64,000 nucleotides of DNA from Thermogemmatispora onikobensis (GTDB lineage Bacteria; Chloroflexota; Ktedonobacteria; Ktedonobacterales; Ktedonobacteraceae). Made by a program: the position numbers and the translations under genes. Below are positions 1 to 64,000 of the stretch, one piece after another (the first letter of the stretch is position 1; every line of letters starts with the position of its first letter). The stretch lies in the NCBI RefSeq assembly GCF_001748285.1, contig NZ_BDGT01000003.1:1-64000 (forward strand). Reading direction: 5' to 3'. Under the pieces are notes generated by a model. It did no database searches. It had not been told where the DNA came from and worked only from the letters and a program-made list of their open reading frames with translations.

Positions 1-1
1 C

Positions 2-1888
2 GATCTCGTCTATCATGAGACGGAGGGGAAGACGCGCCTCTTCCGTACCCTTGCCCACCCTGAGCCAATCTTTAGCTGCGACTGTACCCAGAGCAGCGCT
101 GTCTGGACAACCGATGACAGCCACCTTTTGATCAATGCTGGCAGCGAGCTTTTCCTGGTAGATATGACCGGCAACAGTGAACCCGTCTATTCATCAGCAC
201 TACTACAGGATAGCACGCTTGCCTTCTATTACAACGATTTCCTGTTTTTTATCCACCAGGAAACCGCCAAAGAGGTGCTCTATCGCCTTGATTTGGCCAA
301 CGGGGAACTACGTTTGATTGCCTCTCGACCTCTGACCACGGATCAAGGTACTTCTACCCCTACAGTCAGCCAACGCGCTTCCTGGTTGCTTAGCCCCACT
401 GGCTCAGCGATTTACTACAGCGTAGGCAGTGGCCCGGGGGCAACCATCTATATGGTCAACAGCGATGGAAGCAACCTGCACTCGCTCAATCGACATGGCA
501 TCCCGCTTGGCTTTGCCGAGGATAACCACTTGCTTTTCTTGCAGGAAGTTCAAGGGGCCTTTGCAGTGCGCAAGCTGGGCAACACTCCCCAGCAGGATCA
601 GCTCGTGGTGGTCAACGCTGCCCCGGGGGCCAGAAGTATCCTGACCAACGGACTGGCCCTTGCTCCTTATGGCTGGGCTTTGCTGACGGAGGCCCTGTAT
701 CCAGATCACTCGCTGCGCCTCTGGGCCACAAACTTGACGACGCACGCCCAGAAGCTATTGCTCTCGCTGTCAGCCACCCAGGTCACTCAGCAGGGCACGC
801 CACAACTGGTCGGCTGGGACCAGCTCCCTGTCAGCGATGAGACTACCCCCACTCCCTCTGCGGCCCAGATCCCGGGGAATACTCCTACCGACGATTGGAA
901 CGGCCTGGTGCTGGTCTCGGATGCCCAAAATGGGCAGGTGGTCGTCAGCAACTATAACTATGCCAGTGGGCAGCTGCAGCAGCTGCTCTCTGCTCTCCCT
1001 GCCCAGACGGAGATCGATGGGATCTCCCCCGACGGCAGCGCCCTGGCTTACCATGTCCCGAGCACCACTCAGACGGACTACTATGTCCTGGATCTGCGCG
1101 TGACGCCGCCTCTCATACGCGTCCACTATCATGTTCCTGGCAGTGGGGGAAACGCCATCTGGCTCAATGCTCAGACGCTACTGCTCAATACACCCTCCGC
1201 CCTGCTGCGGCTCAATATGCAGCGGTCGCAGCCCCAGGAGGTCATGGCCTCGCTGCCAGACGCGCGCCTGGCCTTCTACAGTGCACCGTACCTGTACTTC
1301 GTGCAGCGCCTCAATAACAGCCAGGAAGCGCTTTTCCGCCTGCCCCTGGGGGGAACATTTGAGGAGCGGCAGGCCATCACGCCACCGGTTCAGAGGGCCA
1401 GCACCGATTTCTGGCTGAGTCCCGACGGGCACGTCATTTACTATGCCGACTACCAGTCCACGGCCTCGGGCATCTACGCCGTTGACAGCGATGGATGGAA
1501 CCGCCATCGTCTGCGTCCCTGGGGGGTCCCCATCGGCTACGCGGCAGATAATTCGCTGATGGTCATGCGCTATCGCCAGGGCACCTTTGAGGTGGTGAAG
1601 CTGGGTCTGACCCCAGCCCAGGACCAGGTGCTGCTGCAGGATGCTGCTCCTGGCGCGCGCACTCTCTGCGCAGATCGCAATGCTCCAGCAACGTCGGTCG
1701 ATGCTACGCTGATCTGTCCCAACAATGTAGCGCTGGCTCCCTACGGCCATCACCTGGTCGTGCAGGCATACTATCCAGATGGGCATTCCACTCTGCTAGC
1801 CTATAATCTGGACAGTAACCAGCTGCTCTCTGCTCAGAATACCGCGACAAGCCGGCTGATCGGCTACAATCGCTATCCACCCGTCTGA
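2..1888 (+). CDS. Beta-propeller (TolB/WD40-like) protein, 5' truncated by window edge
   Basis: The reading frame is open from base 2, so the gene starts outside the window; an internal TTG at 128 is not a convincing start. Blades show the SPDG/SPTG-type turns of TolB and WD40-like propellers (WLLSPTGSAIYY, ISPDGSALAYH, WLSPDGHVIYYAD). The visible part is an internal duplication: the segment at about 380-770 is repeated at about 1410-1830, sharing IY.V.SDG, a G[IV]P.G[FY]A.DN segment, V.KLG.TP.QDQ, APGAR and NGLALAPYG/NNVALAPYG. No transmembrane segment is seen in the visible part. Function is unknown; such propellers usually bind proteins or peptides, and it may be the C-terminal sensor of a larger membrane or secreted protein. 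Confidence 0.8.
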   Translation, partial: DLVYHETEGKTRLFRTLAHPEPIFSCDCTQSSAVWTTDDSHLLINAGSELFLVDMTGNSEPVYSSALLQDSTLAFYYNDFLFFIHQETAKEVLYRLDLANGELRLIASRPLTTDQGTSTPTVSQRASWLLSPTGSAIYYSVGSGPGATIYMVNSDGSNLHSLNRHGIPLGFAEDNHLLFLQEVQGAFAVRKLGNTPQQDQLVVVNAAPGARSILTNGLALAPYGWALLTEALYPDHSLRLWATNLTTHAQKLLLSLSATQVTQQGTPQLVGWDQLPVSDETTPTPSAAQIPGNTPTDDWNGLVLVSDAQNGQVVVSNYNYASGQLQQLLSALPAQTEIDGISPDGSALAYHVPSTTQTDYYVLDLRVTPPLIRVHYHVPGSGGNAIWLNAQTLLLNTPSALLRLNMQRSQPQEVMASLPDARLAFYSAPYLYFVQRLNNSQEALFRLPLGGTFEERQAITPPVQRASTDFWLSPDGHVIYYADYQSTASGIYAVDSDGWNRHRLRPWGVPIGYAADNSLMVMRYRQGTFEVVKLGLTPAQDQVLLQDAAPGARTLCADRNAPATSVDATLICPNNVALAPYGHHLVVQAYYPDGHSTLLAYNLDSNQLLSAQNTATSRLIGYNRYPPV

Positions 1889-1944
1889 GCCGACGAGGGA
1901 GCAAGCATCTCCTTCCGTCTACCTCTTGGGGAGGGCTGATTTCT

Positions 1945-2030
1945 GATCCGATCAACGGGGATCGGATCGCTCAGCTCTCCCCACCGACTGACGCCGGCTG
2001 GCTCTCCTCTCTGACACGCCAGGCGTTTTT
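1945..2030. terminator. Hairpins between convergent genes
   Basis: A perfect 9-bp stem, GATCCGATC (1945-1953) with GATCGGATC (1960-1968), is followed by a small ACGC-CAG-GCGT stem (2016-2026) running into TTTTT. It lies between the convergent propeller gene and the PHP gene, so it probably ends the rightward transcript and perhaps both. Confidence 0.5.
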
Positions 2031-2049
2031 CTTGTGTCCGCTTCTGCTT

Positions 2050-2829
2050 TTAGATTCGGTATTCCTCAGCGCTCATGTTGCGCCAGATGCGAACCCGTTG
2101 GATACCAGCCTCGCGCAGCAGCTGCTCACTGGCCTCGTGACTGTTGGCCAAACTCGACGGGTAATGAGCGTCCGAGCCAACGCTTACCGGCGTCCCTTGT
2201 AAGGCACAGGCCCGCACAAGACGGCGCACTAGCTGGGGATAGGTGGCAACGTCGAAGCCATTGACCTCCAGGGCCACATCACAACTCCTGGCTTCGGCAG
2301 CGAGCTGCTCCAGCTCCTCATCGATAGTGGCGGGCAGGTGCCGATTCTCAACGAACAACCTCACCGGATGGCTGACAACACTAAAGAAGCCCGAGCGCAC
2401 AGCCTGACGCAGCAGCTCCATATAGCGCTGCCAGGCTCGCTCTGCCTGGGGTGGTTCCCCCCAGCCCTCTTCGTTCTCTAGCTGCTTCCCATCAATCTCA
2501 TGAACGGAGCCAATGAGAAAATCCCAGGGATAGCCCTGCAGTAACTCACGGACTGCCTCAATTTTGCCAGGAATAAAATCAATCTCCAATCCCAGACGGA
2601 CGTCAAATTGCAGGGCTTGTCTGGCCTCCTGCACGCTCTCAATATAGTCAACAAGGGCCATCTCCGGCCCTTCCAGTGGCATATGTGCAAGGAGCGGACG
2701 CACCTCGCGCATCTGAAACACGTGCTCAGAGAGACCCAGGACACGTAATCCTCGCTCTCTGGCCTCTCTCACCATCGCCTGGGCCGAACTACGGGAAACA
2801 TGACTATGAAAGTCCGTATCGATCGTCAT
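2050..2829 (-). CDS. PHP-domain phosphoesterase, histidinol-phosphatase (HisK) type
   Basis: 259 residues, the normal length for PHP-type histidinol phosphatases, which hydrolyse L-histidinol phosphate with a trinuclear metal centre. Metal-binding motifs are in order: DFHSH near the N-terminus (His8, His10), GLSEH at about 33-37, the E-x-D of LGLEIDFIPG, SVHEID, VSHPVRLF and C-terminal GSDAHY. Start ATG is preceded by AAGGAGA at good spacing. It is the last gene of a leftward cluster, 14 bp after the FAD oxidoreductase. No other his genes are near, so the true substrate may be another phosphoester; the family call is firm, the substrate is inferred. Confidence 0.82.
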   Translation of the reverse strand: MTIDTDFHSHVSRSSAQAMVREARERGLRVLGLSEHVFQMREVRPLLAHMPLEGPEMALVDYIESVQEARQALQFDVRLGLEIDFIPGKIEAVRELLQGYPWDFLIGSVHEIDGKQLENEEGWGEPPQAERAWQRYMELLRQAVRSGFFSVVSHPVRLFVENRHLPATIDEELEQLAAEARSCDVALEVNGFDVATYPQLVRRLVRACALQGTPVSVGSDAHYPSSLANSHEASEQLLREAGIQRVRIWRNMSAEEYRI

Positions 2830-2843
2830 TGTCTCTCCTTCGC

Positions 2844-4076
2844 TTAAAGCAGCCGCGTCGCCGGGAGGAGGCGCCCCTCCCGGAAACGCTGGAGACTGAA
2901 CTGCTCGATAGCGAGCGTGCTGCTTTTGCCAGTGGTCAGATAGTCGATCAGGAGCTGCGCCGCTAGCGGAGCGTGCATGAAGCCATGCCCGGAGAAACCA
3001 GAGGCGCAGAGGAAGCCCTCGACCTCGGTGGGACCCAGCACCGGATGCTCGTCTGGCGTCATTTCATAGAGGCCAGCCCAGGCACGCCGGAGACGGAGGC
3101 CCGCCAGCGCCGGAAAGCGGCGGGTACTGACGCGCTCAATCTGGGGCCAGACACGTGGATCAAGCGACAGGTCAAAAGCCGTCGCTGCCAGGGCACGGCT
3201 GGCCGCTTCTTCTTCGGGAGAAGGCTGATGGGGCAGCCCTAAGAGCAGGCCGCCATCGCGCCAGCGAAAATGGAAGCCGGTTGCCTGGTCCACAACCATC
3301 GGCAGCTCAGCTGGCAGTCCGGCAATCGCCTCACAGAGATAGAGCTGACGCCGCAAAGGATAGACGGGAAGATCATGGATTCCAACCAGGCGCGCCGTGA
3401 GGGCTGCATAGACGCCGGTGGCATTAATGACCAGAGGCGTGGCCAATGCTCCCTGGGGGGTCTGCACGGCCTGCACACGCCCCTGAGTGGTCCGAATGGC
3501 CACGACAGGACTCTGCTCGTAGACCACTACCCCTAGTCGACGGGCGGCGCCCATGAGAGCATGCGTCATGGCTGCCGGGTCCGTGTAGCCGTCGGTTGGG
3601 CAGAAGCTGGCGCCACGCAGATCGTCTGTGATCAGGTGGAGGCCAGGCCAGCGCCTCTCTACCTCTTGCGGCGTCAGCAGCTCGCTGGGAACGCCCAGTC
3701 GGCGCTGGAGCGCGACGTAGCCCTGCATGGCCTGCCAGCTTGCATCGTCGCTGACCAGGAAGAGGTAGCCATACTGGTAGAAAGGGGGAGGAGATGGAGA
3801 GGTGGGAACCACTTCGGCCTGCATCTCGGCTATGAACTGCCGATAGAAGCGCAGGCCCTCGCGCGCGAAGATAATATCCAGCTCATCGGCGAACTGTTGG
3901 CGTAGTCCCCCCGTGGCGCGCCCAATCGAGCCAGAGGCTACTGCCTCGCGTTCCAGCACAACTACCTCACCTATCCCACGCCGGGCAAGCTGATAGGCCA
4001 GAACTGCGCCCATGATCCCACCACCGATAATGGTGATCGCCGCCGTTCTGGTTGTGCTGCTTACCACAGCACTCAC
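2844..4076 (-). CDS. FAD-dependent oxidoreductase (DAO / sarcosine oxidase beta-like)
   Basis: 410 residues. An N-terminal Rossmann FAD-binding motif, IIGGGIMGAVLAYQLARRG, is followed by VLERE (adenosine ribose acid) and the GSIGRATGGLRQQF segment typical of the DAO family (glycine/sarcosine/D-amino-acid oxidases); the C-terminal GFSGHGFMHAP closes the FAD site. It would oxidise a secondary or primary amine of an amino acid or N-methyl amino acid, with the acceptor unknown. Its ATG overlaps the stop of the upstream methyltransferase by 4 bases (ATGA), a sign of translational coupling. Pairing of a methyltransferase with a possible N-methyl oxidase is suggestive, but the substrate cannot be read from sequence. 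Confidence 0.85.
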   Translation of the reverse strand: MSAVVSSTTRTAAITIIGGGIMGAVLAYQLARRGIGEVVVLEREAVASGSIGRATGGLRQQFADELDIIFAREGLRFYRQFIAEMQAEVVPTSPSPPPFYQYGYLFLVSDDASWQAMQGYVALQRRLGVPSELLTPQEVERRWPGLHLITDDLRGASFCPTDGYTDPAAMTHALMGAARRLGVVVYEQSPVVAIRTTQGRVQAVQTPQGALATPLVINATGVYAALTARLVGIHDLPVYPLRRQLYLCEAIAGLPAELPMVVDQATGFHFRWRDGGLLLGLPHQPSPEEEAASRALAATAFDLSLDPRVWPQIERVSTRRFPALAGLRLRRAWAGLYEMTPDEHPVLGPTEVEGFLCASGFSGHGFMHAPLAAQLLIDYLTTGKSSTLAIEQFSLQRFREGRLLPATRLL

Positions 4077-4795
4077 CCCTCGCGCACCAGGGTTACGGTG
4101 AAGCCATCGCGATAGCCTTCATCAATATTGAGGGCCAGCGAGAAGAGACGGGGATCGCTCGTAATGCGCTGACAATATTCGACAATGCCCGCTGTGACCT
4201 CGTCCACTGGCTCTCGGCTGAAGCGCCCATCGCGCAGGCAGTTATCGGCCACAATAATGGTGCCAGGATGGCTGAGCTGTAAGGCCCAGTCGAGGTAGCG
4301 AGGATAGGGCGGCTTGTCAGCGTCGATAAAGACCAGGTCAAACGGTCCTGCGCCTTCGTTGACGAGCGCGGGGAGCAGGTCCAAGGCCCGGCCAAGCCGG
4401 ATCTCTACCCGTTCGCTGACCCCAGCGTGCTCAAAGACACGCCGCGCGACGCTCGCATGCTGGGGATTCATCTCCAGCGTGATCAGGCGCCCATCCGAAG
4501 GCAAAGCGCGCGCTAACCAGAGGCCGCTATAGCCCCCGAGCGTGCCTATCTCCAGGATGGTGCGCGCCCGAGAGATGAGCGCCAGGAACTGCAAAAGCTT
4601 GCCTTCGATCGGGGAAATATTGATCTGCGGCAGCCCGGCCTCGGCACTGGCCTGGAGAGCATAGCGCAGCGCCTCATCCTCCGGGGCAAAGACACGATTA
4701 ATCTGCTCCTCAAGCTCATGCTGGATCTGCACTAAACGACGCAGACTCAGCAACTCTTCCTCAGCCGTTGGCTGTTGTTCACGAACTTCGCTCAA
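4073..4795 (-). CDS. SAM-dependent O-methyltransferase (caffeoyl-CoA OMT / COMT-like family)
   Basis: 240 residues, class I methyltransferase fold. The SAM-binding motif is IGTLGGYSGLWLA; motif II gives LITLEMNP; LVFIDADKPPYPRY carries the metal-binding Asp of the Mg2+-dependent OMT family, followed by IIVADNCLRDG. Substrates of this family are usually catechol-type hydroxyls, but here this is inferred. The start is a TTG at 4795, chosen because AAGGAGCGGAG lies just upstream and no ATG is available near; it would be missed if only ATG starts were considered. First gene of a three-gene leftward operon (OMT, FAD oxidoreductase, PHP). Confidence 0.85.
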   Translation of the reverse strand: MSEVREQQPTAEEELLSLRRLVQIQHELEEQINRVFAPEDEALRYALQASAEAGLPQINISPIEGKLLQFLALISRARTILEIGTLGGYSGLWLARALPSDGRLITLEMNPQHASVARRVFEHAGVSERVEIRLGRALDLLPALVNEGAGPFDLVFIDADKPPYPRYLDWALQLSHPGTIIVADNCLRDGRFSREPVDEVTAGIVEYCQRITSDPRLFSLALNIDEGYRDGFTVTLVREG

Positions 4796-5039
4796 GTTGC
4801 TCCGCTCCTTTTATCTGGGCGAGGTCAGCCGCCGTCAGGTGAACCGGCGAGCCAACCACGCCCACGACAATAGCGCCTGGCTCTTCAGAGCAGCATCAGC
4901 GCGGCAGGCAGGCGGCGAGCGCCGAGGAAGCTTCCTGGCCGTGTTGACGCCTTCGCTCCTGACCCGCTCTCATTGTATGGTTGCTGGTCAGGCAGTGTCA
5001 ACCTGCTCTCAGAGCACGAGCGAGCGAGCGATAGTGCGT

Positions 5040-8000
5040 TCAAGGCATGGCCCTGAGGGCAGCGGCCAGAAGAGGCAATGAGGGCCAGGTAGCCAGGAGG
5101 GTCTCGACCCATTGGAGATCGATCGCGGCCTGCGCCCGCCCAAAGAGGGCCTGGGCCTCTCTCAGGTAGGAATAGGCCCTTGCCAGCTCCTCCCTTCCGC
5201 TCTGCCTGGCGCTCAGCAGAGCCAGATGGACCCCATAGCTATGAAGGGTGCGAGCATAATCGAGGGTCAGCTCGCTTGCCTCGAAGATACGGGCAGCTTT
5301 TTCAAAATGGGCAGCTGCCGCCTCTGGCTCTTCCTGGACTGCCAGGATGCGAGCCAGCAGACGGTGAGCATGACCCAGAGTTAGACGGTTCTCCTGACGA
5401 TCGGCGCTGGTGACCAGGTCCAGGGCCGCTTGTCCGGCGACTTCTAAGCGATCGAGGAGGAAAGCCACGCTGGCCTGGAGATAGCGCCCCTCTAAAGCTA
5501 CCTCGGCATCCAGTCCCTCGTAGCGCAGCGCACGCTCTAAGGCCCGCTCGCCTCGCAAGAGCAGGCGGCGATAGGTACTGCGCCCGTGACAACCAGGCCC
5601 CCGGCGGTCCAGGCGCGCGCCAGCGGCAGAGAGCTGGCGCTGCGGCAGAGAGGCCAGACAGGCGGCGCTGGCCTGAGCCAGCCGCACCTCGGCCAGCACG
5701 ATGCGCGCGTGGGCGACTGTGCGCGCGTGTCCGATCGCCCGGCCAGTCAGCAAGGAGCGCTGGACGCAGCGCAGGGCCTCATCGAGCTTGCCCGCGCTTT
5801 GCAGCGTTTCAGCCAGGGCAATATTGCACCAGGCCATGTGCTCGCGCTCCTGGGTCCGCTCGGCCAACGCGAGGCTGCGCCGGAAGCAGGCTTCAGCCTC
5901 GCGCAGATCACCGCAGCGACGGGCCAATTCGCCCAGGTTGCCCGTGACAAAGGCCATATTGGGGAGATCGCCCGTGCGCTCCGTCAACTCCAGTGCCCGT
6001 CGCATGTAAGCCCGCGCTGCCTGATGATCGGCTACCAGCGCATGGGCCGCGCCCAGATTACCACAGATTTGGGCCATCGCCATCAGACACTCATGCTGCT
6101 CGTAGATGGTCAAGGCCGTGTGCAGGTGCTTCAGCGCTTCGCTCGGATGGCCCAGTCGGGCGGCGATCACTCCGAGGGTCTCATGGGCATGACCCAGCTC
6201 CAGCGGGTCGCCGGCGATGGCGCGTTCGCTCAGGGTCGGCAGTTCCTGACTTGCAGCAACTGGCGCCGATCTCTGCTCCATTGCTCTCTCTAGCATGTCC
6301 AGCATCTGCTCAACCTGGCGGCGCGCTTCATCATAGTTGCCCTCCAGGGCCGAAAGGTTCCCTTCTTGCAAGAGCAGGCAGGCACTGGCCGGACTCTGCA
6401 AAGCGTCGGCCTCGCGCAGGGTGCGTTTCCCTTCTTCGAGGCAGTGGCGAGCCTGGGCGAAATCGCCGGTCCTGAGCCAGGCCAGGCTCATCTCTCGCCA
6501 GATGATGGCCTGAATCTGGGCTTCGCGCTGACGTCGCTGGCGTAGCTGCTCTCCATCTGGCCGCTCTGGTTGATGGTCCTCCCAGGTCTGTAACGAACGC
6601 TGGCGCAGAGCCAGAACGCGCGCATAGAGGCGGCGCGCCTCGCTGTAGTTTCCCTGCATCATGCAGCATTCGCAGACATGCTCTAAGAGGCGCGCGAAGT
6701 GAAGCAGTTCCTCCTCACCGGCACTGGGCAGAAGTTGATCGAGTGGGGGAACTGGATCAGCGTCGGCCTCGGGCGGCAGGTAGTCGACACTGATGAGGGC
6801 CTGGCGCTCCAAAGGAGGGGGAGGTGGCGCCCCGGCCAGGGCCAGCAGAGCCAGACGGTAATAGTATTGGGCTTCACCATAGGCAGCCAGCCGATAGGCC
6901 CGGTTGGCCGCGCGTTCAGCATAGCGGGCAATGCGGCTGCCATCGCTGGCCCCGCGGATTAGGTGATAGGTGACCGCCGCCGCCACTTCCTCCTCGCGCT
7001 GGGGATTCAGGGTCAGCAGGGCCTCCGCCGCCCGACGATGGAGCTGGATGCGGCGCATCACCGAGAGGCTCTGATAGAGGTGGCTTTCAATGAGCGGATG
7101 CCAGAAGTGATAGCTCACTTGCCTGCCGCTCTCTTCTTCAATCAGGAGGCCAGCACGCAGAGCCTCCTCCAGGAGATCCAGCACGTGCTCCTCTTGCGGA
7201 TGAGGAAGCTGGCCGCTGTCCATGAAGAGCAAATGGCTGAATTCGAAAGGTGCGCCAAAGACCGCCGCTTTGCTTAGCAGCGTCTGGCAGGCCGCGCTGA
7301 GCTTGCTGAGCCGCCGATCCAGTACGGCGGCAATGGTCGCAGGGAGCGCAAGTCGGCTCTCTCCAGCGCCTGCCGCACTCTGCCCGGCTGCTGCCGCACC
7401 TCCTTCGCTGGCTTCGCGCTCCAGGTAACGCGCCAGTTCTTCGGCGAAGAAGGGGTTCCCATCGGCCTGGGTCTGGATACTGTGCACGAGACGGGTCGGC
7501 AAATGAGCAACAAGCTGCGCAATCTGCGCCGCTGTCAGTGGTTGGATCGGTAGGGTCAGGAGGACCTGCTCACGCTGGAGGTCGTTGATGAGGGTGCGCA
7601 GGGTATGGGTCGGCAACAGCTCCATGTCGCGGCAGGTCCCGAGAAGCAGAATCGGCTGCTCGCGCAGGTGGCGCGCGAGGTAGGTCAGCAGCTCCAGGCT
7701 GCTCTCATCGGCCCAATGAAGGTCATCGAGCACTAACAGGAGAGGTGTACGCCGACTGAGAGCCGAGAGCAGGCTATGCGTGGCCTCCCAAAGGTGCAGG
7801 CGCTCTTGTTCTACCGGCAGGGTCAGCGGCGCAACTCCAGGCTGCAGTAATTCGTGTAGTTCGGGCAGCAAGGTGCAGAGGCGTTGCAGGTGAGAGGTTG
7901 AGAGGCCGAGATCCATCAGGACCTGGGAGGTTGAGAGGGTCTGAGCGGCCAGCCGGCCCTGCAAGAGGGTACGCAGCAGCTCGACCCAGGGACAATAAGG

Positions 8001-9575
8001 AATGGCTCCTTCCTGCTCATAGGAGCGGCTCCAGACCACCTGCCAGCCCTGGCGCACCGCTTCGTCGCTCAACTCCTCGGCGAGGCGCGTTTTGCCTATG
8101 CCGGCCTCGCCAGTCAAGAGCAAGAAATGAGGAGACGAGAGCGAGGGCTCCGCTGTTGAGATCTGCTGACCAGTTGCTGGCGCTGCTTCAGCTCTCTCCT
8201 GGCTGCGTGAGCTGCCAGCGGACTTGACGGGGTCCAGACTGGAGAGGAGTTGGCGCATGACCGCTAATTCACGCTCGCGTCCGATCAGCGGCGTCCGTTT
8301 ATGGCGTCCCGAAGGGAAGTGCGGATTGGTAACGGCACGCGTCGGCACAGTCGGACTGGAAAGACGAGCGGAAACGGGAGTCTGCGGAGTGTCGGAGCTG
8401 GCGCTGGCTCGAAGCGCCCCAGTAGCAGTAGCAGGTGAGTGGGGCAAAGCCGTAGCGGTTTCGGACCCTGTGAGAGTTGGCGAGGCAGTGCCCACAGCTA
8501 CCAGTCCCAGCTCTCCGTTGCGGAGGGCTTCATAAAGACGGCGTGTCTCGGGCAGCGGCTCGCTGCCATACTCGCGTTCCAGCACCTCGGTCAGGCGCTG
8601 ATAAGCCTGCAGGGCCTCGACACGACGATCCAGGCCCATCAGGACCATCATCAGCTGGCGCACCGCTGTCTCATGGGTGGGATCGCTCATCAGCAGCCGG
8701 TCGAGCGGCTCAATGGCGCTGGCCAGGGCCCCACGCCGGACTCGTAGCTCGGCGAGCTGCAGCAGTACCCCCATCCAGCGACGACGCAGCGCTTCGCGGC
8801 GCGGCTGGGCCCACTCCGAATAGAGTTCCTCAACCAGAAAGTCGCCGCGGTAGAGAGCCGCCGCCTCCTCCAGGAGGCGCTCGATCTGCCAGGGATCAGT
8901 AGAGTGCTCGGCTTGCCTGATCTTCTGCTCAAATTCGTCAGCATCAACCCAGATGACGCCTGCATCGGCTAGCTCCAGGACTTCATGCTGAAGGCGTAAG
9001 AGCGTCGAGGAGGCGGGACGCCGAATCTCTGGCTCGAGCAACAGGCGCAACTCGTGGACGGCACCGTTGAGACGATTGGCTGCTGTCTCGCTGTCGAGAT
9101 CCGGGTCAGGCCAGAGCGCTTCCATGACCTGCTCCCGCCCCATGCGACGCAGGGGATGCGACAACAGGCAGCCCAAGAGGGCACGGGCCCGCCGCCGCTG
9201 CCAGCGCCGTCCATCGTCCTCAACCCAGCCGCTGCCGCTGCGCCGCTCTACTCGGAACTGCCCCAGCACATAAATGCGCAAGAGCGGTCTGGCTTCGCCA
9301 CGCCCACTACGACGCTCACGCTCCCCTGCGACCAGCGCACGACCCCCCGCGGCAGCCGACGCCCGCCGCGCAGAGACAGAGACCGCCGATAGCCGCTGAC
9401 CTGCCTGCTCCACCTCCGCTGGCAGCTGCGCCCCAATATACTTGCTCACGGTGCGCCCGTTCTCACTCCAGTAGGCATACCAGTAGGGGCCATGCCCAGC
9501 CCCCTCGCGGCATTTCCGGCAGCGCTGCTTGCCGCAGCGCGTATACTGCTGGCGATAGGTCACCTTGCTCTCCAT
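5040..9575 (-). CDS. SARP/BTAD-type transcriptional regulator with AAA ATPase, TPR repeats and N-terminal Cys motif
   Basis: 1,511 residues. Residues 1-50 form a small Cys/aromatic module (C14, C19, C22; then HGPYWYAYW and GRTVSKYIG) resembling DUF6788. Residues ~98-185 are an OmpR/SARP winged helix (LRIYVLGQFRV, ALWPD, NRLNGAVHELR). Residues ~205-350 are the bacterial transcriptional activator domain (ADEFE, YRGDFL, YGSEP). Residues ~430-720 are a signalling NTPase: LIGRERELA, Walker A GEAGIGKT (489-496), Walker B LLLVLDD (612-618). The remainder to the C-terminus is mostly TPR-like helices. Such AfsR/MalT-like proteins activate transcription on an ATP-gated signal. It stands alone, with AAAGGA before the ATG. 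Target genes are unknown. Confidence 0.88.
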   Translation of the reverse strand: MESKVTYRQQYTRCGKQRCRKCREGAGHGPYWYAYWSENGRTVSKYIGAQLPAEVEQAGQRLSAVSVSARRASAAAGGRALVAGERERRSGRGEARPLLRIYVLGQFRVERRSGSGWVEDDGRRWQRRRARALLGCLLSHPLRRMGREQVMEALWPDPDLDSETAANRLNGAVHELRLLLEPEIRRPASSTLLRLQHEVLELADAGVIWVDADEFEQKIRQAEHSTDPWQIERLLEEAAALYRGDFLVEELYSEWAQPRREALRRRWMGVLLQLAELRVRRGALASAIEPLDRLLMSDPTHETAVRQLMMVLMGLDRRVEALQAYQRLTEVLEREYGSEPLPETRRLYEALRNGELGLVAVGTASPTLTGSETATALPHSPATATGALRASASSDTPQTPVSARLSSPTVPTRAVTNPHFPSGRHKRTPLIGRERELAVMRQLLSSLDPVKSAGSSRSQERAEAAPATGQQISTAEPSLSSPHFLLLTGEAGIGKTRLAEELSDEAVRQGWQVVWSRSYEQEGAIPYCPWVELLRTLLQGRLAAQTLSTSQVLMDLGLSTSHLQRLCTLLPELHELLQPGVAPLTLPVEQERLHLWEATHSLLSALSRRTPLLLVLDDLHWADESSLELLTYLARHLREQPILLLGTCRDMELLPTHTLRTLINDLQREQVLLTLPIQPLTAAQIAQLVAHLPTRLVHSIQTQADGNPFFAEELARYLEREASEGGAAAAGQSAAGAGESRLALPATIAAVLDRRLSKLSAACQTLLSKAAVFGAPFEFSHLLFMDSGQLPHPQEEHVLDLLEEALRAGLLIEEESGRQVSYHFWHPLIESHLYQSLSVMRRIQLHRRAAEALLTLNPQREEEVAAAVTYHLIRGASDGSRIARYAERAANRAYRLAAYGEAQYYYRLALLALAGAPPPPPLERQALISVDYLPPEADADPVPPLDQLLPSAGEEELLHFARLLEHVCECCMMQGNYSEARRLYARVLALRQRSLQTWEDHQPERPDGEQLRQRRQREAQIQAIIWREMSLAWLRTGDFAQARHCLEEGKRTLREADALQSPASACLLLQEGNLSALEGNYDEARRQVEQMLDMLERAMEQRSAPVAASQELPTLSERAIAGDPLELGHAHETLGVIAARLGHPSEALKHLHTALTIYEQHECLMAMAQICGNLGAAHALVADHQAARAYMRRALELTERTGDLPNMAFVTGNLGELARRCGDLREAEACFRRSLALAERTQEREHMAWCNIALAETLQSAGKLDEALRCVQRSLLTGRAIGHARTVAHARIVLAEVRLAQASAACLASLPQRQLSAAGARLDRRGPGCHGRSTYRRLLLRGERALERALRYEGLDAEVALEGRYLQASVAFLLDRLEVAGQAALDLVTSADRQENRLTLGHAHRLLARILAVQEEPEAAAAHFEKAARIFEASELTLDYARTLHSYGVHLALLSARQSGREELARAYSYLREAQALFGRAQAAIDLQWVETLLATWPSLPLLAAALRAMP

Positions 9576-10024
9576 TGAGTCCTTTCCCTCTGGCCCAGGC
9601 CGTTGGTCGAGGTCAATTGCATCGACGCGCTATCCTTGCCACACTACGAGCAGTGCTAGCAGCGTAGGCATAGTAACCAACAGGAAGAAGGAACATATTC
9701 GTAGCCTTTTTTGCTGACGCATCGGACTTCACAATGAGAGCTATCCCGTCATCAAGAAATATATACGAGTTCATTATAAGACGCCGACCGCCCTCATCAG
9801 TATTGGTTCCTTAACCAATAGCCCGATTGGACAGCCATCCTCGTGGGGAGGAAAGACTGCTCTCTCCGGGCCGCCGTTAGCGCCGTTGACAGGGCCACGG
9901 CGGCAGGCTAAGATAGAGAGGACATGCGGTGACTCACACCCTTGCTCACGTGCTCACACGCCTGCGCCACTACACCATCAACAGTCTCATAACAGTCTCA
10001 TGATCAGACCTGGAAGCACCAGGT
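9576..10024. other. Divergent intergenic region with palindrome
   Basis: 449 bp between the SARP regulator (leftward) and recD2 (rightward), more AT-rich in its middle. It holds a perfect inverted repeat TATTGGTT-cctt-AACCAATA (9801-9820), a possible operator. No gene and no promoter pair with good match to consensus could be settled. Confidence 0.5.
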
Positions 10025-12367
10025 ATGCCAACACTTGAAGGCTCTATTGAGAGCATCGTTTTTCATAACGAGGAAACACACTACACCGTTGCACGTTTTC
10101 GCCCCAGCATCAGCACTGGCCGAGGCTCGTCTCGCTCGTCTCGCGACGGCTTGCTGACGATCGTTGGGACCTTGCCGGGGGTACGCGCCGGCGAAGTGTT
10201 GACTGTGGAAGGTGTTTGGGAATATGATCCCCGCTACGGCCACCAGCTCCATGTGACGAGCTTTAGCCAGCGCCTGCCCACGAGTACTGAGGGCATCATT
10301 CGCTACCTCAGCTCCGGTTTGATTAAGGGCATCGGCCCCAAAAAAGCCCGCACGCTTGTCGAACACTTCGGCGAGCAGACGCTGGCCATTATTGAGCAGC
10401 AGCCCGAGCGCCTGGCCGAGGTACGCGGTCTTGGTGAGAAGGATCGCGCGCGCATTCTCGCCGCCTGGACTCAGCAGCAGGAGATGAAGGAGGTGCAGCT
10501 TTTTCTGCAGACTCATGAGATCTCACTGCACCTGGCCAATCGCATCTACCGGCAGTATGGGGGCGAGAGCGTCAAGGTGGTACGCGAGAATCCCTATCGA
10601 CTGGTCCAGGATATCTATGGAATCGGTTTCCGTACGGCGGATGAGATTGCCAGCCGGCTGGGACTGCCACGCGACAGTCTGCCACGCCTGGTGACGGGCC
10701 TGACCTACGTGCTGGCGCAGGCAGCTAATGAGACCGGCCATTGCTATTTGCCGGAGAATGAGCTGCTGCTCCAGGCAGAGCGTATCTTGCAGGTCCCTCG
10801 GGCAGCACTTGAGCAGGCTCTGGAAGAGGGGCAGCGCGCAGGCGAGCTGTTTATTGAGCCGGCTCTACCTGATATAGAGAGTAGCACGCAGGAGGCCGCC
10901 GAGTACTCTCTCTTCCAGGACCTCGCTTCAGCTTCCACTCCTCTTGTTGCGTCAGAGAGCGCTTTACCCCCGGACCCACCAGCAGCCTCCACCGGTACGG
11001 CCCAGCGCCGTATCTACTATGGCCCGTTCTGGCACGCCGAACGCGGTTCCGCTCGCCTGCTCAAGCGACTGCTGCACACGCCCAGCCGCCTGCCGACAGT
11101 CTCTCCCGCTCTTTGGGAGCAGGTCTTTCATCATCTGGAGGTCAGGCGCCAGCTTCAGCTCACGGAGCGGCAGCGCGAGGCTGTGCAGACGGCTTTTACG
11201 CGCAAGGTGAGTATTCTGACGGGCGGCCCCGGGACAGGCAAGACGACGTCGCTGCGCGCGCTGTTGCTGCTCCTGCGCCGGCAGCGGGTGGAGGTGGCGC
11301 TGACGGCTCCTACCGGACGCGCCGCTAAGCGCCTCAGCGAGGCCACGGGACTGCCCGCCCAAACGCTCCATCGCTTGCTTGAGTATACCCCTCACGACGG
11401 GACGTATCAGCGTCACGAAGAACGCCCTCTGAGCTACCAGTTCGTCATTGTTGATGAGTGCTCGATGGTCGATATCCTTCTCTTCTACCATCTGCTCAAG
11501 GCTCTGCCGCCAGAGGCCCACCTGCTGCTCGTCGGCGACGCCGACCAGCTACCGTCGGTCGGACCGGGCAACGTGCTGCGCGATCTCTTGCGCAGCGAGG
11601 TCATTCCGACTACCCATCTGACCGAGCTGTTTCGCCAGGCCCGTCAGAGCCGCATCGTGGTGAGTGCCCACCGCGTGAATGCCGGCCTCTTACCGGTGGT
11701 CAAGAATGAGGAGGGCAGCGATTTCCTCTTTCTGCGCGAGAGCGAGCCGCAGCGGGCTCGCTCCCTGATCCTTGACCTGGTAGGGCGCCGTCTGCCAGGC
11801 CGTTATCATCTTCACCCACAGGCCGACATTCAGGTGCTTTCGCCGATGTACCGCGGGCCATTGGGCGTGATCAGTCTCAATGAGTCACTGCAACAGCGCC
11901 TGAATCCGCGCAGCGAAGGCGAGCTGCTGCTGGGCCGGCATCATCTGCGCATCGGCGATAAGGTGATGCAGGTGCGCAACGATTACGATAAAGGGGTCTT
12001 CAATGGTGATCTCGGCTGGATACGCCGCATCGATCACCAGGCGGCGACTGTGACAGTCGAATTTCAGGAGGAGGCCGGCCCCCTGCTGGTCGAGTACGAG
12101 TTTGCGGAGTTGGATGCCCTGACGCTGGCCTACGCGGTCACGATCCATAAGAGCCAGGGAAGCGAGTACCCGGCGGTGATTATTCCTCTCTTTTTGCAAC
12201 ATGCTCCGCTGTTGCAGAGGAATCTTCTCTATACGGCCATTACGCGCGCTCGACGGCTCTGTGTGTTGGTGGGGCAGCCCCAGGCCCTGGAGCTGGCCAT
12301 CCGCAACGATCGTGTGGCTCAGCGCAATACTGCTCTGGCCGAGCGCCTGAAGGCTTTGCTAGCGTAG
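10025..12367 (+). CDS. recD2: RecD2-type ATP-dependent DNA helicase (superfamily 1B)
   Basis: 780 residues, slightly longer than typical RecD2 (about 715-760). The N-terminal RecD2 region (MPTLEGSIESIVFHNEETHYTV without the break: an OB-like start) is followed by helix-hairpin-helix pieces such as GIGPKKARTLVEHFG. Helicase motifs are complete: Walker A GGPGTGKT (Lys406), VDECSMVD, GDADQLPSVGPG, the SH3-like strand region, and C-terminal AYAVTIHKSQGSEYP and LYTAITRAR. RecD2 is a 5'-3' helicase acting in DNA repair in bacteria lacking RecBC. An insertion of about 50 low-complexity residues lies between the N-terminal part and the motor (about 290-330). Single gene; no recB or recC nearby. Confidence 0.93.
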   Translation: MPTLEGSIESIVFHNEETHYTVARFRPSISTGRGSSRSSRDGLLTIVGTLPGVRAGEVLTVEGVWEYDPRYGHQLHVTSFSQRLPTSTEGIIRYLSSGLIKGIGPKKARTLVEHFGEQTLAIIEQQPERLAEVRGLGEKDRARILAAWTQQQEMKEVQLFLQTHEISLHLANRIYRQYGGESVKVVRENPYRLVQDIYGIGFRTADEIASRLGLPRDSLPRLVTGLTYVLAQAANETGHCYLPENELLLQAERILQVPRAALEQALEEGQRAGELFIEPALPDIESSTQEAAEYSLFQDLASASTPLVASESALPPDPPAASTGTAQRRIYYGPFWHAERGSARLLKRLLHTPSRLPTVSPALWEQVFHHLEVRRQLQLTERQREAVQTAFTRKVSILTGGPGTGKTTSLRALLLLLRRQRVEVALTAPTGRAAKRLSEATGLPAQTLHRLLEYTPHDGTYQRHEERPLSYQFVIVDECSMVDILLFYHLLKALPPEAHLLLVGDADQLPSVGPGNVLRDLLRSEVIPTTHLTELFRQARQSRIVVSAHRVNAGLLPVVKNEEGSDFLFLRESEPQRARSLILDLVGRRLPGRYHLHPQADIQVLSPMYRGPLGVISLNESLQQRLNPRSEGELLLGRHHLRIGDKVMQVRNDYDKGVFNGDLGWIRRIDHQAATVTVEFQEEAGPLLVEYEFAELDALTLAYAVTIHKSQGSEYPAVIIPLFLQHAPLLQRNLLYTAITRARRLCVLVGQPQALELAIRNDRVAQRNTALAERLKALLA

Positions 12368-12604
12368 CGTCCCGTTTTCTCTCTAGTTATCCAAATAAGC
12401 GCTTGTACTTCAACAGCCCGAGCCTGGCTTGCCTTGGGTCTCGCCCTGCGGTAGAATAGAAAGCGAATTGACATAGTCAACTACCGCCTGGGGTGCGTGG
12501 GTCGCCCGTTCCGTGTGTGGGCGCCGGCGCGCACCAGGCTGGCAGCTCTCTTGTCACTGTGATTGTCAAGGCTTCCGTAATAATGGAGGAGGGAGGACGA
12601 TCCT

Positions 12605-13495
12605 ATGCCAGAGACAGAGGCCACAACGGCGGGCCAGGGCCAGAGCACGCCCGCTGGTTACGCTCATCCCGAGGTCCTGGTGGAAACGGACTGGGTGGCG
12701 GAGCATCTTAACGATCCCAATGTGCGTATCATCGAGGCCGATGAGGACGTGTTGCTCTACGAAACTGGTCATATTCCTGGCGCTGTCAAGCTGGACTGGC
12801 ACGTCGATGTCCAGGACCCCGTGACGCGCGACTTTGTCGATCGCGAGGGTTTTGAGCGTCTGATGCGTCGTTGGGGCATTCGTAACGATACGACGGTAGT
12901 GCTCTATGGCGATCGCAACAACTGGTATGCCTGCTATAGCTTCTGGCTGTTCACGATGTATGGCCATAAGCATTTGAAGATTATGAACGGTGGGCGTCAG
13001 AAGTGGGAGGCCGAGGGGCGACCGCTGACGAAGGAGGTGCCCCATTACGAGCCGAGCGATTACCAGGCGCCGGAGCCGGACGAGTCGATTCGTGCTTTCC
13101 GCGAGGACGTGCTGGCTACTTTGCACAAACCCGGTTACGGTCTGGTTGACGTGCGTTCGCCGCAGGAGTATACCGGCGAGTTAATCCATATGGTAAACTA
13201 TCCTCAGGAAGGGGCCCAGCGCGGTGGGCATATCCCCGGGGCGAAAAATATCCCCTGGTCGACGGCTGCCAACCCCGATGGGACCTTTAAGTCGGTGGAA
13301 GAGCTGCGGAAGCTCTACGGAGAGCAGGGGATTACGCCCGATAAGGATGTGATCACCTACTGCCGCATTGGGGAGCGCTCCGCCCATACCTGGTTTGTGT
13401 TGACCCAGCTGCTCGGCTATCCGCGCGTGCGTAACTATGATGGCTCCTGGACGGAGTGGGGCAATATGGTGCGCGCGCCGATCGAGAAGCCCTGA
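12605..13495 (+). CDS. sseA: Thiosulfate/3-mercaptopyruvate sulfurtransferase (two-domain rhodanese)
   Basis: 296 residues, the usual two-rhodanese-domain length. The N-terminal inactive domain contains [12 protein letters not shown]; the C-terminal domain has [23 protein letters not shown] and the active-site loop CRIGERS with Cys253 as the persulfide carrier. The CRIGERS loop matches the CysA-type thiosulfate sulfurtransferases of Actinobacteria better than the CGSGVTA of E. coli SseA, so thiosulfate is the more likely donor. A strong GGAGGGAGGA precedes the ATG. The following gene encodes the SufU Fe-S scaffold, 231 bp on, so a link with sulfur supply for cofactors is plausible but not proven. 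Confidence 0.92.
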
Positions 13496-13726
13496 CGGGA
13501 ACTGGCCGCCTTGGCCTCAGCGGCGGCAGCTGATCTACTTTCCACCTGGACAGAGACAGTAGCCAGGATGGAACGGGACGGGGCCATCCGCCGGGCAGTG
13601 AGAGACGGGACGCCAGCCGCGGCTGCCCATCTTTGCAAGCGCGTTGGTTTGTCAGGCCGTGGTTGTTTGCCTCTGCTGCAGCGGTGGAGGCCCTGTTGCT
13701 TTTGTTGGAAAGTTTCGTGATGCCCT

Positions 13727-14152
13727 ATGGATAGACAAGAAGCCATTGAGTTTCTCCTCGATCATTATGAGAACCCGCGCAACTATGGCCCTCTTGAGGA
13801 GGCCGATGTCAGCCTGAAGGGTGGCAATCCGGGCTGCGCCGATGTAATCACTATGTATGGGCGCTTCGACGAGCAGGGCCGCCTGGCACAAGTGCAGTGG
13901 GAGGGTGAGGGGTGTACCATTAGCCGCGCTGCTGCTTCCTACGTGACCGAGTTGACGCGCGGGATGACGGCGGAAGAGATCGAGAACCTGAGCTTCGAGG
14001 ATCTGATCGAGGACCTGGGGCGCGAGGTGGTGATGACGCGCCCAACCTGCGCGACGCTGGCCCTGGGTACGCTGAAGCGCGGCGTGCATGAGTATCGCAT
14101 GCGCAAGCTCTCGCAGCAAGACGATGCACCGCAACAAGCCCAAGAACAGTAA
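13727..14152 (+). CDS. sufU: SufU/NifU-like Fe-S cluster scaffold or sulfur acceptor
   Basis: 141 residues, family length. The three ligand cysteines are present: Cys37 in GNPGCAD (with Asp39), Cys63 in GEGCTISRAAAS and Cys108 in RPTCATLALGTLKRGV. The third motif follows the SufU pattern (CATLA) rather than the IscU HCSxLA pattern, and SufU receives sulfur from SufS through zinc. No sufBCD or sufS lies next to it; the nearest class V aminotransferase is 10 kb downstream. The ribosome-binding site is weak, so the start rests on homology. It follows the rhodanese gene in the same direction. Confidence 0.9.
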   Translation: MDRQEAIEFLLDHYENPRNYGPLEEADVSLKGGNPGCADVITMYGRFDEQGRLAQVQWEGEGCTISRAAASYVTELTRGMTAEEIENLSFEDLIEDLGREVVMTRPTCATLALGTLKRGVHEYRMRKLSQQDDAPQQAQEQ

Positions 14153-14280
14153 CAGCCCTCGCAAGTGGCGGTCCGGTCGGCACATCTCCTGACCTGACTC
14201 ACAGCTCTCCCGCGCGTCTCTAGCGATCAGGGAGTCTGACCGCGGCGAGGCCAGTTGCAGCAGGCCGGCAAGGCTGAGGA

Positions 14281-14967
14281 CTATAGTCCTAGCTCGCGGC
14301 GCCAGTCGGCCAGGAGCGCCAGCGCGCGTTGAAGTTGCTCCCGATGCCGGGGTGTATTGAGCCAGCGGCTGACTCCCGAGGGATGAGGTAAGGGAAGCCA
14401 GCGTCGGGCATCCTCTACGCGCCCTGTCCCGATGATCTCTTCCAGTTTGACTTTGCCCCAGAAGGCTTCTATGGCCATGACGCCTACGAGCAGGATCACG
14501 CGGGGGCAGAGGAGGGACAGCTCGGCTTCGAGAAAAGGGCGGCACAGGGCCAGCTCCTGGGGCGAGGGACGGCGATCACCTTGCCCACGGGGAGCCGGTC
14601 CTGGGTAGCAGCGCGTGAGCGAGCTAAGATAGGCATGCTGATGCAGGTAGCCCGGGGGAAAGCCTGCCTGCTCTAGCCAGGATTGCAGGATGCGCCCGCC
14701 CGGGCCGCCAAAAGGAATGCCGCGCTGCTGCGAACGCAGTCCGGGCGCCTGCCCTATGACCATGAGGCCCCCGATGAGACCCTCGTGCAGCACTGGGCTG
14801 ACCACGGGCAGGGCCTGTGCCAGATAGCCCTGATCCTGGCAGCGTCGGCAGATGCGCAAAGCCGCCTGCAGTCGCTGCAGCGCTTCAAGCCGCTGGAGGC
14901 GCTCCTGTTGCGGTTCTGCTGGCGGCCCCGCTTCCTCATGCTGAAGCGGATGGGATTCAGATAACAT
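14281..14967 (-). CDS. Uracil-DNA glycosylase family protein (family 4/5-like)
   Basis: 228 residues with the start at 14967; an earlier ATG at 15006 is also possible. Motif A is GQAPGLRSQQRGIPFGG, motif B HPSGVSRWLN near the C-terminus. Cysteines C40-x2-C43, C120 and C142 could hold the [4Fe-4S] cluster of family 4/5 enzymes. These remove uracil or deaminated bases from DNA in base-excision repair. The motif-A residue after Gly is Gln, where family 4 has Glu (GEAPG) and family 5 Leu (GLAPG), so the subfamily is unsettled. The start overlaps the end of the flavin reductase gene by 11 bp, so the two are probably co-transcribed. Confidence 0.82.
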   Translation of the reverse strand: MLSESHPLQHEEAGPPAEPQQERLQRLEALQRLQAALRICRRCQDQGYLAQALPVVSPVLHEGLIGGLMVIGQAPGLRSQQRGIPFGGPGGRILQSWLEQAGFPPGYLHQHAYLSSLTRCYPGPAPRGQGDRRPSPQELALCRPFLEAELSLLCPRVILLVGVMAIEAFWGKVKLEEIIGTGRVEDARRWLPLPHPSGVSRWLNTPRHREQLQRALALLADWRRELGL

Positions 14968-15592
14968 CGCTTGGCGCTGACAAGGGTGAGAGGCTCGGTT
15001 GAGCATAATCGTCCGCCAGATGGCGATAGCGGCCTCGATAATAGGCCAATGGCTGCTTGCCTCCAGACCGAGCAGGCTGCCCGCTGCCATCCTGAAGTGT
15101 TTCCCCGGAGACAGCCGGGCGTTCGTCGGCGGCAGCGGTCGCGTCGTCTGACGCAGGGTGGTCATCGGCCCCGAGGGCCACGACCTCGCCCAGCAGAATC
15201 GCGTGGTCGCCACCTGGATAGTCGGCGACCAGCCGCGCCTCAACAAAACCCAGGGTCCCTTCGAGCAGCGGCGCCCCGGTTATGCCCAGGTGATAAGGAG
15301 CATGGCAGAAATAGCGATAGCGCTCCTCTGAGGGGAGGGCAAAGCAACGGGCCAGCTCTTCCTGTCCCTCGCTCAAAATATTGATTGCAAAGATGCGGCT
15401 CTCGCGAATGGCCTGCAGCGTTCGGCTCTTAAGGTCGATGCAGACAAGGACCAGCGGCGGGTCCAGGGAGACAGAACAGAAGGCGTTGACTGTCAGCCCC
15501 ACCAGGCCGGCGCTGCCCCTGGTCGTGACGACCGTTACTCCTGTGGCAAACTGCCCCAGGACGTGGCGAAAGAACTCTCTGTCGATAGACAT
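14957..15592 (-). CDS. Flavin reductase-like FMN-binding protein
   Basis: 211 residues. The flavin-reductase-like split-barrel domain spans about 1-140: FRHVLGQFATGVTVVTT at the N-terminus, GLTVNAFCSVSLDPPLVLVCID, then INILSEGQEELARCFA and GDHAILLGEV. Such proteins reduce FMN/FAD with NAD(P)H for partner monooxygenases, or act directly. The C-terminal 60 residues contain a variable acidic/Gly-rich stretch and a YYRGRYR segment, which in this family closes the barrel. The gene overlaps the downstream UDG-family gene by 11 bp. No partner monooxygenase is nearby, so the physiological role is open. Confidence 0.88.
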   Translation of the reverse strand: MSIDREFFRHVLGQFATGVTVVTTRGSAGLVGLTVNAFCSVSLDPPLVLVCIDLKSRTLQAIRESRIFAINILSEGQEELARCFALPSEERYRYFCHAPYHLGITGAPLLEGTLGFVEARLVADYPGGDHAILLGEVVALGADDHPASDDATAAADERPAVSGETLQDGSGQPARSGGKQPLAYYRGRYRHLADDYAQPSLSPLSAPSDVI

Positions 15593-15939
15593 TAACGGCT
15601 CGATCCCTCTTCTTCCTTCACCATCAGAAGCGAGCGAGGGAATAATGAGATCATCTGTGGCACACCGACACGGCCTTCGTCAGCGCCTCGTCGCACGCCC
15701 ACTAGCAGCATCTTTCCCTCGCCTGCTTATGTGTAGTATCCGGGGCCTGTCGGCGCCTGACACTGGCCTTTCGGACAGAACTCCGTAGCAGAATCGTAGC
15801 ATATGCGCCGCTTCTCTGCCAGCGACCAGGGACGAGAACAACTTTCCTGAGCGCCCGCCTTCCTTGACAGGTGAAGTTCTAGCGCGTATAGTTACAGCGA
15901 AAGCGATACACAGTAGCCTAGCGACAGCCCCCCGACGGA
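15593..15939. other. Divergent intergenic region
   Basis: 347 bp between the leftward flavin reductase and the rightward FecCD permease. It contains the permease promoter at 15864-15892. I looked for a cobalamin riboswitch box (GCCACTG-like) in the leader and saw none. Confidence 0.5.
15864..15892 (+). promoter_or_regulatory. Sigma-70-type promoter of the FecCD/ABC operon
   Basis: TTGACA (15864-15869), 17-bp spacer, TATAGT (15887-15892). Transcription would start near 15899, giving a leader of about 40 nt before the ATG at 15940. Confidence 0.7.
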
Positions 15940-17076
15940 ATGAAGATCGAGAGCAGAACGACCGCAGAATCGCCTGCAACAGCGACGACCACCGCTACGA
16001 CCCTTGCTGACGCTAAGGCCGTGCATGTCAGACGCCGCCTGACTCCTTTCGTCTTTACAGCTCTCTCGCTTCTGTTGCCGCTCACGCTGCTGGCAGCGGT
16101 GAGTGCTGGCTCGACGGCCATTCCTTTTGCAACTGTCCTGCAGATCCTGCTCAACGGTAGCCACCTTTTGCATTTCCGAGAGAGCTGGGACCCGGCTCTG
16201 ACCATCATTATTTGGGATTTACGCCTGCCGGAGGCGCTGGGGGCGGCCCTGGTAGGGGCCGGGCTGGCGGTGGCCGGGGTGCTCTTTCAGGGGATGCTGC
16301 GCAATCCCTTGGCTGATCCTTTCCTGATGGGGACCTCCTCGGGGGCCGCCCTGGGGGCGGTCATTGCCTTCATTCTGCCGCTCGATACAACCTACGGTCT
16401 CTTCTTCTCTCTGACGCCCTTGCTGGCGTTCAGCGGGGCGTTACTGACAGTGCTGCTGGTCTATGCCATTGCGCGCGTCGGGGGACGCACGCCGGTGGTA
16501 ACGCTCTTGCTGGCCGGCGTTGTGATGAATGCGCTGCTGGTGGCCGTCCAGACCTTGATTCTGACGCTGAGTCCCCAGGCACAGTTTAATCTGCAGGCTC
16601 TCTTTAACTGGCTCTCGGGCGGGATTAGCGTCAATAGTTGGTGGCCGGTGGTGATCGTGGGTAGCCTTATTGTGGCAGGCATCGGTGGGGCATTGGTCTT
16701 GGGGCAGGTGCTGGATGCCTTTGCGCTGGGCGAGGAGGGAGCCGCCCACCTGGGCCTGCGGGTTGAGTGGTATAAGTTTTTGTTGATTATGCTCGGTTCG
16801 CTGTTGACGGCGGCGGCGGTCTCGATTAGCGGTTTGATCGGCTTTGTGGGTCTGGTCACACCGCATATGCTGCGCTTGCTGATTGGTCCGCGCCACCGCC
16901 CTTTGATCACGGCCTCGGCCCTGGGGGGAGCTTCTTTTTTGACGCTGGCCGATTTGCTGGCACGCACGGTGATTGCGCCGGCGGTCTTACCGGTTGGGGT
17001 CTTCACAGCCCTGATCGGGGCACCGTTTTTCCTCTATCTGCTGCGTCAGAGTAAGAAGGAGTATCGATGGTCGTGA
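15940..17076 (+). CDS. FecCD-family ABC transporter permease (siderophore/heme/cobalamin type)
   Basis: 378 residues with about nine or ten hydrophobic segments, typical of BtuC/FecD/HmuU permeases. Family signatures include RLPEALGAALVGAGLAVAGVLFQGMLRNPLADPFLMGTSSGAALGA-type sequence (seen across 16220-16360), the GGISVNSW loop, and the C-terminal GLIGFVGLVTPHMLRLLIGPRHR with the ATPase-coupling glycine region. It moves a metal-chelate or corrinoid across the cytoplasmic membrane. The last 10 bases overlap the ATPase gene start. No periplasmic/extracellular binding protein is encoded in the window on either side, which leaves the substrate undefined. Confidence 0.9.
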   Translation: MKIESRTTAESPATATTTATTLADAKAVHVRRRLTPFVFTALSLLLPLTLLAAVSAGSTAIPFATVLQILLNGSHLLHFRESWDPALTIIIWDLRLPEALGAALVGAGLAVAGVLFQGMLRNPLADPFLMGTSSGAALGAVIAFILPLDTTYGLFFSLTPLLAFSGALLTVLLVYAIARVGGRTPVVTLLLAGVVMNALLVAVQTLILTLSPQAQFNLQALFNWLSGGISVNSWWPVVIVGSLIVAGIGGALVLGQVLDAFALGEEGAAHLGLRVEWYKFLLIMLGSLLTAAAVSISGLIGFVGLVTPHMLRLLIGPRHRPLITASALGGASFLTLADLLARTVIAPAVLPVGVFTALIGAPFFLYLLRQSKKEYRWS

Positions 17077-18479
17077 ATCTCAGGCCAGAGAGCAGGAAGG
17101 TGTCTGCTGCGGACGGCTTCCCCCTGTTGGAGGTGCGCCATGTGACCTTCGGCTACGGACAGCAGCCGGTTTTTTTTGATGTCTGTCTGCAGCTGGCGGC
17201 TGGTGAGATGGTGGGTTTGCTCGGCCCGAATGGCTCGGGCAAGACTACGCTGCTGCGCCTGCTGAGCGGAGTGCTGCGCCCAACGCAGGGGGAGATCTGG
17301 CTGCAGGGACGAGGGCTTGACCGCTGGCGACGGCGCGAGCTGGCGCGTGTGGTGGCGGTGGTGCCCCAGGAGTTGCACCTGCCTTTCGATTTTACAGTTG
17401 AGCAACTGGTGGCGCTGGGCCGCCTGCCCTTTGTCGGTTTGCTGGGCAGCTATGGGCCGCAGGACCGCGCTCGGATCGAGGAAGCGATGCAGGTGACCGG
17501 GGTCGCGGCTCTGGCGGAGCGGCCTTTCAATGAGCTAAGCGGCGGCGAACGGCAGCGCGTGCTGGTGGCAATGGCTCTGGCTCAGCAGCCCCGTTTGTTG
17601 CTGCTCGATGAGCCGACCTCCCATCTGGATATCAGATATCAGATCGAGGTGCTGGAGCTGGTGCAGCGGCTGAACCGTGAGCATGGGATGACGGTGCTGG
17701 CCGCAATGCACGACTTGAATCTGGCCGCCCGCTATTTTCCGCGTCTGGTGCTCTTCCAGCGCGGCGTTGTGGCGGATGGGACGCCGGCAGCGGTCCTGGA
17801 GCCGCGTTTGTTGAGCCGCGTCTACGGGATTGCGGTTCAGGTGGGGATTGTGCGCGGCACGGCCCATTTCAGTGTGGTGCCGCCGGGCAGTCGCGAGGCC
17901 CAGGAGGCCGAGGAGGAGATGAGGACCCAGGAGCCTCCCCCGCGGGTGTTCGTGATGGCCGGCGGCGGCTCTGGCGAAAGGGTGATGCGTGCTCTGGCAG
18001 ATTGGCATATTCCTTTTCTGGCTGGGGTGCTCAATATTGGTGACAGCGATCATACGCTAGCCCTGCGCCTGGCAAGCCGCGTACTGACGGAGCAACCGTA
18101 TGCCCCTCTCTCTCAGGCAGCGCTGGAGGAGCTGCGCGCCGCCCTGTCAACAGTCGAGACGCTGATTATTTGCCCAATGTACGTCGGACCCGGCAATGTG
18201 GCTTTGCTGCGCGAGGCTCTGTCAGTGGCTCGTCAAGGCCGCCAGGTGCTGCTGCTGGCTCCTGAAACAGTTGAGGCGGAACCCTCGGGTGCGATGCCGG
18301 CGCCCGGCAGCGAGCCGCAGGAGCTGCCAGCTCCAGCTCTGCTGGAGTGGACCGGAATGGCGGCGCGCGATTATACCGGCGGCGAGGCAACCCGGCTGGT
18401 TGAGCAGCTCCTGCAGAGTGGGGCGCATGTGATCAGCCACCCGACAGAGGTCCTGGAGCTGTGCGCTGTTCGAGCCTGA
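17067..18479 (+). CDS. ABC transporter ATP-binding protein (FecE/BtuD-like) with extra C-terminal domain
   Basis: 470 residues, about 200 longer than ordinary FecE/HmuV (about 255-275). Residues 20-270 are the ATPase: Walker A GPNGSGKT (53-60), signature LSGGE (157-161), Walker B LLLLDEP (177-183), H-loop AAMHDLNLAARYF. After an acidic linker (275-290), residues ~292-470 form an additional alpha/beta, Rossmann-like domain with VFVMAGGGSGERVMRAL and TLIICPMYVGPGN; I do not recognise a precise family. A strong AAGGAG precedes the ATG and the gene overlaps the permease by 10 bp, so both are translated together. The extra domain could be regulatory or bind the imported cofactor; this is inference. 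Confidence 0.9.
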   Translation: MVVNLRPESRKVSAADGFPLLEVRHVTFGYGQQPVFFDVCLQLAAGEMVGLLGPNGSGKTTLLRLLSGVLRPTQGEIWLQGRGLDRWRRRELARVVAVVPQELHLPFDFTVEQLVALGRLPFVGLLGSYGPQDRARIEEAMQVTGVAALAERPFNELSGGERQRVLVAMALAQQPRLLLLDEPTSHLDIRYQIEVLELVQRLNREHGMTVLAAMHDLNLAARYFPRLVLFQRGVVADGTPAAVLEPRLLSRVYGIAVQVGIVRGTAHFSVVPPGSREAQEAEEEMRTQEPPPRVFVMAGGGSGERVMRALADWHIPFLAGVLNIGDSDHTLALRLASRVLTEQPYAPLSQAALEELRAALSTVETLIICPMYVGPGNVALLREALSVARQGRQVLLLAPETVEAEPSGAMPAPGSEPQELPAPALLEWTGMAARDYTGGEATRLVEQLLQSGAHVISHPTEVLELCAVRA

Positions 18480-18579
18480 GTGAGCACCTGCTCCGGCGAG
18501 CCGAGGCAGGCAACGGGCGCAACACTGAGCCCGGTGAACTTGTGGGCAGACGGACGGAAAGGACCTCGCAGGCCCACGC

Positions 18580-18609
18580 TTGCAAACGGGGTTTTGTATG
18601 TAGTATATT
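18580..18609 (+). promoter_or_regulatory. Candidate promoter of the ThiS/MoaD-like gene
   Basis: TTGCAA (18580-18585), 18-bp spacer, TATATT (18604-18609). It lies in the 217-bp gap after the ABC ATPase gene. Confidence 0.55.
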
Positions 18610-18696
18610 GCTTTGTACAGCATGATAGAGTCTCGGAATGCGAGCCTTGTTCTCGATGAAAAATCGATGCCATCTTCAAAAGGCAGGGTAGACGGC

Positions 18697-18990
18697 ATGG
18701 GTGGCACTGAGCAGGCAACTGTGACGCTGCGCTTACCTTCAACGCTGAGCGCCTGCAACGGCGGCAAGAGCCAGATCGTTGTGCGGGCCAGTACGGTAGG
18801 CGAACTGTTCGAGGCGCTGGAGGCCCACTATCCGCAGGTCTGGCGCTGCCTGTGCGATGAGCATGGCTGGGTGCGCGCTCAGATCCAGCTCTTCGTGAGC
18901 AACAAGCTGATTACTGGTCCGCATGACCTGCAGACCGCCTTGAGGCCCGGCGAGGAGATTATTGTGCTGCCTTCTGCTCGGACCCCCTAG
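18697..18990 (+). CDS. ThiS/MoaD-like ubiquitin-fold protein lacking the C-terminal Gly-Gly
   Basis: 97 residues from the ATG at 18697, chosen because GGCAGGG lies upstream and the fold starts right after (VTLRLPSTLS). In-frame starts at 18622 and 18667 would add 25 or 10 residues without a visible ribosome-binding site. The beta-grasp pattern of MoaD is clear: TVGELFEALEAHYP, IQLFVSNKLI, LRPGEEIIVLPSA. Carriers of sulfur in molybdopterin or thiamine synthesis end in Gly-Gly, which is thiocarboxylated; this protein ends in ...LPSARTP. It therefore either needs C-terminal processing, or has a non-carrier role. No moaE, moeB, thiF or thiG is adjacent. Confidence 0.7.
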   Translation: MGGTEQATVTLRLPSTLSACNGGKSQIVVRASTVGELFEALEAHYPQVWRCLCDEHGWVRAQIQLFVSNKLITGPHDLQTALRPGEEIIVLPSARTP

Positions 18991-19039
18991 GCTAGTGCTT
19001 GCATCGGCCCGCCGGCTTGTGGCCATTTTATCGGTGGGC

Positions 19040-19068
19040 TTGCAAATGTGGAGCTATTGCGCCATAAT
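19040..19068 (+). promoter_or_regulatory. Candidate promoter of comM/yifB
   Basis: TTGCAA (19040-19045), 17-bp spacer, CATAAT (19063-19068), about 50 bp before the ATG at 19119. Confidence 0.55.
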
Positions 19069-19118
19069 ATGGGCTATCTTCTGCTATGTGGAGGAGAGGA
19101 GGTTTTCAAGGAGACGGG

Positions 19119-20648
19119 ATGTTGGCGCACGTTCGAAGTTGTGCTATTGTGGGTCTGGAAGGCGCCCTGGTCGAGGTGGAGGTTGACCTGGCCAATGGTC
19201 TGGCGGGCTTTACGATCGTGGGCCTGGCCGATACGGCTATTCAGGAGGCGCGCGAACGGGTGCGCGCCGCTATTAAGAATAGTGGGGCGACTTTTCCTTA
19301 TAAGCGGATTACGGTGAATCTGGCCCCCGCCGATCTCCGTAAAGAGGGGCCTGTCTACGATCTCCCCATTGCTATCGGTATTCTGCTGGCCTCGGGCCAG
19401 CTGGTCCCCGCTGAGCCAATTGCTGATTGTCTCTTCCTCGGTGAGCTGTCCCTCGATGGAAGTGTGCGCCATACCAATGGGATTTTGCCAATGGTGGCCC
19501 TGGCACACGAGCGCGGCCTCCGCGCGGTCTTCGTGCCGGCGGTGGATGCGCGCGAGGCGGCCCTGGTGCGCGATGTGCCGATCTACGCGGTGGAGACCCT
19601 CGCCCAGCTGATGGCCCACCTGAGCGGTGAGCAGCGCCTGGCTCCTTTCCCACCAAATTCAGCCCTGCTGCAGGAGGTGAGTCGCCATTGCCCGCCTCAC
19701 GATCTGGCGGCGGTGCGCGGCCAGGACCATGTGAAGCGGGCGCTGGAGGTGGCGGTGAGCGGCGGCCATAATCTGCTGATGAGCGGCCCCCCTGGCACGG
19801 GCAAGACGCTGCTGGCCCGGGCAACGCCGTCGATTATGCCCCCGCTCTCGATTGAGGAGGCCCTGGATGTGACGCGCATCTATAGCGTAGGCGGCCTGCT
19901 GCCGCCAGAGGTGCCGCTCATTATGGAGCGCCCTTTCCGCGCGCCACACCATACGATCAGTCACGCCGGCCTGGTGGGCGGCGGACGCCAACCACGCCCG
20001 GGCGAGATCAGTCTGGCTCACCGCGGGGTGCTCTTTTTGGATGAGTTGCCTGAGTTCAATCAGTATGTGCTGGAGGCCCTCCGACAGCCGTTGGAGGATA
20101 AGGTGGTGACGATTTCGCGCGCCCAGGGGTCGGTGACGTTCCCAGCTAATTTTATGCTGATCGCGGCAATGAATCCCTGCCCATGCGGCTATCTGCACGA
20201 TGTGGCGCGCGAGTGCACGTGTTCGCCAGCGGCGGTGCGCCGCTATCAGAAGCGCGTCAGCGGTCCGCTCCTGGACCGCATCGATATTCAGGTGGAGGTG
20301 CCACGTGTGGCTTATGAGAAGCTGGCCGGCGCTCCAGCTCCAGAGCGTACGGAGCGTATTCGGGCCCGCGTCGAGGCCGCCCGCGAGCGCCAGCGCCAGC
20401 GCTTTGCGAGGACGCGCCTGACCTGCAACGCGGAGATGGGGCCGGCTGAGGTGCAGGCTTTCTGCCGCGTGGATGAGGCCGGGCAGCGCTTGCTGAAGGC
20501 GGCGGTGCAGCAGTTGGCGCTGTCGGCACGCGCTTTTCATCGCCTGTTGAAGCTGGCGCGCACGATCGCCGACCTGGAGGGGACGGAGTTGATCGGTTCG
20601 GCCCATGTGGCGGAGGCGGTGCAGTACCGCCCCCGCATCGCTCCTTGA
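19119..20648 (+). CDS. comM: ComM/YifB-family Mg-chelatase-like AAA+ ATPase
   Basis: 509 residues from the ATG at 19119, which has AAGGAGA six bases upstream; an upstream in-frame start at 19086 has no such site. The N-terminal LonC-like domain begins MLAHVRSCAIVGLEG and has GFTIVGLADTAIQEARERVRAA and NLAPADLRKEG. The AAA+ core has Walker A GPPGTGKT (223-230) and VLFLDELPEF, followed by the Mg-chelatase arm with CPCGY and CSP.AVRRY cysteine turns and SGPLLDRID. ComM is a hexameric helicase promoting branch migration during natural transformation. It stands alone. Function in this organism is inferred from the family. Confidence 0.93.
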   Translation: MLAHVRSCAIVGLEGALVEVEVDLANGLAGFTIVGLADTAIQEARERVRAAIKNSGATFPYKRITVNLAPADLRKEGPVYDLPIAIGILLASGQLVPAEPIADCLFLGELSLDGSVRHTNGILPMVALAHERGLRAVFVPAVDAREAALVRDVPIYAVETLAQLMAHLSGEQRLAPFPPNSALLQEVSRHCPPHDLAAVRGQDHVKRALEVAVSGGHNLLMSGPPGTGKTLLARATPSIMPPLSIEEALDVTRIYSVGGLLPPEVPLIMERPFRAPHHTISHAGLVGGGRQPRPGEISLAHRGVLFLDELPEFNQYVLEALRQPLEDKVVTISRAQGSVTFPANFMLIAAMNPCPCGYLHDVARECTCSPAAVRRYQKRVSGPLLDRIDIQVEVPRVAYEKLAGAPAPERTERIRARVEAARERQRQRFARTRLTCNAEMGPAEVQAFCRVDEAGQRLLKAAVQQLALSARAFHRLLKLARTIADLEGTELIGSAHVAEAVQYRPRIAP

Positions 20649-20982
20649 TGGGCGCCCGGCTCTCGCCCCTCACTTGGCCTTTGTCCCGTCCAGTTGCCGC
20701 TATGGCCCAGCCCTGTGCTCTGGGCTTTGATCCCCCGGATCGCTACAGGGCCGCTGCCCCTATGTTCGTCGCTCGCCAGCTTTCTGGCTGGCCAGCCAGG
20801 AATAGGCAGGTCTGGGCCCGGATTTGGACGGTGCTTTTGTGTTCGCCGGTGCCGGCTCTTCTGCTCTCGCTTTTCCTCGCTGGAGGCACTGGCCCGGGCC
20901 GGGGAGCGGTGAGGTGAGCTTTTCTCTTTGCCCGTACGCGGGTTCTCAAGGCGCATGGGTGAGGTGTGCTTACCCATGCTGC
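20649..20982. other. Intergenic region between convergent genes, with palindromes
   Basis: 334 bp. It contains a perfect 16-bp palindrome CTGGCTGGCCAGCCAG (20784-20799), a GGCCCGGGCC run near 20890-20900, and an 8-bp inverted repeat GCATGGGT/ACCCATGC (20953-20960 and 20972-20979) just after the stop of the leftward HTH gene, which could end its transcript although no T-run follows. No gene is seen. Confidence 0.5.
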
Positions 20983-21234
20983 TCAGTCTGGCTCTTGATC
21001 TGCTTCCGCTCCGTCGTCGTTGCGCGACCTGGGCAGGCGCCCGGGGCCGTAGCGATGGGCCTCAAGATAGGCCTCGATGTCGCTGCGTTTGAACCTCCAG
21101 GCCGAGGCAATCCGATACCCCGTTATTTCTCCTCGCTCTACCACCCGTACCATTGTTCTTCTCGTGACCCCTATGAGCTTCCCGGCCTCGGTGGCAGTAA
21201 GCCACTCTTCCTTCTGGACTCTCCGATCCGTCAT
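20983..21234 (-). CDS. Excisionase-family helix-turn-helix DNA-binding protein (copy 2)
   Basis: 83 residues. A MerR/Xis-like helix-turn-helix occupies 8-60: EWLTATEAGKLIGVTRRTM then VVERGEITGYR and WRFKRSDIEAYLEAHRYGP. It is a close paralogue of the product of 21355-21645 (same EWLT.EV/AG.KLIG, RMVERGE.TGYR.AS.WRFKR.DIEAYLEAHRYGP). Such small proteins bind short direct repeats, as excisionases, plasmid partition or promoter regulators. There is no integrase nearby. The two genes are in tandem on the same strand, separated by 120 bp, which suggests a gene duplication; the C-terminal tail is acidic and unlike that of its neighbour. Confidence 0.82.
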   Translation of the reverse strand: MTDRRVQKEEWLTATEAGKLIGVTRRTMVRVVERGEITGYRIASAWRFKRSDIEAYLEAHRYGPGRLPRSRNDDGAEADQEPD

Positions 21235-21354
21235 GTGTGGCTAACTCCTCTGACGCTGTCTTGCTCTTAGCGCCGCACTGTGTTGCCCTGTTCATCTGCT
21301 AGTGAAGCCAGCCAGCAGACGGCAGCGTCCGGCTCGCGCAGCGTGGGGGCTTGC

Positions 21355-21645
21355 TTAGGAGGGCTGTTCAGTCGTCCCCTTAGCAGTCGTGCCCGGCTCT
21401 TGCTGTGCATCCCCGTTCCTTTTCCCCTCTTGGCGTGTCCCGAGTGGGCGCTCAGGACCATAGCGGTGCGCCTCAAGATAGGCCTCGATATCATGGCGCT
21501 TGAAGCGCCACCTGGAGGCTACACGATACCCCGTTAATTCTCCCCTCTCAACCATTCGCACTACCGTTTTCGGGCCAATCCCTATGAGCTTGCTCACCTC
21601 GTTAGTGGTCAGCCACTCATCTCCGTGGTTACTACGCTCTGTCAT
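21355..21645 (-). CDS. Excisionase-family helix-turn-helix DNA-binding protein (copy 1)
   Basis: 96 residues, same domain as the following gene: EWLTTNEVSKLIGIGPKTV, MVERGELTGYRVAS, WRFKRHDIEAYLEAHRYGP, then a 30-residue hydrophilic tail. It is the promoter-proximal member of the tandem pair and has a good leftward promoter (21684-21712). Immediately beyond that promoter lies an array of 9-bp repeats (21715-21783), the most likely binding site of one or both proteins. The absence of integrase or phage genes argues for a regulator rather than an excisionase. What it regulates is not visible, but the unknown gene at 21951 shares the intergenic region. Confidence 0.82.
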   Translation of the reverse strand: MTERSNHGDEWLTTNEVSKLIGIGPKTVVRMVERGELTGYRVASRWRFKRHDIEAYLEAHRYGPERPLGTRQEGKRNGDAQQEPGTTAKGTTEQPS

Positions 21646-21683
21646 CTACGCCTGGCACCTCACATGCTGTCTTCTTCTTTGAA

Positions 21684-21712
21684 ATTGTATCAGCTTTGCT
21701 TAATTACGTCAA
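21684..21712 (-). promoter_or_regulatory. Promoter of the excisionase-family HTH pair
   Basis: On the minus strand: TTGACG (21712-21707), 17-bp spacer, TACAAT (21689-21684). The -35 box touches the first element of the repeat array. Confidence 0.7.
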
Positions 21713-21714
21713 AT

Positions 21715-21783
21715 AGTCTCTATTGACTCAAATATTCCATATTGACTCTTAGTTACCATTAGACCATAGAGACTATAGAGACT
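21715..21783. repeat. Array of 9-bp repeats, likely operator
   Basis: Read on the minus strand, AGTCTCTAT occurs at 21783-21775 and again, abutting, at 21774-21766; related AGTCAATAT is at 21747-21739 and AGTCAATAG at 21728-21720. AGTCTCTAT also occurs inverted at 21715-21723. The first three direct copies are phased at 9 and 27 bp. Short phased direct repeats are the usual target of excisionase-like HTH proteins. Confidence 0.65.
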
Positions 21784-21950
21784 CGATCTTACGATTAAGC
21801 CATGCTATACTCATAGCAAGGCAAGGAGCCGGGCAGGTTATTCCTGACCCTGGTTGCCGGGTCCGCCAGGCTAGAGCGCTCACTTGCCCGAGCTTTCGCG
21901 ATCAGGATTGCTATTGTTGGAGGTCAAGTCGATCGAAAGGAGTTTTCTGC

Positions 21951-22340
21951 ATGGCAGAAGAACTGCAGTGGGGACAGGCCAGGCTCATCCTGAATCTGGA
22001 GGCTTTTGCTCGTGGCTATCACCAGGGGCGAAAATACTACTTTGAGGAGCGAGAACTCTCGGAGCGCGTATGTCAGTGTCTGGCAGCCACCGACCTGCTC
22101 TGGCTGATCGCCGCGCCCGACGAGAGCGGCCACTATCAGCTCGTGGATGAGAGCCGTCTGCTCACCGAGCTGTCCGAAGGCATTGCCCCGATGCTGGGCA
22201 TGATCGTCGGCTATCTGAGCGGACCGTTGCAGCCCGAGAGCGCCGAGGAGCGTCAGCAGCGCCAGGCCGGGCTTCAGGCCCTGCCCCAAGGCGCTGGTTC
22301 CCTCTCTGAGAGCCGCCAGGCTGGTGCTTCTGCTTCCTAG
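21951..22340 (+). CDS. Hypothetical protein, 129 residues
   Basis: Not recognised. The start is supported by AAAGGAG upstream of the ATG. The first 100 residues look like a compact mixed alpha/beta protein, with FARGYHQGRKYYFEERELSE followed by two Leu-rich segments; residues 103-129 are a Gln/Ser/Ala-rich low-complexity tail. No signal peptide or membrane segment. A strong terminator follows at 22396-22431, so it is a single-gene transcript. It shares its upstream region with the repeat array and HTH pair, so it is a candidate target of those regulators. Confidence 0.7.
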   Translation: MAEELQWGQARLILNLEAFARGYHQGRKYYFEERELSERVCQCLAATDLLWLIAAPDESGHYQLVDESRLLTELSEGIAPMLGMIVGYLSGPLQPESAEERQQRQAGLQALPQGAGSLSESRQAGASAS

Positions 22341-22395
22341 CGGACGCCGGGCCGTCAGCTGGGCCTCAGACCGCTTACCGCCAGAACAGCACAAG

Positions 22396-22431
22396 GAAGG
22401 GAAGGCCTGGCTTTTGCCCCTTCCCTTCTTT
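22396..22431 (+). terminator. Rho-independent terminator
   Basis: Perfect 10-bp stem GAAGGGAAGG (22396-22405) with CCTTCCCTTC (22419-22428), 13-nt loop, then TTT. It follows the unknown gene at 21951. Confidence 0.75.
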
Positions 22432-22495
22432 ACGGCAGAGGATCAAACGTGCTACAATCCGGGCGCATGACATTTCTGCCGCCTGGAGGCCCTCA

Positions 22496-23443
22496 ATGGA
22501 GATCGCTTCTGCCGCTTCACCTTCATCCTCCCCTGCCAACCGCCCGCCCCTCGTTATCCTCAATCCTGCCGCCAACCAGGGTCGTATGCAGCGTCACCGT
22601 GCCCTGGTACGCCAGCGCGCCGCTGCCATAGGAGCCGACTACTGCGAAACCGCGCGCCCTGGTGAGGCTGAAGAGCTGGCGCGCGCGGCTGCCGGTCAGG
22701 GACGGCCCATCGTCATCGTCGGCGGCGATGGCTCCGTTCACGAGGCTGTGAACGGTATCCTCAGCAGTGGTCAGCGTGTCCCTTTGGGTATCATCGCCGC
22801 CGGCTCTGGCAACGACTTCGCTTGCAACACCCTGGGGCTGCCTCGCCGTCCCGAAGCCGCCATTGAGCACGCTTTTGACGGCAAGCCGCGAGCTGTCGAC
22901 GCCGGTCAGGCTAACGAGCGCTACTTTGCCAACTCCTTCAGCGTCGGTCTCGACGCCGACATCGCCGCTGGTGCTCGCCAGCTCAAAAAGATTCCTTTTA
23001 TGACCGGTATGCGCCTCTACTACAGCTCCACTGTCAGGCAGCTTCTCCTTGGCTATCGACAGTGCCCCTGGCTGCGCTTTAGCTTGGAGCCTGCCAATCT
23101 CGAGGCCCCGCCCGCCGAGACCTTCCAACGCTACGTATTGCTGGCCGTTACTAACGGCCCCACTTATGGCTCAGGCTTCCGCATCAACCCCGAGGCCGAC
23201 GCCAGCGATGGCCTGCTTGACCTCTGCACCATTCACTACGCCCCCTTGGGGCGCGCTCTCAGACTCTTCCCTGTCGTCAAACGTGGTCAACACGCTTCCC
23301 TGCCCGAAGTTCACTTCTACCGCATCCAGCGCCTCACCATCGAAAGTCGCCTGCCGCTCAACGCCCAGATGGACGGCGAAGTTTTCCACGGCCAGCGTTT
23401 CGAGGTCACCGTCCTTCCGCAGGCGCTGCTTGTGAGATACTAG
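22496..23443 (+). CDS. Diacylglycerol kinase-family lipid kinase (YegS/DgkB-like)
   Basis: 315 residues. The DAGK catalytic domain is at the N-terminus: PLVILNPAANQGRM, the nucleotide-binding GGDGSVHEAVNG (76-87), GIIAAGSGNDFACNTLGLP. The C-terminal beta-sandwich includes SFSVGLDADI, TNGPTYGSGFRINPEADASDGLLDLC and QMDGE, as in YegS and DgkB. It phosphorylates diacylglycerol or a related lipid at the membrane surface. GGAGG precedes the ATG, and a -10-like TACAAT is at 22453-22458. Single gene. The exact lipid is unknown. Confidence 0.9.
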   Translation: MEIASAASPSSSPANRPPLVILNPAANQGRMQRHRALVRQRAAAIGADYCETARPGEAEELARAAAGQGRPIVIVGGDGSVHEAVNGILSSGQRVPLGIIAAGSGNDFACNTLGLPRRPEAAIEHAFDGKPRAVDAGQANERYFANSFSVGLDADIAAGARQLKKIPFMTGMRLYYSSTVRQLLLGYRQCPWLRFSLEPANLEAPPAETFQRYVLLAVTNGPTYGSGFRINPEADASDGLLDLCTIHYAPLGRALRLFPVVKRGQHASLPEVHFYRIQRLTIESRLPLNAQMDGEVFHGQRFEVTVLPQALLVRY

Positions 23444-23622
23444 CCTGAGCGACCCGGCGCCCGTAGTGTGGGTCCATCTCGCTTCCGGCTATCAAGACTA
23501 TAAGAATTTCTCCAGTGCGAGCCACAGCATCACTCACCCGTCGCAGCGCCATCGGCCCCCGCCCACGCGGGCCAATCGATCAGGCTGCGACGGGTGTTTG
23601 TCCCTATCGCTGAGAATGTCCC

Positions 23623-24360
23623 TCATGAGGACTGGCGCGCAGCGGTGCGGCGCGAGCGCTTTTTCGTGGCGACTGTCTCCCCATTGGCCTGGAAAGCCGA
23701 GGGACAGAGCGGTACCAGTGGGCACTCCTCGCAGCGCGGATCGCGAGCGCGGCAGAGCGCCCGCCCGTGGAAGATCAAGAGATGCGACAGATCCAGCCAA
23801 TCCTCACGCGGCACAATGCGCATCAAATCGCGCTCAATCTGCTCAGGGTCCTCGCTCTGCGTCCAGCCCAGGCGGCGCGCCAGCCGCTTGACATGCGTAT
23901 CGACCACGATGCCCTCGACGATGCCAAAGGCATTCCCCAGCACCACATTGGCGGTCTTGCGCGCCACGCCTGGCAGCGTCAGTAGCGCCTCCATGCTGCG
24001 CGGCACCTCGCCCCCGTAGTCAGTGATCAGCCGCTGGCAGGTCAGTCGCAGATTGCGCGCCTTATTGCGATAGAAGCCCGTCGGCTTGATATCTTGCTCC
24101 AGTTCCTCGGGATTGGCATTCGCGAAATCCTCAACCGTGCGATATTTGCGGAAGAGTTGAGCTGTCACCTCATTGACGCGCTCATCGGTGCACTGGGCCG
24201 AGAGCTGGACCGCAATCAGCAATTGCAGTGGATTCTCATAATTCAAAGTGCACTTCGCATCGGGATAAAGGCGCCGCAGCTCGGCGATGACCGCACGCAC
24301 ATGCTCGGGCGAGCCGGGGGCCGGTCCCTGATAGGTCGGTGGCAGATTTGCAGTACTCAC
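23623..24360 (-). CDS. nth: Endonuclease III (DNA glycosylase/AP lyase)
   Basis: 245 residues. The helix-hairpin-helix LPGVARKTANVVLG carries catalytic Lys135, and the catalytic Asp is Asp154 in VVDTHVKR. The [4Fe-4S] loop is complete: Cys203-x6-Cys210-x2-Cys213-x5-Cys219. The LLIAVQLSAQCTDERVN segment is the family's conserved N-terminal helix. Nth removes oxidised pyrimidines and cleaves the abasic strand. A minus-strand -10 TATAAT lies at 24414-24409 in the 158-bp region shared with the divergent aminotransferase gene. The C-terminus has about 25 basic residues beyond the cluster. Confidence 0.95.
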   Translation of the reverse strand: MSTANLPPTYQGPAPGSPEHVRAVIAELRRLYPDAKCTLNYENPLQLLIAVQLSAQCTDERVNEVTAQLFRKYRTVEDFANANPEELEQDIKPTGFYRNKARNLRLTCQRLITDYGGEVPRSMEALLTLPGVARKTANVVLGNAFGIVEGIVVDTHVKRLARRLGWTQSEDPEQIERDLMRIVPREDWLDLSHLLIFHGRALCRARDPRCEECPLVPLCPSAFQANGETVATKKRSRRTAARQSS

Positions 24361-24518
24361 GAATCGTCCCCTGCCTTCTTCTGGTCTTCCCCCTTCAATG
24401 GTAGGCCCATTATAGCACAGGGCGAACCCGGTCAGTCACGGAGCCAGCTCCAGCCAGCGATGCCAGGTGATATGATGAGAGCAAGGGACAATGGGGACTT
24501 GCCAAGGAGGATCACCAC

Positions 24519-25799
24519 ATGACAGTACCTCTTGACCTGAGCGCCTACCGTCGCTATTTTCCAGCCCTGCAGCAGGAGATGAACGGTCAGCCCGTCATCT
24601 ACTGGGATAATCCCGGCGGCACCCAAGTCGCCCAGCAGGTCATCGAGGCTATGACGCGCTACCTGCGCGAGGCCAACGCCAACGCCCACGGGGCCTTTCT
24701 CACCAGCCGGCGTACCGACGAGACCATCGCCGCCGCACGCCAGGCACTGGCCGATTTCCTCAACGCCGCCAGCCCGGCAGAGATCGTCTTTGGTCCCAAC
24801 ATGACCACCCTGACCTTTGCCTTCAGCCGCGCCATCGGCAAAACGTTGCAGCCCGGCGACGAAATCATTGTGACCGTCCTCGACCACGATGCCAACGTCG
24901 CCCCCTGGCTGGCCTTGCAAGAGCGCGGCGTGGTTGTGCGCACCGTCGATATTCATCCCGAGCATGTCACGCTTAATCTGGAGGATCTGCAGGCCAAACT
25001 CAACGAGCGTACGCGCCTGGTAGCCGTGGGCTATGCTTCCAACGCCGTGGGAACCATCAACGATGTGCGGCGCATTACGGAGCTGGCCCACGCCATCGGC
25101 GCCCTGGTGTGGATCGATGCCGTGCAATATGCTCCGCATGGGCCGATCGATGTCCAGGCTCTCGATGCCGATTTTCTGGTCTGCTCGGCCTATAAATTCT
25201 TTGGCCCGCACCTGGGCATTCTCTACGGCAAGCGCGAACACCTGGAGCGCTTCCCAGCCTACAAGGTGCGCCCGGCCAGCAACGCGGTCCCCGATCGCTG
25301 GGAGACCGGGACCCAGAACCATGAGGGACTGGCCGGTTTGCTGGGAGTCATCGACTACCTGACGCTGCTCGGAGAGGAGCAGGCCGCCCATTATGGCAAC
25401 GATCCCGCGCTGCAGCCCTACGCCGGGCGGCGACGCACACTGAAGGTAGCGATGCGCGCCATCAGCGACTACGAGCGCCAGCTTGCGGCCCAGTTGCTGC
25501 GGGGCCTGCGCGAAATTCGGGGCCTGCATCTCTACGGTCTCAGCGGGACCACTCCCGAGGAGCTGGCGCAGCGGGTCCCAACAGTGGCCTGTACCATCGA
25601 TGGCCGTCACCCGCGCGAGCTGGCTGCCGCCCTGGGTGAGCGCGGTATCTTTGCCTGGGACGGCAACTATTATGCCCTCGGCCTGATGGAGCGCCTCGGC
25701 CTTGAAGGACGTGGCGGCGCTCTGCGCCTCGGCCTCTGCCACTATAATACGTCCGCCGAAATCGAGCGCGTCCTGGGCGTTCTGGAAGAGCTGGCCTGA
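24519..25799 (+). CDS. Class V PLP aminotransferase, cysteine desulfurase-like
   Basis: 426 residues. PLP Lys226 lies in SAYKFFGPHLG; Asp200 and Gln203 are in WIDAVQYAPHGPID; NANAHGAF and the C-terminal ALRLGLCHYNTSAEIERVL are typical of the desulfurase-like subfamily related to VC1184. These resemble SufS but lack its clear mobile Cys loop, and their true reaction is mostly unknown. The ribosome-binding site AAGGAGG is excellent. It is divergent from nth and stands alone; the SufU gene is 10 kb away, so a desulfurase role is only possible, not shown. Confidence 0.87.
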   Translation: MTVPLDLSAYRRYFPALQQEMNGQPVIYWDNPGGTQVAQQVIEAMTRYLREANANAHGAFLTSRRTDETIAAARQALADFLNAASPAEIVFGPNMTTLTFAFSRAIGKTLQPGDEIIVTVLDHDANVAPWLALQERGVVVRTVDIHPEHVTLNLEDLQAKLNERTRLVAVGYASNAVGTINDVRRITELAHAIGALVWIDAVQYAPHGPIDVQALDADFLVCSAYKFFGPHLGILYGKREHLERFPAYKVRPASNAVPDRWETGTQNHEGLAGLLGVIDYLTLLGEEQAAHYGNDPALQPYAGRRRTLKVAMRAISDYERQLAAQLLRGLREIRGLHLYGLSGTTPEELAQRVPTVACTIDGRHPRELAAALGERGIFAWDGNYYALGLMERLGLEGRGGALRLGLCHYNTSAEIERVLGVLEELA

Positions 25800-26160
25800 G
25801 TTGGCGCACACTGGCTGGCACCAATCGGGACCTGCTGACCAGGAGAAGGCCAATCCGATCCCTTTCCAGTGAGCAGCAGCAGAGCGCGGCGCGAAGAGGA
25901 GCACGGCGGCAACCTGACTGAGCTAAGGGCCTGGCGGCGAAGAGGGAGCGGGTACAGTCGCACTTTGCCGCCCAGGCTCCCTATGCGGCGAGAATGAGAT
26001 CTTCCCAGCCGAGTGAGCGCTTGTATTTTTGTCTGCGCTGTTCTACACTAAGGTAGGTAGAGAATACAGTCGTTCGATTTACCTGGCTTCTTCTGGAGAA
26101 GCTTGTAGTTTTTTTATTGAACCCGGGCGGAGGCCAGACATGTAAGGAGGTTACTATCTG
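25800..26160. other. Intergenic region upstream of the interrupted gene
   Basis: 361 bp. The first 180 bp show nothing recognisable. The rest holds the promoter at 26021-26049, a leader with a run of seven T (near 26110), and a near-perfect ribosome-binding site AAGGAGG (26144-26150). Confidence 0.55.
26021..26049 (+). promoter_or_regulatory. Candidate promoter of the amber-interrupted gene
   Basis: TTGTAT (26021-26026), 17-bp spacer, TACACT (26044-26049), giving a leader of about 105 nt. Confidence 0.5.
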
Positions 26161-26715
26161 ATGGATCAGCAATGGATCTAGGGTCCAGATGATCTGTACG
26201 GCATCTCAGCCTACCTGCAGTTGATCCAGCGCTGGGTTGCCACGGCCTTTCCCCAGCCGCGCGACCCGGAGATCGTCGCCAGGCTAGACAGCCTGTGGGC
26301 TTCTCTTGGCTGGGCCCTGCAAGGTCGTGCCGTGGCTGAAGAGGCCAGACGCCTGGCAGCCAAGAAGAGGACAAGGGAATTTTCTCAGGAGGACGCAGAG
26401 CAGCTGCGTCAACAGCTTCGTGACGTGACTTTTGATGAGGAGCTAAAGAGCCTGGCCACAGCGGGACGGGCGGGTGACCCTCCTGTCCAGGGTCTTGAGC
26501 GGCGGCTACGTGCTCTGACAGAAGCTGGTGTCCGCGAGGGCTTCCTGGCCGCGGCGATGCGCGAGGCCACAGAATTCCGCATCGCCAGAAGTCTGCCGGC
26601 GGCCCTGGATCAATGGCGGCAACTCGCCGATCAGCTCGTCCCGCGCTCTATGTGGTTTGCCAGCTCCTATCTGGAGATGCTCCCGGACACGACCGCTTAC
26701 GGGCCGGACAGCTAA
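26161..26715 (+). pseudogene. Helical hypothetical protein interrupted by an in-frame amber codon after six residues
   Basis: A strong AAGGAGG and ATG at 26161 begin MDQQWI, then TAG at 26179-26181, after which the same frame stays open for 177 codons to 26715 (GPDDLYGISAYLQLIQRW onward). The downstream part looks like real coding sequence: amphipathic helices, Arg/Glu/Leu-rich, consistent codon use. The next in-frame start is TTG at 26221 without a ribosome-binding site. Explanations are a recent nonsense mutation (for example from TGG or CAG), a sequencing error, readthrough, or a six-codon leader peptide preceding a separately started gene. The protein itself is not recognised; no signal peptide or membrane segment is visible. 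Confidence 0.55.
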
Positions 26716-26892
26716 AGGGTCCCGCCTGTCCCAAAGAGAGACCTACCCCCTTGGGCCTGTGTCATCCAGGCCCCACGCTTATGGTCTCCCTGGCCTGGTC
26801 CTGGACAGAAGTCGACAGCTTTCCTCACCTCGTGGCCAGGCAGCGCAGCCCTGCACCCGGGCATGGCCCGCTTGACTAGCGGGCGCGGGTCC

Positions 26893-27762
26893 CTACGGAC
26901 CGGTATGCTCTCTGTCCTCTCCATCGTGTCGCACTGTGATCGTAAACGGTCCCCACTCACCGATCAGGCCCTGGCCATGCAACGAAACGCTGCGCCCGTC
27001 TTCAATGCTCTTCTCCGTCATCAGGCCCAGCGCCAGAATGCAGCCATCCACCTTGCACGGTACCTCGCTGTAGCGGCCCACCTCCTGCCCATTCAGGAAA
27101 AAGCGCACCTCATCGCGCGCCTTGCAGTAGCTGATGCCATAGCGATGCCATTGCCAGGGCGCCGTCTCTACCGGCAGCTCATTGAAGTCGCAGAAGTACT
27201 TTGGCTTGACGGCACGCTCCGGCTCAGGATCGGGCGGCGCTGGCACCCCTGGAAACGGCAGGAGCGCATAGACTGTGGCAATCGTATCGTTAGAGACGAA
27301 GAAATCGAAGGCCATACCGGTGGCGAAATCGAGCAGGTGGGCTGACACAAAGCCATCGTAGAGATCATGCGGGCGCGTATTGATGCCACGGGCGCGCATC
27401 TCCCATTCGAAGAGAATGGTCCCATCCTCGGGCATCGTGAAGCGCCGCGTCGAGAAAAACATATTTTTGGCGTTATCGAGAATCTGCACCTCGTTATGGA
27501 AGCGCGTTAACGGAACCGACGCCACGCGCAGACGATTGCCCTCGACCACCACCACCGCGTTTGGCTCACGATAGCGCCAGAAGCTACCATCTGGCAGCGG
27601 GAAGCCCCCATAGTCCCAATGCCGATCAACGCCGCTGATGATACTATGGTAGCCCGCATAGACGAAACGCTCCTCTTGCTGAGCGCTATCTGTAGCAGCC
27701 CGTCGAGACTGCAGGATTTGCTGACTCTGCTCCTGATCGATCTCTTGTCGTGCATCTGTCAT
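26893..27762 (-). CDS. DUF6081-like protein (lectin/LamG-like beta-sandwich)
   Basis: 289 residues from the ATG at 27762 with AGGAG upstream; the frame is open further upstream but without good starts. After a 35-residue polar N-terminus the sequence is beta-rich: a SFWRYREPNAVVVVEGN strand pair, LTRFHNEVQILDNAKNMFFSTRRF, ILFEWEMRARG, LYDGFVSAHLLDF, WHRYGISYCKARDEVRFFLNGQEVGRY and ALGLMTEKS. The VRFFLNGQEVGRY segment is typical of concanavalin/LamG-type sandwiches. I associate it with the DUF6081 family, from memory. There is no signal peptide, so it is probably cytoplasmic. Function unknown; it is divergent from acetate kinase. Confidence 0.75.
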   Translation of the reverse strand: MTDARQEIDQEQSQQILQSRRAATDSAQQEERFVYAGYHSIISGVDRHWDYGGFPLPDGSFWRYREPNAVVVVEGNRLRVASVPLTRFHNEVQILDNAKNMFFSTRRFTMPEDGTILFEWEMRARGINTRPHDLYDGFVSAHLLDFATGMAFDFFVSNDTIATVYALLPFPGVPAPPDPEPERAVKPKYFCDFNELPVETAPWQWHRYGISYCKARDEVRFFLNGQEVGRYSEVPCKVDGCILALGLMTEKSIEDGRSVSLHGQGLIGEWGPFTITVRHDGEDREHTGP

Positions 27763-28212
27763 TGCTGCGTCGCTCCTTCTCCTCTCCTCACAGACAATCA
27801 GCGCTGATACATACATGCATATCTGACCTGTATACGCCCGGCGCACAGACCCATGCATCTGCGCATATGCAGACCTATGCCTGCGACCACCACCCTGGCT
27901 GGCCAGCTCTCCGCCACTCTCGCTACGGCTATCCATCCTTCCCCTCCTCACTCGCAAGGCCGTTGCCAGCAGAGGGCCACTTGCTTCATGCTATCACCGC
28001 TACCCCTTTCGGGCAAGGCTCACGCGGCCAGCGGCACCAGCTCAGACTCTTCTTGTTGGAAGCCCCTCACAGCTGGCCCACGGTGCCAGTTTTGTGATGT
28101 GCCAGTGTCTGTGCACGGTCGACCTCCGTAACAGATAATAGAAGAAGAAGAAACAGTGAGCCAGGCGAGCAATCCGCCGTCCGAGAGAGCCGCAGAAAGG
28201 ACAGAGCAAGAC
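27763..28212. other. Divergent intergenic region before acetate kinase
   Basis: 450 bp with no convincing gene. A stretch at about 27810-27880 repeats short ATGCAT/GCATATGC-type words. Near 28131 a TAATAG hexamer could be a -10 for ackA, but no -35 was settled. Confidence 0.4.
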
Positions 28213-29439
28213 ATGAAAATCCTCGTCTTCAACGCCGGTTCAAGCAGCCAAAAGACCAGACTATACGAAGTGCAGGCCCCTTTACCAGCAGAGGCACCAC
28301 CACCCATATGGGAAGCCAGCGCCGACTGGTCGCACGAGCCGGGCAAAACCGAACTGGTCATTCGCAGCGCCAGCGGGCAAGAAGAGCGCGAGACCCTTCC
28401 CACCAGTGAGCGGCCTGCGGTCCTCAAACACATCCTGCACAGCCTCAGCCACGGCGCAACACACAGCATCGACCGGGGCGAAGAGATCGGAGTCGTAGGG
28501 CATCGCGTCGTCCACGGCGGCGCGCACTATAGCGAGCCAGCGCTGATCACCCCAGAACTGAAAGCCACCATCGAGCGCCTGCAGGTACTGGCCCCTTCCC
28601 ACAACCGCGCCAGCCTCGAAGCAATGGCCGCCGTCGAAGAAGCTTTTCCCCAGGCGAGGCAGATCGCCGTCTTCGACACCGCCTTCCACAGCCACATGCC
28701 GTTACCAGCCCAAATCTACCCTGGACCCTACGAATGGTTCGCCCAGGGCCTGCGCCGCTACGGCTTCCACGGTCTCAGCCACCAATACTGCGCGCGCCGG
28801 GCCGCCCAGCTCCTGGGGCGCGACCTCGCCAGCCTGCGCCTTATCACCTGCCACCTGGGTAACGGCTGCTCGCTGGCCGCCATTCTGGGAGGCGAAAGCA
28901 TCGAAACCACAATGGGCTTCACCCCAATGGAAGGGCTGATGATGGGCACGCGCTCCGGCTCCATCGATCCTGGCCTGCTCCTTTACCTCCTGCGCCACAG
29001 CGGCTATAGCGCAGACGACCTTGACCGCATTCTCAACCGTGAATCGGGCCTATTGGGCATCTCTGGTCTCTCGGGAGACATGCGCACCATTCTGCAGGCA
29101 CGCGCCGAAGGGAATCGGCGGGCCAGGCTGGCCTTCAACACCTTCATCCATCGCCTGCGCCTGCAGATCGGCGCCATGCTGGCCGTCCTGGGCGGCGTCG
29201 ACGCCCTGATCTTCACTGGCGGCATCGGCGAACACGCCCCCGAAGTACGCGCCGCCGCCTGCGAAACGCTGGGCTTCCTCGGCCTCGCCATCGACCCCAC
29301 TCGTAACGCCGACCCGGGTGGCGACGCCGACATCTCCAGTCCTCACTCAGCCGTGCGCGTGCTGGTCGTGCAGACACAGGAAGACTGGATGATTGCCGAG
29401 GCCTGCTGGCACCTGCTCCAACAGCGCGCACGCTCTTGA
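28213..29439 (+). CDS. ackA: Acetate kinase
   Basis: 408 residues from the ATG at 28213, where the family's N-terminal MKILVFNAGSSSQK begins; a GTG at 28156 would add 19 residues. Signatures follow in order: GHRVVHGG, FDTAFHSHMP, YGFHGLSHQYCA, CHLGNGCSLAAI, TMGFTPMEGLMMGTRSGSIDPG and FTGGIGEHAPEVR. The enzyme interconverts acetate + ATP and acetyl phosphate + ADP. HLGNGCS replaces the usual HLGNGAS, a mild change. No phosphotransacetylase gene is adjacent; xylulose-5-phosphate/fructose-6-phosphate phosphoketolase, another partner, is also absent from the window. Confidence 0.94.
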   Translation: MKILVFNAGSSSQKTRLYEVQAPLPAEAPPPIWEASADWSHEPGKTELVIRSASGQEERETLPTSERPAVLKHILHSLSHGATHSIDRGEEIGVVGHRVVHGGAHYSEPALITPELKATIERLQVLAPSHNRASLEAMAAVEEAFPQARQIAVFDTAFHSHMPLPAQIYPGPYEWFAQGLRRYGFHGLSHQYCARRAAQLLGRDLASLRLITCHLGNGCSLAAILGGESIETTMGFTPMEGLMMGTRSGSIDPGLLLYLLRHSGYSADDLDRILNRESGLLGISGLSGDMRTILQARAEGNRRARLAFNTFIHRLRLQIGAMLAVLGGVDALIFTGGIGEHAPEVRAAACETLGFLGLAIDPTRNADPGGDADISSPHSAVRVLVVQTQEDWMIAEACWHLLQQRARS

Positions 29440-29643
29440 GCGTTCGCCCTGACCCTGGCCTTGCCGCTCTTCCCGCCGGTCCTATCCCTCCCCAAAAAAG
29501 TGCCAGCTCCTTGACCCTCGACGGCTTCCAAGAAGCTGGAACAGCCCAAAGATACGGCGGGAGAGCAGACGCCAGCTCGCTCAGCTCTCCATAAAGAAGG
29601 AGCGCCGCCCCACTCTAGCTTGCTCAGCTCGGCAGAGCAGGAC

Positions 29644-30582
29644 TTACGGGAGGGCGGCCCCAACCAGTTCGGCAATATTCTCGATGCCGTGCGCTCGCAT
29701 AAAAGCCTCAATCCCTTCCAGCACGAGCACGCCTGTACGCGGATTCACAAAGTTAGCCGTGCCGATCTGCACAGCGACCGCCCCGGCCATGATGAAAGCC
29801 AGCGCGTCCGAGGCCGAGGTAATCCCGCCGATGCCAATGACTGCCACCCCCGGCTGCCGCTCGCGTAACTCACAGGCCACCTCGTAGACCATGCGCAAAG
29901 CCAGCGGTCTGATGGCTGGCCCGGACAGCCCGCCGGTTCCGTGGGCCGGCAATGGGCGACGGGCCTCTAGATCGATGTCCATTCCTGTCAGCGTATTGAT
30001 CAAAGAAACCGCATCGGCCCCAGCCTCAGCCGCCGCCAGAGCGGTCGGACGCGCATCGCCAGTATTAGGCGAGAGCTTGACAATCACGGGTAAGGTCGTG
30101 CTCTGACGGACTGCCGCCGTGACCGCGGCCACCGCTTCAGGACTCTCGCCGAAGACACGGCCCCCGGCACGCACATTAGGGCAAGAAACATTGACCTCAA
30201 TACCCGCCACCCCCGGCACCCCCTCCAGCCGCTGCGCCAGCTTGGCAAACTCCTCAACCGTCTCGCCCGCAATGTTGACAATCACCGGCGTCTGCCAGGT
30301 GGACCAAATTGGGGCATATCGACGAATCACGGTCTCAATACCAGGATTCTGTAGTCCAATGGCATTGAGCAAGCCCGCCGCGACCTCGCGCGTGCGTGGC
30401 TGCGCGTTGCCCCGCCGCGGGCGCAAGGTCGTTCCCTTACTGACAATGGCCCCCAGGCGCTCGATCTCAGCAATCCTGGCATACTCCAGGCCGTAACCAC
30501 AGGTTCCGGCAGCTAACATCACCGGATTACGCAGCAGCAGACTGCTCTTGCGTCCCGCCGCCAGTTCGACCGTGAGCCGCAT
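29644..30582 (-). CDS. pyrD: Dihydroorotate dehydrogenase, class 1B catalytic subunit
   Basis: 312 residues. It has the class 1 active-site Cys134 in NVSCPNV, the FMN-binding N-terminal NPVMLAAGTCGYG, IVSKGTTLRPR, NAIGLQNPG, VKLSPN, and the phosphate-binding GIGGITSASDALAFIMAGAVAVQIGTA at the C-terminus. It oxidises dihydroorotate to orotate. Class 1B enzymes need the PyrK electron-transfer subunit, which is not in the window. The ATG follows directly on the TAG of pyrF, and the three genes pyrE-pyrF-pyrD form one leftward operon. Confidence 0.94.
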   Translation of the reverse strand: MRLTVELAAGRKSSLLLRNPVMLAAGTCGYGLEYARIAEIERLGAIVSKGTTLRPRRGNAQPRTREVAAGLLNAIGLQNPGIETVIRRYAPIWSTWQTPVIVNIAGETVEEFAKLAQRLEGVPGVAGIEVNVSCPNVRAGGRVFGESPEAVAAVTAAVRQSTTLPVIVKLSPNTGDARPTALAAAEAGADAVSLINTLTGMDIDLEARRPLPAHGTGGLSGPAIRPLALRMVYEVACELRERQPGVAVIGIGGITSASDALAFIMAGAVAVQIGTANFVNPRTGVLVLEGIEAFMRAHGIENIAELVGAALP

Positions 30583-31431
30583 CTAGCTCCCTCTTGCCTG
30601 GTTAATCGCAGCACGCAGACGCCGCGCCGCCTCGCCCGCTGCCAGCGCGTAGTCGCTTCCTCCATCAGCATAGAGAATAGCCCGCGAGACCGCAATCAGC
30701 ATCCCCCCACCATGCTCATCCAGGCCGGCTCGTACCGCCGCCTCTAGTTCGCCTCCCTGGGCTCCCACTCCGGGCACCAGCAGCGGCAAGGTCGGGCAGC
30801 GCTCTCGAATGGCCGCCAGCTCGCGCGGATAGGTTGCCCCAGCCACCAGCCCACAATTGCCATGACGTTCTTGCCACTGACGCACACGCTCCGCTACCGC
30901 CAGATAGAGCGGCCTGGCCTGCGCCTCACCAGAGGCGGACTGCACCAGCAGATCTTGAAAATCACCGGCCCCTGGATTCGAAGTGCGGCAGAGCACAAAG
31001 GCCAGCTTCTCACGATAGGCCAGAAAGGGCTGCACGCCATCGTAGCCAAGATAGGGCTGCACCGTCACGGCATCGCAGCCAAGCTGCTCGAAAATGGCCG
31101 TAGCATAGGCGCGGGCCGTGTGCCCGATATCACCGCGTTTGGCATCAGCAATCACCGGCACCTGCGGCGGAATGGCCGCCAGTACCTCGCGCAGCAGCGA
31201 CCACCCCTGCGGTCCCAGCGCCTCAAAAAAAGCCAGGTTCGGCTTATAGGCACAGGCATAAGGTAAAGTCGCCTCTACGATCTCACGGCAGAAACGTACC
31301 AGCGCCTCCGGGCCTCCCCCTCGCAGCGGTGCCGGCAAGCGATCCAGCTCGGGATCAAGCCCGACGCACAGCAGACTCTGGCGTTCGCTGCTCGCCTGCT
31401 GCCACTTCTCCAGAAAGCCCAGTTCTCTCAT
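30583..31431 (-). CDS. pyrF: Orotidine 5'-phosphate decarboxylase
   Basis: 282 residues from the ATG at 31431 (MRELGFLEKW); the frame is open further upstream but through pyrE. It is the longer type 2 form. The catalytic set Asp96-x-Lys98-x-x-Asp101 lies in ADAKRGDIGHTARAYA, preceded by CVGLDPELDRLP and AYKPNLAFFEA; the phosphate site is near VPGVGAQGG. The enzyme makes UMP from OMP. The ATGA overlap with the pyrE stop (31428-31431) indicates translational coupling, and pyrD follows with no gap. Confidence 0.94.
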   Translation of the reverse strand: MRELGFLEKWQQASSERQSLLCVGLDPELDRLPAPLRGGGPEALVRFCREIVEATLPYACAYKPNLAFFEALGPQGWSLLREVLAAIPPQVPVIADAKRGDIGHTARAYATAIFEQLGCDAVTVQPYLGYDGVQPFLAYREKLAFVLCRTSNPGAGDFQDLLVQSASGEAQARPLYLAVAERVRQWQERHGNCGLVAGATYPRELAAIRERCPTLPLLVPGVGAQGGELEAAVRAGLDEHGGGMLIAVSRAILYADGGSDYALAAGEAARRLRAAINQARGS

Positions 31432-32033
31432 GACGGCTTCCCCCCGGGGGCAGTCAGGCCGCGGCTGCCGGGCTTGGTCAGCGGCAGCCCCTGGGCACAG
31501 AGAGGGCAGGCAACCGGCTCGTAGGTCCGCGCAGCCACAGTGAGGAGCGCCTGGCAAGGGACAGGCAATTGCTCTGCCGCCGCACCGCCGCTGCGATCCA
31601 GTAAGACCGCAATGCCCACCACCGTCGGCTCATAGACCAGCAGGGCCTGGAGCGTCTCCTGCAGCGACAGCCCTGTTGTCAGGACATCGTCAACCACTAA
31701 GAGGCGCTCGCCTTGCCGCAGGCTAAAGCCACGGCGCAGCTCACGCCCACCACCAGCAGCCGGCTCCACCACCAGGCAGCGCGTCCCAAGCTGACGGGCT
31801 ACCTCCTGGGCTAAGAGCGCCCCTCCAGTGGTGGGACCAGCCACGGCCTCGATCTCCTCGCGGCCATAGCGTGCCACTATCTCAGCACAGAGGCGCTCTG
31901 TCACCCGCGGCCATTCCAGCAAGCGGAACTTCTCCCAGTACTCATCACTATGCCGACCCGAGGTCAGCACAAAGTGCCCTTTCGAGACAACTCCCAGACG
32001 CTCAAAGAGCGCCTGCAACTCTGTTCCATCCAT
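31428..32033 (-). CDS. pyrE: Orotate phosphoribosyltransferase
   Basis: 201 residues. N-terminal GHFVLTSGRHSDEYWEKF is the OPRTase substrate region; the PRPP-binding loop LLVVDDVLTTG is at 111-121; AVAGPTTGGALLAQEVA is the second phosphate-binding part. It joins orotate to PRPP. It is the first gene of pyrE-pyrF-pyrD, so the order of the last three pathway steps is the reverse of the reaction order for pyrD. Upstream is the FKBP gene, also leftward, 118 bp before. Confidence 0.94.
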   Translation of the reverse strand: MDGTELQALFERLGVVSKGHFVLTSGRHSDEYWEKFRLLEWPRVTERLCAEIVARYGREEIEAVAGPTTGGALLAQEVARQLGTRCLVVEPAAGGGRELRRGFSLRQGERLLVVDDVLTTGLSLQETLQALLVYEPTVVGIAVLLDRSGGAAAEQLPVPCQALLTVAARTYEPVACPLCAQGLPLTKPGSRGLTAPGGKPS

Positions 32034-32151
32034 CTTCCTTCAACCTATCCAGCGAGCTTTGCACCACCCTGCAGCGCGTGACAAGGCTGACCGTGGCAGC
32101 TTGCCAGGCCAACGGCCAGCCCACCAGCCAACCAGAGCGAGAAGACCCGAA

Positions 32152-32871
32152 CTATTTGACACTGAGCACGATGACGTCGAAGATCAGGTCCGAGTTGGCA
32201 GGAATCGAGCCTTGCGCCTGGTTGCCGTAGCCGAGCTTCGCCGGAATGTAAAGGCGGCGAATCGTCCCCGGCTTGACCCCGACCAGGCCCTCGTCCCAAC
32301 CTTTAATGACCTGCCCCTTGCCCAGTGCGAACGAGAAAGGCTGGCCATTGCGATCATACGAACTATCGAACTTCTTGCAGGTATTGGCCAGCCAGCCAAC
32401 GTATTCCACCTCCAGGGTAGAGCCGTTCTTAGCTGCCGTCCCACTGCCCGTGCGAATATCAAAATACTTAAGTCCATCGCTCTTGACCACCGGCGTTCTA
32501 TTGACCGCTGGCGCCGTTGCCGGTCCCGCTGTTGGGGTGGCCGTGGCACTGTAAACCGAGGGCACCTGTGCAGACGCTCTACTATCGATGAAGCAGTTAC
32601 GCGCCAGGGCCGTCGCCGTGGCATTGGCATGGGCCTTGCTGACGGCAGTCGCTGTGGCCTCACGCGAGGCGGCCTGCTGGGCATTAACACGCTGATACTG
32701 CCAGAAGCCCAGCGCGGCTAGAATAATAATGACGAGAGTAACAGTGCTGGTAATAATGAGTTGCTGACGCCTCCGGCGCCGCATCTGCCTTCTGATTCGC
32801 TCTTGTTGACGTTGCCCCGGACGGCGCAGTCTCTGCGAACCTCCTTTTTTCCCCTGTTCTGTCTGCGTCAT
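32152..32871 (-). CDS. Membrane-anchored FKBP-type peptidyl-prolyl isomerase
   Basis: 239 residues. Residues 1-37 are very basic (many Arg), 38-58 form one hydrophobic helix (LIITSTVTLVIIILAALGFW), then an Ala/Thr-rich linker to about 130, and an FKBP domain to the C-terminus with VEYVGWL, KGQVIKGWDEGLVGVKPG, IPAKLGYGNQ and IPANSDLIFDVIVLSV. The orientation is likely N-in, with the isomerase outside the membrane. It would accelerate folding of exported proteins at Xaa-Pro bonds. It may be co-transcribed with the pyr operon (118 bp gap) but a functional link is unlikely. Confidence 0.88.
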   Translation of the reverse strand: MTQTEQGKKGGSQRLRRPGQRQQERIRRQMRRRRRQQLIITSTVTLVIIILAALGFWQYQRVNAQQAASREATATAVSKAHANATATALARNCFIDSRASAQVPSVYSATATPTAGPATAPAVNRTPVVKSDGLKYFDIRTGSGTAAKNGSTLEVEYVGWLANTCKKFDSSYDRNGQPFSFALGKGQVIKGWDEGLVGVKPGTIRRLYIPAKLGYGNQAQGSIPANSDLIFDVIVLSVK

Positions 32872-33316
32872 ACACTCTCCTCTGTGGATCTGTGATGGAT
32901 GCCTGCCCCGGTGGTGATGGTGTGCATTGTTACGCTGAGATTAACATGTTTCCTCCACTCTGGCAAGAGCAAGCCCGCGCAGGCTGCCACCGGTTTGCTT
33001 CTAGCGTCCCCAACCACCCACTCGGCTCTCTCTCCTCGCCTAGGCAACGATCTCCCCAAGACACCCCCCCACTCGCTTCCTCCATCTACCGCATGCCCTT
33101 GCCACCGGCTCCCCCTGCTCGCTCGTCTCTTAGCTAAAACTCGACAATTGAAGCAAGCTATGCTAGAATGCTCCTAGTAGCTTCAGTAGAGTCTCTCTAC
33201 TACTGCACAGCAGCATAGCTCATCTCATATAATATGGCCAAGGTGCTAGACGCCATTCTCTTGCCATACAGAGGACTCAGCAGCGATTGATTCCTGATCT
33301 CATCAAAGGAGAGAGT
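32872..33316. other. Divergent intergenic region with tricorn promoters
   Basis: 445 bp. Besides the promoter at 33141-33169 there is a 7-bp hairpin AGTAGAG-tct-CTCTACT (33185-33201) and a second -10-like TATAAT (33228-33233), preceded at 18 bp by TGCACA. The first 250 bp show nothing recognisable. Confidence 0.5.
33141..33169 (+). promoter_or_regulatory. Promoter of the tricorn protease gene
   Basis: TCGACA (33141-33146), 17-bp spacer, TAGAAT (33164-33169). Confidence 0.6.
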
Positions 33317-36300
33317 ATGCCTTCCCAGGGATATGTGCGCTTCCCTACGATTTACCACGACCAGATTGTCTTTGTCGCCGAGGACGACCTGTGGCTCGTT
33401 TCCAGCGAGGGCGGACGGGCCGAACGTCTGACGGTGGGCATGGGCGCAATCAGCTATCCTCACTTCTCTCCCGACGGCAGCCAGCTTGCCTTTGTCGGTC
33501 ATGAGGAAGGTCCTAGCGAGATCTTTTTGATGCCGGCAGCAGGGGGACCGGCCCGCCGCCTGACCTACCAGGCCGCTTCCTGTAAGGTTTTGGGCTGGAC
33601 CCCGACGGGCGATGCGATCCTCTACGCCAGCAGCGCCGGCCAGATGAGCCTGCACTACGAGGTGATCTACGCCGTCAGCCCCGCCGGCGGCCTACCGCGC
33701 CAGCTACCCTATGGCGCTGCTAATGAGATCTCTTTCGGCCCCAACGGCGGCGTCGTTCTCGGTCGCAACATCCGCGAGGCCGCTTATTGGAAGCGCTATC
33801 GCGGTGGTACCGTCGGCCATCTCTGGTGCGACCGCGCTGGGAGCGGGCACTTTGAACGCTTGCTGCGCATCGATGGCAACATTAGCTCTCCCTGTTGGGT
33901 GGGTGAGCGCATTTACTTCCTTTCTGATCATGAGGGAATCGGTAACGTCTATTCATGCACTCCCGAAGGGGAGGACCTGCGCCGCCATACGCACCACGAG
34001 GATTTCTACGCGCGCAATCTCGCCAGCGATGGCCAGCGCCTGGTCTATCATGCCGGAGCCGATCTGTATCTGTTCGATCCAGACAGCAACCAGACGCGCC
34101 GCCTGGAGGTCCTGCTCCCAAGCCAGCGTCCGCAGCGCAATCGCAAGTTTGTGCCGGCAGCTCACTATCTCGATACCTATGCGCTCCATCCCCAGGGACA
34201 TATGGTAGCGGTGACAACCCGCGGCAAGGCGTTCTCTTTCGGCAACTGGGAAGGCCCGGTCATTCAGTATGGCGAGCCTGATGGCGTGCGCTATCGCTTC
34301 CTGCAATGGCTCAACGACGGGCGCCGCCTGGTGGCGGTCTGCGACGCTATCGGGCGCGAAGCGCTGGTAGTCTTTGATCCCGAGGACGCTGCTGAGCCTC
34401 GCCTCTACGCCGAGATCGAGTTTGGGCGGGCGTTGACCGTCGAGATCTCGCCGGTCGCCGATGAGGTGGCGATCACGAACCACCGCAATGAGCTGCTGGT
34501 GGTCGATTTGGCCGAGGGTCGTGCCCGTCTGCTTGACCGCAGCCCATTCGGCCAGATCGAGCATGTAGCCTGGTCGCCCGACGGGCGCTGGCTGGCCTAT
34601 AGCTTTCCCGCCAGCGCTCAGCAAACGGCCATCAAGCTCTGCAATCTAGAAAGCGGCGAGCTGGCTTTTGCCACTCGTCCGGTGCTACACGATCTGGCAC
34701 CTTCCTTTGATCCCGAGGGGAAGTTTCTTTATTTCCTGGGCCACCGCATCTTTAATCCCGTCTACGATGCCCTGCAGTTCGATTTGAATTTTCCACGCGG
34801 AGTAAAGCCCTACGCTATTATGCTGAGCCGTGAGCAGCGCTCGCCATTTGTGCCAGAACCACGGGCCCCCCAGTCGAATGGGCGGGAGAAAGAGGAGAAG
34901 CGAGCCGCACCTGGAGGGGCAGAGGGCAGCCCCAGAGGAGACCACAAGGAGGAAGGCGAAGAGGAGAGTAGCGAAGAGGCTCAGCGCCGCCCTGCTCCTA
35001 TCACCATTGATCTGGAGGGCATCACAGAGCGGGTACTACCCTTTCCCGTACCAGAGGGCCGCTATCGCAAGATCCGCGGCCTGAAGGGCAAAGCCCTCTT
35101 TCTGAACTTCCCCGTTGAGGGAGCTTTGCACAGCCAGCCCGATAGCCAGACACCGCCAGTACGTGGCCATATCGAGTGCTACGATTTGGAAAATCATAAG
35201 TATGAGTGGCTGATCGATGGTGTCGATGATTTTGAGCTGGCCCGCGAGGGGCGCATGCTGATCTATCGCTCCGGTCAGCGCCTGCGCGTCGTGAAGGCTG
35301 GAGAGAAGGCTCTCAAAGGGGAGAACGGTGAACGGGCCAGCCGTGAGACAGGCTGGCTGGATCTGAGCCGGGTGAAGGTATCGGTGCAGCCAGCCGCTGA
35401 GTGGCGCCAGATGTTCAATGAGGCCTGGCGCCTGCAGCGTGAACAGTTCTGGGACGAGGATATGGCAGGCATCGATTGGGAAGCGGTTCATGCCCAGTAC
35501 GCACCGTTGCTGGAGCGCGTCGCTTCGCGCGCGGAGTTATCCGATCTCCTCTGGGAGCTGCAGGGCGAGCTAGGCACCTCCCACGCTTACGAGATGGGCG
35601 GTGAGTATCGCCACGGACCGCAGTATCGACAGGGCTTCCTGGGCCTCGATTGGCTCTACGACGCTGAGCATGAGCGCTATCGCATCGCTCGCATTGTGCG
35701 TGGCGACCCCTCCGATAGCCGCGCCACTTCGCCGCTGACCGCCCCCGGGCTGAATGTCTCCGAGGGTGATGCGGTGCTGGCGATCAACGGTCAGCGCGTC
35801 GGCCCACAGCGCAGCCCCGAGGAGCTGCTGGTTAATCAGGCTAACACGGAGGTACAGCTGACTATTGAAAGTGCGGCCAGCGGCGAGGTGCGCACAATCA
35901 CGGTGAAGGCTCTGGCCAGCGAGCGCCAGGCTCGTTATCGCGATTGGGTCGAGAGTAACCGACGTCTGGTGCACCAGCTCTCTGAGGGACGAGTCGGCTA
36001 TATCCATATTCCCGATATGGGAGCCGAGGGCTATGCCGAGTTTCATCGTAGCTATCTGAGCGAGTACGATCGCCCGGCCCTCTTGATCGATGTGCGCTGG
36101 AATGGTGGTGGCCATGTCTCACCGCTGTTGCTGGAGAAGCTGGCCCGTCGCCGCCTCGGCTACGATTTCCCACGCTGGGGCCAGCCTGTCCCTTATCCCC
36201 CAGAATCGCCGCGCGGCCCAATGGTCGCTTTGACCAATGAGCAGGCCGGTTCGGACGGCGATATCTTTAGCCATTGCTTTAAGCTGATGGGGCTGGGACC

Positions 36301-36688
36301 GCTGATCGGCAAGCGTACCTGGGGTGGGGTGATCGGTATTAGCCCACGCCACCGCCTGGTCGATGGGACACGCACAACACAACCAGAGTTTGCTTTCTGG
36401 TTTAAAGATGTCGGTTGGAATGTCGAGAATTACGGTACCGACCCCGATATCGAGGTGGATATCGCTCCCCAGGACTATGCACACCAGCGCGATCCCCAGT
36501 TGGAGCGCGCCGTCGCCGAGGCCCTGCGCCTTCTGGAGAGCTATCCAGTCCTGGAGCCAAAACCCGGCGAGCGTCCGCGTCGCTCCCGTCCCCGCCTGCT
36601 GGTTGCTCCACCAGCCACGGCCCCCGGCGCCAATAGCGAAACGTTGCCCGCCGGCGATGCCGATACGGCTGCCGCGACTGAGGAGTGA
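33317..36688 (+). CDS. Tricorn protease homologue (S41 family)
   Basis: 1,123 residues from the ATG at 33317 (AAAGGAG upstream), close to archaeal tricorn (1,071). N-terminal propeller blades (YPHFSPDGSQLAFVG, WTPTGDAILYASS) feed a second propeller (WSPDGRWLAYSFPA), then a core with a PDZ domain (LNVSEGDAVLAINGQ) and the S41 active site. Catalytic His756 is in GTSHAYEMGG; nucleophile Ser979 in NEQAGSDGD, matching His746 and Ser965 of Thermoplasma tricorn. Tricorn trims peptides released by the proteasome; in bacteria it works without it. An insertion of about 60 charged, Glu/Arg-rich residues lies at roughly 515-575. A terminator follows. Confidence 0.92.
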   Translation: MPSQGYVRFPTIYHDQIVFVAEDDLWLVSSEGGRAERLTVGMGAISYPHFSPDGSQLAFVGHEEGPSEIFLMPAAGGPARRLTYQAASCKVLGWTPTGDAILYASSAGQMSLHYEVIYAVSPAGGLPRQLPYGAANEISFGPNGGVVLGRNIREAAYWKRYRGGTVGHLWCDRAGSGHFERLLRIDGNISSPCWVGERIYFLSDHEGIGNVYSCTPEGEDLRRHTHHEDFYARNLASDGQRLVYHAGADLYLFDPDSNQTRRLEVLLPSQRPQRNRKFVPAAHYLDTYALHPQGHMVAVTTRGKAFSFGNWEGPVIQYGEPDGVRYRFLQWLNDGRRLVAVCDAIGREALVVFDPEDAAEPRLYAEIEFGRALTVEISPVADEVAITNHRNELLVVDLAEGRARLLDRSPFGQIEHVAWSPDGRWLAYSFPASAQQTAIKLCNLESGELAFATRPVLHDLAPSFDPEGKFLYFLGHRIFNPVYDALQFDLNFPRGVKPYAIMLSREQRSPFVPEPRAPQSNGREKEEKRAAPGGAEGSPRGDHKEEGEEESSEEAQRRPAPITIDLEGITERVLPFPVPEGRYRKIRGLKGKALFLNFPVEGALHSQPDSQTPPVRGHIECYDLENHKYEWLIDGVDDFELAREGRMLIYRSGQRLRVVKAGEKALKGENGERASRETGWLDLSRVKVSVQPAAEWRQMFNEAWRLQREQFWDEDMAGIDWEAVHAQYAPLLERVASRAELSDLLWELQGELGTSHAYEMGGEYRHGPQYRQGFLGLDWLYDAEHERYRIARIVRGDPSDSRATSPLTAPGLNVSEGDAVLAINGQRVGPQRSPEELLVNQANTEVQLTIESAASGEVRTITVKALASERQARYRDWVESNRRLVHQLSEGRVGYIHIPDMGAEGYAEFHRSYLSEYDRPALLIDVRWNGGGHVSPLLLEKLARRRLGYDFPRWGQPVPYPPESPRGPMVALTNEQAGSDGDIFSHCFKLMGLGPLIGKRTWGGVIGISPRHRLVDGTRTTQPEFAFWFKDVGWNVENYGTDPDIEVDIAPQDYAHQRDPQLERAVAEALRLLESYPVLEPKPGERPRRSRPRLLVAPPATAPGANSETLPAGDADTAAATEE

Positions 36689-36722
36689 GGAGGTAAGGAA
36701 GAGGAGAGCAACCCTGGCATGA

Positions 36723-36774
36723 GGCGCAAGGGCCAGCGCCAGAGGGCAGCCCCTGCGCCCCTCTCTCTGTTTTG
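36723..36774 (+). terminator. Terminator after tricorn gene
   Basis: Stem GGCGCAAGGG (36723-36732) with CCCCTGCGCC (36750-36759), one mismatch, then a pyrimidine tract ending TGTTTT. Confidence 0.6.
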
Positions 36775-36816
36775 ACCAGGCAAACCGACTATCTCTCTCG
36801 GAGAGAGAAGAGCGGA

Positions 36817-37446
36817 TCAGTTGAGACGCTGCCAGACGTTATTTCTCTGGAGGAGTCCATAGAGGACAAGCAGGCCCAACAGCGGCGTGAACGACCTCAA
36901 GGTTACGATATGTAGCACTATGTCCATGATAATATTGAGGATAACGTAGGCTACGACCGCATAGAAACCCCACTTCTTCCAAAAGAAGAGAGCAACCAGG
37001 CCGGCAATGCCGATCAGACCGATCACCGCGTAGATGAGAAAGACGCTGCTCGGGTAGGCCGCTATCGCTCTGTTCGTGGCCACAGCTTGCGCTGCAAACA
37101 GGTAAAGGGCCGTCAGGAGAATAATTAAGGCGAGATTGAGGACCAGCCAGGTCGTCAAGCAGCCACCAAGGCGGCGGCGTTGATCCGCCTGCTCTGCCTC
37201 CTGCACGGGCATAGGCGTGAGCGGCGAGCCATTGCGCCAGACCTCTGGCTGCTCTCCTGTCAGGCGCACGAATAGCTGTGAGCCATCGGGAAGTTGTACC
37301 TCTCTCCCCACGGTTTGCTCCTGCTGATTGGCAAAGCTGAAGAGCGGGCGCCCGTTGAGGGAGATAGTAGCCGGCACGGTGGCTTGCCACTGCACTTGAA
37401 CCCGCTGGTTGCTGGCCGCATCGAGGACAAACTCGTACAATGCCAT
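36817..37446 (-). CDS. Small membrane protein, unknown function
   Basis: 209 residues from the ATG at 37446, supported by AAGGAGTAAAGAGGAA; the open frame upstream is not coding. Residues 1-95 form a soluble beta-rich part (MALYEFVLDAASNQRV, VQLPDGSQLFVRL). Then come three to four hydrophobic segments: about 108-128, 138-156, 160-180 and possibly 188-200. The last part (VIGLIGIAGLVALFFWKKWGF) resembles small bacterial membrane proteins with an acidic-to-aromatic turn. No family was recognised. It has its own promoter (37591-37619, minus strand). Confidence 0.75.
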   Translation of the reverse strand: MALYEFVLDAASNQRVQVQWQATVPATISLNGRPLFSFANQQEQTVGREVQLPDGSQLFVRLTGEQPEVWRNGSPLTPMPVQEAEQADQRRRLGGCLTTWLVLNLALIILLTALYLFAAQAVATNRAIAAYPSSVFLIYAVIGLIGIAGLVALFFWKKWGFYAVVAYVILNIIMDIVLHIVTLRSFTPLLGLLVLYGLLQRNNVWQRLN

Positions 37447-37755
37447 TTCCTCTTTACTCCTTTTCGTTCCTTGCTCACCTGGTGCAATGCCTCTCGACGC
37501 CAGCGCTTTCCACCTAAGTGCCGTCGCTTTGCGACAGAGGAAGAAAAAGGTGGAGGCGATACAGTTGAGGGAAGAGATAGACCCGTTTCTATTATAGAAC
37601 GTTTTTACGAGGTGCACAAGTGATAGCAGAGGATAATACACGAGAAAACCAATCACGACACGGTCTTCTTCGCAGCCAGAACAGCAAAGAAACGAGCCTG
37701 CTCCAGGAGTGAGAGCGTCGCGAGCGGCCCTCTCAGGCTCGACGAAGGAGGGCAT
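37447..37755. other. Intergenic region with leftward promoter
   Basis: 309 bp between two leftward genes. The only feature seen is the promoter at 37591-37619, about 140 bp before the membrane-protein start. Confidence 0.5.
37591..37619 (-). promoter_or_regulatory. Promoter of the small membrane protein gene
   Basis: On the minus strand: TTGTGC (37619-37614), 17-bp spacer, perfect TATAAT (37596-37591). Confidence 0.7.
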
Positions 37756-39075
37756 TCAGCGGGCATAGACCTGCTTTCCCGCTACCCAGACAGCCCCGAC
37801 GACCTCCGCCGAGGCGCCGAAAAAGAGGCCATCGAGCAGGCTCTCGGTGGTCCACCCCTGAAGCATGGGATGCTCCAGATCAATGGCGACCAGATCAGCC
37901 AGGCGACCAGGTTCGAGGCGTCCGCTCTCGACTCCCAGGGCCGCCGCGCCGTGTTCACAGCCGCAGACCAGCAGATAGGGGCCGGGCGAGGCTGTTGGTC
38001 CGGCCACCAGCACGCGCCGCTCGCCGTAGCGCAGGCGGGCCGTGTATTCAGCCCAGCGCAGTTCTTCAAATGGGTCAAGGCGCGTATTGCTGTCGGAGCC
38101 GATGGTCAGGGGAATGCCCAGCGCCAGGAAGTCGCGGTACGGTGGGATGCCATCGCCCAGGTCGCCTTCGGTCGTGGGACAGAGGCAAACGCTGGTTCGC
38201 GAGCTGGCCAGGAGAGCTAGCTCCTGCTGATCAGCATGCGTGGCATGAACGACAGTGGTCAGCGGCCCAAGCACCTCACAGCGCGCCAGCAACTCGAGCG
38301 GACGGCAACCACAGGCCGCCAGACAGCTTGCGATCTCCGCAGGTTGCTCATCGGCATGGATATGCAACGGCAGCCCCTGCTGCCGGCTGTAGGCAGCAAT
38401 GGCCCGCAACCAGTCCTCGGGAACGGCCCGCACTGAGTGCGGCGCCAGCCCGACAGAGACCCCCAGGCGGCGCAGAGCCTCGACCCGCTCTAGATAGGCA
38501 GCGACTGAGGGATCGCAAAAACGGCGCTGCTCCCTTAAGGCTGGTTGACCAAAGTCGTTGCGCGCATAGGCGGCGAGCAAGATCACCAGGCGAATGCCCG
38601 CGTCGCTGGCCGCTTGCAGCAGGGCCTCGGCCATGAGATTAGGGGAAGGATAGGGCTGGCCATCAGGTTGATGATGCACATAATGAAACTCGCCGACGGT
38701 GGTGTAGCCGGCGGCCAACATCTCGCGATAGGTGGCCAGGGCCAGCGTGTAGAGACGCTCAGGATCGAGGCGCTGGGCCTCCGCATACATCGCCTCCCGC
38801 CAGCTCCAAAAGGTATCGTGTCCACTGACAGGCCGCTGGGCCAGGCCACGGAGCGCGCGCTGGAAGACATGGCTGTGGACATTGACGAAGCCGGGCAACA
38901 GGGCTTTCCCACGCAGAGGCTCCACTACAGCCCCTTCCGGCAAGGCAAGAACGGCCCCGTCGGCGGCAAAGCGTGGCTGCAGACCCGCAATGCGCCCCTC
39001 CTCATTCAGAGCTACCAGCAGATCACGCTGCCAGCCACGGGGCGTATAGACATACTCGGGCCACAGATAACGCAT
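37756..39075 (-). CDS. hutF: Formimidoylglutamate deiminase-like amidohydrolase (HutF)
   Basis: 439 residues from the ATG at 39075 with AAGGAGGAGG upstream; an ATG at 39090 lies before that site. Metal-binding His67 and His69 are in NVHSHVFQRALRG; the HutF-specific TTVGEFHYVHHQPDG follows; then HIHADEQPAEI, VVHATHADQQEL and IGSDSNTRLDPFEELR. HutF converts N-formimidoyl-glutamate to N-formylglutamate and ammonia in histidine breakdown. No hutH, hutU, hutI or hutG is in the window, so this is either an isolated pathway gene or a related deiminase. The family call is good; the substrate is inferred. Confidence 0.85.
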   Translation of the reverse strand: MRYLWPEYVYTPRGWQRDLLVALNEEGRIAGLQPRFAADGAVLALPEGAVVEPLRGKALLPGFVNVHSHVFQRALRGLAQRPVSGHDTFWSWREAMYAEAQRLDPERLYTLALATYREMLAAGYTTVGEFHYVHHQPDGQPYPSPNLMAEALLQAASDAGIRLVILLAAYARNDFGQPALREQRRFCDPSVAAYLERVEALRRLGVSVGLAPHSVRAVPEDWLRAIAAYSRQQGLPLHIHADEQPAEIASCLAACGCRPLELLARCEVLGPLTTVVHATHADQQELALLASSRTSVCLCPTTEGDLGDGIPPYRDFLALGIPLTIGSDSNTRLDPFEELRWAEYTARLRYGERRVLVAGPTASPGPYLLVCGCEHGAAALGVESGRLEPGRLADLVAIDLEHPMLQGWTTESLLDGLFFGASAEVVGAVWVAGKQVYAR

Positions 39076-39156
39076 GGCCTCCTCCTTCATACAGACAGAG
39101 AATATTCCCCACCAGCTACTCGCCCAGGTTCATCGCTCATCAGAGGCCACTCTCAC

Positions 39157-40161
39157 TCAGCCACAACGCACGCGCGGGGCACTGGAGCCACGAACGAGCA
39201 GGCGCCCCTTGAGAATAACACGCCGGGTCGGGCGCTCCGGCTCAGCCACCCGCTGCAGCAGCAGCTCGGTAGCTGTCTTTCCGATCTCATAGGTCGGCTG
39301 CTCGATCAAGGTGATCGGCGGCTGAACCAGCGAGGCCCAGGTCGTCTCATCAAAGGTGACCAGCGCCACGTCATCAGGAATACGCAGCCCACGCTCGTGA
39401 ATCGCCTCCAAGGCTCCCGCCGCCAACAGACTATTGGTCGTGAGCAGGGCCTCCGGCGGCTCGGGCAACTCCAACAGGCGCAGAGCAGCCGCATAGCCAG
39501 CCTCAATCTGCGGCGGCACAAAGCGCACCAGCTCCGCACCCGGCAGCAACCCATACGCGCGCAACGCCTGCTCGTAGCCAGTACAGCGCTCCCGCCCCGT
39601 GGTGCTGCGCTCGCCACAGATGGCGGCAATCCGCCGATAGCCATTCTCCAGCAGATGGCGGGTCAGGCGATAGGCCGAATCAACGTTGTCCAGTAAAACC
39701 ATATCCACGTCCGCATCAGGAATCGAGCGATCAATGACTACTACGGCAAAGCCTGTCTCCAGCTCGTGTAGCCCCGCCGCCGTCGGCCCAGTCGGCGACA
39801 GAATAACGCCCGCAACGTTGGCATCGCGCATCACGTTGAGATAAATGCTCTCCTTCTTGGGGTCCTCGTCCGTGTTACAGAGAATCAGACTGTAGCCTTC
39901 CTCGTAAGCGGTATCCTCAACGGCACGGCTGATGGCCGTGAAGAAAGGATTGCGAATGTCTGAGACAATCAGACCGATGGTCGTGGTCTGCTGAGCACGC
40001 AGGCTGCGCGCAATCAGATTGGGCCGATACTCTAGTTCCTTGATGGCTTTCAGAACACGCTCGCGCAGCGCCGGACGTACGTGCGGGCTGTTGGCCAGTA
40101 CCCGCGAAACGGTGGCCGTGGATACACCCGCGGCCCTGGCTACCTCTTTGATGCTCGCCAT
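39157..40161 (-). CDS. LacI-family transcriptional repressor of the fructose PTS locus
   Basis: 334 residues from the ATG at 40161. N-terminal HTH ASIKEVARAAGVSTATVSRVLAN and hinge SLRAQQTTTIGLIVSDIRNPFF are classical, followed by the periplasmic-binding-like sensor domain (CNTDEDPKKESIYLNVM, VVIDRSIP, CTGYEQAL, LTTNSLLAAGALEAI). The gene is divergent from the fru operon and shares a 290-bp control region with two AATCGTTTACAAA sites, so it is very likely the local fructose (fructose 1-phosphate) repressor. That assignment is inferred from position. Functionally analogous to FruR/Cra, but those belong to the same superfamily only. Confidence 0.88.
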   Translation of the reverse strand: MASIKEVARAAGVSTATVSRVLANSPHVRPALRERVLKAIKELEYRPNLIARSLRAQQTTTIGLIVSDIRNPFFTAISRAVEDTAYEEGYSLILCNTDEDPKKESIYLNVMRDANVAGVILSPTGPTAAGLHELETGFAVVVIDRSIPDADVDMVLLDNVDSAYRLTRHLLENGYRRIAAICGERSTTGRERCTGYEQALRAYGLLPGAELVRFVPPQIEAGYAAALRLLELPEPPEALLTTNSLLAAGALEAIHERGLRIPDDVALVTFDETTWASLVQPPITLIEQPTYEIGKTATELLLQRVAEPERPTRRVILKGRLLVRGSSAPRVRCG

Positions 40162-40294
40162 GCACGCTCTCCGAAATGCCTCCCGGTGATTGGCTCGCTG
40201 GCTGACTGACTCGCTCCAGTCGATTTGAATCTTACTATACCACAATTTTGTATCTCGGCATATCACCATGCGGCCATCTCAGTAATCATTTTGA

Positions 40295-40307
40295 AATCGT
40301 TTACAAA
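40295..40307. promoter_or_regulatory. LacI-type operator site 1 of the fru locus
   Basis: AATCGTTTACAAA; identical 13-mer to site 2, whose first base is 99 bp downstream. In the divergent region, upstream of the fru promoter; together the two could support repressor looping. Confidence 0.6.
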
Positions 40308-40377
40308 AATCTCTGCCGTTTTTCGGCCAAAAAGGGCAATTTCTGGGCCACTGAAGCTGCGGGAAAGGGGGAGGCAC

Positions 40378-40406
40378 TTGACAATTTTATTGTAATCGTT
40401 TACAAA
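40378..40406 (+). promoter_or_regulatory. Promoter of the fru operon with overlapping operator site 2
   Basis: TTGACA (40378-40383), 17-bp spacer, TACAAA (40401-40406). Operator GTAATCGTTTAC (40392-40403), a near-perfect palindrome, plus AAA covers the end of the spacer and the -10 box; a bound LacI protein would block RNA polymerase. Confidence 0.7.
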
Positions 40407-40451
40407 TAAGACAGAGTGTGTGCCCTGGCTCCTATCCCCCTGGAGGCAACC

Positions 40452-42914
40452 ATGATTCGCATAAGTGAGCAGCAAGTCCGGCTGCAGGCGCAGGCTGAAA
40501 ACAAGCAAGGAGCCATTCGCCAGGCGGGCGATCTCCTGGTGCGCAGTGGCTGCATTGAGGCAGGCTATATTGACAGCATGTTGCAGCGTGAGCAGGTCGC
40601 CAACACCTATCTTGGCAACGGTATCGCCATCCCCCACGGTTTGCCCCATGACCAGGAGCTGATCCACCGTACCGGCATTGCTGTGCTGCAGCTCCCTGCC
40701 GGCGTGGCCTGGAACCCAGGCGAGCTTGTCCATCTGGTCGTCGCTATTGCCGCCCGCTCCGACGAACATATCGATGCGCTGCGGCGGTTAACGCGCGTGC
40801 TCGGCGACGCGGCAGCTGTCGAGCGCCTGATCCACACAACTGACCCCCGTGATATTATCGAGGCCCTCACTGGCGAACGGCCCGCCGCTCCGAGCACCAT
40901 GGCCGACTACGCCTCTTCATTCGAAGCAGTGATTCAGAATCGGACCGGGCTGCATGCCCGCCCGGCGGCGCGCTTTGTGGAGCTGGCGCGCGCCTTCCAG
41001 GCTGCGATTCGGGTGCGTTATGGCGAGCGTGTCGCCGATGGAAAGAGTTTGATTGCGCTGTTGCAGCTGGGGGCCGAGCGCGGGGCCGTTATTCGGGTCT
41101 CGGCAGAAGGTCCCGACGCGCCCCAGGCTCTGGCCACCCTACAGGAAGCGATCGCCGCTGGTCTGGGTGACGAGCTGGAGCCACCGCCAGCGCGCGACGA
41201 GACAAGCTCAGGTGCCGTGCCGCGCTGGGCCCCGCGCTCGGTGGCGGCCACCTACAGCGGTCTTGGAGCCTCTGGCGGTTTGGCGATTGCGCCGCTACAG
41301 CGCTACCGCCGCGAGCACCTGGAGGTCACTGATCAGCCGGGCGATCCCGCCAGCGCAGGTCTGGCTCTTCAGCGCGCCCTCGATACCGCTCAGGCCGAGT
41401 TGGACCAGCTCTATGAGGAGGTGCGCGCGCGCCTCGGTTCGAGTCGGGCCGCGATCTTCCGCGCCCATCGCGAGTTTTTGCAAGACGCCGAGCTGATTCA
41501 AGAGGCCATCCGCCTGATCTATGCTGGTCACGGTGCCGCCTGGGCCTGGCAACAGGCCATCAGCAGGCGTGTGAACCAGCTGCAGCAGCTCGATGATCCC
41601 GTGCTGGCGGGCCGCGCCGTCGATCTCAGCGACGTGGGCGAGCGGGTGCTGCGCCATCTGCTCGGTGTGAGCGCCACTGGAGCCTTTCCCAGCAGTGGGC
41701 CGGTGATTCTGGTGGCAGACGATCTGACCCCTTCAGATACGGCGTCTTTGGACCCGGATATCGTGCAGGGTCTGTGCACGGCGCGCGGTGGCCCAACGTC
41801 GCATACGGCCATTATCGCTCGTTCCCAGGGCATCCCGGCGGTGGTGGCCGCTGGTGAGGCGGTGCTGGCGCTCGCCGACGGAACACCAGCAATCCTCGAT
41901 GGTTTCAATGGACGGCTTTACGTAAAGCCCAGTGAGGCCGATCTGGCTGAGGCGCTCGCCTTGCAGGAGCAGCTGCAGCAGCAGGAGGAGGCAGCTCAGC
42001 AGCAGCGCTTTGCCCCAGCCGTGACCCGCGATGGTCACGCTGTGGAGATCGCGGCCAATATCAACCGCGCCGAGGAGGTTCCCCAGGCCCTGGCCGCTGG
42101 AGCGGAGGGCGTCGGTTTGATGCGCACGGAATTTCTCTTTCTCGGACGGGCCGCTCCTCCTTCGGAGGATGAGCAGTACGCGGCGTACTGCGCGATGGCC
42201 CGCGCCTTGAACGGGCGCCCGCTGATCATTCGAACGCTGGATATCGGCGGCGATAAGCAGGTGCCCTATCTGGAGTTGTCCGCCGAAGATTCTTCTTTCT
42301 TAGGTCTACGCGGCATTCGTCTGTGTCTGGCCTATCCAGATCTCTTTATAACACAGTTGCGCGCGCTCTACCGCGCCGCCGCCTGTGGGCCGATCAGCAT
42401 TATGTTCCCGATGATTGCAACGCTGGAGGACTTTGCCCAGGCCCGCGACTATGCCGAGCGCGTACGGCGCGAGTTGAACGCGCCACGGCTGCCGTTGGGC
42501 ATGATGGTCGAGGTGCCTTCTGCAGTGCTGCTGGCCGAGGAGTTCGCCGCGGAGGTCGACTTCTTCTCGATCGGTACCAATGATTTGACACAGTATACGC
42601 TGGCGATGGATCGTCTCCATCCCCAACTCGCGCGCCAGGCCGACGCCCTTCATCCCGCCGTTCTACGGCTGATTGCGCGCACGGTGGAGGCAGCGCGGGC
42701 AGCTGGCAAGTGGGTTGGCGTCTGTGGCGGGATGGCCGGCGAGCCGCTGGGGGCCGCGCTCCTGGTCGGCCTGGGTGTCTCGGAACTGAGCATGACCATC
42801 CCCGCAATCGCGACGATTAAAGCGCAGATCCGTCGCCGCTCATTGGTCGAACTGCAGCAGCTGGCCCGGCGGGCTTTAGGCTGCCGCTCGGCAGAGGAGG
42901 TACACGCCCTATGA
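40452..42914 (+). CDS. fruB: PTS fructose multiphosphoryl transfer protein: EIIA-HPr-EI fusion
   Basis: 820 residues from the ATG at 40452 (TGGAGG upstream). Residues 1-145 are fructose/mannitol EIIA with phospho-His62 (GIAIPHGL). Residues 155-245 are HPr with phospho-His168 (RTGLHARPAARF) and GKS of the Ser46 region. Residues 265-820 are enzyme I with phospho-His451 (GGPTSHTAIIARSQGIPAVV), the PEP-binding MRTEFLFLGR, RTLDIGGDKQ and C-terminal GVCGGMAGEP. It carries phosphate from PEP through EI and HPr to EIIA, then to EIIB of the transporter at 44015. This single protein replaces the general PTS proteins. Next gene starts in a 4-base ATGA overlap. Confidence 0.94.
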   Translation: MIRISEQQVRLQAQAENKQGAIRQAGDLLVRSGCIEAGYIDSMLQREQVANTYLGNGIAIPHGLPHDQELIHRTGIAVLQLPAGVAWNPGELVHLVVAIAARSDEHIDALRRLTRVLGDAAAVERLIHTTDPRDIIEALTGERPAAPSTMADYASSFEAVIQNRTGLHARPAARFVELARAFQAAIRVRYGERVADGKSLIALLQLGAERGAVIRVSAEGPDAPQALATLQEAIAAGLGDELEPPPARDETSSGAVPRWAPRSVAATYSGLGASGGLAIAPLQRYRREHLEVTDQPGDPASAGLALQRALDTAQAELDQLYEEVRARLGSSRAAIFRAHREFLQDAELIQEAIRLIYAGHGAAWAWQQAISRRVNQLQQLDDPVLAGRAVDLSDVGERVLRHLLGVSATGAFPSSGPVILVADDLTPSDTASLDPDIVQGLCTARGGPTSHTAIIARSQGIPAVVAAGEAVLALADGTPAILDGFNGRLYVKPSEADLAEALALQEQLQQQEEAAQQQRFAPAVTRDGHAVEIAANINRAEEVPQALAAGAEGVGLMRTEFLFLGRAAPPSEDEQYAAYCAMARALNGRPLIIRTLDIGGDKQVPYLELSAEDSSFLGLRGIRLCLAYPDLFITQLRALYRAAACGPISIMFPMIATLEDFAQARDYAERVRRELNAPRLPLGMMVEVPSAVLLAEEFAAEVDFFSIGTNDLTQYTLAMDRLHPQLARQADALHPAVLRLIARTVEAARAAGKWVGVCGGMAGEPLGAALLVGLGVSELSMTIPAIATIKAQIRRRSLVELQQLARRALGCRSAEEVHAL

Positions 42915-43864
42915 AGGTGGCAACGGTGACTTTGAATCCGGCAATCGATCAGACGGTGCGTGTGGCTTCTTTGGAGCCGGGCCACGTCCACCGGGCACGG
43001 ACCATGCTCTCACAGGCCGGCGGCAAGGGGATTAATGTGGCCGCTTTTCTGGCTGCGAGCGGCTGCCCGGTCATTGCTACTGGCTTTCTGGGAAGTGAGA
43101 ACGCCTTGCTCTTCGAGCGCTTCTTTGCTGAGCGCGGGATCACCGATGCGTTCGTGCGTCTCCCAGGCCAGACCCGCATCGACATCAAGATTGTTGATGA
43201 GGAGCGACGACAGACTACCGATATCAATTTGCCGGGCCTGGCCCCCTCGGAGGAGGCTTTGAGCGAGTTATGGGAGACCATCGAGGCCCTGGCCAGCGAG
43301 TGTCGCTGGTTTGTGCTGGCGGGAACCCTTCCACCAGCAGTGCCCTCCTCGCTCTATGCGACGCTCATCGCCCGTTTGAAGGCCCTGGGCCGGCTAACGG
43401 TGCTCGATGCCAGCGGCGAGGCCCTCGCTCAGGGCATCCTTGCTGGGCCGACCCTGGTGAAGCCGAACCGTGCAGAACTAGAGCAGCTGGTCGGGCAGCC
43501 CCTGGCCAGCCTGGATGAGATCGCTCAGGCCGCTCACTCCTTGCTGGAGCACGATATTCGGCGGGTCGTCGTCTCGCTCGGCGAGCAGGGAGCGCTGTTT
43601 GTGGAACGCGAGCAGGTGCTGCAGGCCCTGCCCCCAGCGGTGCAGGTAGAGAGTACGGTCGGGGCCGGCGATGCAATGGTGGCCGCTTTGGTGCTGGCCG
43701 AGCTGCGCGCGCTCGATCTGGCAGCCACGGCGCGTCTGGCTACAGCTTATTCCCTGGCCCGTATTACGCGCCTCGATGGACAGTTGCCGCCTCCGTCGGT
43801 GCTGGCGCACTATGGCGAGCAGGTGCAGCTCTCACCGCTGGCGCTGCTGACCGCCGAGGGCTAG
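42911..43864 (+). CDS. fruK: 1-phosphofructokinase (PfkB family)
   Basis: 317 residues. PfkB signatures: TLNPAIDQTVRV at the N-terminus, QAGGKGINVAAFLA, TRIDIKIVDEE, GTLPPAVPSSLYA, KPNRAELEQLVG, and the catalytic-base motif VESTVGAGDAMVA near the C-terminus. It phosphorylates fructose 1-phosphate to fructose 1,6-bisphosphate. ATGA overlap with fruB and the following EIIBC gene place it in the fru operon. Assignment to 1-phosphofructokinase rather than tagatose-6-phosphate kinase relies on this context. Confidence 0.93.
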   Translation: MKVATVTLNPAIDQTVRVASLEPGHVHRARTMLSQAGGKGINVAAFLAASGCPVIATGFLGSENALLFERFFAERGITDAFVRLPGQTRIDIKIVDEERRQTTDINLPGLAPSEEALSELWETIEALASECRWFVLAGTLPPAVPSSLYATLIARLKALGRLTVLDASGEALAQGILAGPTLVKPNRAELEQLVGQPLASLDEIAQAAHSLLEHDIRRVVVSLGEQGALFVEREQVLQALPPAVQVESTVGAGDAMVAALVLAELRALDLAATARLATAYSLARITRLDGQLPPPSVLAHYGEQVQLSPLALLTAEG

Positions 43865-44014
43865 TGGCGAGCAAGGCGTTCCCGTCAGGTTGGCAACCGG
43901 TCGGCAAAGACAAGAGCAGTGAGCAGTGTTTCAGCCCCTACCTACTTACGTATGCGCTGAGCAACGAAGCAGCGTTGTTTCGTCAACACCTAGCACACAC
44001 AAAGGAGTTCGCCC

Positions 44015-45535
44015 ATGGCACGGATTGTAGCCATCACCTCATGCCCTACGGGCATCGCCCACACCTTTATGGCCGCTGAGGGCCTCCAGCGTGGCGCAGA
44101 GGCTTTGGGCCATACCATCAAAGTTGAGACGCAGGGATCGGTCGGCGCCCAAAATACCTTGACTCCCGAGGAGATCGCTGCTGCCGATGTGGTGATTATC
44201 GCCGCCGATACGAAGGTGGATCTGAGCCGCTTCAGCGCGAAGACGGTCTATGAGACCTCGACCAGCGCCGCCATCAAAGACGGCCCGGCGGTCATTCGCG
44301 AAGCGCTCGCCCGCGCCGAAGCGGCTGCAGGCCAGGCTTCCACAAGCACGAGCGGCACCGCCACTACAACAGAGTCAAGCGGGGGCCAAAACTATCTGGA
44401 GCGCGTCCAGCAGGCTAAGGCGGCCCGGGCCCAGGCTCGTCGCGGCCCTTATAAGCACCTCTTGACTGGCGTCTCCTACATGATCCCCTTTGTCGTCGCG
44501 GGCGGTATTTTGATCGCGCTGGCTTTCGCCATCGCAGGCTATCGCATCGCCTTCTACGATACCTCCAATCTGACTACTCTGACGACCGGCTTCAGCGCTA
44601 ACCCACTGCAGTCGGTAGGGGCGGCGCTCTTCGTGATTGGCGCTAAGGCGGGCTTCCTGCTCTTCGTACCTATCCTCTCGGGCTTCATCGCCTACTCCAT
44701 CGCCGACCGGCCAGGCATTGCTCCAGGCATGATCGGTGGAGTGCTGGCCAGCCTGACCGGCTCGGGTTTCCTGGGCGGCATCATCGCCGGTTTCCTGGCC
44801 GGCTACCTGGTCTATTGGATGAACCGCAGTATTCGCCTGCCCAGCAATCTGGCCGGCCTGATGCCAGTGCTGATTTTGCCCCTCTTCGGTTCGCTGATCG
44901 TGGGCTTGCTGATGCTCTATGTGGTCGGTACCCCTGTAGCCCTGCTCAATCAGGCCCTGGTCAGCGGCCTCAAAAACCTGCAGGGCGCCAACGCCGCCGT
45001 GCTGGGATTGATCATCGGTTTGATGATGGCTTTCGATATGGGAGGCCCGGTCAATAAGGCGGCCTACGCTTTTTCGACGGGCCTGCTGCTCGATCCTCAT
45101 AACCCCGTCTCCCTGCCAATGGCTGCCGCGATGGCCGCCGGAATGACGCCACCGCTCGGGCTGGCATTAGCAACGCTGCTCTTCAAGAATCGCTTTACTC
45201 CCGATGAGCGGGAGGCTGGTAAGGCCGCCTGGGTGCTGGGCCTCTCCTTTATTACAGAAGGTGCTATTCCCTTCGCCGCCAATGACCCGTTCCGCGTTAT
45301 TCCCTCGATCATGATCGGTTCAGCGGTGACCGGTGCGCTCTCGGCTTTCTTCGGCTGCCAGCTTCATGTCCCCCACGGCGGGATCTGGGTCATGTTCCTC
45401 CCCGGGGTGGTCGGCAATCTGCCACAGTACCTGCTCTCGATTGCCGTGGGCACGCTGGTGACAACCGGTATGCTCTTTGTGCTCAAGCGCCCCATCGCAG
45501 TCGAGCAGGAGGGGCTGGAGGCAGCCCTGGCCTGA
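44015..45535 (+). CDS. fruA: PTS fructose transporter subunit EIIBC
   Basis: 506 residues; AAAGGAG precedes the ATG. EIIB at 1-105 has phospho-Cys10 in [13 protein letters not shown], then [12 protein letters not shown] and [15 protein letters not shown] Ser/Thr/Gly linker (110-130) leads to EIIC, with about nine hydrophobic segments: [20 protein letters not shown], then [32 protein letters not shown], the [13 protein letters not shown] loop and [20 protein letters not shown]. It imports fructose as fructose 1-phosphate with phosphate from the EIIA domain of the fusion protein upstream. Gap to fruK is 150 bp, so it is probably in the same transcript. Confidence 0.94.
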
Positions 45536-45624
45536 ATAGTCAGCCCAGATAGGTCATCAGCAGGAGAAAGCCAGGCAGTCTGAGTACCTGCTGTCAGGAT
45601 GAGCTGGATCAGCCCAGCAGTATG

Positions 45625-45664
45625 GATGAGACGGCACTGGCCCCCGCCAGCCCGCCGTCTCATC
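45625..45664 (+). terminator. Hairpin after the fru operon
   Basis: Perfect 11-bp inverted repeat GATGAGACGGC (45625-45635) with GCCGTCTCATC (45654-45664). No T-run follows (GCTCTCTCC), so it may be a terminator of weak type or a structural element. Confidence 0.45.
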
Positions 45665-45691
45665 GCTCTCTCCGTTGTAGACATTTACTAA

Positions 45692-46178
45692 TCAAGCTGT
45701 CGCCCGGAACAATGACGCCGTCCAGCCAGCCACCAGGCACGGCGAGCACGATGCCTGCCGATCTTGCACGATCTTGCAGGTCAGAGCAGCCGCCTTACTG
45801 GCCTGGATGAATGGCAGTGCCCTGGCAGACAGAGGCCGCCGGCCCTTTTTGGGCCGGCGTCTCGTCTTCTTGGCTTGCTCCATAGGTCCCATTGCCAGAG
45901 ACTTCGTTGCCAATCTTCCAGAATTTGCTATCATAGTGACGGGTGAGGTTGGCATACCTCACCCAGGCAGCAGCCTCCTGGAGCACCCTGCAATCGCAGT
46001 TGACGGCGATGATGGGCGTGGCTCCTCCCTGGCACACGACCGGCCTGAAGCGGTCGAAGGCGACTGGCCCGACTTCAGTGTCGCCTGGTTCAATGGCATC
46101 GCTCTGCCAATGAAAAACGTCCGCGCACGGGCCACCTGCTACGCGCTCTGACAAGCCAGGCGTCACCTCTCCGATGAC
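45692..46178 (-). pseudogene. Decayed glycoside hydrolase fragment (arabinofuranosidase-like)
   Basis: Two adjoining frames on the minus strand read as parts of one protein. Frame one (46178 to about 45840) gives AGGPCADVFHWQSD, CQGGATPIIAVN, LQEAAAWVRYANLTRHYDSK then FWKIGNEVSGNGTYGAS. These match the pattern of clan-A glycoside hydrolases annotated as alpha-L-arabinofuranosidases (RYPGGSYAD.YHW, AQPMI..N, EEAAEWVRYANVTKGYG, KYWEIGNE.YGNG.YG), including the Asn-Glu of the acid/base. Frame two (about 45840 to 45692) continues with RALPFIQASKAAALTCKI. The frameshift, changed motif residues and loss of both ends mark it as a remnant. No ORF track start or RBS fits an intact gene. Confidence 0.6.
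45837..45859. repeat. Perfect 9-bp inverted repeat with T5 loop
   Basis: CGCCGGCCC (45837-45845), TTTTT, GGGCCGGCG (45851-45859). It lies where the glycoside hydrolase remnant changes frame. Confidence 0.6.
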
Positions 46179-46210
46179 CGATAAAATGCCTGCGGCTGCT
46201 GACCTTCTTT

Positions 46211-46240
46211 TTGTAACCGTTGCCGTAATCGTTTACGAAA
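46211..46240 (+). promoter_or_regulatory. LacI-type operator with promoter-like flank
   Basis: TTGTAA (46211-46216) lies 14 bp before GTAATCGTTTAC (46225-46236), followed by GAAA. TACGAA sits 17 bp after the -35-like box. This repeats the geometry of the fru promoter exactly, where TTGACA lies 14 bp before GTAATCGTTTAC. Confidence 0.6.
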
Positions 46241-46312
46241 GTAGATGTATTGGGAAGAATTTTGATTGTCACCTGTGGGACATTAGCAGGCAGGATGGAA
46301 CCGTCGGGATGC

Positions 46313-46341
46313 TTGTGCTTATGCTGGCGTTTCGGTATACT
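46313..46341 (+). promoter_or_regulatory. Candidate promoter of the second LacI gene
   Basis: TTGTGC (46313-46318), 17-bp spacer, TATACT (46336-46341). Confidence 0.5.
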
Positions 46342-46511
46342 TATCTCGTAAGCAGGTAACCGAAGCAGGTCGCCTGTGATCTCTCACAGAGTAGCGCAGG
46401 AACCCGGAGCAGCAAAGCGGAGTAGAGACGACATGAAGGCAGGTTTCCACCGGCCTGCCTGCCTTGAGGCAGTTATGTTCCACATGCAGCGGAGGCGAAA
46501 AGCAAACACCT

Positions 46512-47621
46512 ATGGCCCACAAAGTCACGATACTCGATATTGCACGCCTGGCGAAGGTCTCCACGACCACCGTCTCGCGTGTCCTCCATAACAAGCCGGA
46601 TGTCGACCCGGCGACGCGCGAGCGCATCCTGCGCATTGTTGAGGAGCAAGGTTTCGTACCCAGCATCACCGCAGCCGGGCTAGCAGCTGGACGCAATCCC
46701 CTGATCAGCGTGCTGGTACCGGCCCTGACCTGGCCACTGATTCCCGAACTGCTCCTGAGTGTGGCGTCTGTTGTCGAGAGCACCTCTTATGAAATGGTGC
46801 TCTACAGCATCAGCAGCTCTAACCACGAGCGAGACTGTGGCAAAATTATCGACCGTATTCTCGCCACGCGGCTGACCGCCGGGCTGCTGGCCGTTTTCCC
46901 GGGTCAGTCTAGCCAGCACCTGACGCGGCTGCGTCGCCAGGGCTTCCCGGTTGTACTCATCGATGACCAGAGTCCGCCGCCGGAGGGCATTCCCTGGATT
47001 GGGGCCGACAATCGGCGTGGCGCCTACGAGGCCACCCGCCACCTGATCGAGCTTGGTCATCGGCGCATTGCTCACATCCAGGGGCCGCTCAAGTACTGTG
47101 TCTCCCACGAGCGCTATCAGGGCTACTGTGACGCGCTCCAGGAGGCTGGCCTGGAAGTAGACCCTTCGCTGGTTCTGGAAGGCGACTTTATGCCTGCGGG
47201 TGGCCAGCGCTGTGCTCTGGCGCTCCTTTCACGCCCCATCAGCGAGCGACCCACTGCCATCTTTGCTGCCAGTGACTACATGGCCTATGGCGTGATCGCT
47301 GCTGCCGAAACGCTCGGCCTGCGCATCCCCCAGGATCTGGCCTTGGTCGGCTTTGATGACAACCCCGCCTCTGCCCATGTGCGGCCCTCCCTGACGACGG
47401 TGCGTCAGCCGGTGCACGCGATGGGTGAGCAGGCCATCAAACTGCTGTTGGAGATAATCGAGCAGGAGCAAATGCCGCGGCGCCGTCGGCAGAGCATGCC
47501 CGCTACCGCCGAGGAGCCGCCGCATGAGGCACCGCGTCTTGTTCTGCCCACCAGCCTTGTGACCCGTGAGTCCTGCGGCGCCCTGCAGCGCCATCCCTCC
47601 GCGCTGCTCCCTGAGATCTAG
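46512..47621 (+). CDS. LacI-family transcriptional regulator, second copy
   Basis: 369 residues from the ATG at 46512 (MAHKVTILDIARLAK); a TTG at 46464 would add 16 residues. The HTH TILDIARLAKVSTTTVSRVLHNKPDV is followed by AAGLAAGRNPLISVLVPALTWPLIPELL, then the sensor domain with YQGYCDALQEAG, FAASDYMAYGVIAAAETLGLRIPQDLALVGFDDNPASAHVRPSLTTVRQP, which is strongly conserved in LacI proteins. It is only distantly similar to the repressor at 39157. The Ala-rich C-terminal 50 residues are an extension. It lies next to a glycoside hydrolase remnant, so it may once have controlled sugar-polymer genes; its operator-like site suggests autoregulation. Confidence 0.9.
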   Translation: MAHKVTILDIARLAKVSTTTVSRVLHNKPDVDPATRERILRIVEEQGFVPSITAAGLAAGRNPLISVLVPALTWPLIPELLLSVASVVESTSYEMVLYSISSSNHERDCGKIIDRILATRLTAGLLAVFPGQSSQHLTRLRRQGFPVVLIDDQSPPPEGIPWIGADNRRGAYEATRHLIELGHRRIAHIQGPLKYCVSHERYQGYCDALQEAGLEVDPSLVLEGDFMPAGGQRCALALLSRPISERPTAIFAASDYMAYGVIAAAETLGLRIPQDLALVGFDDNPASAHVRPSLTTVRQPVHAMGEQAIKLLLEIIEQEQMPRRRRQSMPATAEEPPHEAPRLVLPTSLVTRESCGALQRHPSALLPEI

Positions 47622-47981
47622 CTCGCCGTTGACTCGCTCGCTCGCTCGCAATGCGGTGGGCCTCTTCTCCCGCCTGCCTGGTCCGTGTTGGCGTTTGCCA
47701 CTACCTCTGTTCTTCTACTATACTCTCTTGCTCGCAGGTCTTGCCAACCGGACCAGGCGGCACCCTCCCCTCTCAAGGCAGCTCCGTCTCGCCCTTCCTC
47801 GCCATCCTTTTGCTCGCTCTGCTGTCCCTTGACCCTGCAGACCGCGCCCGGTAAGATTCTTCTCGAAGAGAACCCCAACCCCCCGGCAGGAACGTGTTTT
47901 CTGATAGAGAGGCATTTTCAATGGCTGAAAGGAAGCAACCTTCCTGTAATACCGGGAAGCAGAAATGATAAGGAAGGCCCG
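47622..47981. other. Intergenic region with promoter and CTCG repeat
   Basis: 360 bp. It starts with a (CTCG)4 run near 47633-47649, then the promoter at 47695-47724 and a long leader of about 250 nt. No gene is seen in it. Confidence 0.45.
47695..47724 (+). promoter_or_regulatory. Candidate promoter of the two-TM membrane protein gene
   Basis: TTGCCA (47695-47700), 18-bp spacer, TATACT (47719-47724). Confidence 0.5.
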
Positions 47982-48740
47982 ATGAATACACCGTTTGTCT
48001 TCGGCTGGCAGCAGCTCTTGCTTTTTGCCATCGCAGCCCTCGGCTTAGCCCTGCTTATCTACGCCATTCACGGCGTGGTCCGTGGCGAGAAGGTCTACTA
48101 CCGCCAAAAGCACCCCTACCGCAGTGAGAAAGAGGCCTGGGAGCACGGATGGTATGACCAACCCCATCGGCGTTTCTTTCGCTATCGGCGGCGCTATCGC
48201 GTGGGCCACGGTCTCGGGGGGCTGGTTCTGTTACTGTTCGCGATCTTGCTGCTTTGGCTGACCTCACTGATGCAAACCTATATTGGACTGACCGGCGACA
48301 TCAAGGTGGCCCAGGTCCGGGCCCATCCGGTTGCCAATATGCCCCACACGATGAATGTCGAGCTGGTTCTCTATGGCCAGGACGGTAAGCAGCTCTCCGA
48401 TAACTTTTATATTGTGGCCGGCGATGAGTGGATGCTCCAGGGCGACATTGTCAAGTACCCCTCCTGGCTGAATGTCCTGGGCCTCCATTCGGGGTACAAG
48501 CTGACGCGCCTGGAGGGGCGCTTTGATGATCCCAACCTGGAGGCAAATGCCAAGCACACGGTCGTGGTCCTGAACGGGGGCGATGATAACTTCTTCCAGA
48601 CAATGCGCAACCAGCGCGGCGGCTGGCTCTCCAACTTCGTGGAGGCCTCCTACGGCAATGCCGTCTTTAATCCAGCTGATGGCAGCTACGATGTCTTCGT
48701 CTCGCAGACCGGCCTGTGGGCGAAACGCACATCCTCTTAG
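47982..48740 (+). CDS. Membrane protein with two TM segments and conserved C-terminal domain, unknown function
   Basis: 252 residues from the ATG at 47982 with AAGGAAGG upstream; the longer frame through 47685 crosses non-coding sequence. Residues 10-28 (LLLFAIAALGLALLIYAIH) and 75-93 (GLVLLLFAILLLWLTSLMQ) are hydrophobic, separated by a very basic loop (RRFFRYRRRYR). The C-terminal 150 residues (TYIGLTGDIKVAQVRA, DEWMLQGDIVKYPSWLNVLGLHSGYKLTRLEGRFDD) look like a conserved extracytoplasmic domain that also occurs in proteobacterial membrane proteins sometimes labelled efflux components; I do not trust that label. Function unknown. Confidence 0.78.
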   Translation: MNTPFVFGWQQLLLFAIAALGLALLIYAIHGVVRGEKVYYRQKHPYRSEKEAWEHGWYDQPHRRFFRYRRRYRVGHGLGGLVLLLFAILLLWLTSLMQTYIGLTGDIKVAQVRAHPVANMPHTMNVELVLYGQDGKQLSDNFYIVAGDEWMLQGDIVKYPSWLNVLGLHSGYKLTRLEGRFDDPNLEANAKHTVVVLNGGDDNFFQTMRNQRGGWLSNFVEASYGNAVFNPADGSYDVFVSQTGLWAKRTSS

Positions 48741-48897
48741 CTGAGCGACAGCGAGCCACAAAGAAAGCCAGGAGAGCGCTTCAACGAGATGAGCGCCCGG
48801 CCACAAGGCAGATCGCTGGCGATCGAAACTTCGTCAGGGCCACCGCGCGTCTTGCATCTCGCTTGCGCTCGTTCGTCCGGCAGCCTACCTGTCCTTA

Positions 48898-49725
48898 TCA
48901 GCCCTGACGAGAGAGGGAGAGCACCAGCTCACGAGCCGTCTGCCAGGCTGCCGAGTGGGGATCGATGAGGGCAAAGTGATCGACCCCAGGCAGCTCGACG
49001 AGCGTGAGCTGATCTCCCGCTGCACGCGCCCGAGCGGCATAATCACGACTGATCTCCACAGGGACACGATCATCCGCCGTTCCATGAATCAAGACCTGGG
49101 GAACGCCGAGCGGTAGCAGAGCCGCAGGTGAGGCCAGCTGATAGCGTTCAGGCACTTCGTCGGGGCTTCCTCCCAGCAGCTCAGCAACAGCGTCACGCCC
49201 TAGATGGCGCCGCCAGCCAGTCTCTAGATCGACCACACCCGCCAGACTGATCGCGCCCTGCAAGGATAAGGCCCCCTCACTGACAAACAGCTCCCCCCCA
49301 GGACCGCTAGCCCGTTGCAGGAACAGAGGCCGCGCTGCCAGCCAGAGGGCAAGCTGCCCACCAGCAGAATGACCAACGGAGACGAGCCGTCTGAGATCAA
49401 GATGGAAGCTCTCCGCCATCTGACGCAGGGCGTCGACAGCCCGGGCGACATCCTGCAGAGTGCCTGGCCAGCCTCCCCCTTCGTCGCCCAGACGACGGTA
49501 CTCGATGTTCCAGGTGGCTAGGCCGTGAGCTGTCAGATCCTCGGCCAGCCCCTGCATGAGAGCGAGATCATAAGGATTGCGCCAGAAGCCACCATGAATC
49601 AGCACCACCACGGGATGAGGCCCCGGACCAGATGGCAGATGCAGCTCGCCAAAATGCAGCGACAAAGGACCATAGCTCAGGCGCCTCATCGGCGCTCCGG
49701 CAGCGGACGGATTCGTTATGCCCAT
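48898..49725 (-). CDS. Alpha/beta hydrolase, carboxylesterase / kynurenine formamidase-like
   Basis: 275 residues. Oxyanion-hole motif VVVLIHGGFWRNPYD (HGG at 44-46) and nucleophile Ser120 in VSVGHSAGGQLALW are typical of the HSL/kynurenine-formamidase-like branch; the catalytic His is in GVDHFALIDPHS near the C-terminus and a likely Asp in HGTADDRVPVE. Between the HGG and Ser motifs, NIEYRRLGDEGGGWPGTLQDV matches the formamidase-like group. The natural ester or amide is unknown. It is a single gene, leftward, with no related genes beside it. Confidence 0.87.
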   Translation of the reverse strand: MGITNPSAAGAPMRRLSYGPLSLHFGELHLPSGPGPHPVVVLIHGGFWRNPYDLALMQGLAEDLTAHGLATWNIEYRRLGDEGGGWPGTLQDVARAVDALRQMAESFHLDLRRLVSVGHSAGGQLALWLAARPLFLQRASGPGGELFVSEGALSLQGAISLAGVVDLETGWRRHLGRDAVAELLGGSPDEVPERYQLASPAALLPLGVPQVLIHGTADDRVPVEISRDYAARARAAGDQLTLVELPGVDHFALIDPHSAAWQTARELVLSLSRQG

Positions 49726-49942
49726 TGCTGCTTCCTCTCACTCACAAGATGAGCCAGCCCCGATTGGGACCGCGCACTTGTTCAGGATAACAGACGAGCC
49801 AGCCGGAAGACAAGCCAGAACTCCTCATATAAAATGAGGAGCTATCCACTCGTCGCAGATAGCTCCTCAGCCGGGATGAATGCCCGGACGAGTCTGGCAG
49901 CGGAAGGCCGCGGAAGCACTCCCCGGCCTCTTGTCCTTGCCT

Positions 49943-50404
49943 TTAGGACACCTCCGTCGTCAACCTGGATTCATCTCGGGCAGCCTGCCTGGCACGACGG
50001 GCCGCCATTGCTTCAGCATAGCGCACCGGGTCGGGCGTGTCCGGGCGCAGCGAGCGCGTGGCGCGGACCACAAAATGGACCTCGACGTCCTCGGTCTGGA
50101 ACATCTCTTTGGCATAGGCAATGGCGTCTTCCTGGCTGAACTCTTTGCAGGAACAGATATCTATATCGACCTCGCCGTACTCGGGCCAGGCATGCAGGCT
50201 AATATGGCTCTGGGCGATGATCACAAAGCCGGACATGCCAGAGTCGAGCGGATTCGGTGTCTCGATATCATAGAGGTGCACCGGACTCACCTTCTCCATC
50301 CCCACCCGCGCCGGGAATTCGTCCAACACGCGCCTGAGCAGCGGCTCGCTGGTCAAGAGTTCCCGTTTGCAGCCGTACAACTCCAGCATTAAATGCACAA
50401 GCAT
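49943..50404 (-). CDS. speD: SpeD-family pyruvoyl decarboxylase (S-adenosylmethionine decarboxylase proenzyme)
   Basis: 153 residues from the ATG at 50404 (AGGAGGAG upstream), the size of the prokaryotic class 1b (SpeH) proenzyme. The self-cleavage and active-site residues align with those of Thermotoga SpeH: Ser66 (Ser63), His71 (His68) and Cys86 (Cys83), in QSHISLHAWPEYG and DIDICSCKEF. The residue before the cleavage Ser is Gln65, where SpeH normally has Glu. AdoMet decarboxylase feeds aminopropyl groups to spermidine; some SpeD homologues instead decarboxylate arginine or ornithine. No speE or other polyamine gene is near, so the substrate is open. A minus-strand -10 TATAAT is at 50534-50529. 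Confidence 0.85.
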   Translation of the reverse strand: MLVHLMLELYGCKRELLTSEPLLRRVLDEFPARVGMEKVSPVHLYDIETPNPLDSGMSGFVIIAQSHISLHAWPEYGEVDIDICSCKEFSQEDAIAYAKEMFQTEDVEVHFVVRATRSLRPDTPDPVRYAEAMAARRARQAARDESRLTTEVS

Positions 50405-50959
50405 CGGGCTACTCCTCCTGTAGACGTCAAAAGTATGAAATCTGCGAGTCTTCACCCTTACTCGGCCCAGATTGCCAGGTTAGCGACTCGCTGCAATCAA
50501 TTCAAGTGCCGTTTTGAGCACAAGTGATATTATACGGTAGCAGGTCAACGGAACCACAAGGCGGCTGCGCTCGCACCCAGCCCGTTGGCGCTCTTCTCCC
50601 AGGAGAGGGATCTCAGAGCCGGCGTTGAACCAGAAATGCATCCAGCTCCCGAATGATTACTAAGGGGAGCCGTTTCATTGGCCTGCCTCCTCATCTGAAC
50701 GAGTAATCGAGCTCGATCGTTACAGTATCACTACGGCTGAGCTTAAGTTTCTCTCCATCTGCAAGCAAGCGCACTTCGATCGATCACTGGCCAGCACAGC
50801 CCCTCAGCTGGGATCAGCCGGGGAGACATGAGCAGACATATTGCTCCAGAGCAAGCGAGCGGGAAGAGATCAGCTCAGCAATTTGGGGAGGAATGGCGGG
50901 CGCTGCATGGCAGCAGTTCAACCGGGGCGCAGAAGCCCAGAGCCACCGCTCCCCAGCGC
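50405..50959. other. Intergenic region, no gene seen
   Basis: 555 bp upstream of speD. It holds the TATAAT box noted for speD and a symmetric stretch GTAATCGAGCTCGATCGTTAC-like at about 50704-50721 (CGAGCTCG core). The rest, including several short frames, gives no recognisable protein. Confidence 0.45.
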
Positions 50960-51814
50960 TCAACAAGCCTGGCGACGAGTGATCCGCTTCGCTCCTGCCA
51001 GCCACGCAGCACATCGGGGGCGGAGACGCTGGTGCGGAGAGGACCAGGCCCTGCTACCTGGATAGGTTGCCAGTAAAGGGGCCACCTTGCTTCCGTGGGC
51101 GCGAGTGATCTTTGCGCTTGTGCCTCGCTCACACTCAGGTCTGGCAATCCGCCAGGCAGCTCTCTCGATAGAGAGCAACCTCTCCCAGTCATGCTTCCTA
51201 TTGCGCGAGCCACCCAGCAGGAGCGGCATGAGGCTCGGCTCCTGCTCAAAGAACCGCGCTTTGAGCGCCAGCAGCCCTCTCCTTAAGGCCGGACGGCTCT
51301 GGCGCCGCGTGATCTCAGTCAAGAGAGAGGCTAAGGCGGGCCTGGCTTTGCTAACGGCGCGCCGGCTCCGCTGGGGCACTCTCTGAGCTAGCCAGACCTG
51401 CATCTTGATCGTGAGGTCGTCGGTTCCCTCCTGTAGCACCGTTTCCAGCGGCTGAGAGAGTGCATGGCAAGGAATGGCACCGCTTCTGCTGAGGATGTAC
51501 TGCTGCCACTGCTGCTGCTGCGATGTGTCCGTGCCACACACCACGCTTGCCACCACAAAGAAACGTGCTGCCTCCTGCCAGCACGCCATATGATCAGCTT
51601 CTGAGACGTGGTGGTCACCTGCTACTGCTCTGCCTGCCTTTACCTGCCGCCACCAATAAAGAGGCAGATGAGAGCCACACCACCAATCGGAGTGGTAGAG
51701 ACGTTCTTCTGACTGCTCGGATTGTTCAGATTGCTCAGACTGTCCGGATTCCTGGGCCACTGTCTGGTGACCGCGCTGGGTCTGTTGCCGACAATGTGGA
51801 CTCTGCTGGGCCAT
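50960..51814 (-). CDS. Hypothetical protein with QSE repeats, uncertain gene
   Basis: 284 residues from an ATG at 51814, which has only a distant AAGGA. Not recognised. A tetrad of QSE tripeptides (about residues 24-35) is encoded by varied codons (CAG/CAA, TCT/TCC/TCA), so it is an old repeat. Then come Trp-rich stretches (SDWWCGS, LYWWRQV) and a long basic, helical C-terminal half (RSRRAVSKARPALASLLTEI, ALRRGLLALKARFFEQEPSL). Codon use looks plausible but weaker than in neighbours. It could be a genuine lineage-specific gene, or a degraded one; no frame on the other strand is better. Confidence 0.4.
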   Translation of the reverse strand: MAQQSPHCRQQTQRGHQTVAQESGQSEQSEQSEQSEERLYHSDWWCGSHLPLYWWRQVKAGRAVAGDHHVSEADHMACWQEAARFFVVASVVCGTDTSQQQQWQQYILSRSGAIPCHALSQPLETVLQEGTDDLTIKMQVWLAQRVPQRSRRAVSKARPALASLLTEITRRQSRPALRRGLLALKARFFEQEPSLMPLLLGGSRNRKHDWERLLSIERAAWRIARPECERGTSAKITRAHGSKVAPLLATYPGSRAWSSPHQRLRPRCAAWLAGAKRITRRQAC

Positions 51815-52030
51815 AGCTGCTCGTATTGCCAATCCTTTCCTTCCTGGTCGGGTAGGTAGTGGTGCCGGACTCCGGCAAGCCTGGCTTTCAAGCAGGCATA
51901 CATGCAAATAACTCGCTCTTTGCCAGCCAGACACTGGGACCCGGCAAAGAGAGGGCAGCAGGATATGCCTCGCTCCTTTACTCTCTCTGCCAGTCCGTTT
52001 GTCCCGCTCACAGCCTGACAGGCGGTTGGC

Positions 52031-54028
52031 TTACTCAACCATCGCGCGCCGAATCTCGATGATCTGATCACGCAGCTCAGCAGCTTTTTCAAACTCCAGC
52101 TGCCTGGCCGCGGCGCGCATCTGAGCCTCCAGATTCTTGATCAGGCGCAGGGCCTCCTCCTTGGGGATGCCAGCCAGCGCTACAGAGGCTCCCTGCTCCT
52201 GCTGACTCCCATCCGCTTCCGCACCGCTCATCGCCTTGATGCGCTCAGAAAGCGTCTTAACCCCTTTCCTAATGCCTCGCGGGGTTATCCCATGCTGCTC
52301 GTTATAAGCCATCTGTAAGCGACGCCGGCGGTTGGTCTCATCAATGGCCCGCCGCATAGAGCCAGTGATCGTATCAGCGTACATGATGACTGTGCCCTCA
52401 ACATGGCGCGCGGCCCGACCGATCATCTGAATAAGTGAGCCTTCCGAGCGCAGGAAGCCCTCCTTATCTGCGTCCAGGATCGCCACAAGCGAGACTTCTG
52501 GGAGATCCAGGCCCTCGCGTAAGAGGTTAATGCCCACCACCACATCGTAAACCCCCAGGCGCAGATCGCGCAAAATGTCGACACGCTCGATGGTATCGAT
52601 CTCGGAGTGCAGATAATGGACTTTGATGTTCAGCTCCTGCAGGTAGTCAGCCAGATCCTCGGCCATCTTTTTGGTCAGGGTGGTGACCAGAGCGCGCTGC
52701 CCCTTCTCGACCCGCCGGCGAATCTCAGCTACCAGATCATCGACCTGGCCCCGCGTTGGGCGCACAACAATCTCAGGATCAACCAGCCCCGTCGGACGAA
52801 TGATCTGCTCGACAATCGCCTCGCTGTGCTCGTACTCATAGGAACCAGGCGTGGCTGAGACGAAAATCGCCTGGTTGATCTGGCGCTCAAACTCGGCGAA
52901 GGTCAGCGGGCGATTATCGAGCGCCGAGGGTAGGCGGAAGCCGTAGTCAACCAGCACCTGCTTGCGCGCACGATCGCCCTCGTACATGCCACGCACCTGG
53001 GGCAAGGCAATATGCGACTCATCGACCACCAGCAGGAAGTCATCGGGCATGTAATCAAGCAGCGTCCAGGGCGGCTCACCCGGAGCCCGTCCCGCCAGGT
53101 GCCGCGAATAGTTCTCGATGCCCGAGCAGATGCCGGTCTCGCGCAGCATCTCGATGTCGAAGTTCGTCCGCTGCTTCAGACGGGCCGCCTCCAGCAGCTT
53201 CCCCTCGGCCTCCAGTTCAGCCAGGCGCTCCTGCAGCTCGGCCTGAATCGACTCGATGGCCCGGTTGAGGCGCTCGCGCGTCGTGACCCAGTGCTTGGCT
53301 GGATAGATGTCCAGACGCTGCCGTCTCCCCAGTACTTCCCCAGTCAGCGGATCGATCTCAGTCATGCGCTCAATCTCATCACCAAAGAACTCAACCCGTA
53401 CCGCCACATCCTCATAGGCCGGAAAGATCTCTAGCACGTCGCCGCGGACACGGAAGCGCCCCCGCGTAAAGTTGGTGTCGTTGCGCTCATACTGAATCTC
53501 GGTGAGGTGGCGCAGGATCTTATCACGCCGCCGCTCCTCTCCAACACGCAGCGTAAGCACTACCTCACCGTACTCTTCCGGGCTGCCCAGACCGTAGATG
53601 CAGGAGACCGAGGCCACAATCAGGACATCGCGCCGCTCAAAAAGGCTCCTGGTCGCTGACAGACGCAGCTTCTCTATCTCTTCATTGAGGAGACTCTCTT
53701 TCTCAACATAGGTATCGGTACGTGGAATGTAGGCCTCTGGCTGATAGTAGTCATAGTAAGAGACAAAGTATTCTACTGCATTATTCGGAAAAAATTCCTT
53801 GAACTCACTGTAGAGCTGTGCCGCCAGGGTCTTATTAGGGGCCAGCACCAATGTTGGGCGCTGCACCTGCTCGATGACCTTGGCAACCGTATAGGTTTTG
53901 CCGCTGCCCGTGACTCCAAGCAGGGTCTGCATGTGGTAGCCTTTTTTGAGGCCCTCGACGAGCGCTGCTATGGCCTGCGGTTGATCGCCGGTTGGTGTGA
54001 ATGGCGCTTCTACTTTGAACTCCGGCAC
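52031..54028 (-). CDS. uvrB: UvrABC excinuclease subunit B
   Basis: 665 residues, family length. Walker A GVTGSGKT is at 38-45, the DNA-locking beta-hairpin with [12 protein letters not shown] starts at 91, then TDTYVEKES, the Y/R-containing helicase motifs ([20 protein letters not shown]), [10 protein letters not shown] and QMIGRAARH. The C-terminal UvrC-binding UVR helices end the protein ([26 protein letters not shown]). It verifies damage after UvrA and recruits UvrC. A -10 TATAAT is on the minus strand at 54153-54148. No uvrA or uvrC is near, and no clear SOS box was seen. Confidence 0.96.
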
Positions 54029-54396
54029 AGATCTTGACCCCTTTACCTTTACGTCTCTTCGCGCTAGCCTGCCGATTCTTCTCTGTTCTGCTGTCTCTTC
54101 GTTTGCCTCAGCTTGAGCTTATGGCCGAGTCTCCAAAAGTCCTCACCATTATATCACCTTCTCTCCGCAGTAGCGACCCTCTCTTTTCTCTGGTATCTGG
54201 CGCTGACTGCCTGGCGCCAGGCTTGCCCCTTGTACTCGGCCCCCCGGTCTGGGACTCTGGGGGCAAGACCGATGTATGCCGCCCTTACCAGGCGTTATGT
54301 TAGAATGGTAGCAAGAGGCCAGGGGAAGAAGAAGCCCCCCTGCCTTTGTCACTACGCCAAGCCCAGAGAGAGTACCCACCCAAGGAGTCTTTGGTT
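54029..54396. other. Divergent intergenic region
   Basis: 368 bp. Contains the uvrB -10 box (54148-54153), a perfect 14-bp palindrome GCCTGGCGCCAGGC (54209-54222), and a GCCCCC/GGGGGC stem (54240-54264). A TAGAAT (54301-54306) is a possible -10 for the zinc-ribbon gene. Confidence 0.45.
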
Positions 54397-55500
54397 ATGG
54401 CGCAGGATTCGCCATTGTGGTCTTGCCCCCGCTGCGGCGCCCCGGCGAGACCCGGCCAGCGCTTCTGCCCTCACTGCGGCCTGAGTGCGGAAGAGGCTTT
54501 CTCTTACCAGATCGCCCAGCCGTCGCAGTCCAGACCTGGACAGCAGACGCCGGCAACGCCTGCTGTGGCTGCGCGCCCGCTTGCCAGGCGGCTTCCCCGG
54601 CAACGCTGGCTGCTCCCTGTGCTGCTTGCCCTTGTCGTCCTCGTTGTCCTCGGTTATGTCGCTGCTGGCCTGGCCGGGGTCTCTGTCCCTGGCTTCCGCA
54701 GTCAGGCCCAGGGACCAGTGACGACGTTGCAGCTCGATACTACGGTGACTTATGCGAGCGCGCGCATCATCATCCAGCGCGTTCAGCAGGCGCAGACCTT
54801 TGCCGATGATCCACACGCTACTGAAGACGGGATGGTGCGCGTCTTCTTGCACGAGGAGAATCCCACGGCCAGCCCCATTGTGTACAATCTTTACCAGTCT
54901 GCCCATCTGCTCGTGCCCGGCAAAGGCGAGCAGGCCCCTCTGCTTGTGACCGCTAATGGCTCGCTCGCTCCCCAGGCGAGCCGCAACAATCTGCTGGACT
55001 TCGCAGCTCCGCAGAATATCCCCCTCAGTAAGCTCATGCTGCGCCTGGGTACGGACAAGGAGGCCCAGATGGATATTCCTCTGACCAGGAAGCCGGATCT
55101 CTCACGCTACGCTCCCCGCAGTGTGAAGCTGCATACGCAATTGCAGTACTTCGGGCTGAATTGGACTGTGACCGGGGCTGCGCTGACCTGGAGCACTGAG
55201 GGCCAGCAGGCCCCACAGGGCAAGGTTTTCTTGACTCTGACGCTGACAGTTGAGAATACGCTGGCCCAGACGGCGATTCCCGGCTCCCCGTACGATTATC
55301 TCCGTCTTCAGACAGCCAACGGTGACAGAATTGCCCCAAGCTATAGTACGCTGCCCGTGGCCTTCTCCCAAGGAGCCAACAACCAGGGCGGTACCGTCAC
55401 TTTTACTGTTCCTCAGAAGGATCAGCAATTTACCCTGATCATGGGCCAGTCCAGTAGCGGCATGCAGAGCACAAGCGCGACGATTCGCCTGCTATCCTAG
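54397..55500 (+). CDS. Zinc-ribbon, single-TM protein with extracytoplasmic DUF4352-like domain
   Basis: 367 residues from the ATG at 54397 with AAGGAG upstream. Residues 8-28 form a zinc ribbon (Cys10-x2-Cys13, Cys24-x2-Cys27, WSCPRCGAP and FCPHCGLS). A Pro/Ala-rich linker precedes a single TM helix at about 73-95 (LLPVLLALVVLVVLGYVAAGL), and the rest lies outside the cytoplasm as a beta-rich domain with VKLHTQLQYFGLNWTVTGAAL, VFLTLTLTVENTLAQ and RLQTANGDRIAP, reminiscent of DUF4352 telokin-like folds. Such zinc-ribbon-TM proteins are common in Firmicutes and Chloroflexi; the role is unknown. Confidence 0.78.
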   Translation: MAQDSPLWSCPRCGAPARPGQRFCPHCGLSAEEAFSYQIAQPSQSRPGQQTPATPAVAARPLARRLPRQRWLLPVLLALVVLVVLGYVAAGLAGVSVPGFRSQAQGPVTTLQLDTTVTYASARIIIQRVQQAQTFADDPHATEDGMVRVFLHEENPTASPIVYNLYQSAHLLVPGKGEQAPLLVTANGSLAPQASRNNLLDFAAPQNIPLSKLMLRLGTDKEAQMDIPLTRKPDLSRYAPRSVKLHTQLQYFGLNWTVTGAALTWSTEGQQAPQGKVFLTLTLTVENTLAQTAIPGSPYDYLRLQTANGDRIAPSYSTLPVAFSQGANNQGGTVTFTVPQKDQQFTLIMGQSSSGMQSTSATIRLLS

Positions 55501-55634
55501 CCTGCCTCGACTGCCCAAGCTGGTCGGCATTGGCAGGCCGTCCGCTCATAGTGACGGCGAGTAGGGATCAAAGGCGAGCAAGCGCGGAAATGGGGAAGAG
55601 ACCAGACGGGCCAGCCCCGGTAGCCGGCCAAAAG

Positions 55635-55680
55635 TGCCTGTCCCAGGAAGGAAGGAGGTTGCACCTTCCAGGGACAGGCA
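55635..55680. terminator. Long hairpin between convergent genes
   Basis: 17-bp stem with one mismatch: TGCCTGTCCC-A-GGAAGG (55635-55651) against CCTTCC-A-GGGACAGGCA (55664-55680), 12-nt loop. On the minus strand it is followed by CTTTTGG, so it may terminate the leftward gene at 55737 and perhaps also the rightward one. Confidence 0.55.
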
Positions 55681-55736
55681 GCAATTGTGTTCCACAGGAG
55701 CAGCGAAAAGCAGCGGTTTCTGACTCACTCTGGCGC

Positions 55737-56423
55737 TTAGTCCAGCAGGAAGCTGCCCATCAGCTCACGTCTGAGGGCTGCCTTGCTTTCTTCGTCAAGA
55801 GCCGTGGGTGTAGGAGCTGCCGGCCCGCCCTGCGCCGGAGCCGGTTCGTGCTCGCGTGAAGGCTCCGCACCCTGCGGCCCGGTTGATCCGGGATCAGCAC
55901 CCGCGCTGGCAAATGCTCCCAGCGGCCCCGTAGCTGCGGCAGCGAACTCATCAAGTAGTATTTCTTCAAGATAAGAAGGGGAGAGGCGTGGCCCCTCCAA
56001 GGGCGAAGCCTGGACCAGGGGCAAGGATTGAGCCATCTGCTGGGCCTCCAGCGGGCCGATCGAGGCTCTGATCTGCGTGATTTCCACAGGACGCTCCTCT
56101 GCCGGCGTTAGTCCTTGTGGACCCTGTCCCTCAGAATGCTCTTCCTGCCACTCTGGTTCCTGCTGGTAGGACGGCATTATGGCCATGTATTCAGGCTGCG
56201 CAGCAACCGCCGGCGCAGGAGCGGTGACCTGCCGCTCTACCGCACCCACGACAGCCAGGGGATAGCGCACCCCCAGAATCTCCACAAAAATTCCTCGCCC
56301 CTCACGCAGGTCCTGCAGCTGCTGACGCAGCTCGCGATTCTCTCTTTCAAGCTCTTCTAATAAACGCTGTTGGGTATAGATTGCTTCTAGCAGACGATCA
56401 AAGGTATCGCCACTTACTGCCAT
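55737..56423 (-). CDS. Hypothetical protein with N-terminal coiled coil
   Basis: 228 residues from the ATG at 56423 with GAGGAG upstream. Residues 5-45 form a coiled coil (TFDRLLEAIYTQQRLLEELERENRELRQQLQDLREGRG), followed by a short conserved-looking VEILGVRYPLAVVGAVERQ, and then a long acidic, Pro/Gly/Ala-rich region to about 210. The C-terminal LDEESKAALRRELMGSFLLD is a short helix. No membrane segment. A multimer with disordered arms is the likely picture; I do not recognise a family. Confidence 0.7.
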   Translation of the reverse strand: MAVSGDTFDRLLEAIYTQQRLLEELERENRELRQQLQDLREGRGIFVEILGVRYPLAVVGAVERQVTAPAPAVAAQPEYMAIMPSYQQEPEWQEEHSEGQGPQGLTPAEERPVEITQIRASIGPLEAQQMAQSLPLVQASPLEGPRLSPSYLEEILLDEFAAAATGPLGAFASAGADPGSTGPQGAEPSREHEPAPAQGGPAAPTPTALDEESKAALRRELMGSFLLD

Positions 56424-56926
56424 AGTATTCAGTTTCTCCTCTCCAGTTGCAGACCTGACGATCCGATCAGCCACGACCAACCGCTGCCCGCGAACGCTGG
56501 AGACAGACAAGATAGAGACGGACCATACCCCTTATTTGTACTTGACCCGCTCTCCTCCATGCCCCAGTTTGAGACAACCGCCGCTCTCTTGCCTCGTCCA
56601 GGCGCTGCTTCGGCCACCTCTCCCGCCACGCCACCAGGCAGATGCGAGCGCCTGTCACCAGGTCTGTCCGACCAGTGAAACAACGTGATTACCCGAGAAA
56701 CATTTCTTTGGCTTAGAACGGTTGAGCGGCAGCGAAGTAACAATGGCTGCGCTTTGACCAATGGCCCCGACTGAGACGTTTTCCCCTTGCCCCGGGTGAA
56801 GATTGCATGTTACAGTTATAGCCGGAACTACCGACGCGGCGGCTCAGGTTCCTACCCCTATTGGGTTAACCCAAAAAGGGGAGGGGCACACCCCAAGATC
56901 CTCTGAGCTCAGCTAAGGACTCTACA
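56424..56926. other. Divergent region with palindrome upstream of permease gene
   Basis: 503 bp. The main feature is the palindrome at 56855-56881. A GGGTGAA segment and AGCCGG/CCGGCT-like stems earlier reminded me of a c-di-AMP riboswitch, but its conserved 3' block is absent. The rest shows no gene. Confidence 0.5.
56855..56881. promoter_or_regulatory. Palindromic operator candidate before the permease gene
   Basis: Perfect 14-bp palindrome TTGGGTTAACCCAA (56861-56874), extended by CCCCT/AGGGG arms at 56855-56859 and 56877-56881. It lies 46 bp before the permease ATG. Resembles GntR-type operators in general form. Confidence 0.6.
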
Positions 56927-58945
56927 ATGCAGGAATCGGTGACACAGGCAACAACAACAGACCAGTCGCAGGAGCATCAGCCAGGCCGTGGCCGCCTCGG
57001 CCCCCTGCTTTGCTGGGCGGTCGTCTTCGCCGACATCGGCACCTCAGTGTACTATACACCCGGCATCCTCTACGTTACTGTGGGGAAACTGGCCGGGTTC
57101 TTTGTCCTCCTCACAATGTTCGTCTTCGTACTGCTCACCCTCAAGTACGCTGAGGTCTCGGCGCGTTTCCCCCAAGGTGGCGGCGTTGTCAGTGTGGCAG
57201 CCCACGCCCTGAATCCCTGGTTCGGCGCCTTGGGCGGTATGTTCATTCTCGTGGACTACTTCTTGACGGCGGCTTTGAGCTGTCTCTCAGGCATCTTTTA
57301 TTTCAGCGTTGTCTTCCCAGCCCTGGGGCCTAACGCTCTCTGGATCACGATCGCCGTGCTGGCCCTCTTGGGCTTTCTGAACTGGATCGGCATCACAGAA
57401 AGTGCGACGGTGAGCTTGATCGGCGCCTTGATCGCCTTTGTTAGCGATCTGGCCATTCTCGTCACGGTCTTTAGCCATATCTCGCCCGCTGAGGCCCTCC
57501 AGCTCTTCGAAAGCATGTTCGCGGGCAACGCCGTGACCCCGGTCAAGCTGCTGGTCGGCTTCGGAGGGGCCTTTCTGGCTTTCTCGGGCCTGGAGAGTAT
57601 CTCTCAGCTGTCGCCGGTTATGAAGACACCACGCAAAAGGGTCGCCGGCCTGGCGCTGCTGGTGGTCGTCGTTACGATCGGCCTCACCAGCCCCCTGCTG
57701 ACAACTTTCTCTACGCTCCTGCAACCTCAGGAGGCGGCTGACCCCCTCAAGAATAGCCAGCTTGTCTCGCTGCTGGCCGGCCACTGGGGCAATATCTGGC
57801 TCCAGAGTGAGGTGGCAATCAGCGCTAGCGCTTTGCTGGTCTTCGCGAGTAATACTGCGATTATCGGCGCTTACCATGTTTTCATGGCCCTTTCGCGCAT
57901 GGAGTTCTTGCCCTCCTTCGTGCTGAAGCGGAACCGCCTGCGTGGCACACCTCACTATTCGATCGCCCTGGCTACCGGCGTTCCAATCCTGGTCTTGTTG
58001 TTGGTTCACGGCCAGCTGGACTTGCTCGGCGATATGTACGCCTTTGGCCTGCTGGGAGCCTTCTCGTTGACCTGCCTCGGCCTGGATGTCGTTCGCTGGC
58101 GCGAGCGCCACACGGCGCAGAATCGCGCTGCCGCCCTGGCAGAGCTGCGCGCGAGCAGCCAGAATGGTCATGCACCTACAGAGACGGATCTGGCGCTCAC
58201 TTCCGAGAGTGGCCTGGCCCTTAATGGCCACCATGAGCTTCAGGCCCCACGACACCCCACTCACGGCGAGATTGTGGAGCGCTCCGAGCGCTCGTACGAG
58301 GGCTGGCGCGGCCTCTGGTATACCATCGATTTCTATCTGGGGATCATTACCACTTTCCTGGTGACACTGGCCTGGTCGATTAATCTGGTGGCCAAGCCAC
58401 TGGCTACGGCCTTCGGCGGCTCGGTCGCTCTCCTGGGCATGGGGGTAGCTTTCTATAACTACCGCAGCCACCGCCTGATGGGCCGCCTGCCTGTGCCAGT
58501 AACCACAATTGAGGACCACCTCCACGGCTCCATTCTGGCTGTGCTGACAGCCCACAATCCTCATAACGAGGATGTGATCCGTACAGCAATCCACAGTGCC
58601 GACGGGCGCCCGGTGGTCTTTCTCTATGTCGGCGAGCCGCGCGTGGCTCGCACGCCACGCCTCTTCGAGGTAGTTGATCCCTACCTGGAGGATGAACAGG
58701 CCAAAGAACTCTTCGGCAAGGCCGAGAGCCAGGCTCGCCGCGCTAAAATCAGTACTCGCCGCTACGTCTACCGCCCCTATGAGCCGGGAACAATCGCCCG
58801 CGTCTGGCAGATCGTTCACCCTCACGATACGATTGTTCCCGCGAACGAGGTGCCCAGGATCGAGGATATCAATCCCGATCGCATCAGTTACGAGATTACG
58901 CCAGGTGGCGGCATGCAGGTCGCACATATGGTGAAGCGTTGGTAA
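56927..58945 (+). CDS. APC-superfamily amino-acid permease with C-terminal USP-like domain
   Basis: 672 residues; AAGGA precedes the ATG. Residues ~25-400 and ~465-530 hold about 12 hydrophobic segments: WAVVFADIGTSVYYTPGILY opens TM1 with the unwound GTS of APC/KUP-type carriers, then ARFPQGGGVVSVAAHAL, GFGGAFLAFSGLESISQLSPVM (TM6). The C-terminal 140 residues are soluble and Rossmann-like (SILAVLTAHNPHNEDVIRTAIHS, PVVFLYVGEPRV, an IVHPHDTIVP strand), as in universal-stress-protein-like tails of permeases. The substrate is probably an amino acid or cation; not decidable. A linker of 70 hydrophilic residues (about 395-455) separates two TM groups. Confidence 0.85.
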   Translation: MQESVTQATTTDQSQEHQPGRGRLGPLLCWAVVFADIGTSVYYTPGILYVTVGKLAGFFVLLTMFVFVLLTLKYAEVSARFPQGGGVVSVAAHALNPWFGALGGMFILVDYFLTAALSCLSGIFYFSVVFPALGPNALWITIAVLALLGFLNWIGITESATVSLIGALIAFVSDLAILVTVFSHISPAEALQLFESMFAGNAVTPVKLLVGFGGAFLAFSGLESISQLSPVMKTPRKRVAGLALLVVVVTIGLTSPLLTTFSTLLQPQEAADPLKNSQLVSLLAGHWGNIWLQSEVAISASALLVFASNTAIIGAYHVFMALSRMEFLPSFVLKRNRLRGTPHYSIALATGVPILVLLLVHGQLDLLGDMYAFGLLGAFSLTCLGLDVVRWRERHTAQNRAAALAELRASSQNGHAPTETDLALTSESGLALNGHHELQAPRHPTHGEIVERSERSYEGWRGLWYTIDFYLGIITTFLVTLAWSINLVAKPLATAFGGSVALLGMGVAFYNYRSHRLMGRLPVPVTTIEDHLHGSILAVLTAHNPHNEDVIRTAIHSADGRPVVFLYVGEPRVARTPRLFEVVDPYLEDEQAKELFGKAESQARRAKISTRRYVYRPYEPGTIARVWQIVHPHDTIVPANEVPRIEDINPDRISYEITPGGGMQVAHMVKRW

Positions 58946-59238
58946 AGTAATGAGGTCGGCAGGCGTTCAAGAGGCCCTCAGCTAGAGGGCGCCGCCGCTC
59001 GACTCATGCCAACCGGTCGCCTCAATGCAGAGTGGGCACAGAGCCATGCCCACTCGTAGGGGAGCAGGGCCCACAGCCTGGCCGAGCGACTCGCGCGGTC
59101 GCCACTGTCCGCCTCGCTCGGGGCTGCGGTTCTAACCGTGGTACAATAAAGGTTGTGAACTCTCTCTAGCTGAGCTACGCTGACAGATCCTGTTTACCAA
59201 CGTATTTGTCGCTGTTGATGGAGGAAGGAGCAACACGT

Positions 59239-60162
59239 ATGAACGAGCGCATTCGCGAGATTCTAAGCTGGTACGCCGGCGAGAACCCCGGCGTCTTAAC
59301 GAACCTGGCCCGTATTCTGAATCATGGCCGCCTGGGAGGAACCGGGAAGCTGGTGATCTTGCCAGTCGATCAGGGCTTCGAGCATGGCCCTGCGCGGAGC
59401 TTCGCGCCGAACCCGGCTGGCTATGATCCTCGCTACCATTTCCAGCTGGCGATCGAGTCTGGCTGCAATGCCTACGCTGCCCCCCTGGGCTTCCTGGAGG
59501 CCGGCGCCGCAGAGTTCGCTGGCGAGATCCCTCTCATTCTGAAGTGCAATAACCACGACCTGCTCTACGAGTCACGCGATCCTCTGCCAGCTCTCACTTC
59601 GAGCGTCGAGGATGCTCTGCGCCTCGGTTGCTCGGCGATCGGCTTTACAATCTATCCCGGCTCGGCTGCCCGCGATACGATGTATGAGGAGCTGCGCGAG
59701 CTGACTCGCCAGGCCAAGGACCACGGCCTGGCCGTGGTGGTCTGGTCCTATCCCCGCGGCAGTGGCCTGAGCAAGGAGGGCGAGACAGCCATCGATGTGG
59801 TCTCCTATGCCGTGCATATCGCCGCCCAGCTCGGCGCAAACATCATTAAGGTGAAGCTCCCCAGTGAGAAGATTGAAAAGCCGGAGGCGCAAAAGGTTTA
59901 CCAGAAGTATGAAATTCCGATCGCTACCCTGGCTGATCGCGTGCGCCATGTCGTCCAGAGCGCCTTTAATGGCCGGCGCATTGTGATCTTCTCGGGCGGG
60001 CCGGCGGCTGCCGACGAGCAGGTCTTTGAGGAGGTGCGCGCCATTCGCGATGGCGGCGGCTTCGGCTCGATCATTGGTCGCAATTCTTTCCAGCGCCGCA
60101 AGGAGGAGGCCCTGCGCTTCCTGAGCACCGTGATGGGCATCTACGAGGGGTCGAGCCGCTAG
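59239..60162 (+). CDS. fbaB: Class I (DhnA-type) fructose-bisphosphate aldolase
   Basis: 307 residues from the ATG at 59239, with GGAGGAAGGAG upstream; an earlier in-frame start at 59206 is less likely. The archaeal/DhnA pattern is clear: VILPVDQGFEHGP (Asp44, binding the substrate), NAYAAPLGFLE, LILKCNNHDLLY, Schiff-base Lys in NIIKVKLPSEK (204 or 206), FSGGPAAADE and the phosphate-binding GFGSIIGRNSFQR. It cleaves fructose 1,6-bisphosphate, the end product of the fru operon 15 kb upstream. A TACAAT -10 lies at 59142-59147 without a good -35. Confidence 0.92.
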   Translation: MNERIREILSWYAGENPGVLTNLARILNHGRLGGTGKLVILPVDQGFEHGPARSFAPNPAGYDPRYHFQLAIESGCNAYAAPLGFLEAGAAEFAGEIPLILKCNNHDLLYESRDPLPALTSSVEDALRLGCSAIGFTIYPGSAARDTMYEELRELTRQAKDHGLAVVVWSYPRGSGLSKEGETAIDVVSYAVHIAAQLGANIIKVKLPSEKIEKPEAQKVYQKYEIPIATLADRVRHVVQSAFNGRRIVIFSGGPAAADEQVFEEVRAIRDGGGFGSIIGRNSFQRRKEEALRFLSTVMGIYEGSSR

Positions 60163-60459
60163 GCGTAGCTGTCCTGCCCACAAGCGCGCTGGGTTGCGTT
60201 GTCCAGCGCTGCTGCCTGAAATGTCCCTGGGGCGGGTCACTTTGGTTTGGAAGCGACCCGCCCTGGTTATTGCTTTGGCTCAGCGCTAGAATGGGCAGCA
60301 AGCAGCTCGGCCCGCCTCAGCGCTTGACCTGGCTACCTGTTTTTCTTTTCCAGAATGGCTTGTTTCCCTCACCATCCTGCCTTCTTGTTCGCTTGTTTGC
60401 CTCTTTTCGCCTTGTCTGGACTGCCCCTTGAGCGGGTTTGCTCCGCGTTGACTGCTCTG

Positions 60460-61836
60460 CTAGCGCGCTCCCCGGACCTGCTTGATGGCGAGGGTGCCGA
60501 TGGCAAAATAGAGCGTGGTCACAGCAAAGAGGACAGTGTAGCCGAGATGATTGGGCAGGCTCTGCAGTAGCTGGAGGATGACGCCGCCGATGGCCGTCCC
60601 TATGACCTGGGGGAGAATGCCCATCATTGACCAGAAGCCCATAAATTTACCGGCCTCGTTGGTTGGTGGCAGCACATCGGTGGTCAAGGCCCAGTCGACG
60701 CTCGTGTAGGCCCCGAAGCCGATACCGAAGATGAGACCCGCAATTAAAGCTCCATATTGGGTCTGAAAGAAGATGAAGACCAGACAGACAATGGCCATCA
60801 TTGCCCCAGAAAGATAGACCAGTCCTTTACGGCCCCAGTGATCCGAGGCCCAACCGCCGACGATCGAGGTCAACAGAGCCGTGAGCAAGAGCGCCGGTTG
60901 AAAGACGAGTCCGTTGAAGAACTCACCCGAGAAAGGGGTATTGTAGATAATGGTCCGTACCCCGGGCCCTCCCAGAACGTTGTCAAAGTAGTATTGCAGG
61001 AAGTAGTAGACGGTCCAGATCCCCATCATGACAAGAAGCCTGGCGAGCAGTACCCAGGCCATGTCAGGATAGTGGAGGGGATTGAAGAGAAAGCGTCTGA
61101 CGAAGCGTCTGAAGCTGAAACGCTCCTGACCTACCAGGGAGAGGGGCGTTTCTTTGACGGTGAGAACCGTGTAGGCAACGAAGATGATCTGGACAGCAGC
61201 AATAAGGAGGAAGATCTGAACAATCTCTTGACGGTAAACGGGAAGGGGATCGTGCTTGTTGACAATGGCTCCAGCTACCAGCGAGCCGACGGCTGTTCCC
61301 AGGAGCGAAAGAAGTCCATTGAAGCCGGCAGCAAGGCCACGCTGGCTCTGGGGAACTTTGTCAGCAATGATAGCGCTCCAGGGAGAGTTAGCGACGTTGT
61401 TGGTGATCTGGAGAAGAATGAAGAGGACGGCAAAGAGGACGAGCAAGGCCGTCGAGCTGGCCCAGCCGGGGGCAAAGGCGAAAGCTACCAGGACGACGAT
61501 ATTGAAGATGGTGCCGATGATCATGAAGGGACGCCGCCGCCCCAGGCGGAAGGTGGCATAGTCAGAGATGGCCCCGATCAGCGGATTGACAATTACGGCG
61601 ACAATGGTCCCCCAAAGAACAACAGTGGTGAGGTTGATGGCTTCCTGGCTGACCGGCAGGAATTTGGCCACCATGCTGGGGATGACAATGGCCAGCAGCG
61701 CCTGCCAGTGAAAGTTGTTGGCGAACCAAAAGACGTTGATGTTAATATGTTCGAGGAGCGACACTCGACGGATGGGAAGCTCCGCAGCCGCTGCGGCGCT
61801 CATGGCCACTTCGCCTGAGTCTTTGCCGATTTCCAT
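60460..61836 (-). CDS. Major-facilitator/GPH-type sugar:cation symporter-like transporter
   Basis: 458 residues from the ATG at 61836 with GGGGGAG upstream; the longer frame is not coding. Twelve predicted hydrophobic segments. The loop 2-3 motif is ISDYATFRLGRRRPFMIIG, matching the GPH (melibiose/glucuronide) and MFS families; the central loop holds the long SLVGQERFSFRRFVRRFLF stretch and the second half repeats GGWASDHWGRKGLVYLSG. It probably imports a sugar or related metabolite with H+ or Na+. A leftward promoter is at 61984-62013. Its substrate is not evident from the divergent partner, another MFS protein. Confidence 0.87.
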   Translation of the reverse strand: MEIGKDSGEVAMSAAAAAELPIRRVSLLEHININVFWFANNFHWQALLAIVIPSMVAKFLPVSQEAINLTTVVLWGTIVAVIVNPLIGAISDYATFRLGRRRPFMIIGTIFNIVVLVAFAFAPGWASSTALLVLFAVLFILLQITNNVANSPWSAIIADKVPQSQRGLAAGFNGLLSLLGTAVGSLVAGAIVNKHDPLPVYRQEIVQIFLLIAAVQIIFVAYTVLTVKETPLSLVGQERFSFRRFVRRFLFNPLHYPDMAWVLLARLLVMMGIWTVYYFLQYYFDNVLGGPGVRTIIYNTPFSGEFFNGLVFQPALLLTALLTSIVGGWASDHWGRKGLVYLSGAMMAIVCLVFIFFQTQYGALIAGLIFGIGFGAYTSVDWALTTDVLPPTNEAGKFMGFWSMMGILPQVIGTAIGGVILQLLQSLPNHLGYTVLFAVTTLYFAIGTLAIKQVRGAR

Positions 61837-62252
61837 GAGGTTTCTCCCCCTCTCTTCTCTTGGCCTGGGTCTGACCTCCGGTCTGGCTGACGGCTCAGAC
61901 ACGGGTGAGAGACCAGCTGATCTGCCTTGCCAACGCTGGCGGCACACTACATTGCCTCTCCCTCTGCCCGTGCTTATAGCAAGACTGTACCCGCTCCTCT
62001 GCACATCTGTCAAGTCTTGACTCTCTATGCCCTCTTCTGCCCGCATATGACCCCGGCTGCCAGGCACTTGACGCCCCGCTCTCTGGCTGGCATCCTTTTT
62101 CTGCGTGGAGCAGGGAGATGGTCCAGGCGACAATCGCCAGCGGCGGCCTCTCCGGGACCGCGTCGCCAGGCTGCGGCTTCGCTCCGTGATCCGCAAGTCT
62201 GGTCATGACTGCTCGTGCTTGCTCCAGTCTGGTTAGCAAGGAAGGGTTCTTG
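61837..62252. other. Divergent region between two transporter genes
   Basis: 416 bp. It includes the leftward promoter (61984-62013) with a small TCAAG-t-CTTGA inverted repeat (62010-62020) at its -35 end. No clear rightward promoter and no gene. Confidence 0.5.
61984..62013 (-). promoter_or_regulatory. Promoter of the GPH/MFS transporter gene
   Basis: On the minus strand: TTGACA (62013-62008), 18-bp spacer, TACAGT (61989-61984). Confidence 0.6.
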
Positions 62253-63515
62253 ATGCACTTTTTCTCATTTGAAACACGACGCAGTGCACCCTGGCGTATT
62301 TTTGCAGCCTGTCTGACGCTGCTGATTCTGACAGTGCAATACACGAATTATAGCCCGCTGATCCCCGAGCTGCGAGCCACGCTACAGATCAGCGCCGGTG
62401 AGGTCGGCCTCTTCTCAACCCTCCTCTTCCTGGGTCTTTCCCTGGCCTATTTGCCTGCAGGCGTGCTGATCGATCGCTACGGCGCTCGTCCGGTGCTGCT
62501 GGCCTCGACGCTGCTGGCCACCGGCGGGGCTTTGTTGTTTCCCTTGATTCCACACTTCGGCTGGTTGTTGGCGATGCGGCTCGTGACGGGGTTGGGAATC
62601 GGTGGGGCTTTCGTGGCGGGCGCCAGCGTGGCGGCAGGCACTGGTCGCCTGGCGGCCCTGGGCCAGGGTCTCTACGGCGGCTCAACTCAGGTCGGGGCGG
62701 GCCTGGGCCTGCTCCTGAGTCCTTATCTTGCACGGCTGTTCGGCTGGCGCGGTGCTTTCTTTTGCTGGGGCTTGCCGGGCCTGCTCGGCGCGGTGATCTG
62801 GCTGCTGGTGGACGTTGAGGAGCAGCGCCCGCTGCGCCAGGGAGGACTCAGAGACGGGCTACGTTCGAGAGCGGTTTGGAGTCTGGGACTGGCCCACATG
62901 GGGACCTTCGGTTTGGGGAACGCCATCGCTACCTGGCTCGCACTCTACCTGGTGCAGTTGGATCACCTGCCGCTGACGCTCGCAGCGACCTGTGGCTCGC
63001 TGGCCTTGCTGAGCGGCATGCTCTTCCGTCCGTTAGGGGGCCTGGTCCTTGGGCGGCACTGGCTGGGAAGTATCACCCTCCTGCGTCTGATGGCCTTGCT
63101 CTGCTCGGGAGGTGTCATCTGCCTGGCACTGCCCTGGCATAGCACCCTGCTGAGCGGAATCGGCATCACTTTGACAGCGATTGGCTCTAGCGCTCCCTAC
63201 GCGGCCATCTTCAATGAGGCCGCTTCGCTGCGCAGCGTTGGCAAAGGCGTGGCCCAAAGCCTGGTGAGCGTGATCTCTTCGCCTACGCTGATCATGGGTC
63301 CACCCCTGATCGGTTTCTTGCTCGACCAGACGGCCAGTTACAGCGACGCTTTCGGGACAATGCTCCTCTTTAGCGCCGTGGCCATTGTTGCCGCACTGGT
63401 CGCTGGACCAGCTACCGCCCGCGAGCAGTGGAGCGCCTCCTATCCTGCGATTGACCCTATTCAAGGCGCAGCGACTACCTCGGATGACCCTTTGCCCTCC
63501 ACTCGCAGCGAATGA
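62253..63515 (+). CDS. MFS transporter (NarK/CynX-like)
   Basis: 420 residues from the ATG at 62253 with AAGGAAGG upstream. Twelve hydrophobic segments; loop 2-3 LIDRYGARPVLLAS is the MFS A-motif, AMRLVTGLGIGGAFVAGAS and GLYGGSTQVGAGLGLLL are TM4-5, and the second half has FRPLGGLVLGRHWLGS. The glycine-rich TM5 recalls the nitrate/cyanate (CynX/NimT/NarK) subgroups but no signature settles it. The C-terminal 25 residues are polar. It is divergent from the other transporter, and tRNA-Glu follows 135 bp on. Confidence 0.86.
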   Translation: MHFFSFETRRSAPWRIFAACLTLLILTVQYTNYSPLIPELRATLQISAGEVGLFSTLLFLGLSLAYLPAGVLIDRYGARPVLLASTLLATGGALLFPLIPHFGWLLAMRLVTGLGIGGAFVAGASVAAGTGRLAALGQGLYGGSTQVGAGLGLLLSPYLARLFGWRGAFFCWGLPGLLGAVIWLLVDVEEQRPLRQGGLRDGLRSRAVWSLGLAHMGTFGLGNAIATWLALYLVQLDHLPLTLAATCGSLALLSGMLFRPLGGLVLGRHWLGSITLLRLMALLCSGGVICLALPWHSTLLSGIGITLTAIGSSAPYAAIFNEAASLRSVGKGVAQSLVSVISSPTLIMGPPLIGFLLDQTASYSDAFGTMLLFSAVAIVAALVAGPATAREQWSASYPAIDPIQGAATTSDDPLPSTRSE

Positions 63516-63590
63516 CTGGCAGCAAACCTGCAGCCAGCTGGCCTCGATTTTAGCCAGCACGCGCGATGGTGGTCCCTGTGAGAAAAGTAC

Positions 63591-63619
63591 TTGACAAATG
63601 GCAAAGGGTAGGATATGAT
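63591..63619 (+). promoter_or_regulatory. Promoter of tRNA-Glu
   Basis: Perfect TTGACA (63591-63596), 17-bp spacer, TATGAT (63614-63619), about 30 bp before the tRNA. Confidence 0.8.
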
Positions 63620-63649
63620 ACTTGCCGTCAGCAAGTGAGTCGCTCATGT

Positions 63650-63723
63650 GGCGCATTCGTCTAGCGGTCTAGGACACCGCCCTCTCAAGGCGGAGATCAC
63701 GGGTTCAAATCCCGTATGCGCTA
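63650..63723 (+). tRNA. tRNA-Glu (anticodon CTC)
   Basis: Cloverleaf: acceptor GGCGCAT/ATGCGCT with a G-T first pair, D arm GTCTAGCGGTCTAGGAC, anticodon stem CCGCC/GGCGG around loop CTCTCAA (CTC at 34-36), T arm ACGGG-TTCAAAT-CCCGT, discriminator A. CCA is not encoded. It has its own promoter and terminator, so it is transcribed alone. Confidence 0.95.
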
Positions 63724-63732
63724 CCCCTTCCT

Positions 63733-63759
63733 GCCCGAGGCGTGCGCCTCGGGCCTTTT
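63733..63759 (+). terminator. Terminator of tRNA-Glu
   Basis: 9-bp stem GCCCGAGGC (63733-63741) with GCCTCGGGC (63746-63754), GTGC loop, then CTTTT. Confidence 0.8.
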
Positions 63760-63937
63760 ACTGTTGCGTGCTCCTTTCTCCTTCTCTACCGCACCACCGT
63801 CTTAGCAATCAAGCCATACGCTCGTCTGTATCCATCCCCCTCCCCTCCGATCCGCTGCTTTCGCAGGAGAGTACTCCAGGGCTTCGGCCCAGGCGGCCTT
63901 CAACCACCTCACTGCCGGGCTTTTTCACCGGAAACCC

Positions 63938-63966
63938 TTGACAGATGGCCACGAATAAGGTATGAT
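63938..63966 (+). promoter_or_regulatory. Promoter, probably of a tRNA just beyond the window
   Basis: TTGACA (63938-63943), 17-bp spacer, TATGAT (63961-63966). The -10 end and the following bases resemble the tRNA-Glu promoter, including GCCRNCAGCA a few bases later, so another stable RNA gene is expected right after base 64000. Confidence 0.6.
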
Positions 63967-64000
63967 AACCGCTGCCAGCAGGTGAGCACCTGCTGACGCA

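Follow-up and report, generated by a model that had tools for sequence, protein, structure and literature searches.

What purpose do two small, tandem helix-turn-helix (HTH) genes serve in Thermogemmatispora, a heat-loving soil bacterium, and what is the role of the array of short repeats that lies between their promoter and a divergent gene of an unannotated family? We analysed this locus of T. onikobensis, situated on contig C3 of a 5.56-Mb draft genome, within a stretch of 64,000 nucleotides (the window), and compared it with its counterparts in the nearest relatives, namely T. carboxidivorans PM5, T. aurantia A1-2, T. tikiterensis T81 and the MAGs HOG45 and HOG59. The gene order is a ThiS-like gene, ComM (19086-20648, plus strand), HTH2, HTH1, an AT-rich island, U129, a diacylglycerol-kinase-like gene (DAGK; 22496-23443, plus strand) and Nth. 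A literature search found no paper on this locus, and an Rfam search over 2 kb gave no match. The features of the locus are:

20983-21234, minus strand: HTH2, second of the two tandem genes, an 83-aa winged-helix protein (Pfam HTH_17 E 4.7e-12)
21355-21645, minus strand: HTH1, a 96-aa HTH_17 winged-helix protein, promoter-proximal (Pfam HTH_17 E 3.2e-15)
21684-21712, minus strand: strong promoter of the HTH pair, of sigma-70 type, TTGACG-17 bp-TACAAT (promoter scan 10/12)
21711-21783, minus strand: array of 9-bp direct repeats, 73 bp, consensus RGTCTATAT
21803-21811, plus strand: probable extended -10 of the U129 promoter, TGCTATACT, predicted from sequence and conserved in four genomes
21951-22340, plus strand: U129, a 129-aa protein of an unannotated Ktedonobacteria family
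22393-22431, plus strand: intrinsic terminator hairpin 3' of U129 (-24.6 kcal/mol)

We consider it fairly likely that these features constitute an autoregulatory module, in which HTH1, and probably HTH2, act on the array in a BldC-like manner, repress their own promoter and also control the promoter of U129. As far as seen, the module is specific to Thermogemmatispora.

A fine composition profile shows a GC content of 0.32-0.37 only at ~21650-21800; promoter and array are the sole AT-rich stretch at the locus, and the HTH genes and U129 have a GC content of 0.52-0.71. The AT-rich island claimed in a preliminary description of this DNA is thus retained for the promoter and array (~100-150 bp) but not for the whole 1.4 kb, and this profile led us to abandon the idea of a 1.4-kb AT-rich segment of foreign origin. 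Further upstream, the ThiS-like small protein (18613-18990 of the window), which scores just under the Pfam cut-off, is encoded between an ABC-transporter ATPase gene and ComM; its gene is conserved in the genus and also occurs close to the same genes in genome G026.

The HTH genes had been described as tandem paralogues, and both open reading frames are indeed real: the two proteins are 57-60% identical, and they belong to the HTH_17 domain family (PF12728; 46.4 and 56.6 bits against a cut-off of 27) as well as to the excisionase-family DNA-binding domain TIGR01764 (46.4 and 50.7 bits against a cut-off of 28.8). HTH1 is kept in all six genomes of the genus, and in three congeners HTH2 shows 95-98% identity. 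A single HTH gene, made of residues 1-60 of HTH1 fused to the C-terminal tail of HTH2, is present in T. tikiterensis and MAG HOG59, an arrangement explained by a deletion between the tandem paralogues; the DNA-binding domain that remains is that of HTH1, and the array still lies upstream of it. On the minus strand a hairpin lacking a T run (GCATGGGTAAGCACACCTCACCCATGC; 20942-20970 of the window, z -2.4) is located 3' of HTH2. Elsewhere, one gene of genome G026 (L048, 3506-4153) combines an HTH_17 domain with a LEM-3-like GIY-YIG nuclease; it forms a tandem with an HTH2-like gene, and close by lies a broken ComM that has a partial duplicate. This locus is possibly a homing-type element.

The array can be read on the minus strand as eight units. 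Units 1-3 (AGTCTCTAT, AGTCTCTAT, GGTCTAATG) occupy 21783-21775, 21774-21766 and 21765-21757, and units 4-6 (GTAACTAAG, AGTCAATAT, GGAATATTT) occupy 21756-21748, 21747-21739 and 21738-21730; a 1-bp insertion (G) at 21729 then precedes units 7-8 (AGTCAATAG, AGACTATTT) at 21728-21720 and 21719-21711. The last unit abuts, or runs into, the -35 box of the HTH promoter, whose GACG follows it directly, just as had been noted from the sequence of the window. The hexamers TTGACG and TACAAT are present in all six genomes, and the promoter stretch is almost unchanged throughout. Exact copies of AGTCTCTAT are found at 21775-21783 and 21766-21774 on the minus strand and, inverted, at 21715-21723 on the plus strand, with no further exact copy in the 64 kb, and AGTCAATA occurs on the minus strand at 21747-21740 and 21728-21721. 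The inverted copy to which the preliminary description drew attention is therefore a genuine exact match, but one that coincides with the meeting point of the units AGTCAATAG and AGACTATTT. Likewise, the reported spacings of 9 and 27 bp are present, together with one of 19 bp, which becomes 18 on subtraction of the 1-bp insertion unique to this genome; the broken spacing is a consequence of this insertion in the window copy.

A period of 9 exceeds all other periods from 5 to 15 in each of the six genomes. When autocorrelation at 9, 18 and 27 bp was compared with dinucleotide shuffles, taking the best of periods 5-15 for every shuffle, the corrected p was 0 to 0.0015 in five genomes (0-3 of 2000 shuffles) and 0.07 in the window, where the array is broken by the 1-bp insertion; the six genomes, being related, do not amount to six independent tests. 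The extra G is absent from the other five, which display seven or eight units in strict 9-bp register, so the repeats recur in phase at the orthologous loci. The array of T. tikiterensis lacks exactly one 9-bp unit, and the phase has therefore been preserved through an indel. Together, the exact 9-bp indel and the in-phase position of the weak units argue for constraint on the array, and its promoter-proximal unit AGACTATTT is almost invariant across the genus. At 0-1 mismatch a two-unit motif was found only at this locus in each genus genome, with the exception of a single 1-mismatch match in T. tikiterensis, and at 2 mismatches control patterns yield similar counts of matches. A regulon of this motif was accordingly discarded, and the confinement of the array to its locus points to a local operator rather than a regulon element.

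The only meaningful sequence matches of HTH1 in the PDB are to BldC (6AMA, E 0.0011; 6AMK, E 0.011). Its AlphaFold model, with a core pLDDT of 87-94, has a winged-helix fold of the BldC type without a coiled-coil dimerisation domain, and a Foldseek search with this model recovers BldC-DNA complexes (6AMA and 6AMK) as its top seven matches at 1.0-1.3 A (1.0-1.1 A rmsd for 6AMA), ranked above RacA, Pukovnik Xis and RdfS. BldC protomers occupy one 9-bp direct repeat, AATTXXXX(C), each in a head-to-tail arrangement, and the length of the filament follows the number of repeats (PMC5859096). The present array reads C-TATA-TAGT-C, which is the layout of the BldC repeat. The base-contacting residues of BldC, Arg30 and Lys26, correspond to R30 and K26 in HTH1 and to R30 and R26 in HTH2; some of the array units, but not all, contain the YpG step that Arg30 contacts in BldC. 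Interface positions 21, 23, 31, 40, 42 and 43 are uncharged in HTH1/HTH2 (I, I/V, M/V, Y, V/I and A, respectively) and Glu16 is conserved; the Ala at position 43 replaces Leu43 of BldC, where classical MerR proteins have a charged or polar residue. Against the BldC family model NF033787, HTH1 scores 25 bits for a cut-off of 77 and HTH2 has no match, for which reason we do not classify the pair as BldC members. These comparisons suggest that the pair is BldC-like in its working but stands outside the formal BldC family.

On this basis we propose that HTH1, and probably HTH2, would occupy the 73-bp array with one protomer per 9-bp unit, in the head-to-tail assembly known from BldC. This filament would reach the -35 box of the HTH promoter and exclude RNA polymerase, which makes autorepression, with the level of the proteins set by themselves, the simplest reading; activation from just upstream of the -35 box is also conceivable. 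At its distal end the filament would overlap the -35 region of the promoter that serves the divergent U129 gene and hence control it too, in a direction that is unreadable from sequence. The phase kept in six genomes, the local nature of the array and the match to BldC lend substance to the compact self-regulated module with sites for a multimer that had been envisaged earlier. Binding of the HTH proteins to the array, the filament, repression in preference to activation and any role of U129 are inferred. Counting against a BldC-like mechanism are the low NF033787 score, the weakness of units 4 and 6 of the eight, the 1-bp dephasing of the array in the window, the incomplete set of YpG steps and the result of the following family-wide comparison.

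Among 59 small HTH_17 promoters of the family, 8-11-bp phasing (p<=0.01) was seen in 5, versus 8 of 118 samples of distal DNA from the same loci, which is no excess. In a post hoc comparison, which we treat as a lead, phasing was stronger in HTH_17 genes closer to HTH1 (rho -0.34, p 0.009). Examples have other spacings: an 11-bp array (TCAATTGACAG TCAAATGAACA TCAACTGATGG TCAGATGACAG) with a motif different from that of the window and the spacing of a helical turn lies directly upstream of an HTH1-like gene in G017 (L172 / L050, 3980-4030), and a 10-bp array is found at an HTH_17 promoter in G026.

U129 has no match in Pfam, NCBIfam, PHROGs or PADLOC, and its predicted structure (pLDDT 43, from two sequences) is unusable. 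The extended -10 TGCTATACT, which was not picked up by the promoter scan, lies inside an inverted repeat (21799-21808 / 21813-21822), and the distal unit of the array would share bases with the corresponding -35 region; an extended -10 combined with a poor -35 would be typical of a regulated promoter. A structured U129 leader was considered and rejected (z 0.19, no structure beyond chance). The gene does have a terminator of its own, as had been proposed (z = -4.0), and this hairpin is kept in the genomes with a U129 deletion. Where intact, U129 is under mild purifying selection, with dN/dS values, based on small counts, of 0.34 (against T. carboxidivorans) and 0.28. In T. tikiterensis it is cut at residue 83 via a short TGATC homology between the array edge and the gene, and in T. 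aurantia it is cut independently at about residue 108; having been deleted twice in the genus, U129 is dispensable. HOG59 shows a junction of the T. tikiterensis type on one contig (L061, 1-60) and a nearly intact U129 on another (L044, 4263-4607). Both contigs end there, and 99 bp are exactly identical to MAG HOG45, so the two forms may reflect a mixed assembly, or else a polymorphic deletion.

A profile search recovered distant U129 members in G024, G027, G010 (two) and G009, and T. tikiterensis proved to have a second member. Weak homologies are among them, with E at 1e-6 to 1e-7 for the single protein or the profile, and the profile that served to find others had itself taken in a G010 member. 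Two members lie between a Y1 transposase and TnpB, one in G027 (L046) and one in G024 (L045), the latter after a decayed TnpA and with a divergent HTH_17 gene, and a member in G010 (L086) adjoins TnpB, with an HTH_17 gene ~0.8 kb upstream pointing away. The second G010 member and that of G009 have an XRE-type HTH nearby. The G024 member (L045, 4211-5632) is a U129-like N-terminal part fused in frame to IS605 OrfB/TnpB. An HTH_17 gene is thus adjacent to a U129 gene in three lineages; for genomes of 5-13 Mb with ~10-20 HTH_17 genes each, this would, by a rough estimate, exceed expectation. For the function of U129 this is a lead towards TnpB elements. More tentatively, an HTH_17 gene and a divergent U129-type gene might form a two-gene cassette, new for Ktedonobacteria, which moves within or next to TnpB elements and is self-controlled via helically phased filament arrays, with U129 as a filament partner or antagonist, an extension that we regard as rather doubtful.

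These surroundings of distant U129 members also speak for a rival reading, in which the locus is a decayed mobile element, with the HTH genes and U129 as accessory remnants of an IS200/IS605-type transposon or another integrated element and the array as a transposition or recombination site rather than an operator. The two deletions of U129 agree with this, as does the fact that in two Ktedonobacteria of another genus ComM stands beside DAGK, or is separated from it by one amidohydrolase gene, without the module, which was therefore probably inserted in the Thermogemmatispora lineage. Against it, no phage integrase (PF00589) or resolvase (PF00239) was found on contig C3, in agreement with the preliminary description, no second copy of the locus was found elsewhere in the genome, no DNA similarity of the window locus to IS605 loci was detected, and each of the six genomes preserves array, promoter and HTH genes at this position, with only U129 decaying. 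We therefore judge such an origin of the present features unlikely. U129 was found neither in viral contigs nor in plasmids. The earlier suggestion of a relic is apt for U129, decayed twice and with distant relatives in IS200/IS605 elements, but not for the intact and conserved HTH genes and array; the label excisionase-type derives from the TIGR01764 domain, and an excisionase role is unsupported, there being no integrase or resolvase on the contig.

It is still less probable that some other regulator, be it global, a response regulator or a nucleoid protein, binds the array while the HTH proteins act elsewhere. Repeats of response regulators are usually 10-11 bp apart, which counts against this, as do the length of the unit, which equals that of the BldC site, and the restriction of the array to one locus in each genome, which is at odds with a global regulator. 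In its favor, direct repeats are bound by several response regulators too (PMC5859096), and binding of the array by the neighboring proteins is not provable from sequence. Least probable is a neutral tandem duplication without function: slippage does create short tandem repeats, and the array of T. tikiterensis is shorter by precisely one unit, but the phase is kept across six genomes with even the weak units in register, and the array abuts promoter elements on both sides, with AGACTATTT hardly varying.

If the autoregulatory module proposed here is correct, a conserved 9-bp ladder at such a promoter in Chloroflexota would constitute independent evidence that BldC-type filament regulation extends well beyond Actinobacteria. 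The array would also provide an operator that is small, defined and naturally available in forms lacking one unit or dephased by 1 bp, in which cooperativity can be related to phase and unit number.

Several known systems share elements with this locus. The HTH proteins match MAD1, the HTH protein of the methylation-associated defence system, through HTH_17 (NF047737; PADLOC mad1), but at 36.1 and 44.2 bits for an NCBIfam cut-off of 80, and no other MADS genes are present among the neighbors read. Some distant homologues of U129 are located within or next to IS200/IS605 elements (TnpA Y1_Tnp, TnpB), and a divergent HTH_17 gene accompanies two of them; the window neighbors (ComM, DAGK, Nth) include neither TnpA nor TnpB, and the position is fixed genus-wide. 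Excisionases and RDFs of the HTH_17 group (Pukovnik Xis, 4J2N; RdfS, 8DGL) have the same domain (TIGR01764 above cut-off; PHROG excisionases) and also build head-to-tail filaments on DNA (PMC11963761), but here no integrase, attachment site or element ends were seen, and the array lies between two promoters. BldC of Streptomyces (6AMA, 6AMK; PMC5859096) differs in that the HTH proteins of this chloroflexotan host are ~30% identical to it and form a tandem paralogue pair, with an array at their own promoter only and, at low mismatch, nothing in the genome to indicate a regulon. What the two systems have in common is an HTH_17/MerR-like winged helix without the dimerisation coil, a conserved Arg30, and 9-bp direct repeats that vary in number and have an AT-rich core, followed four bases later by a C.
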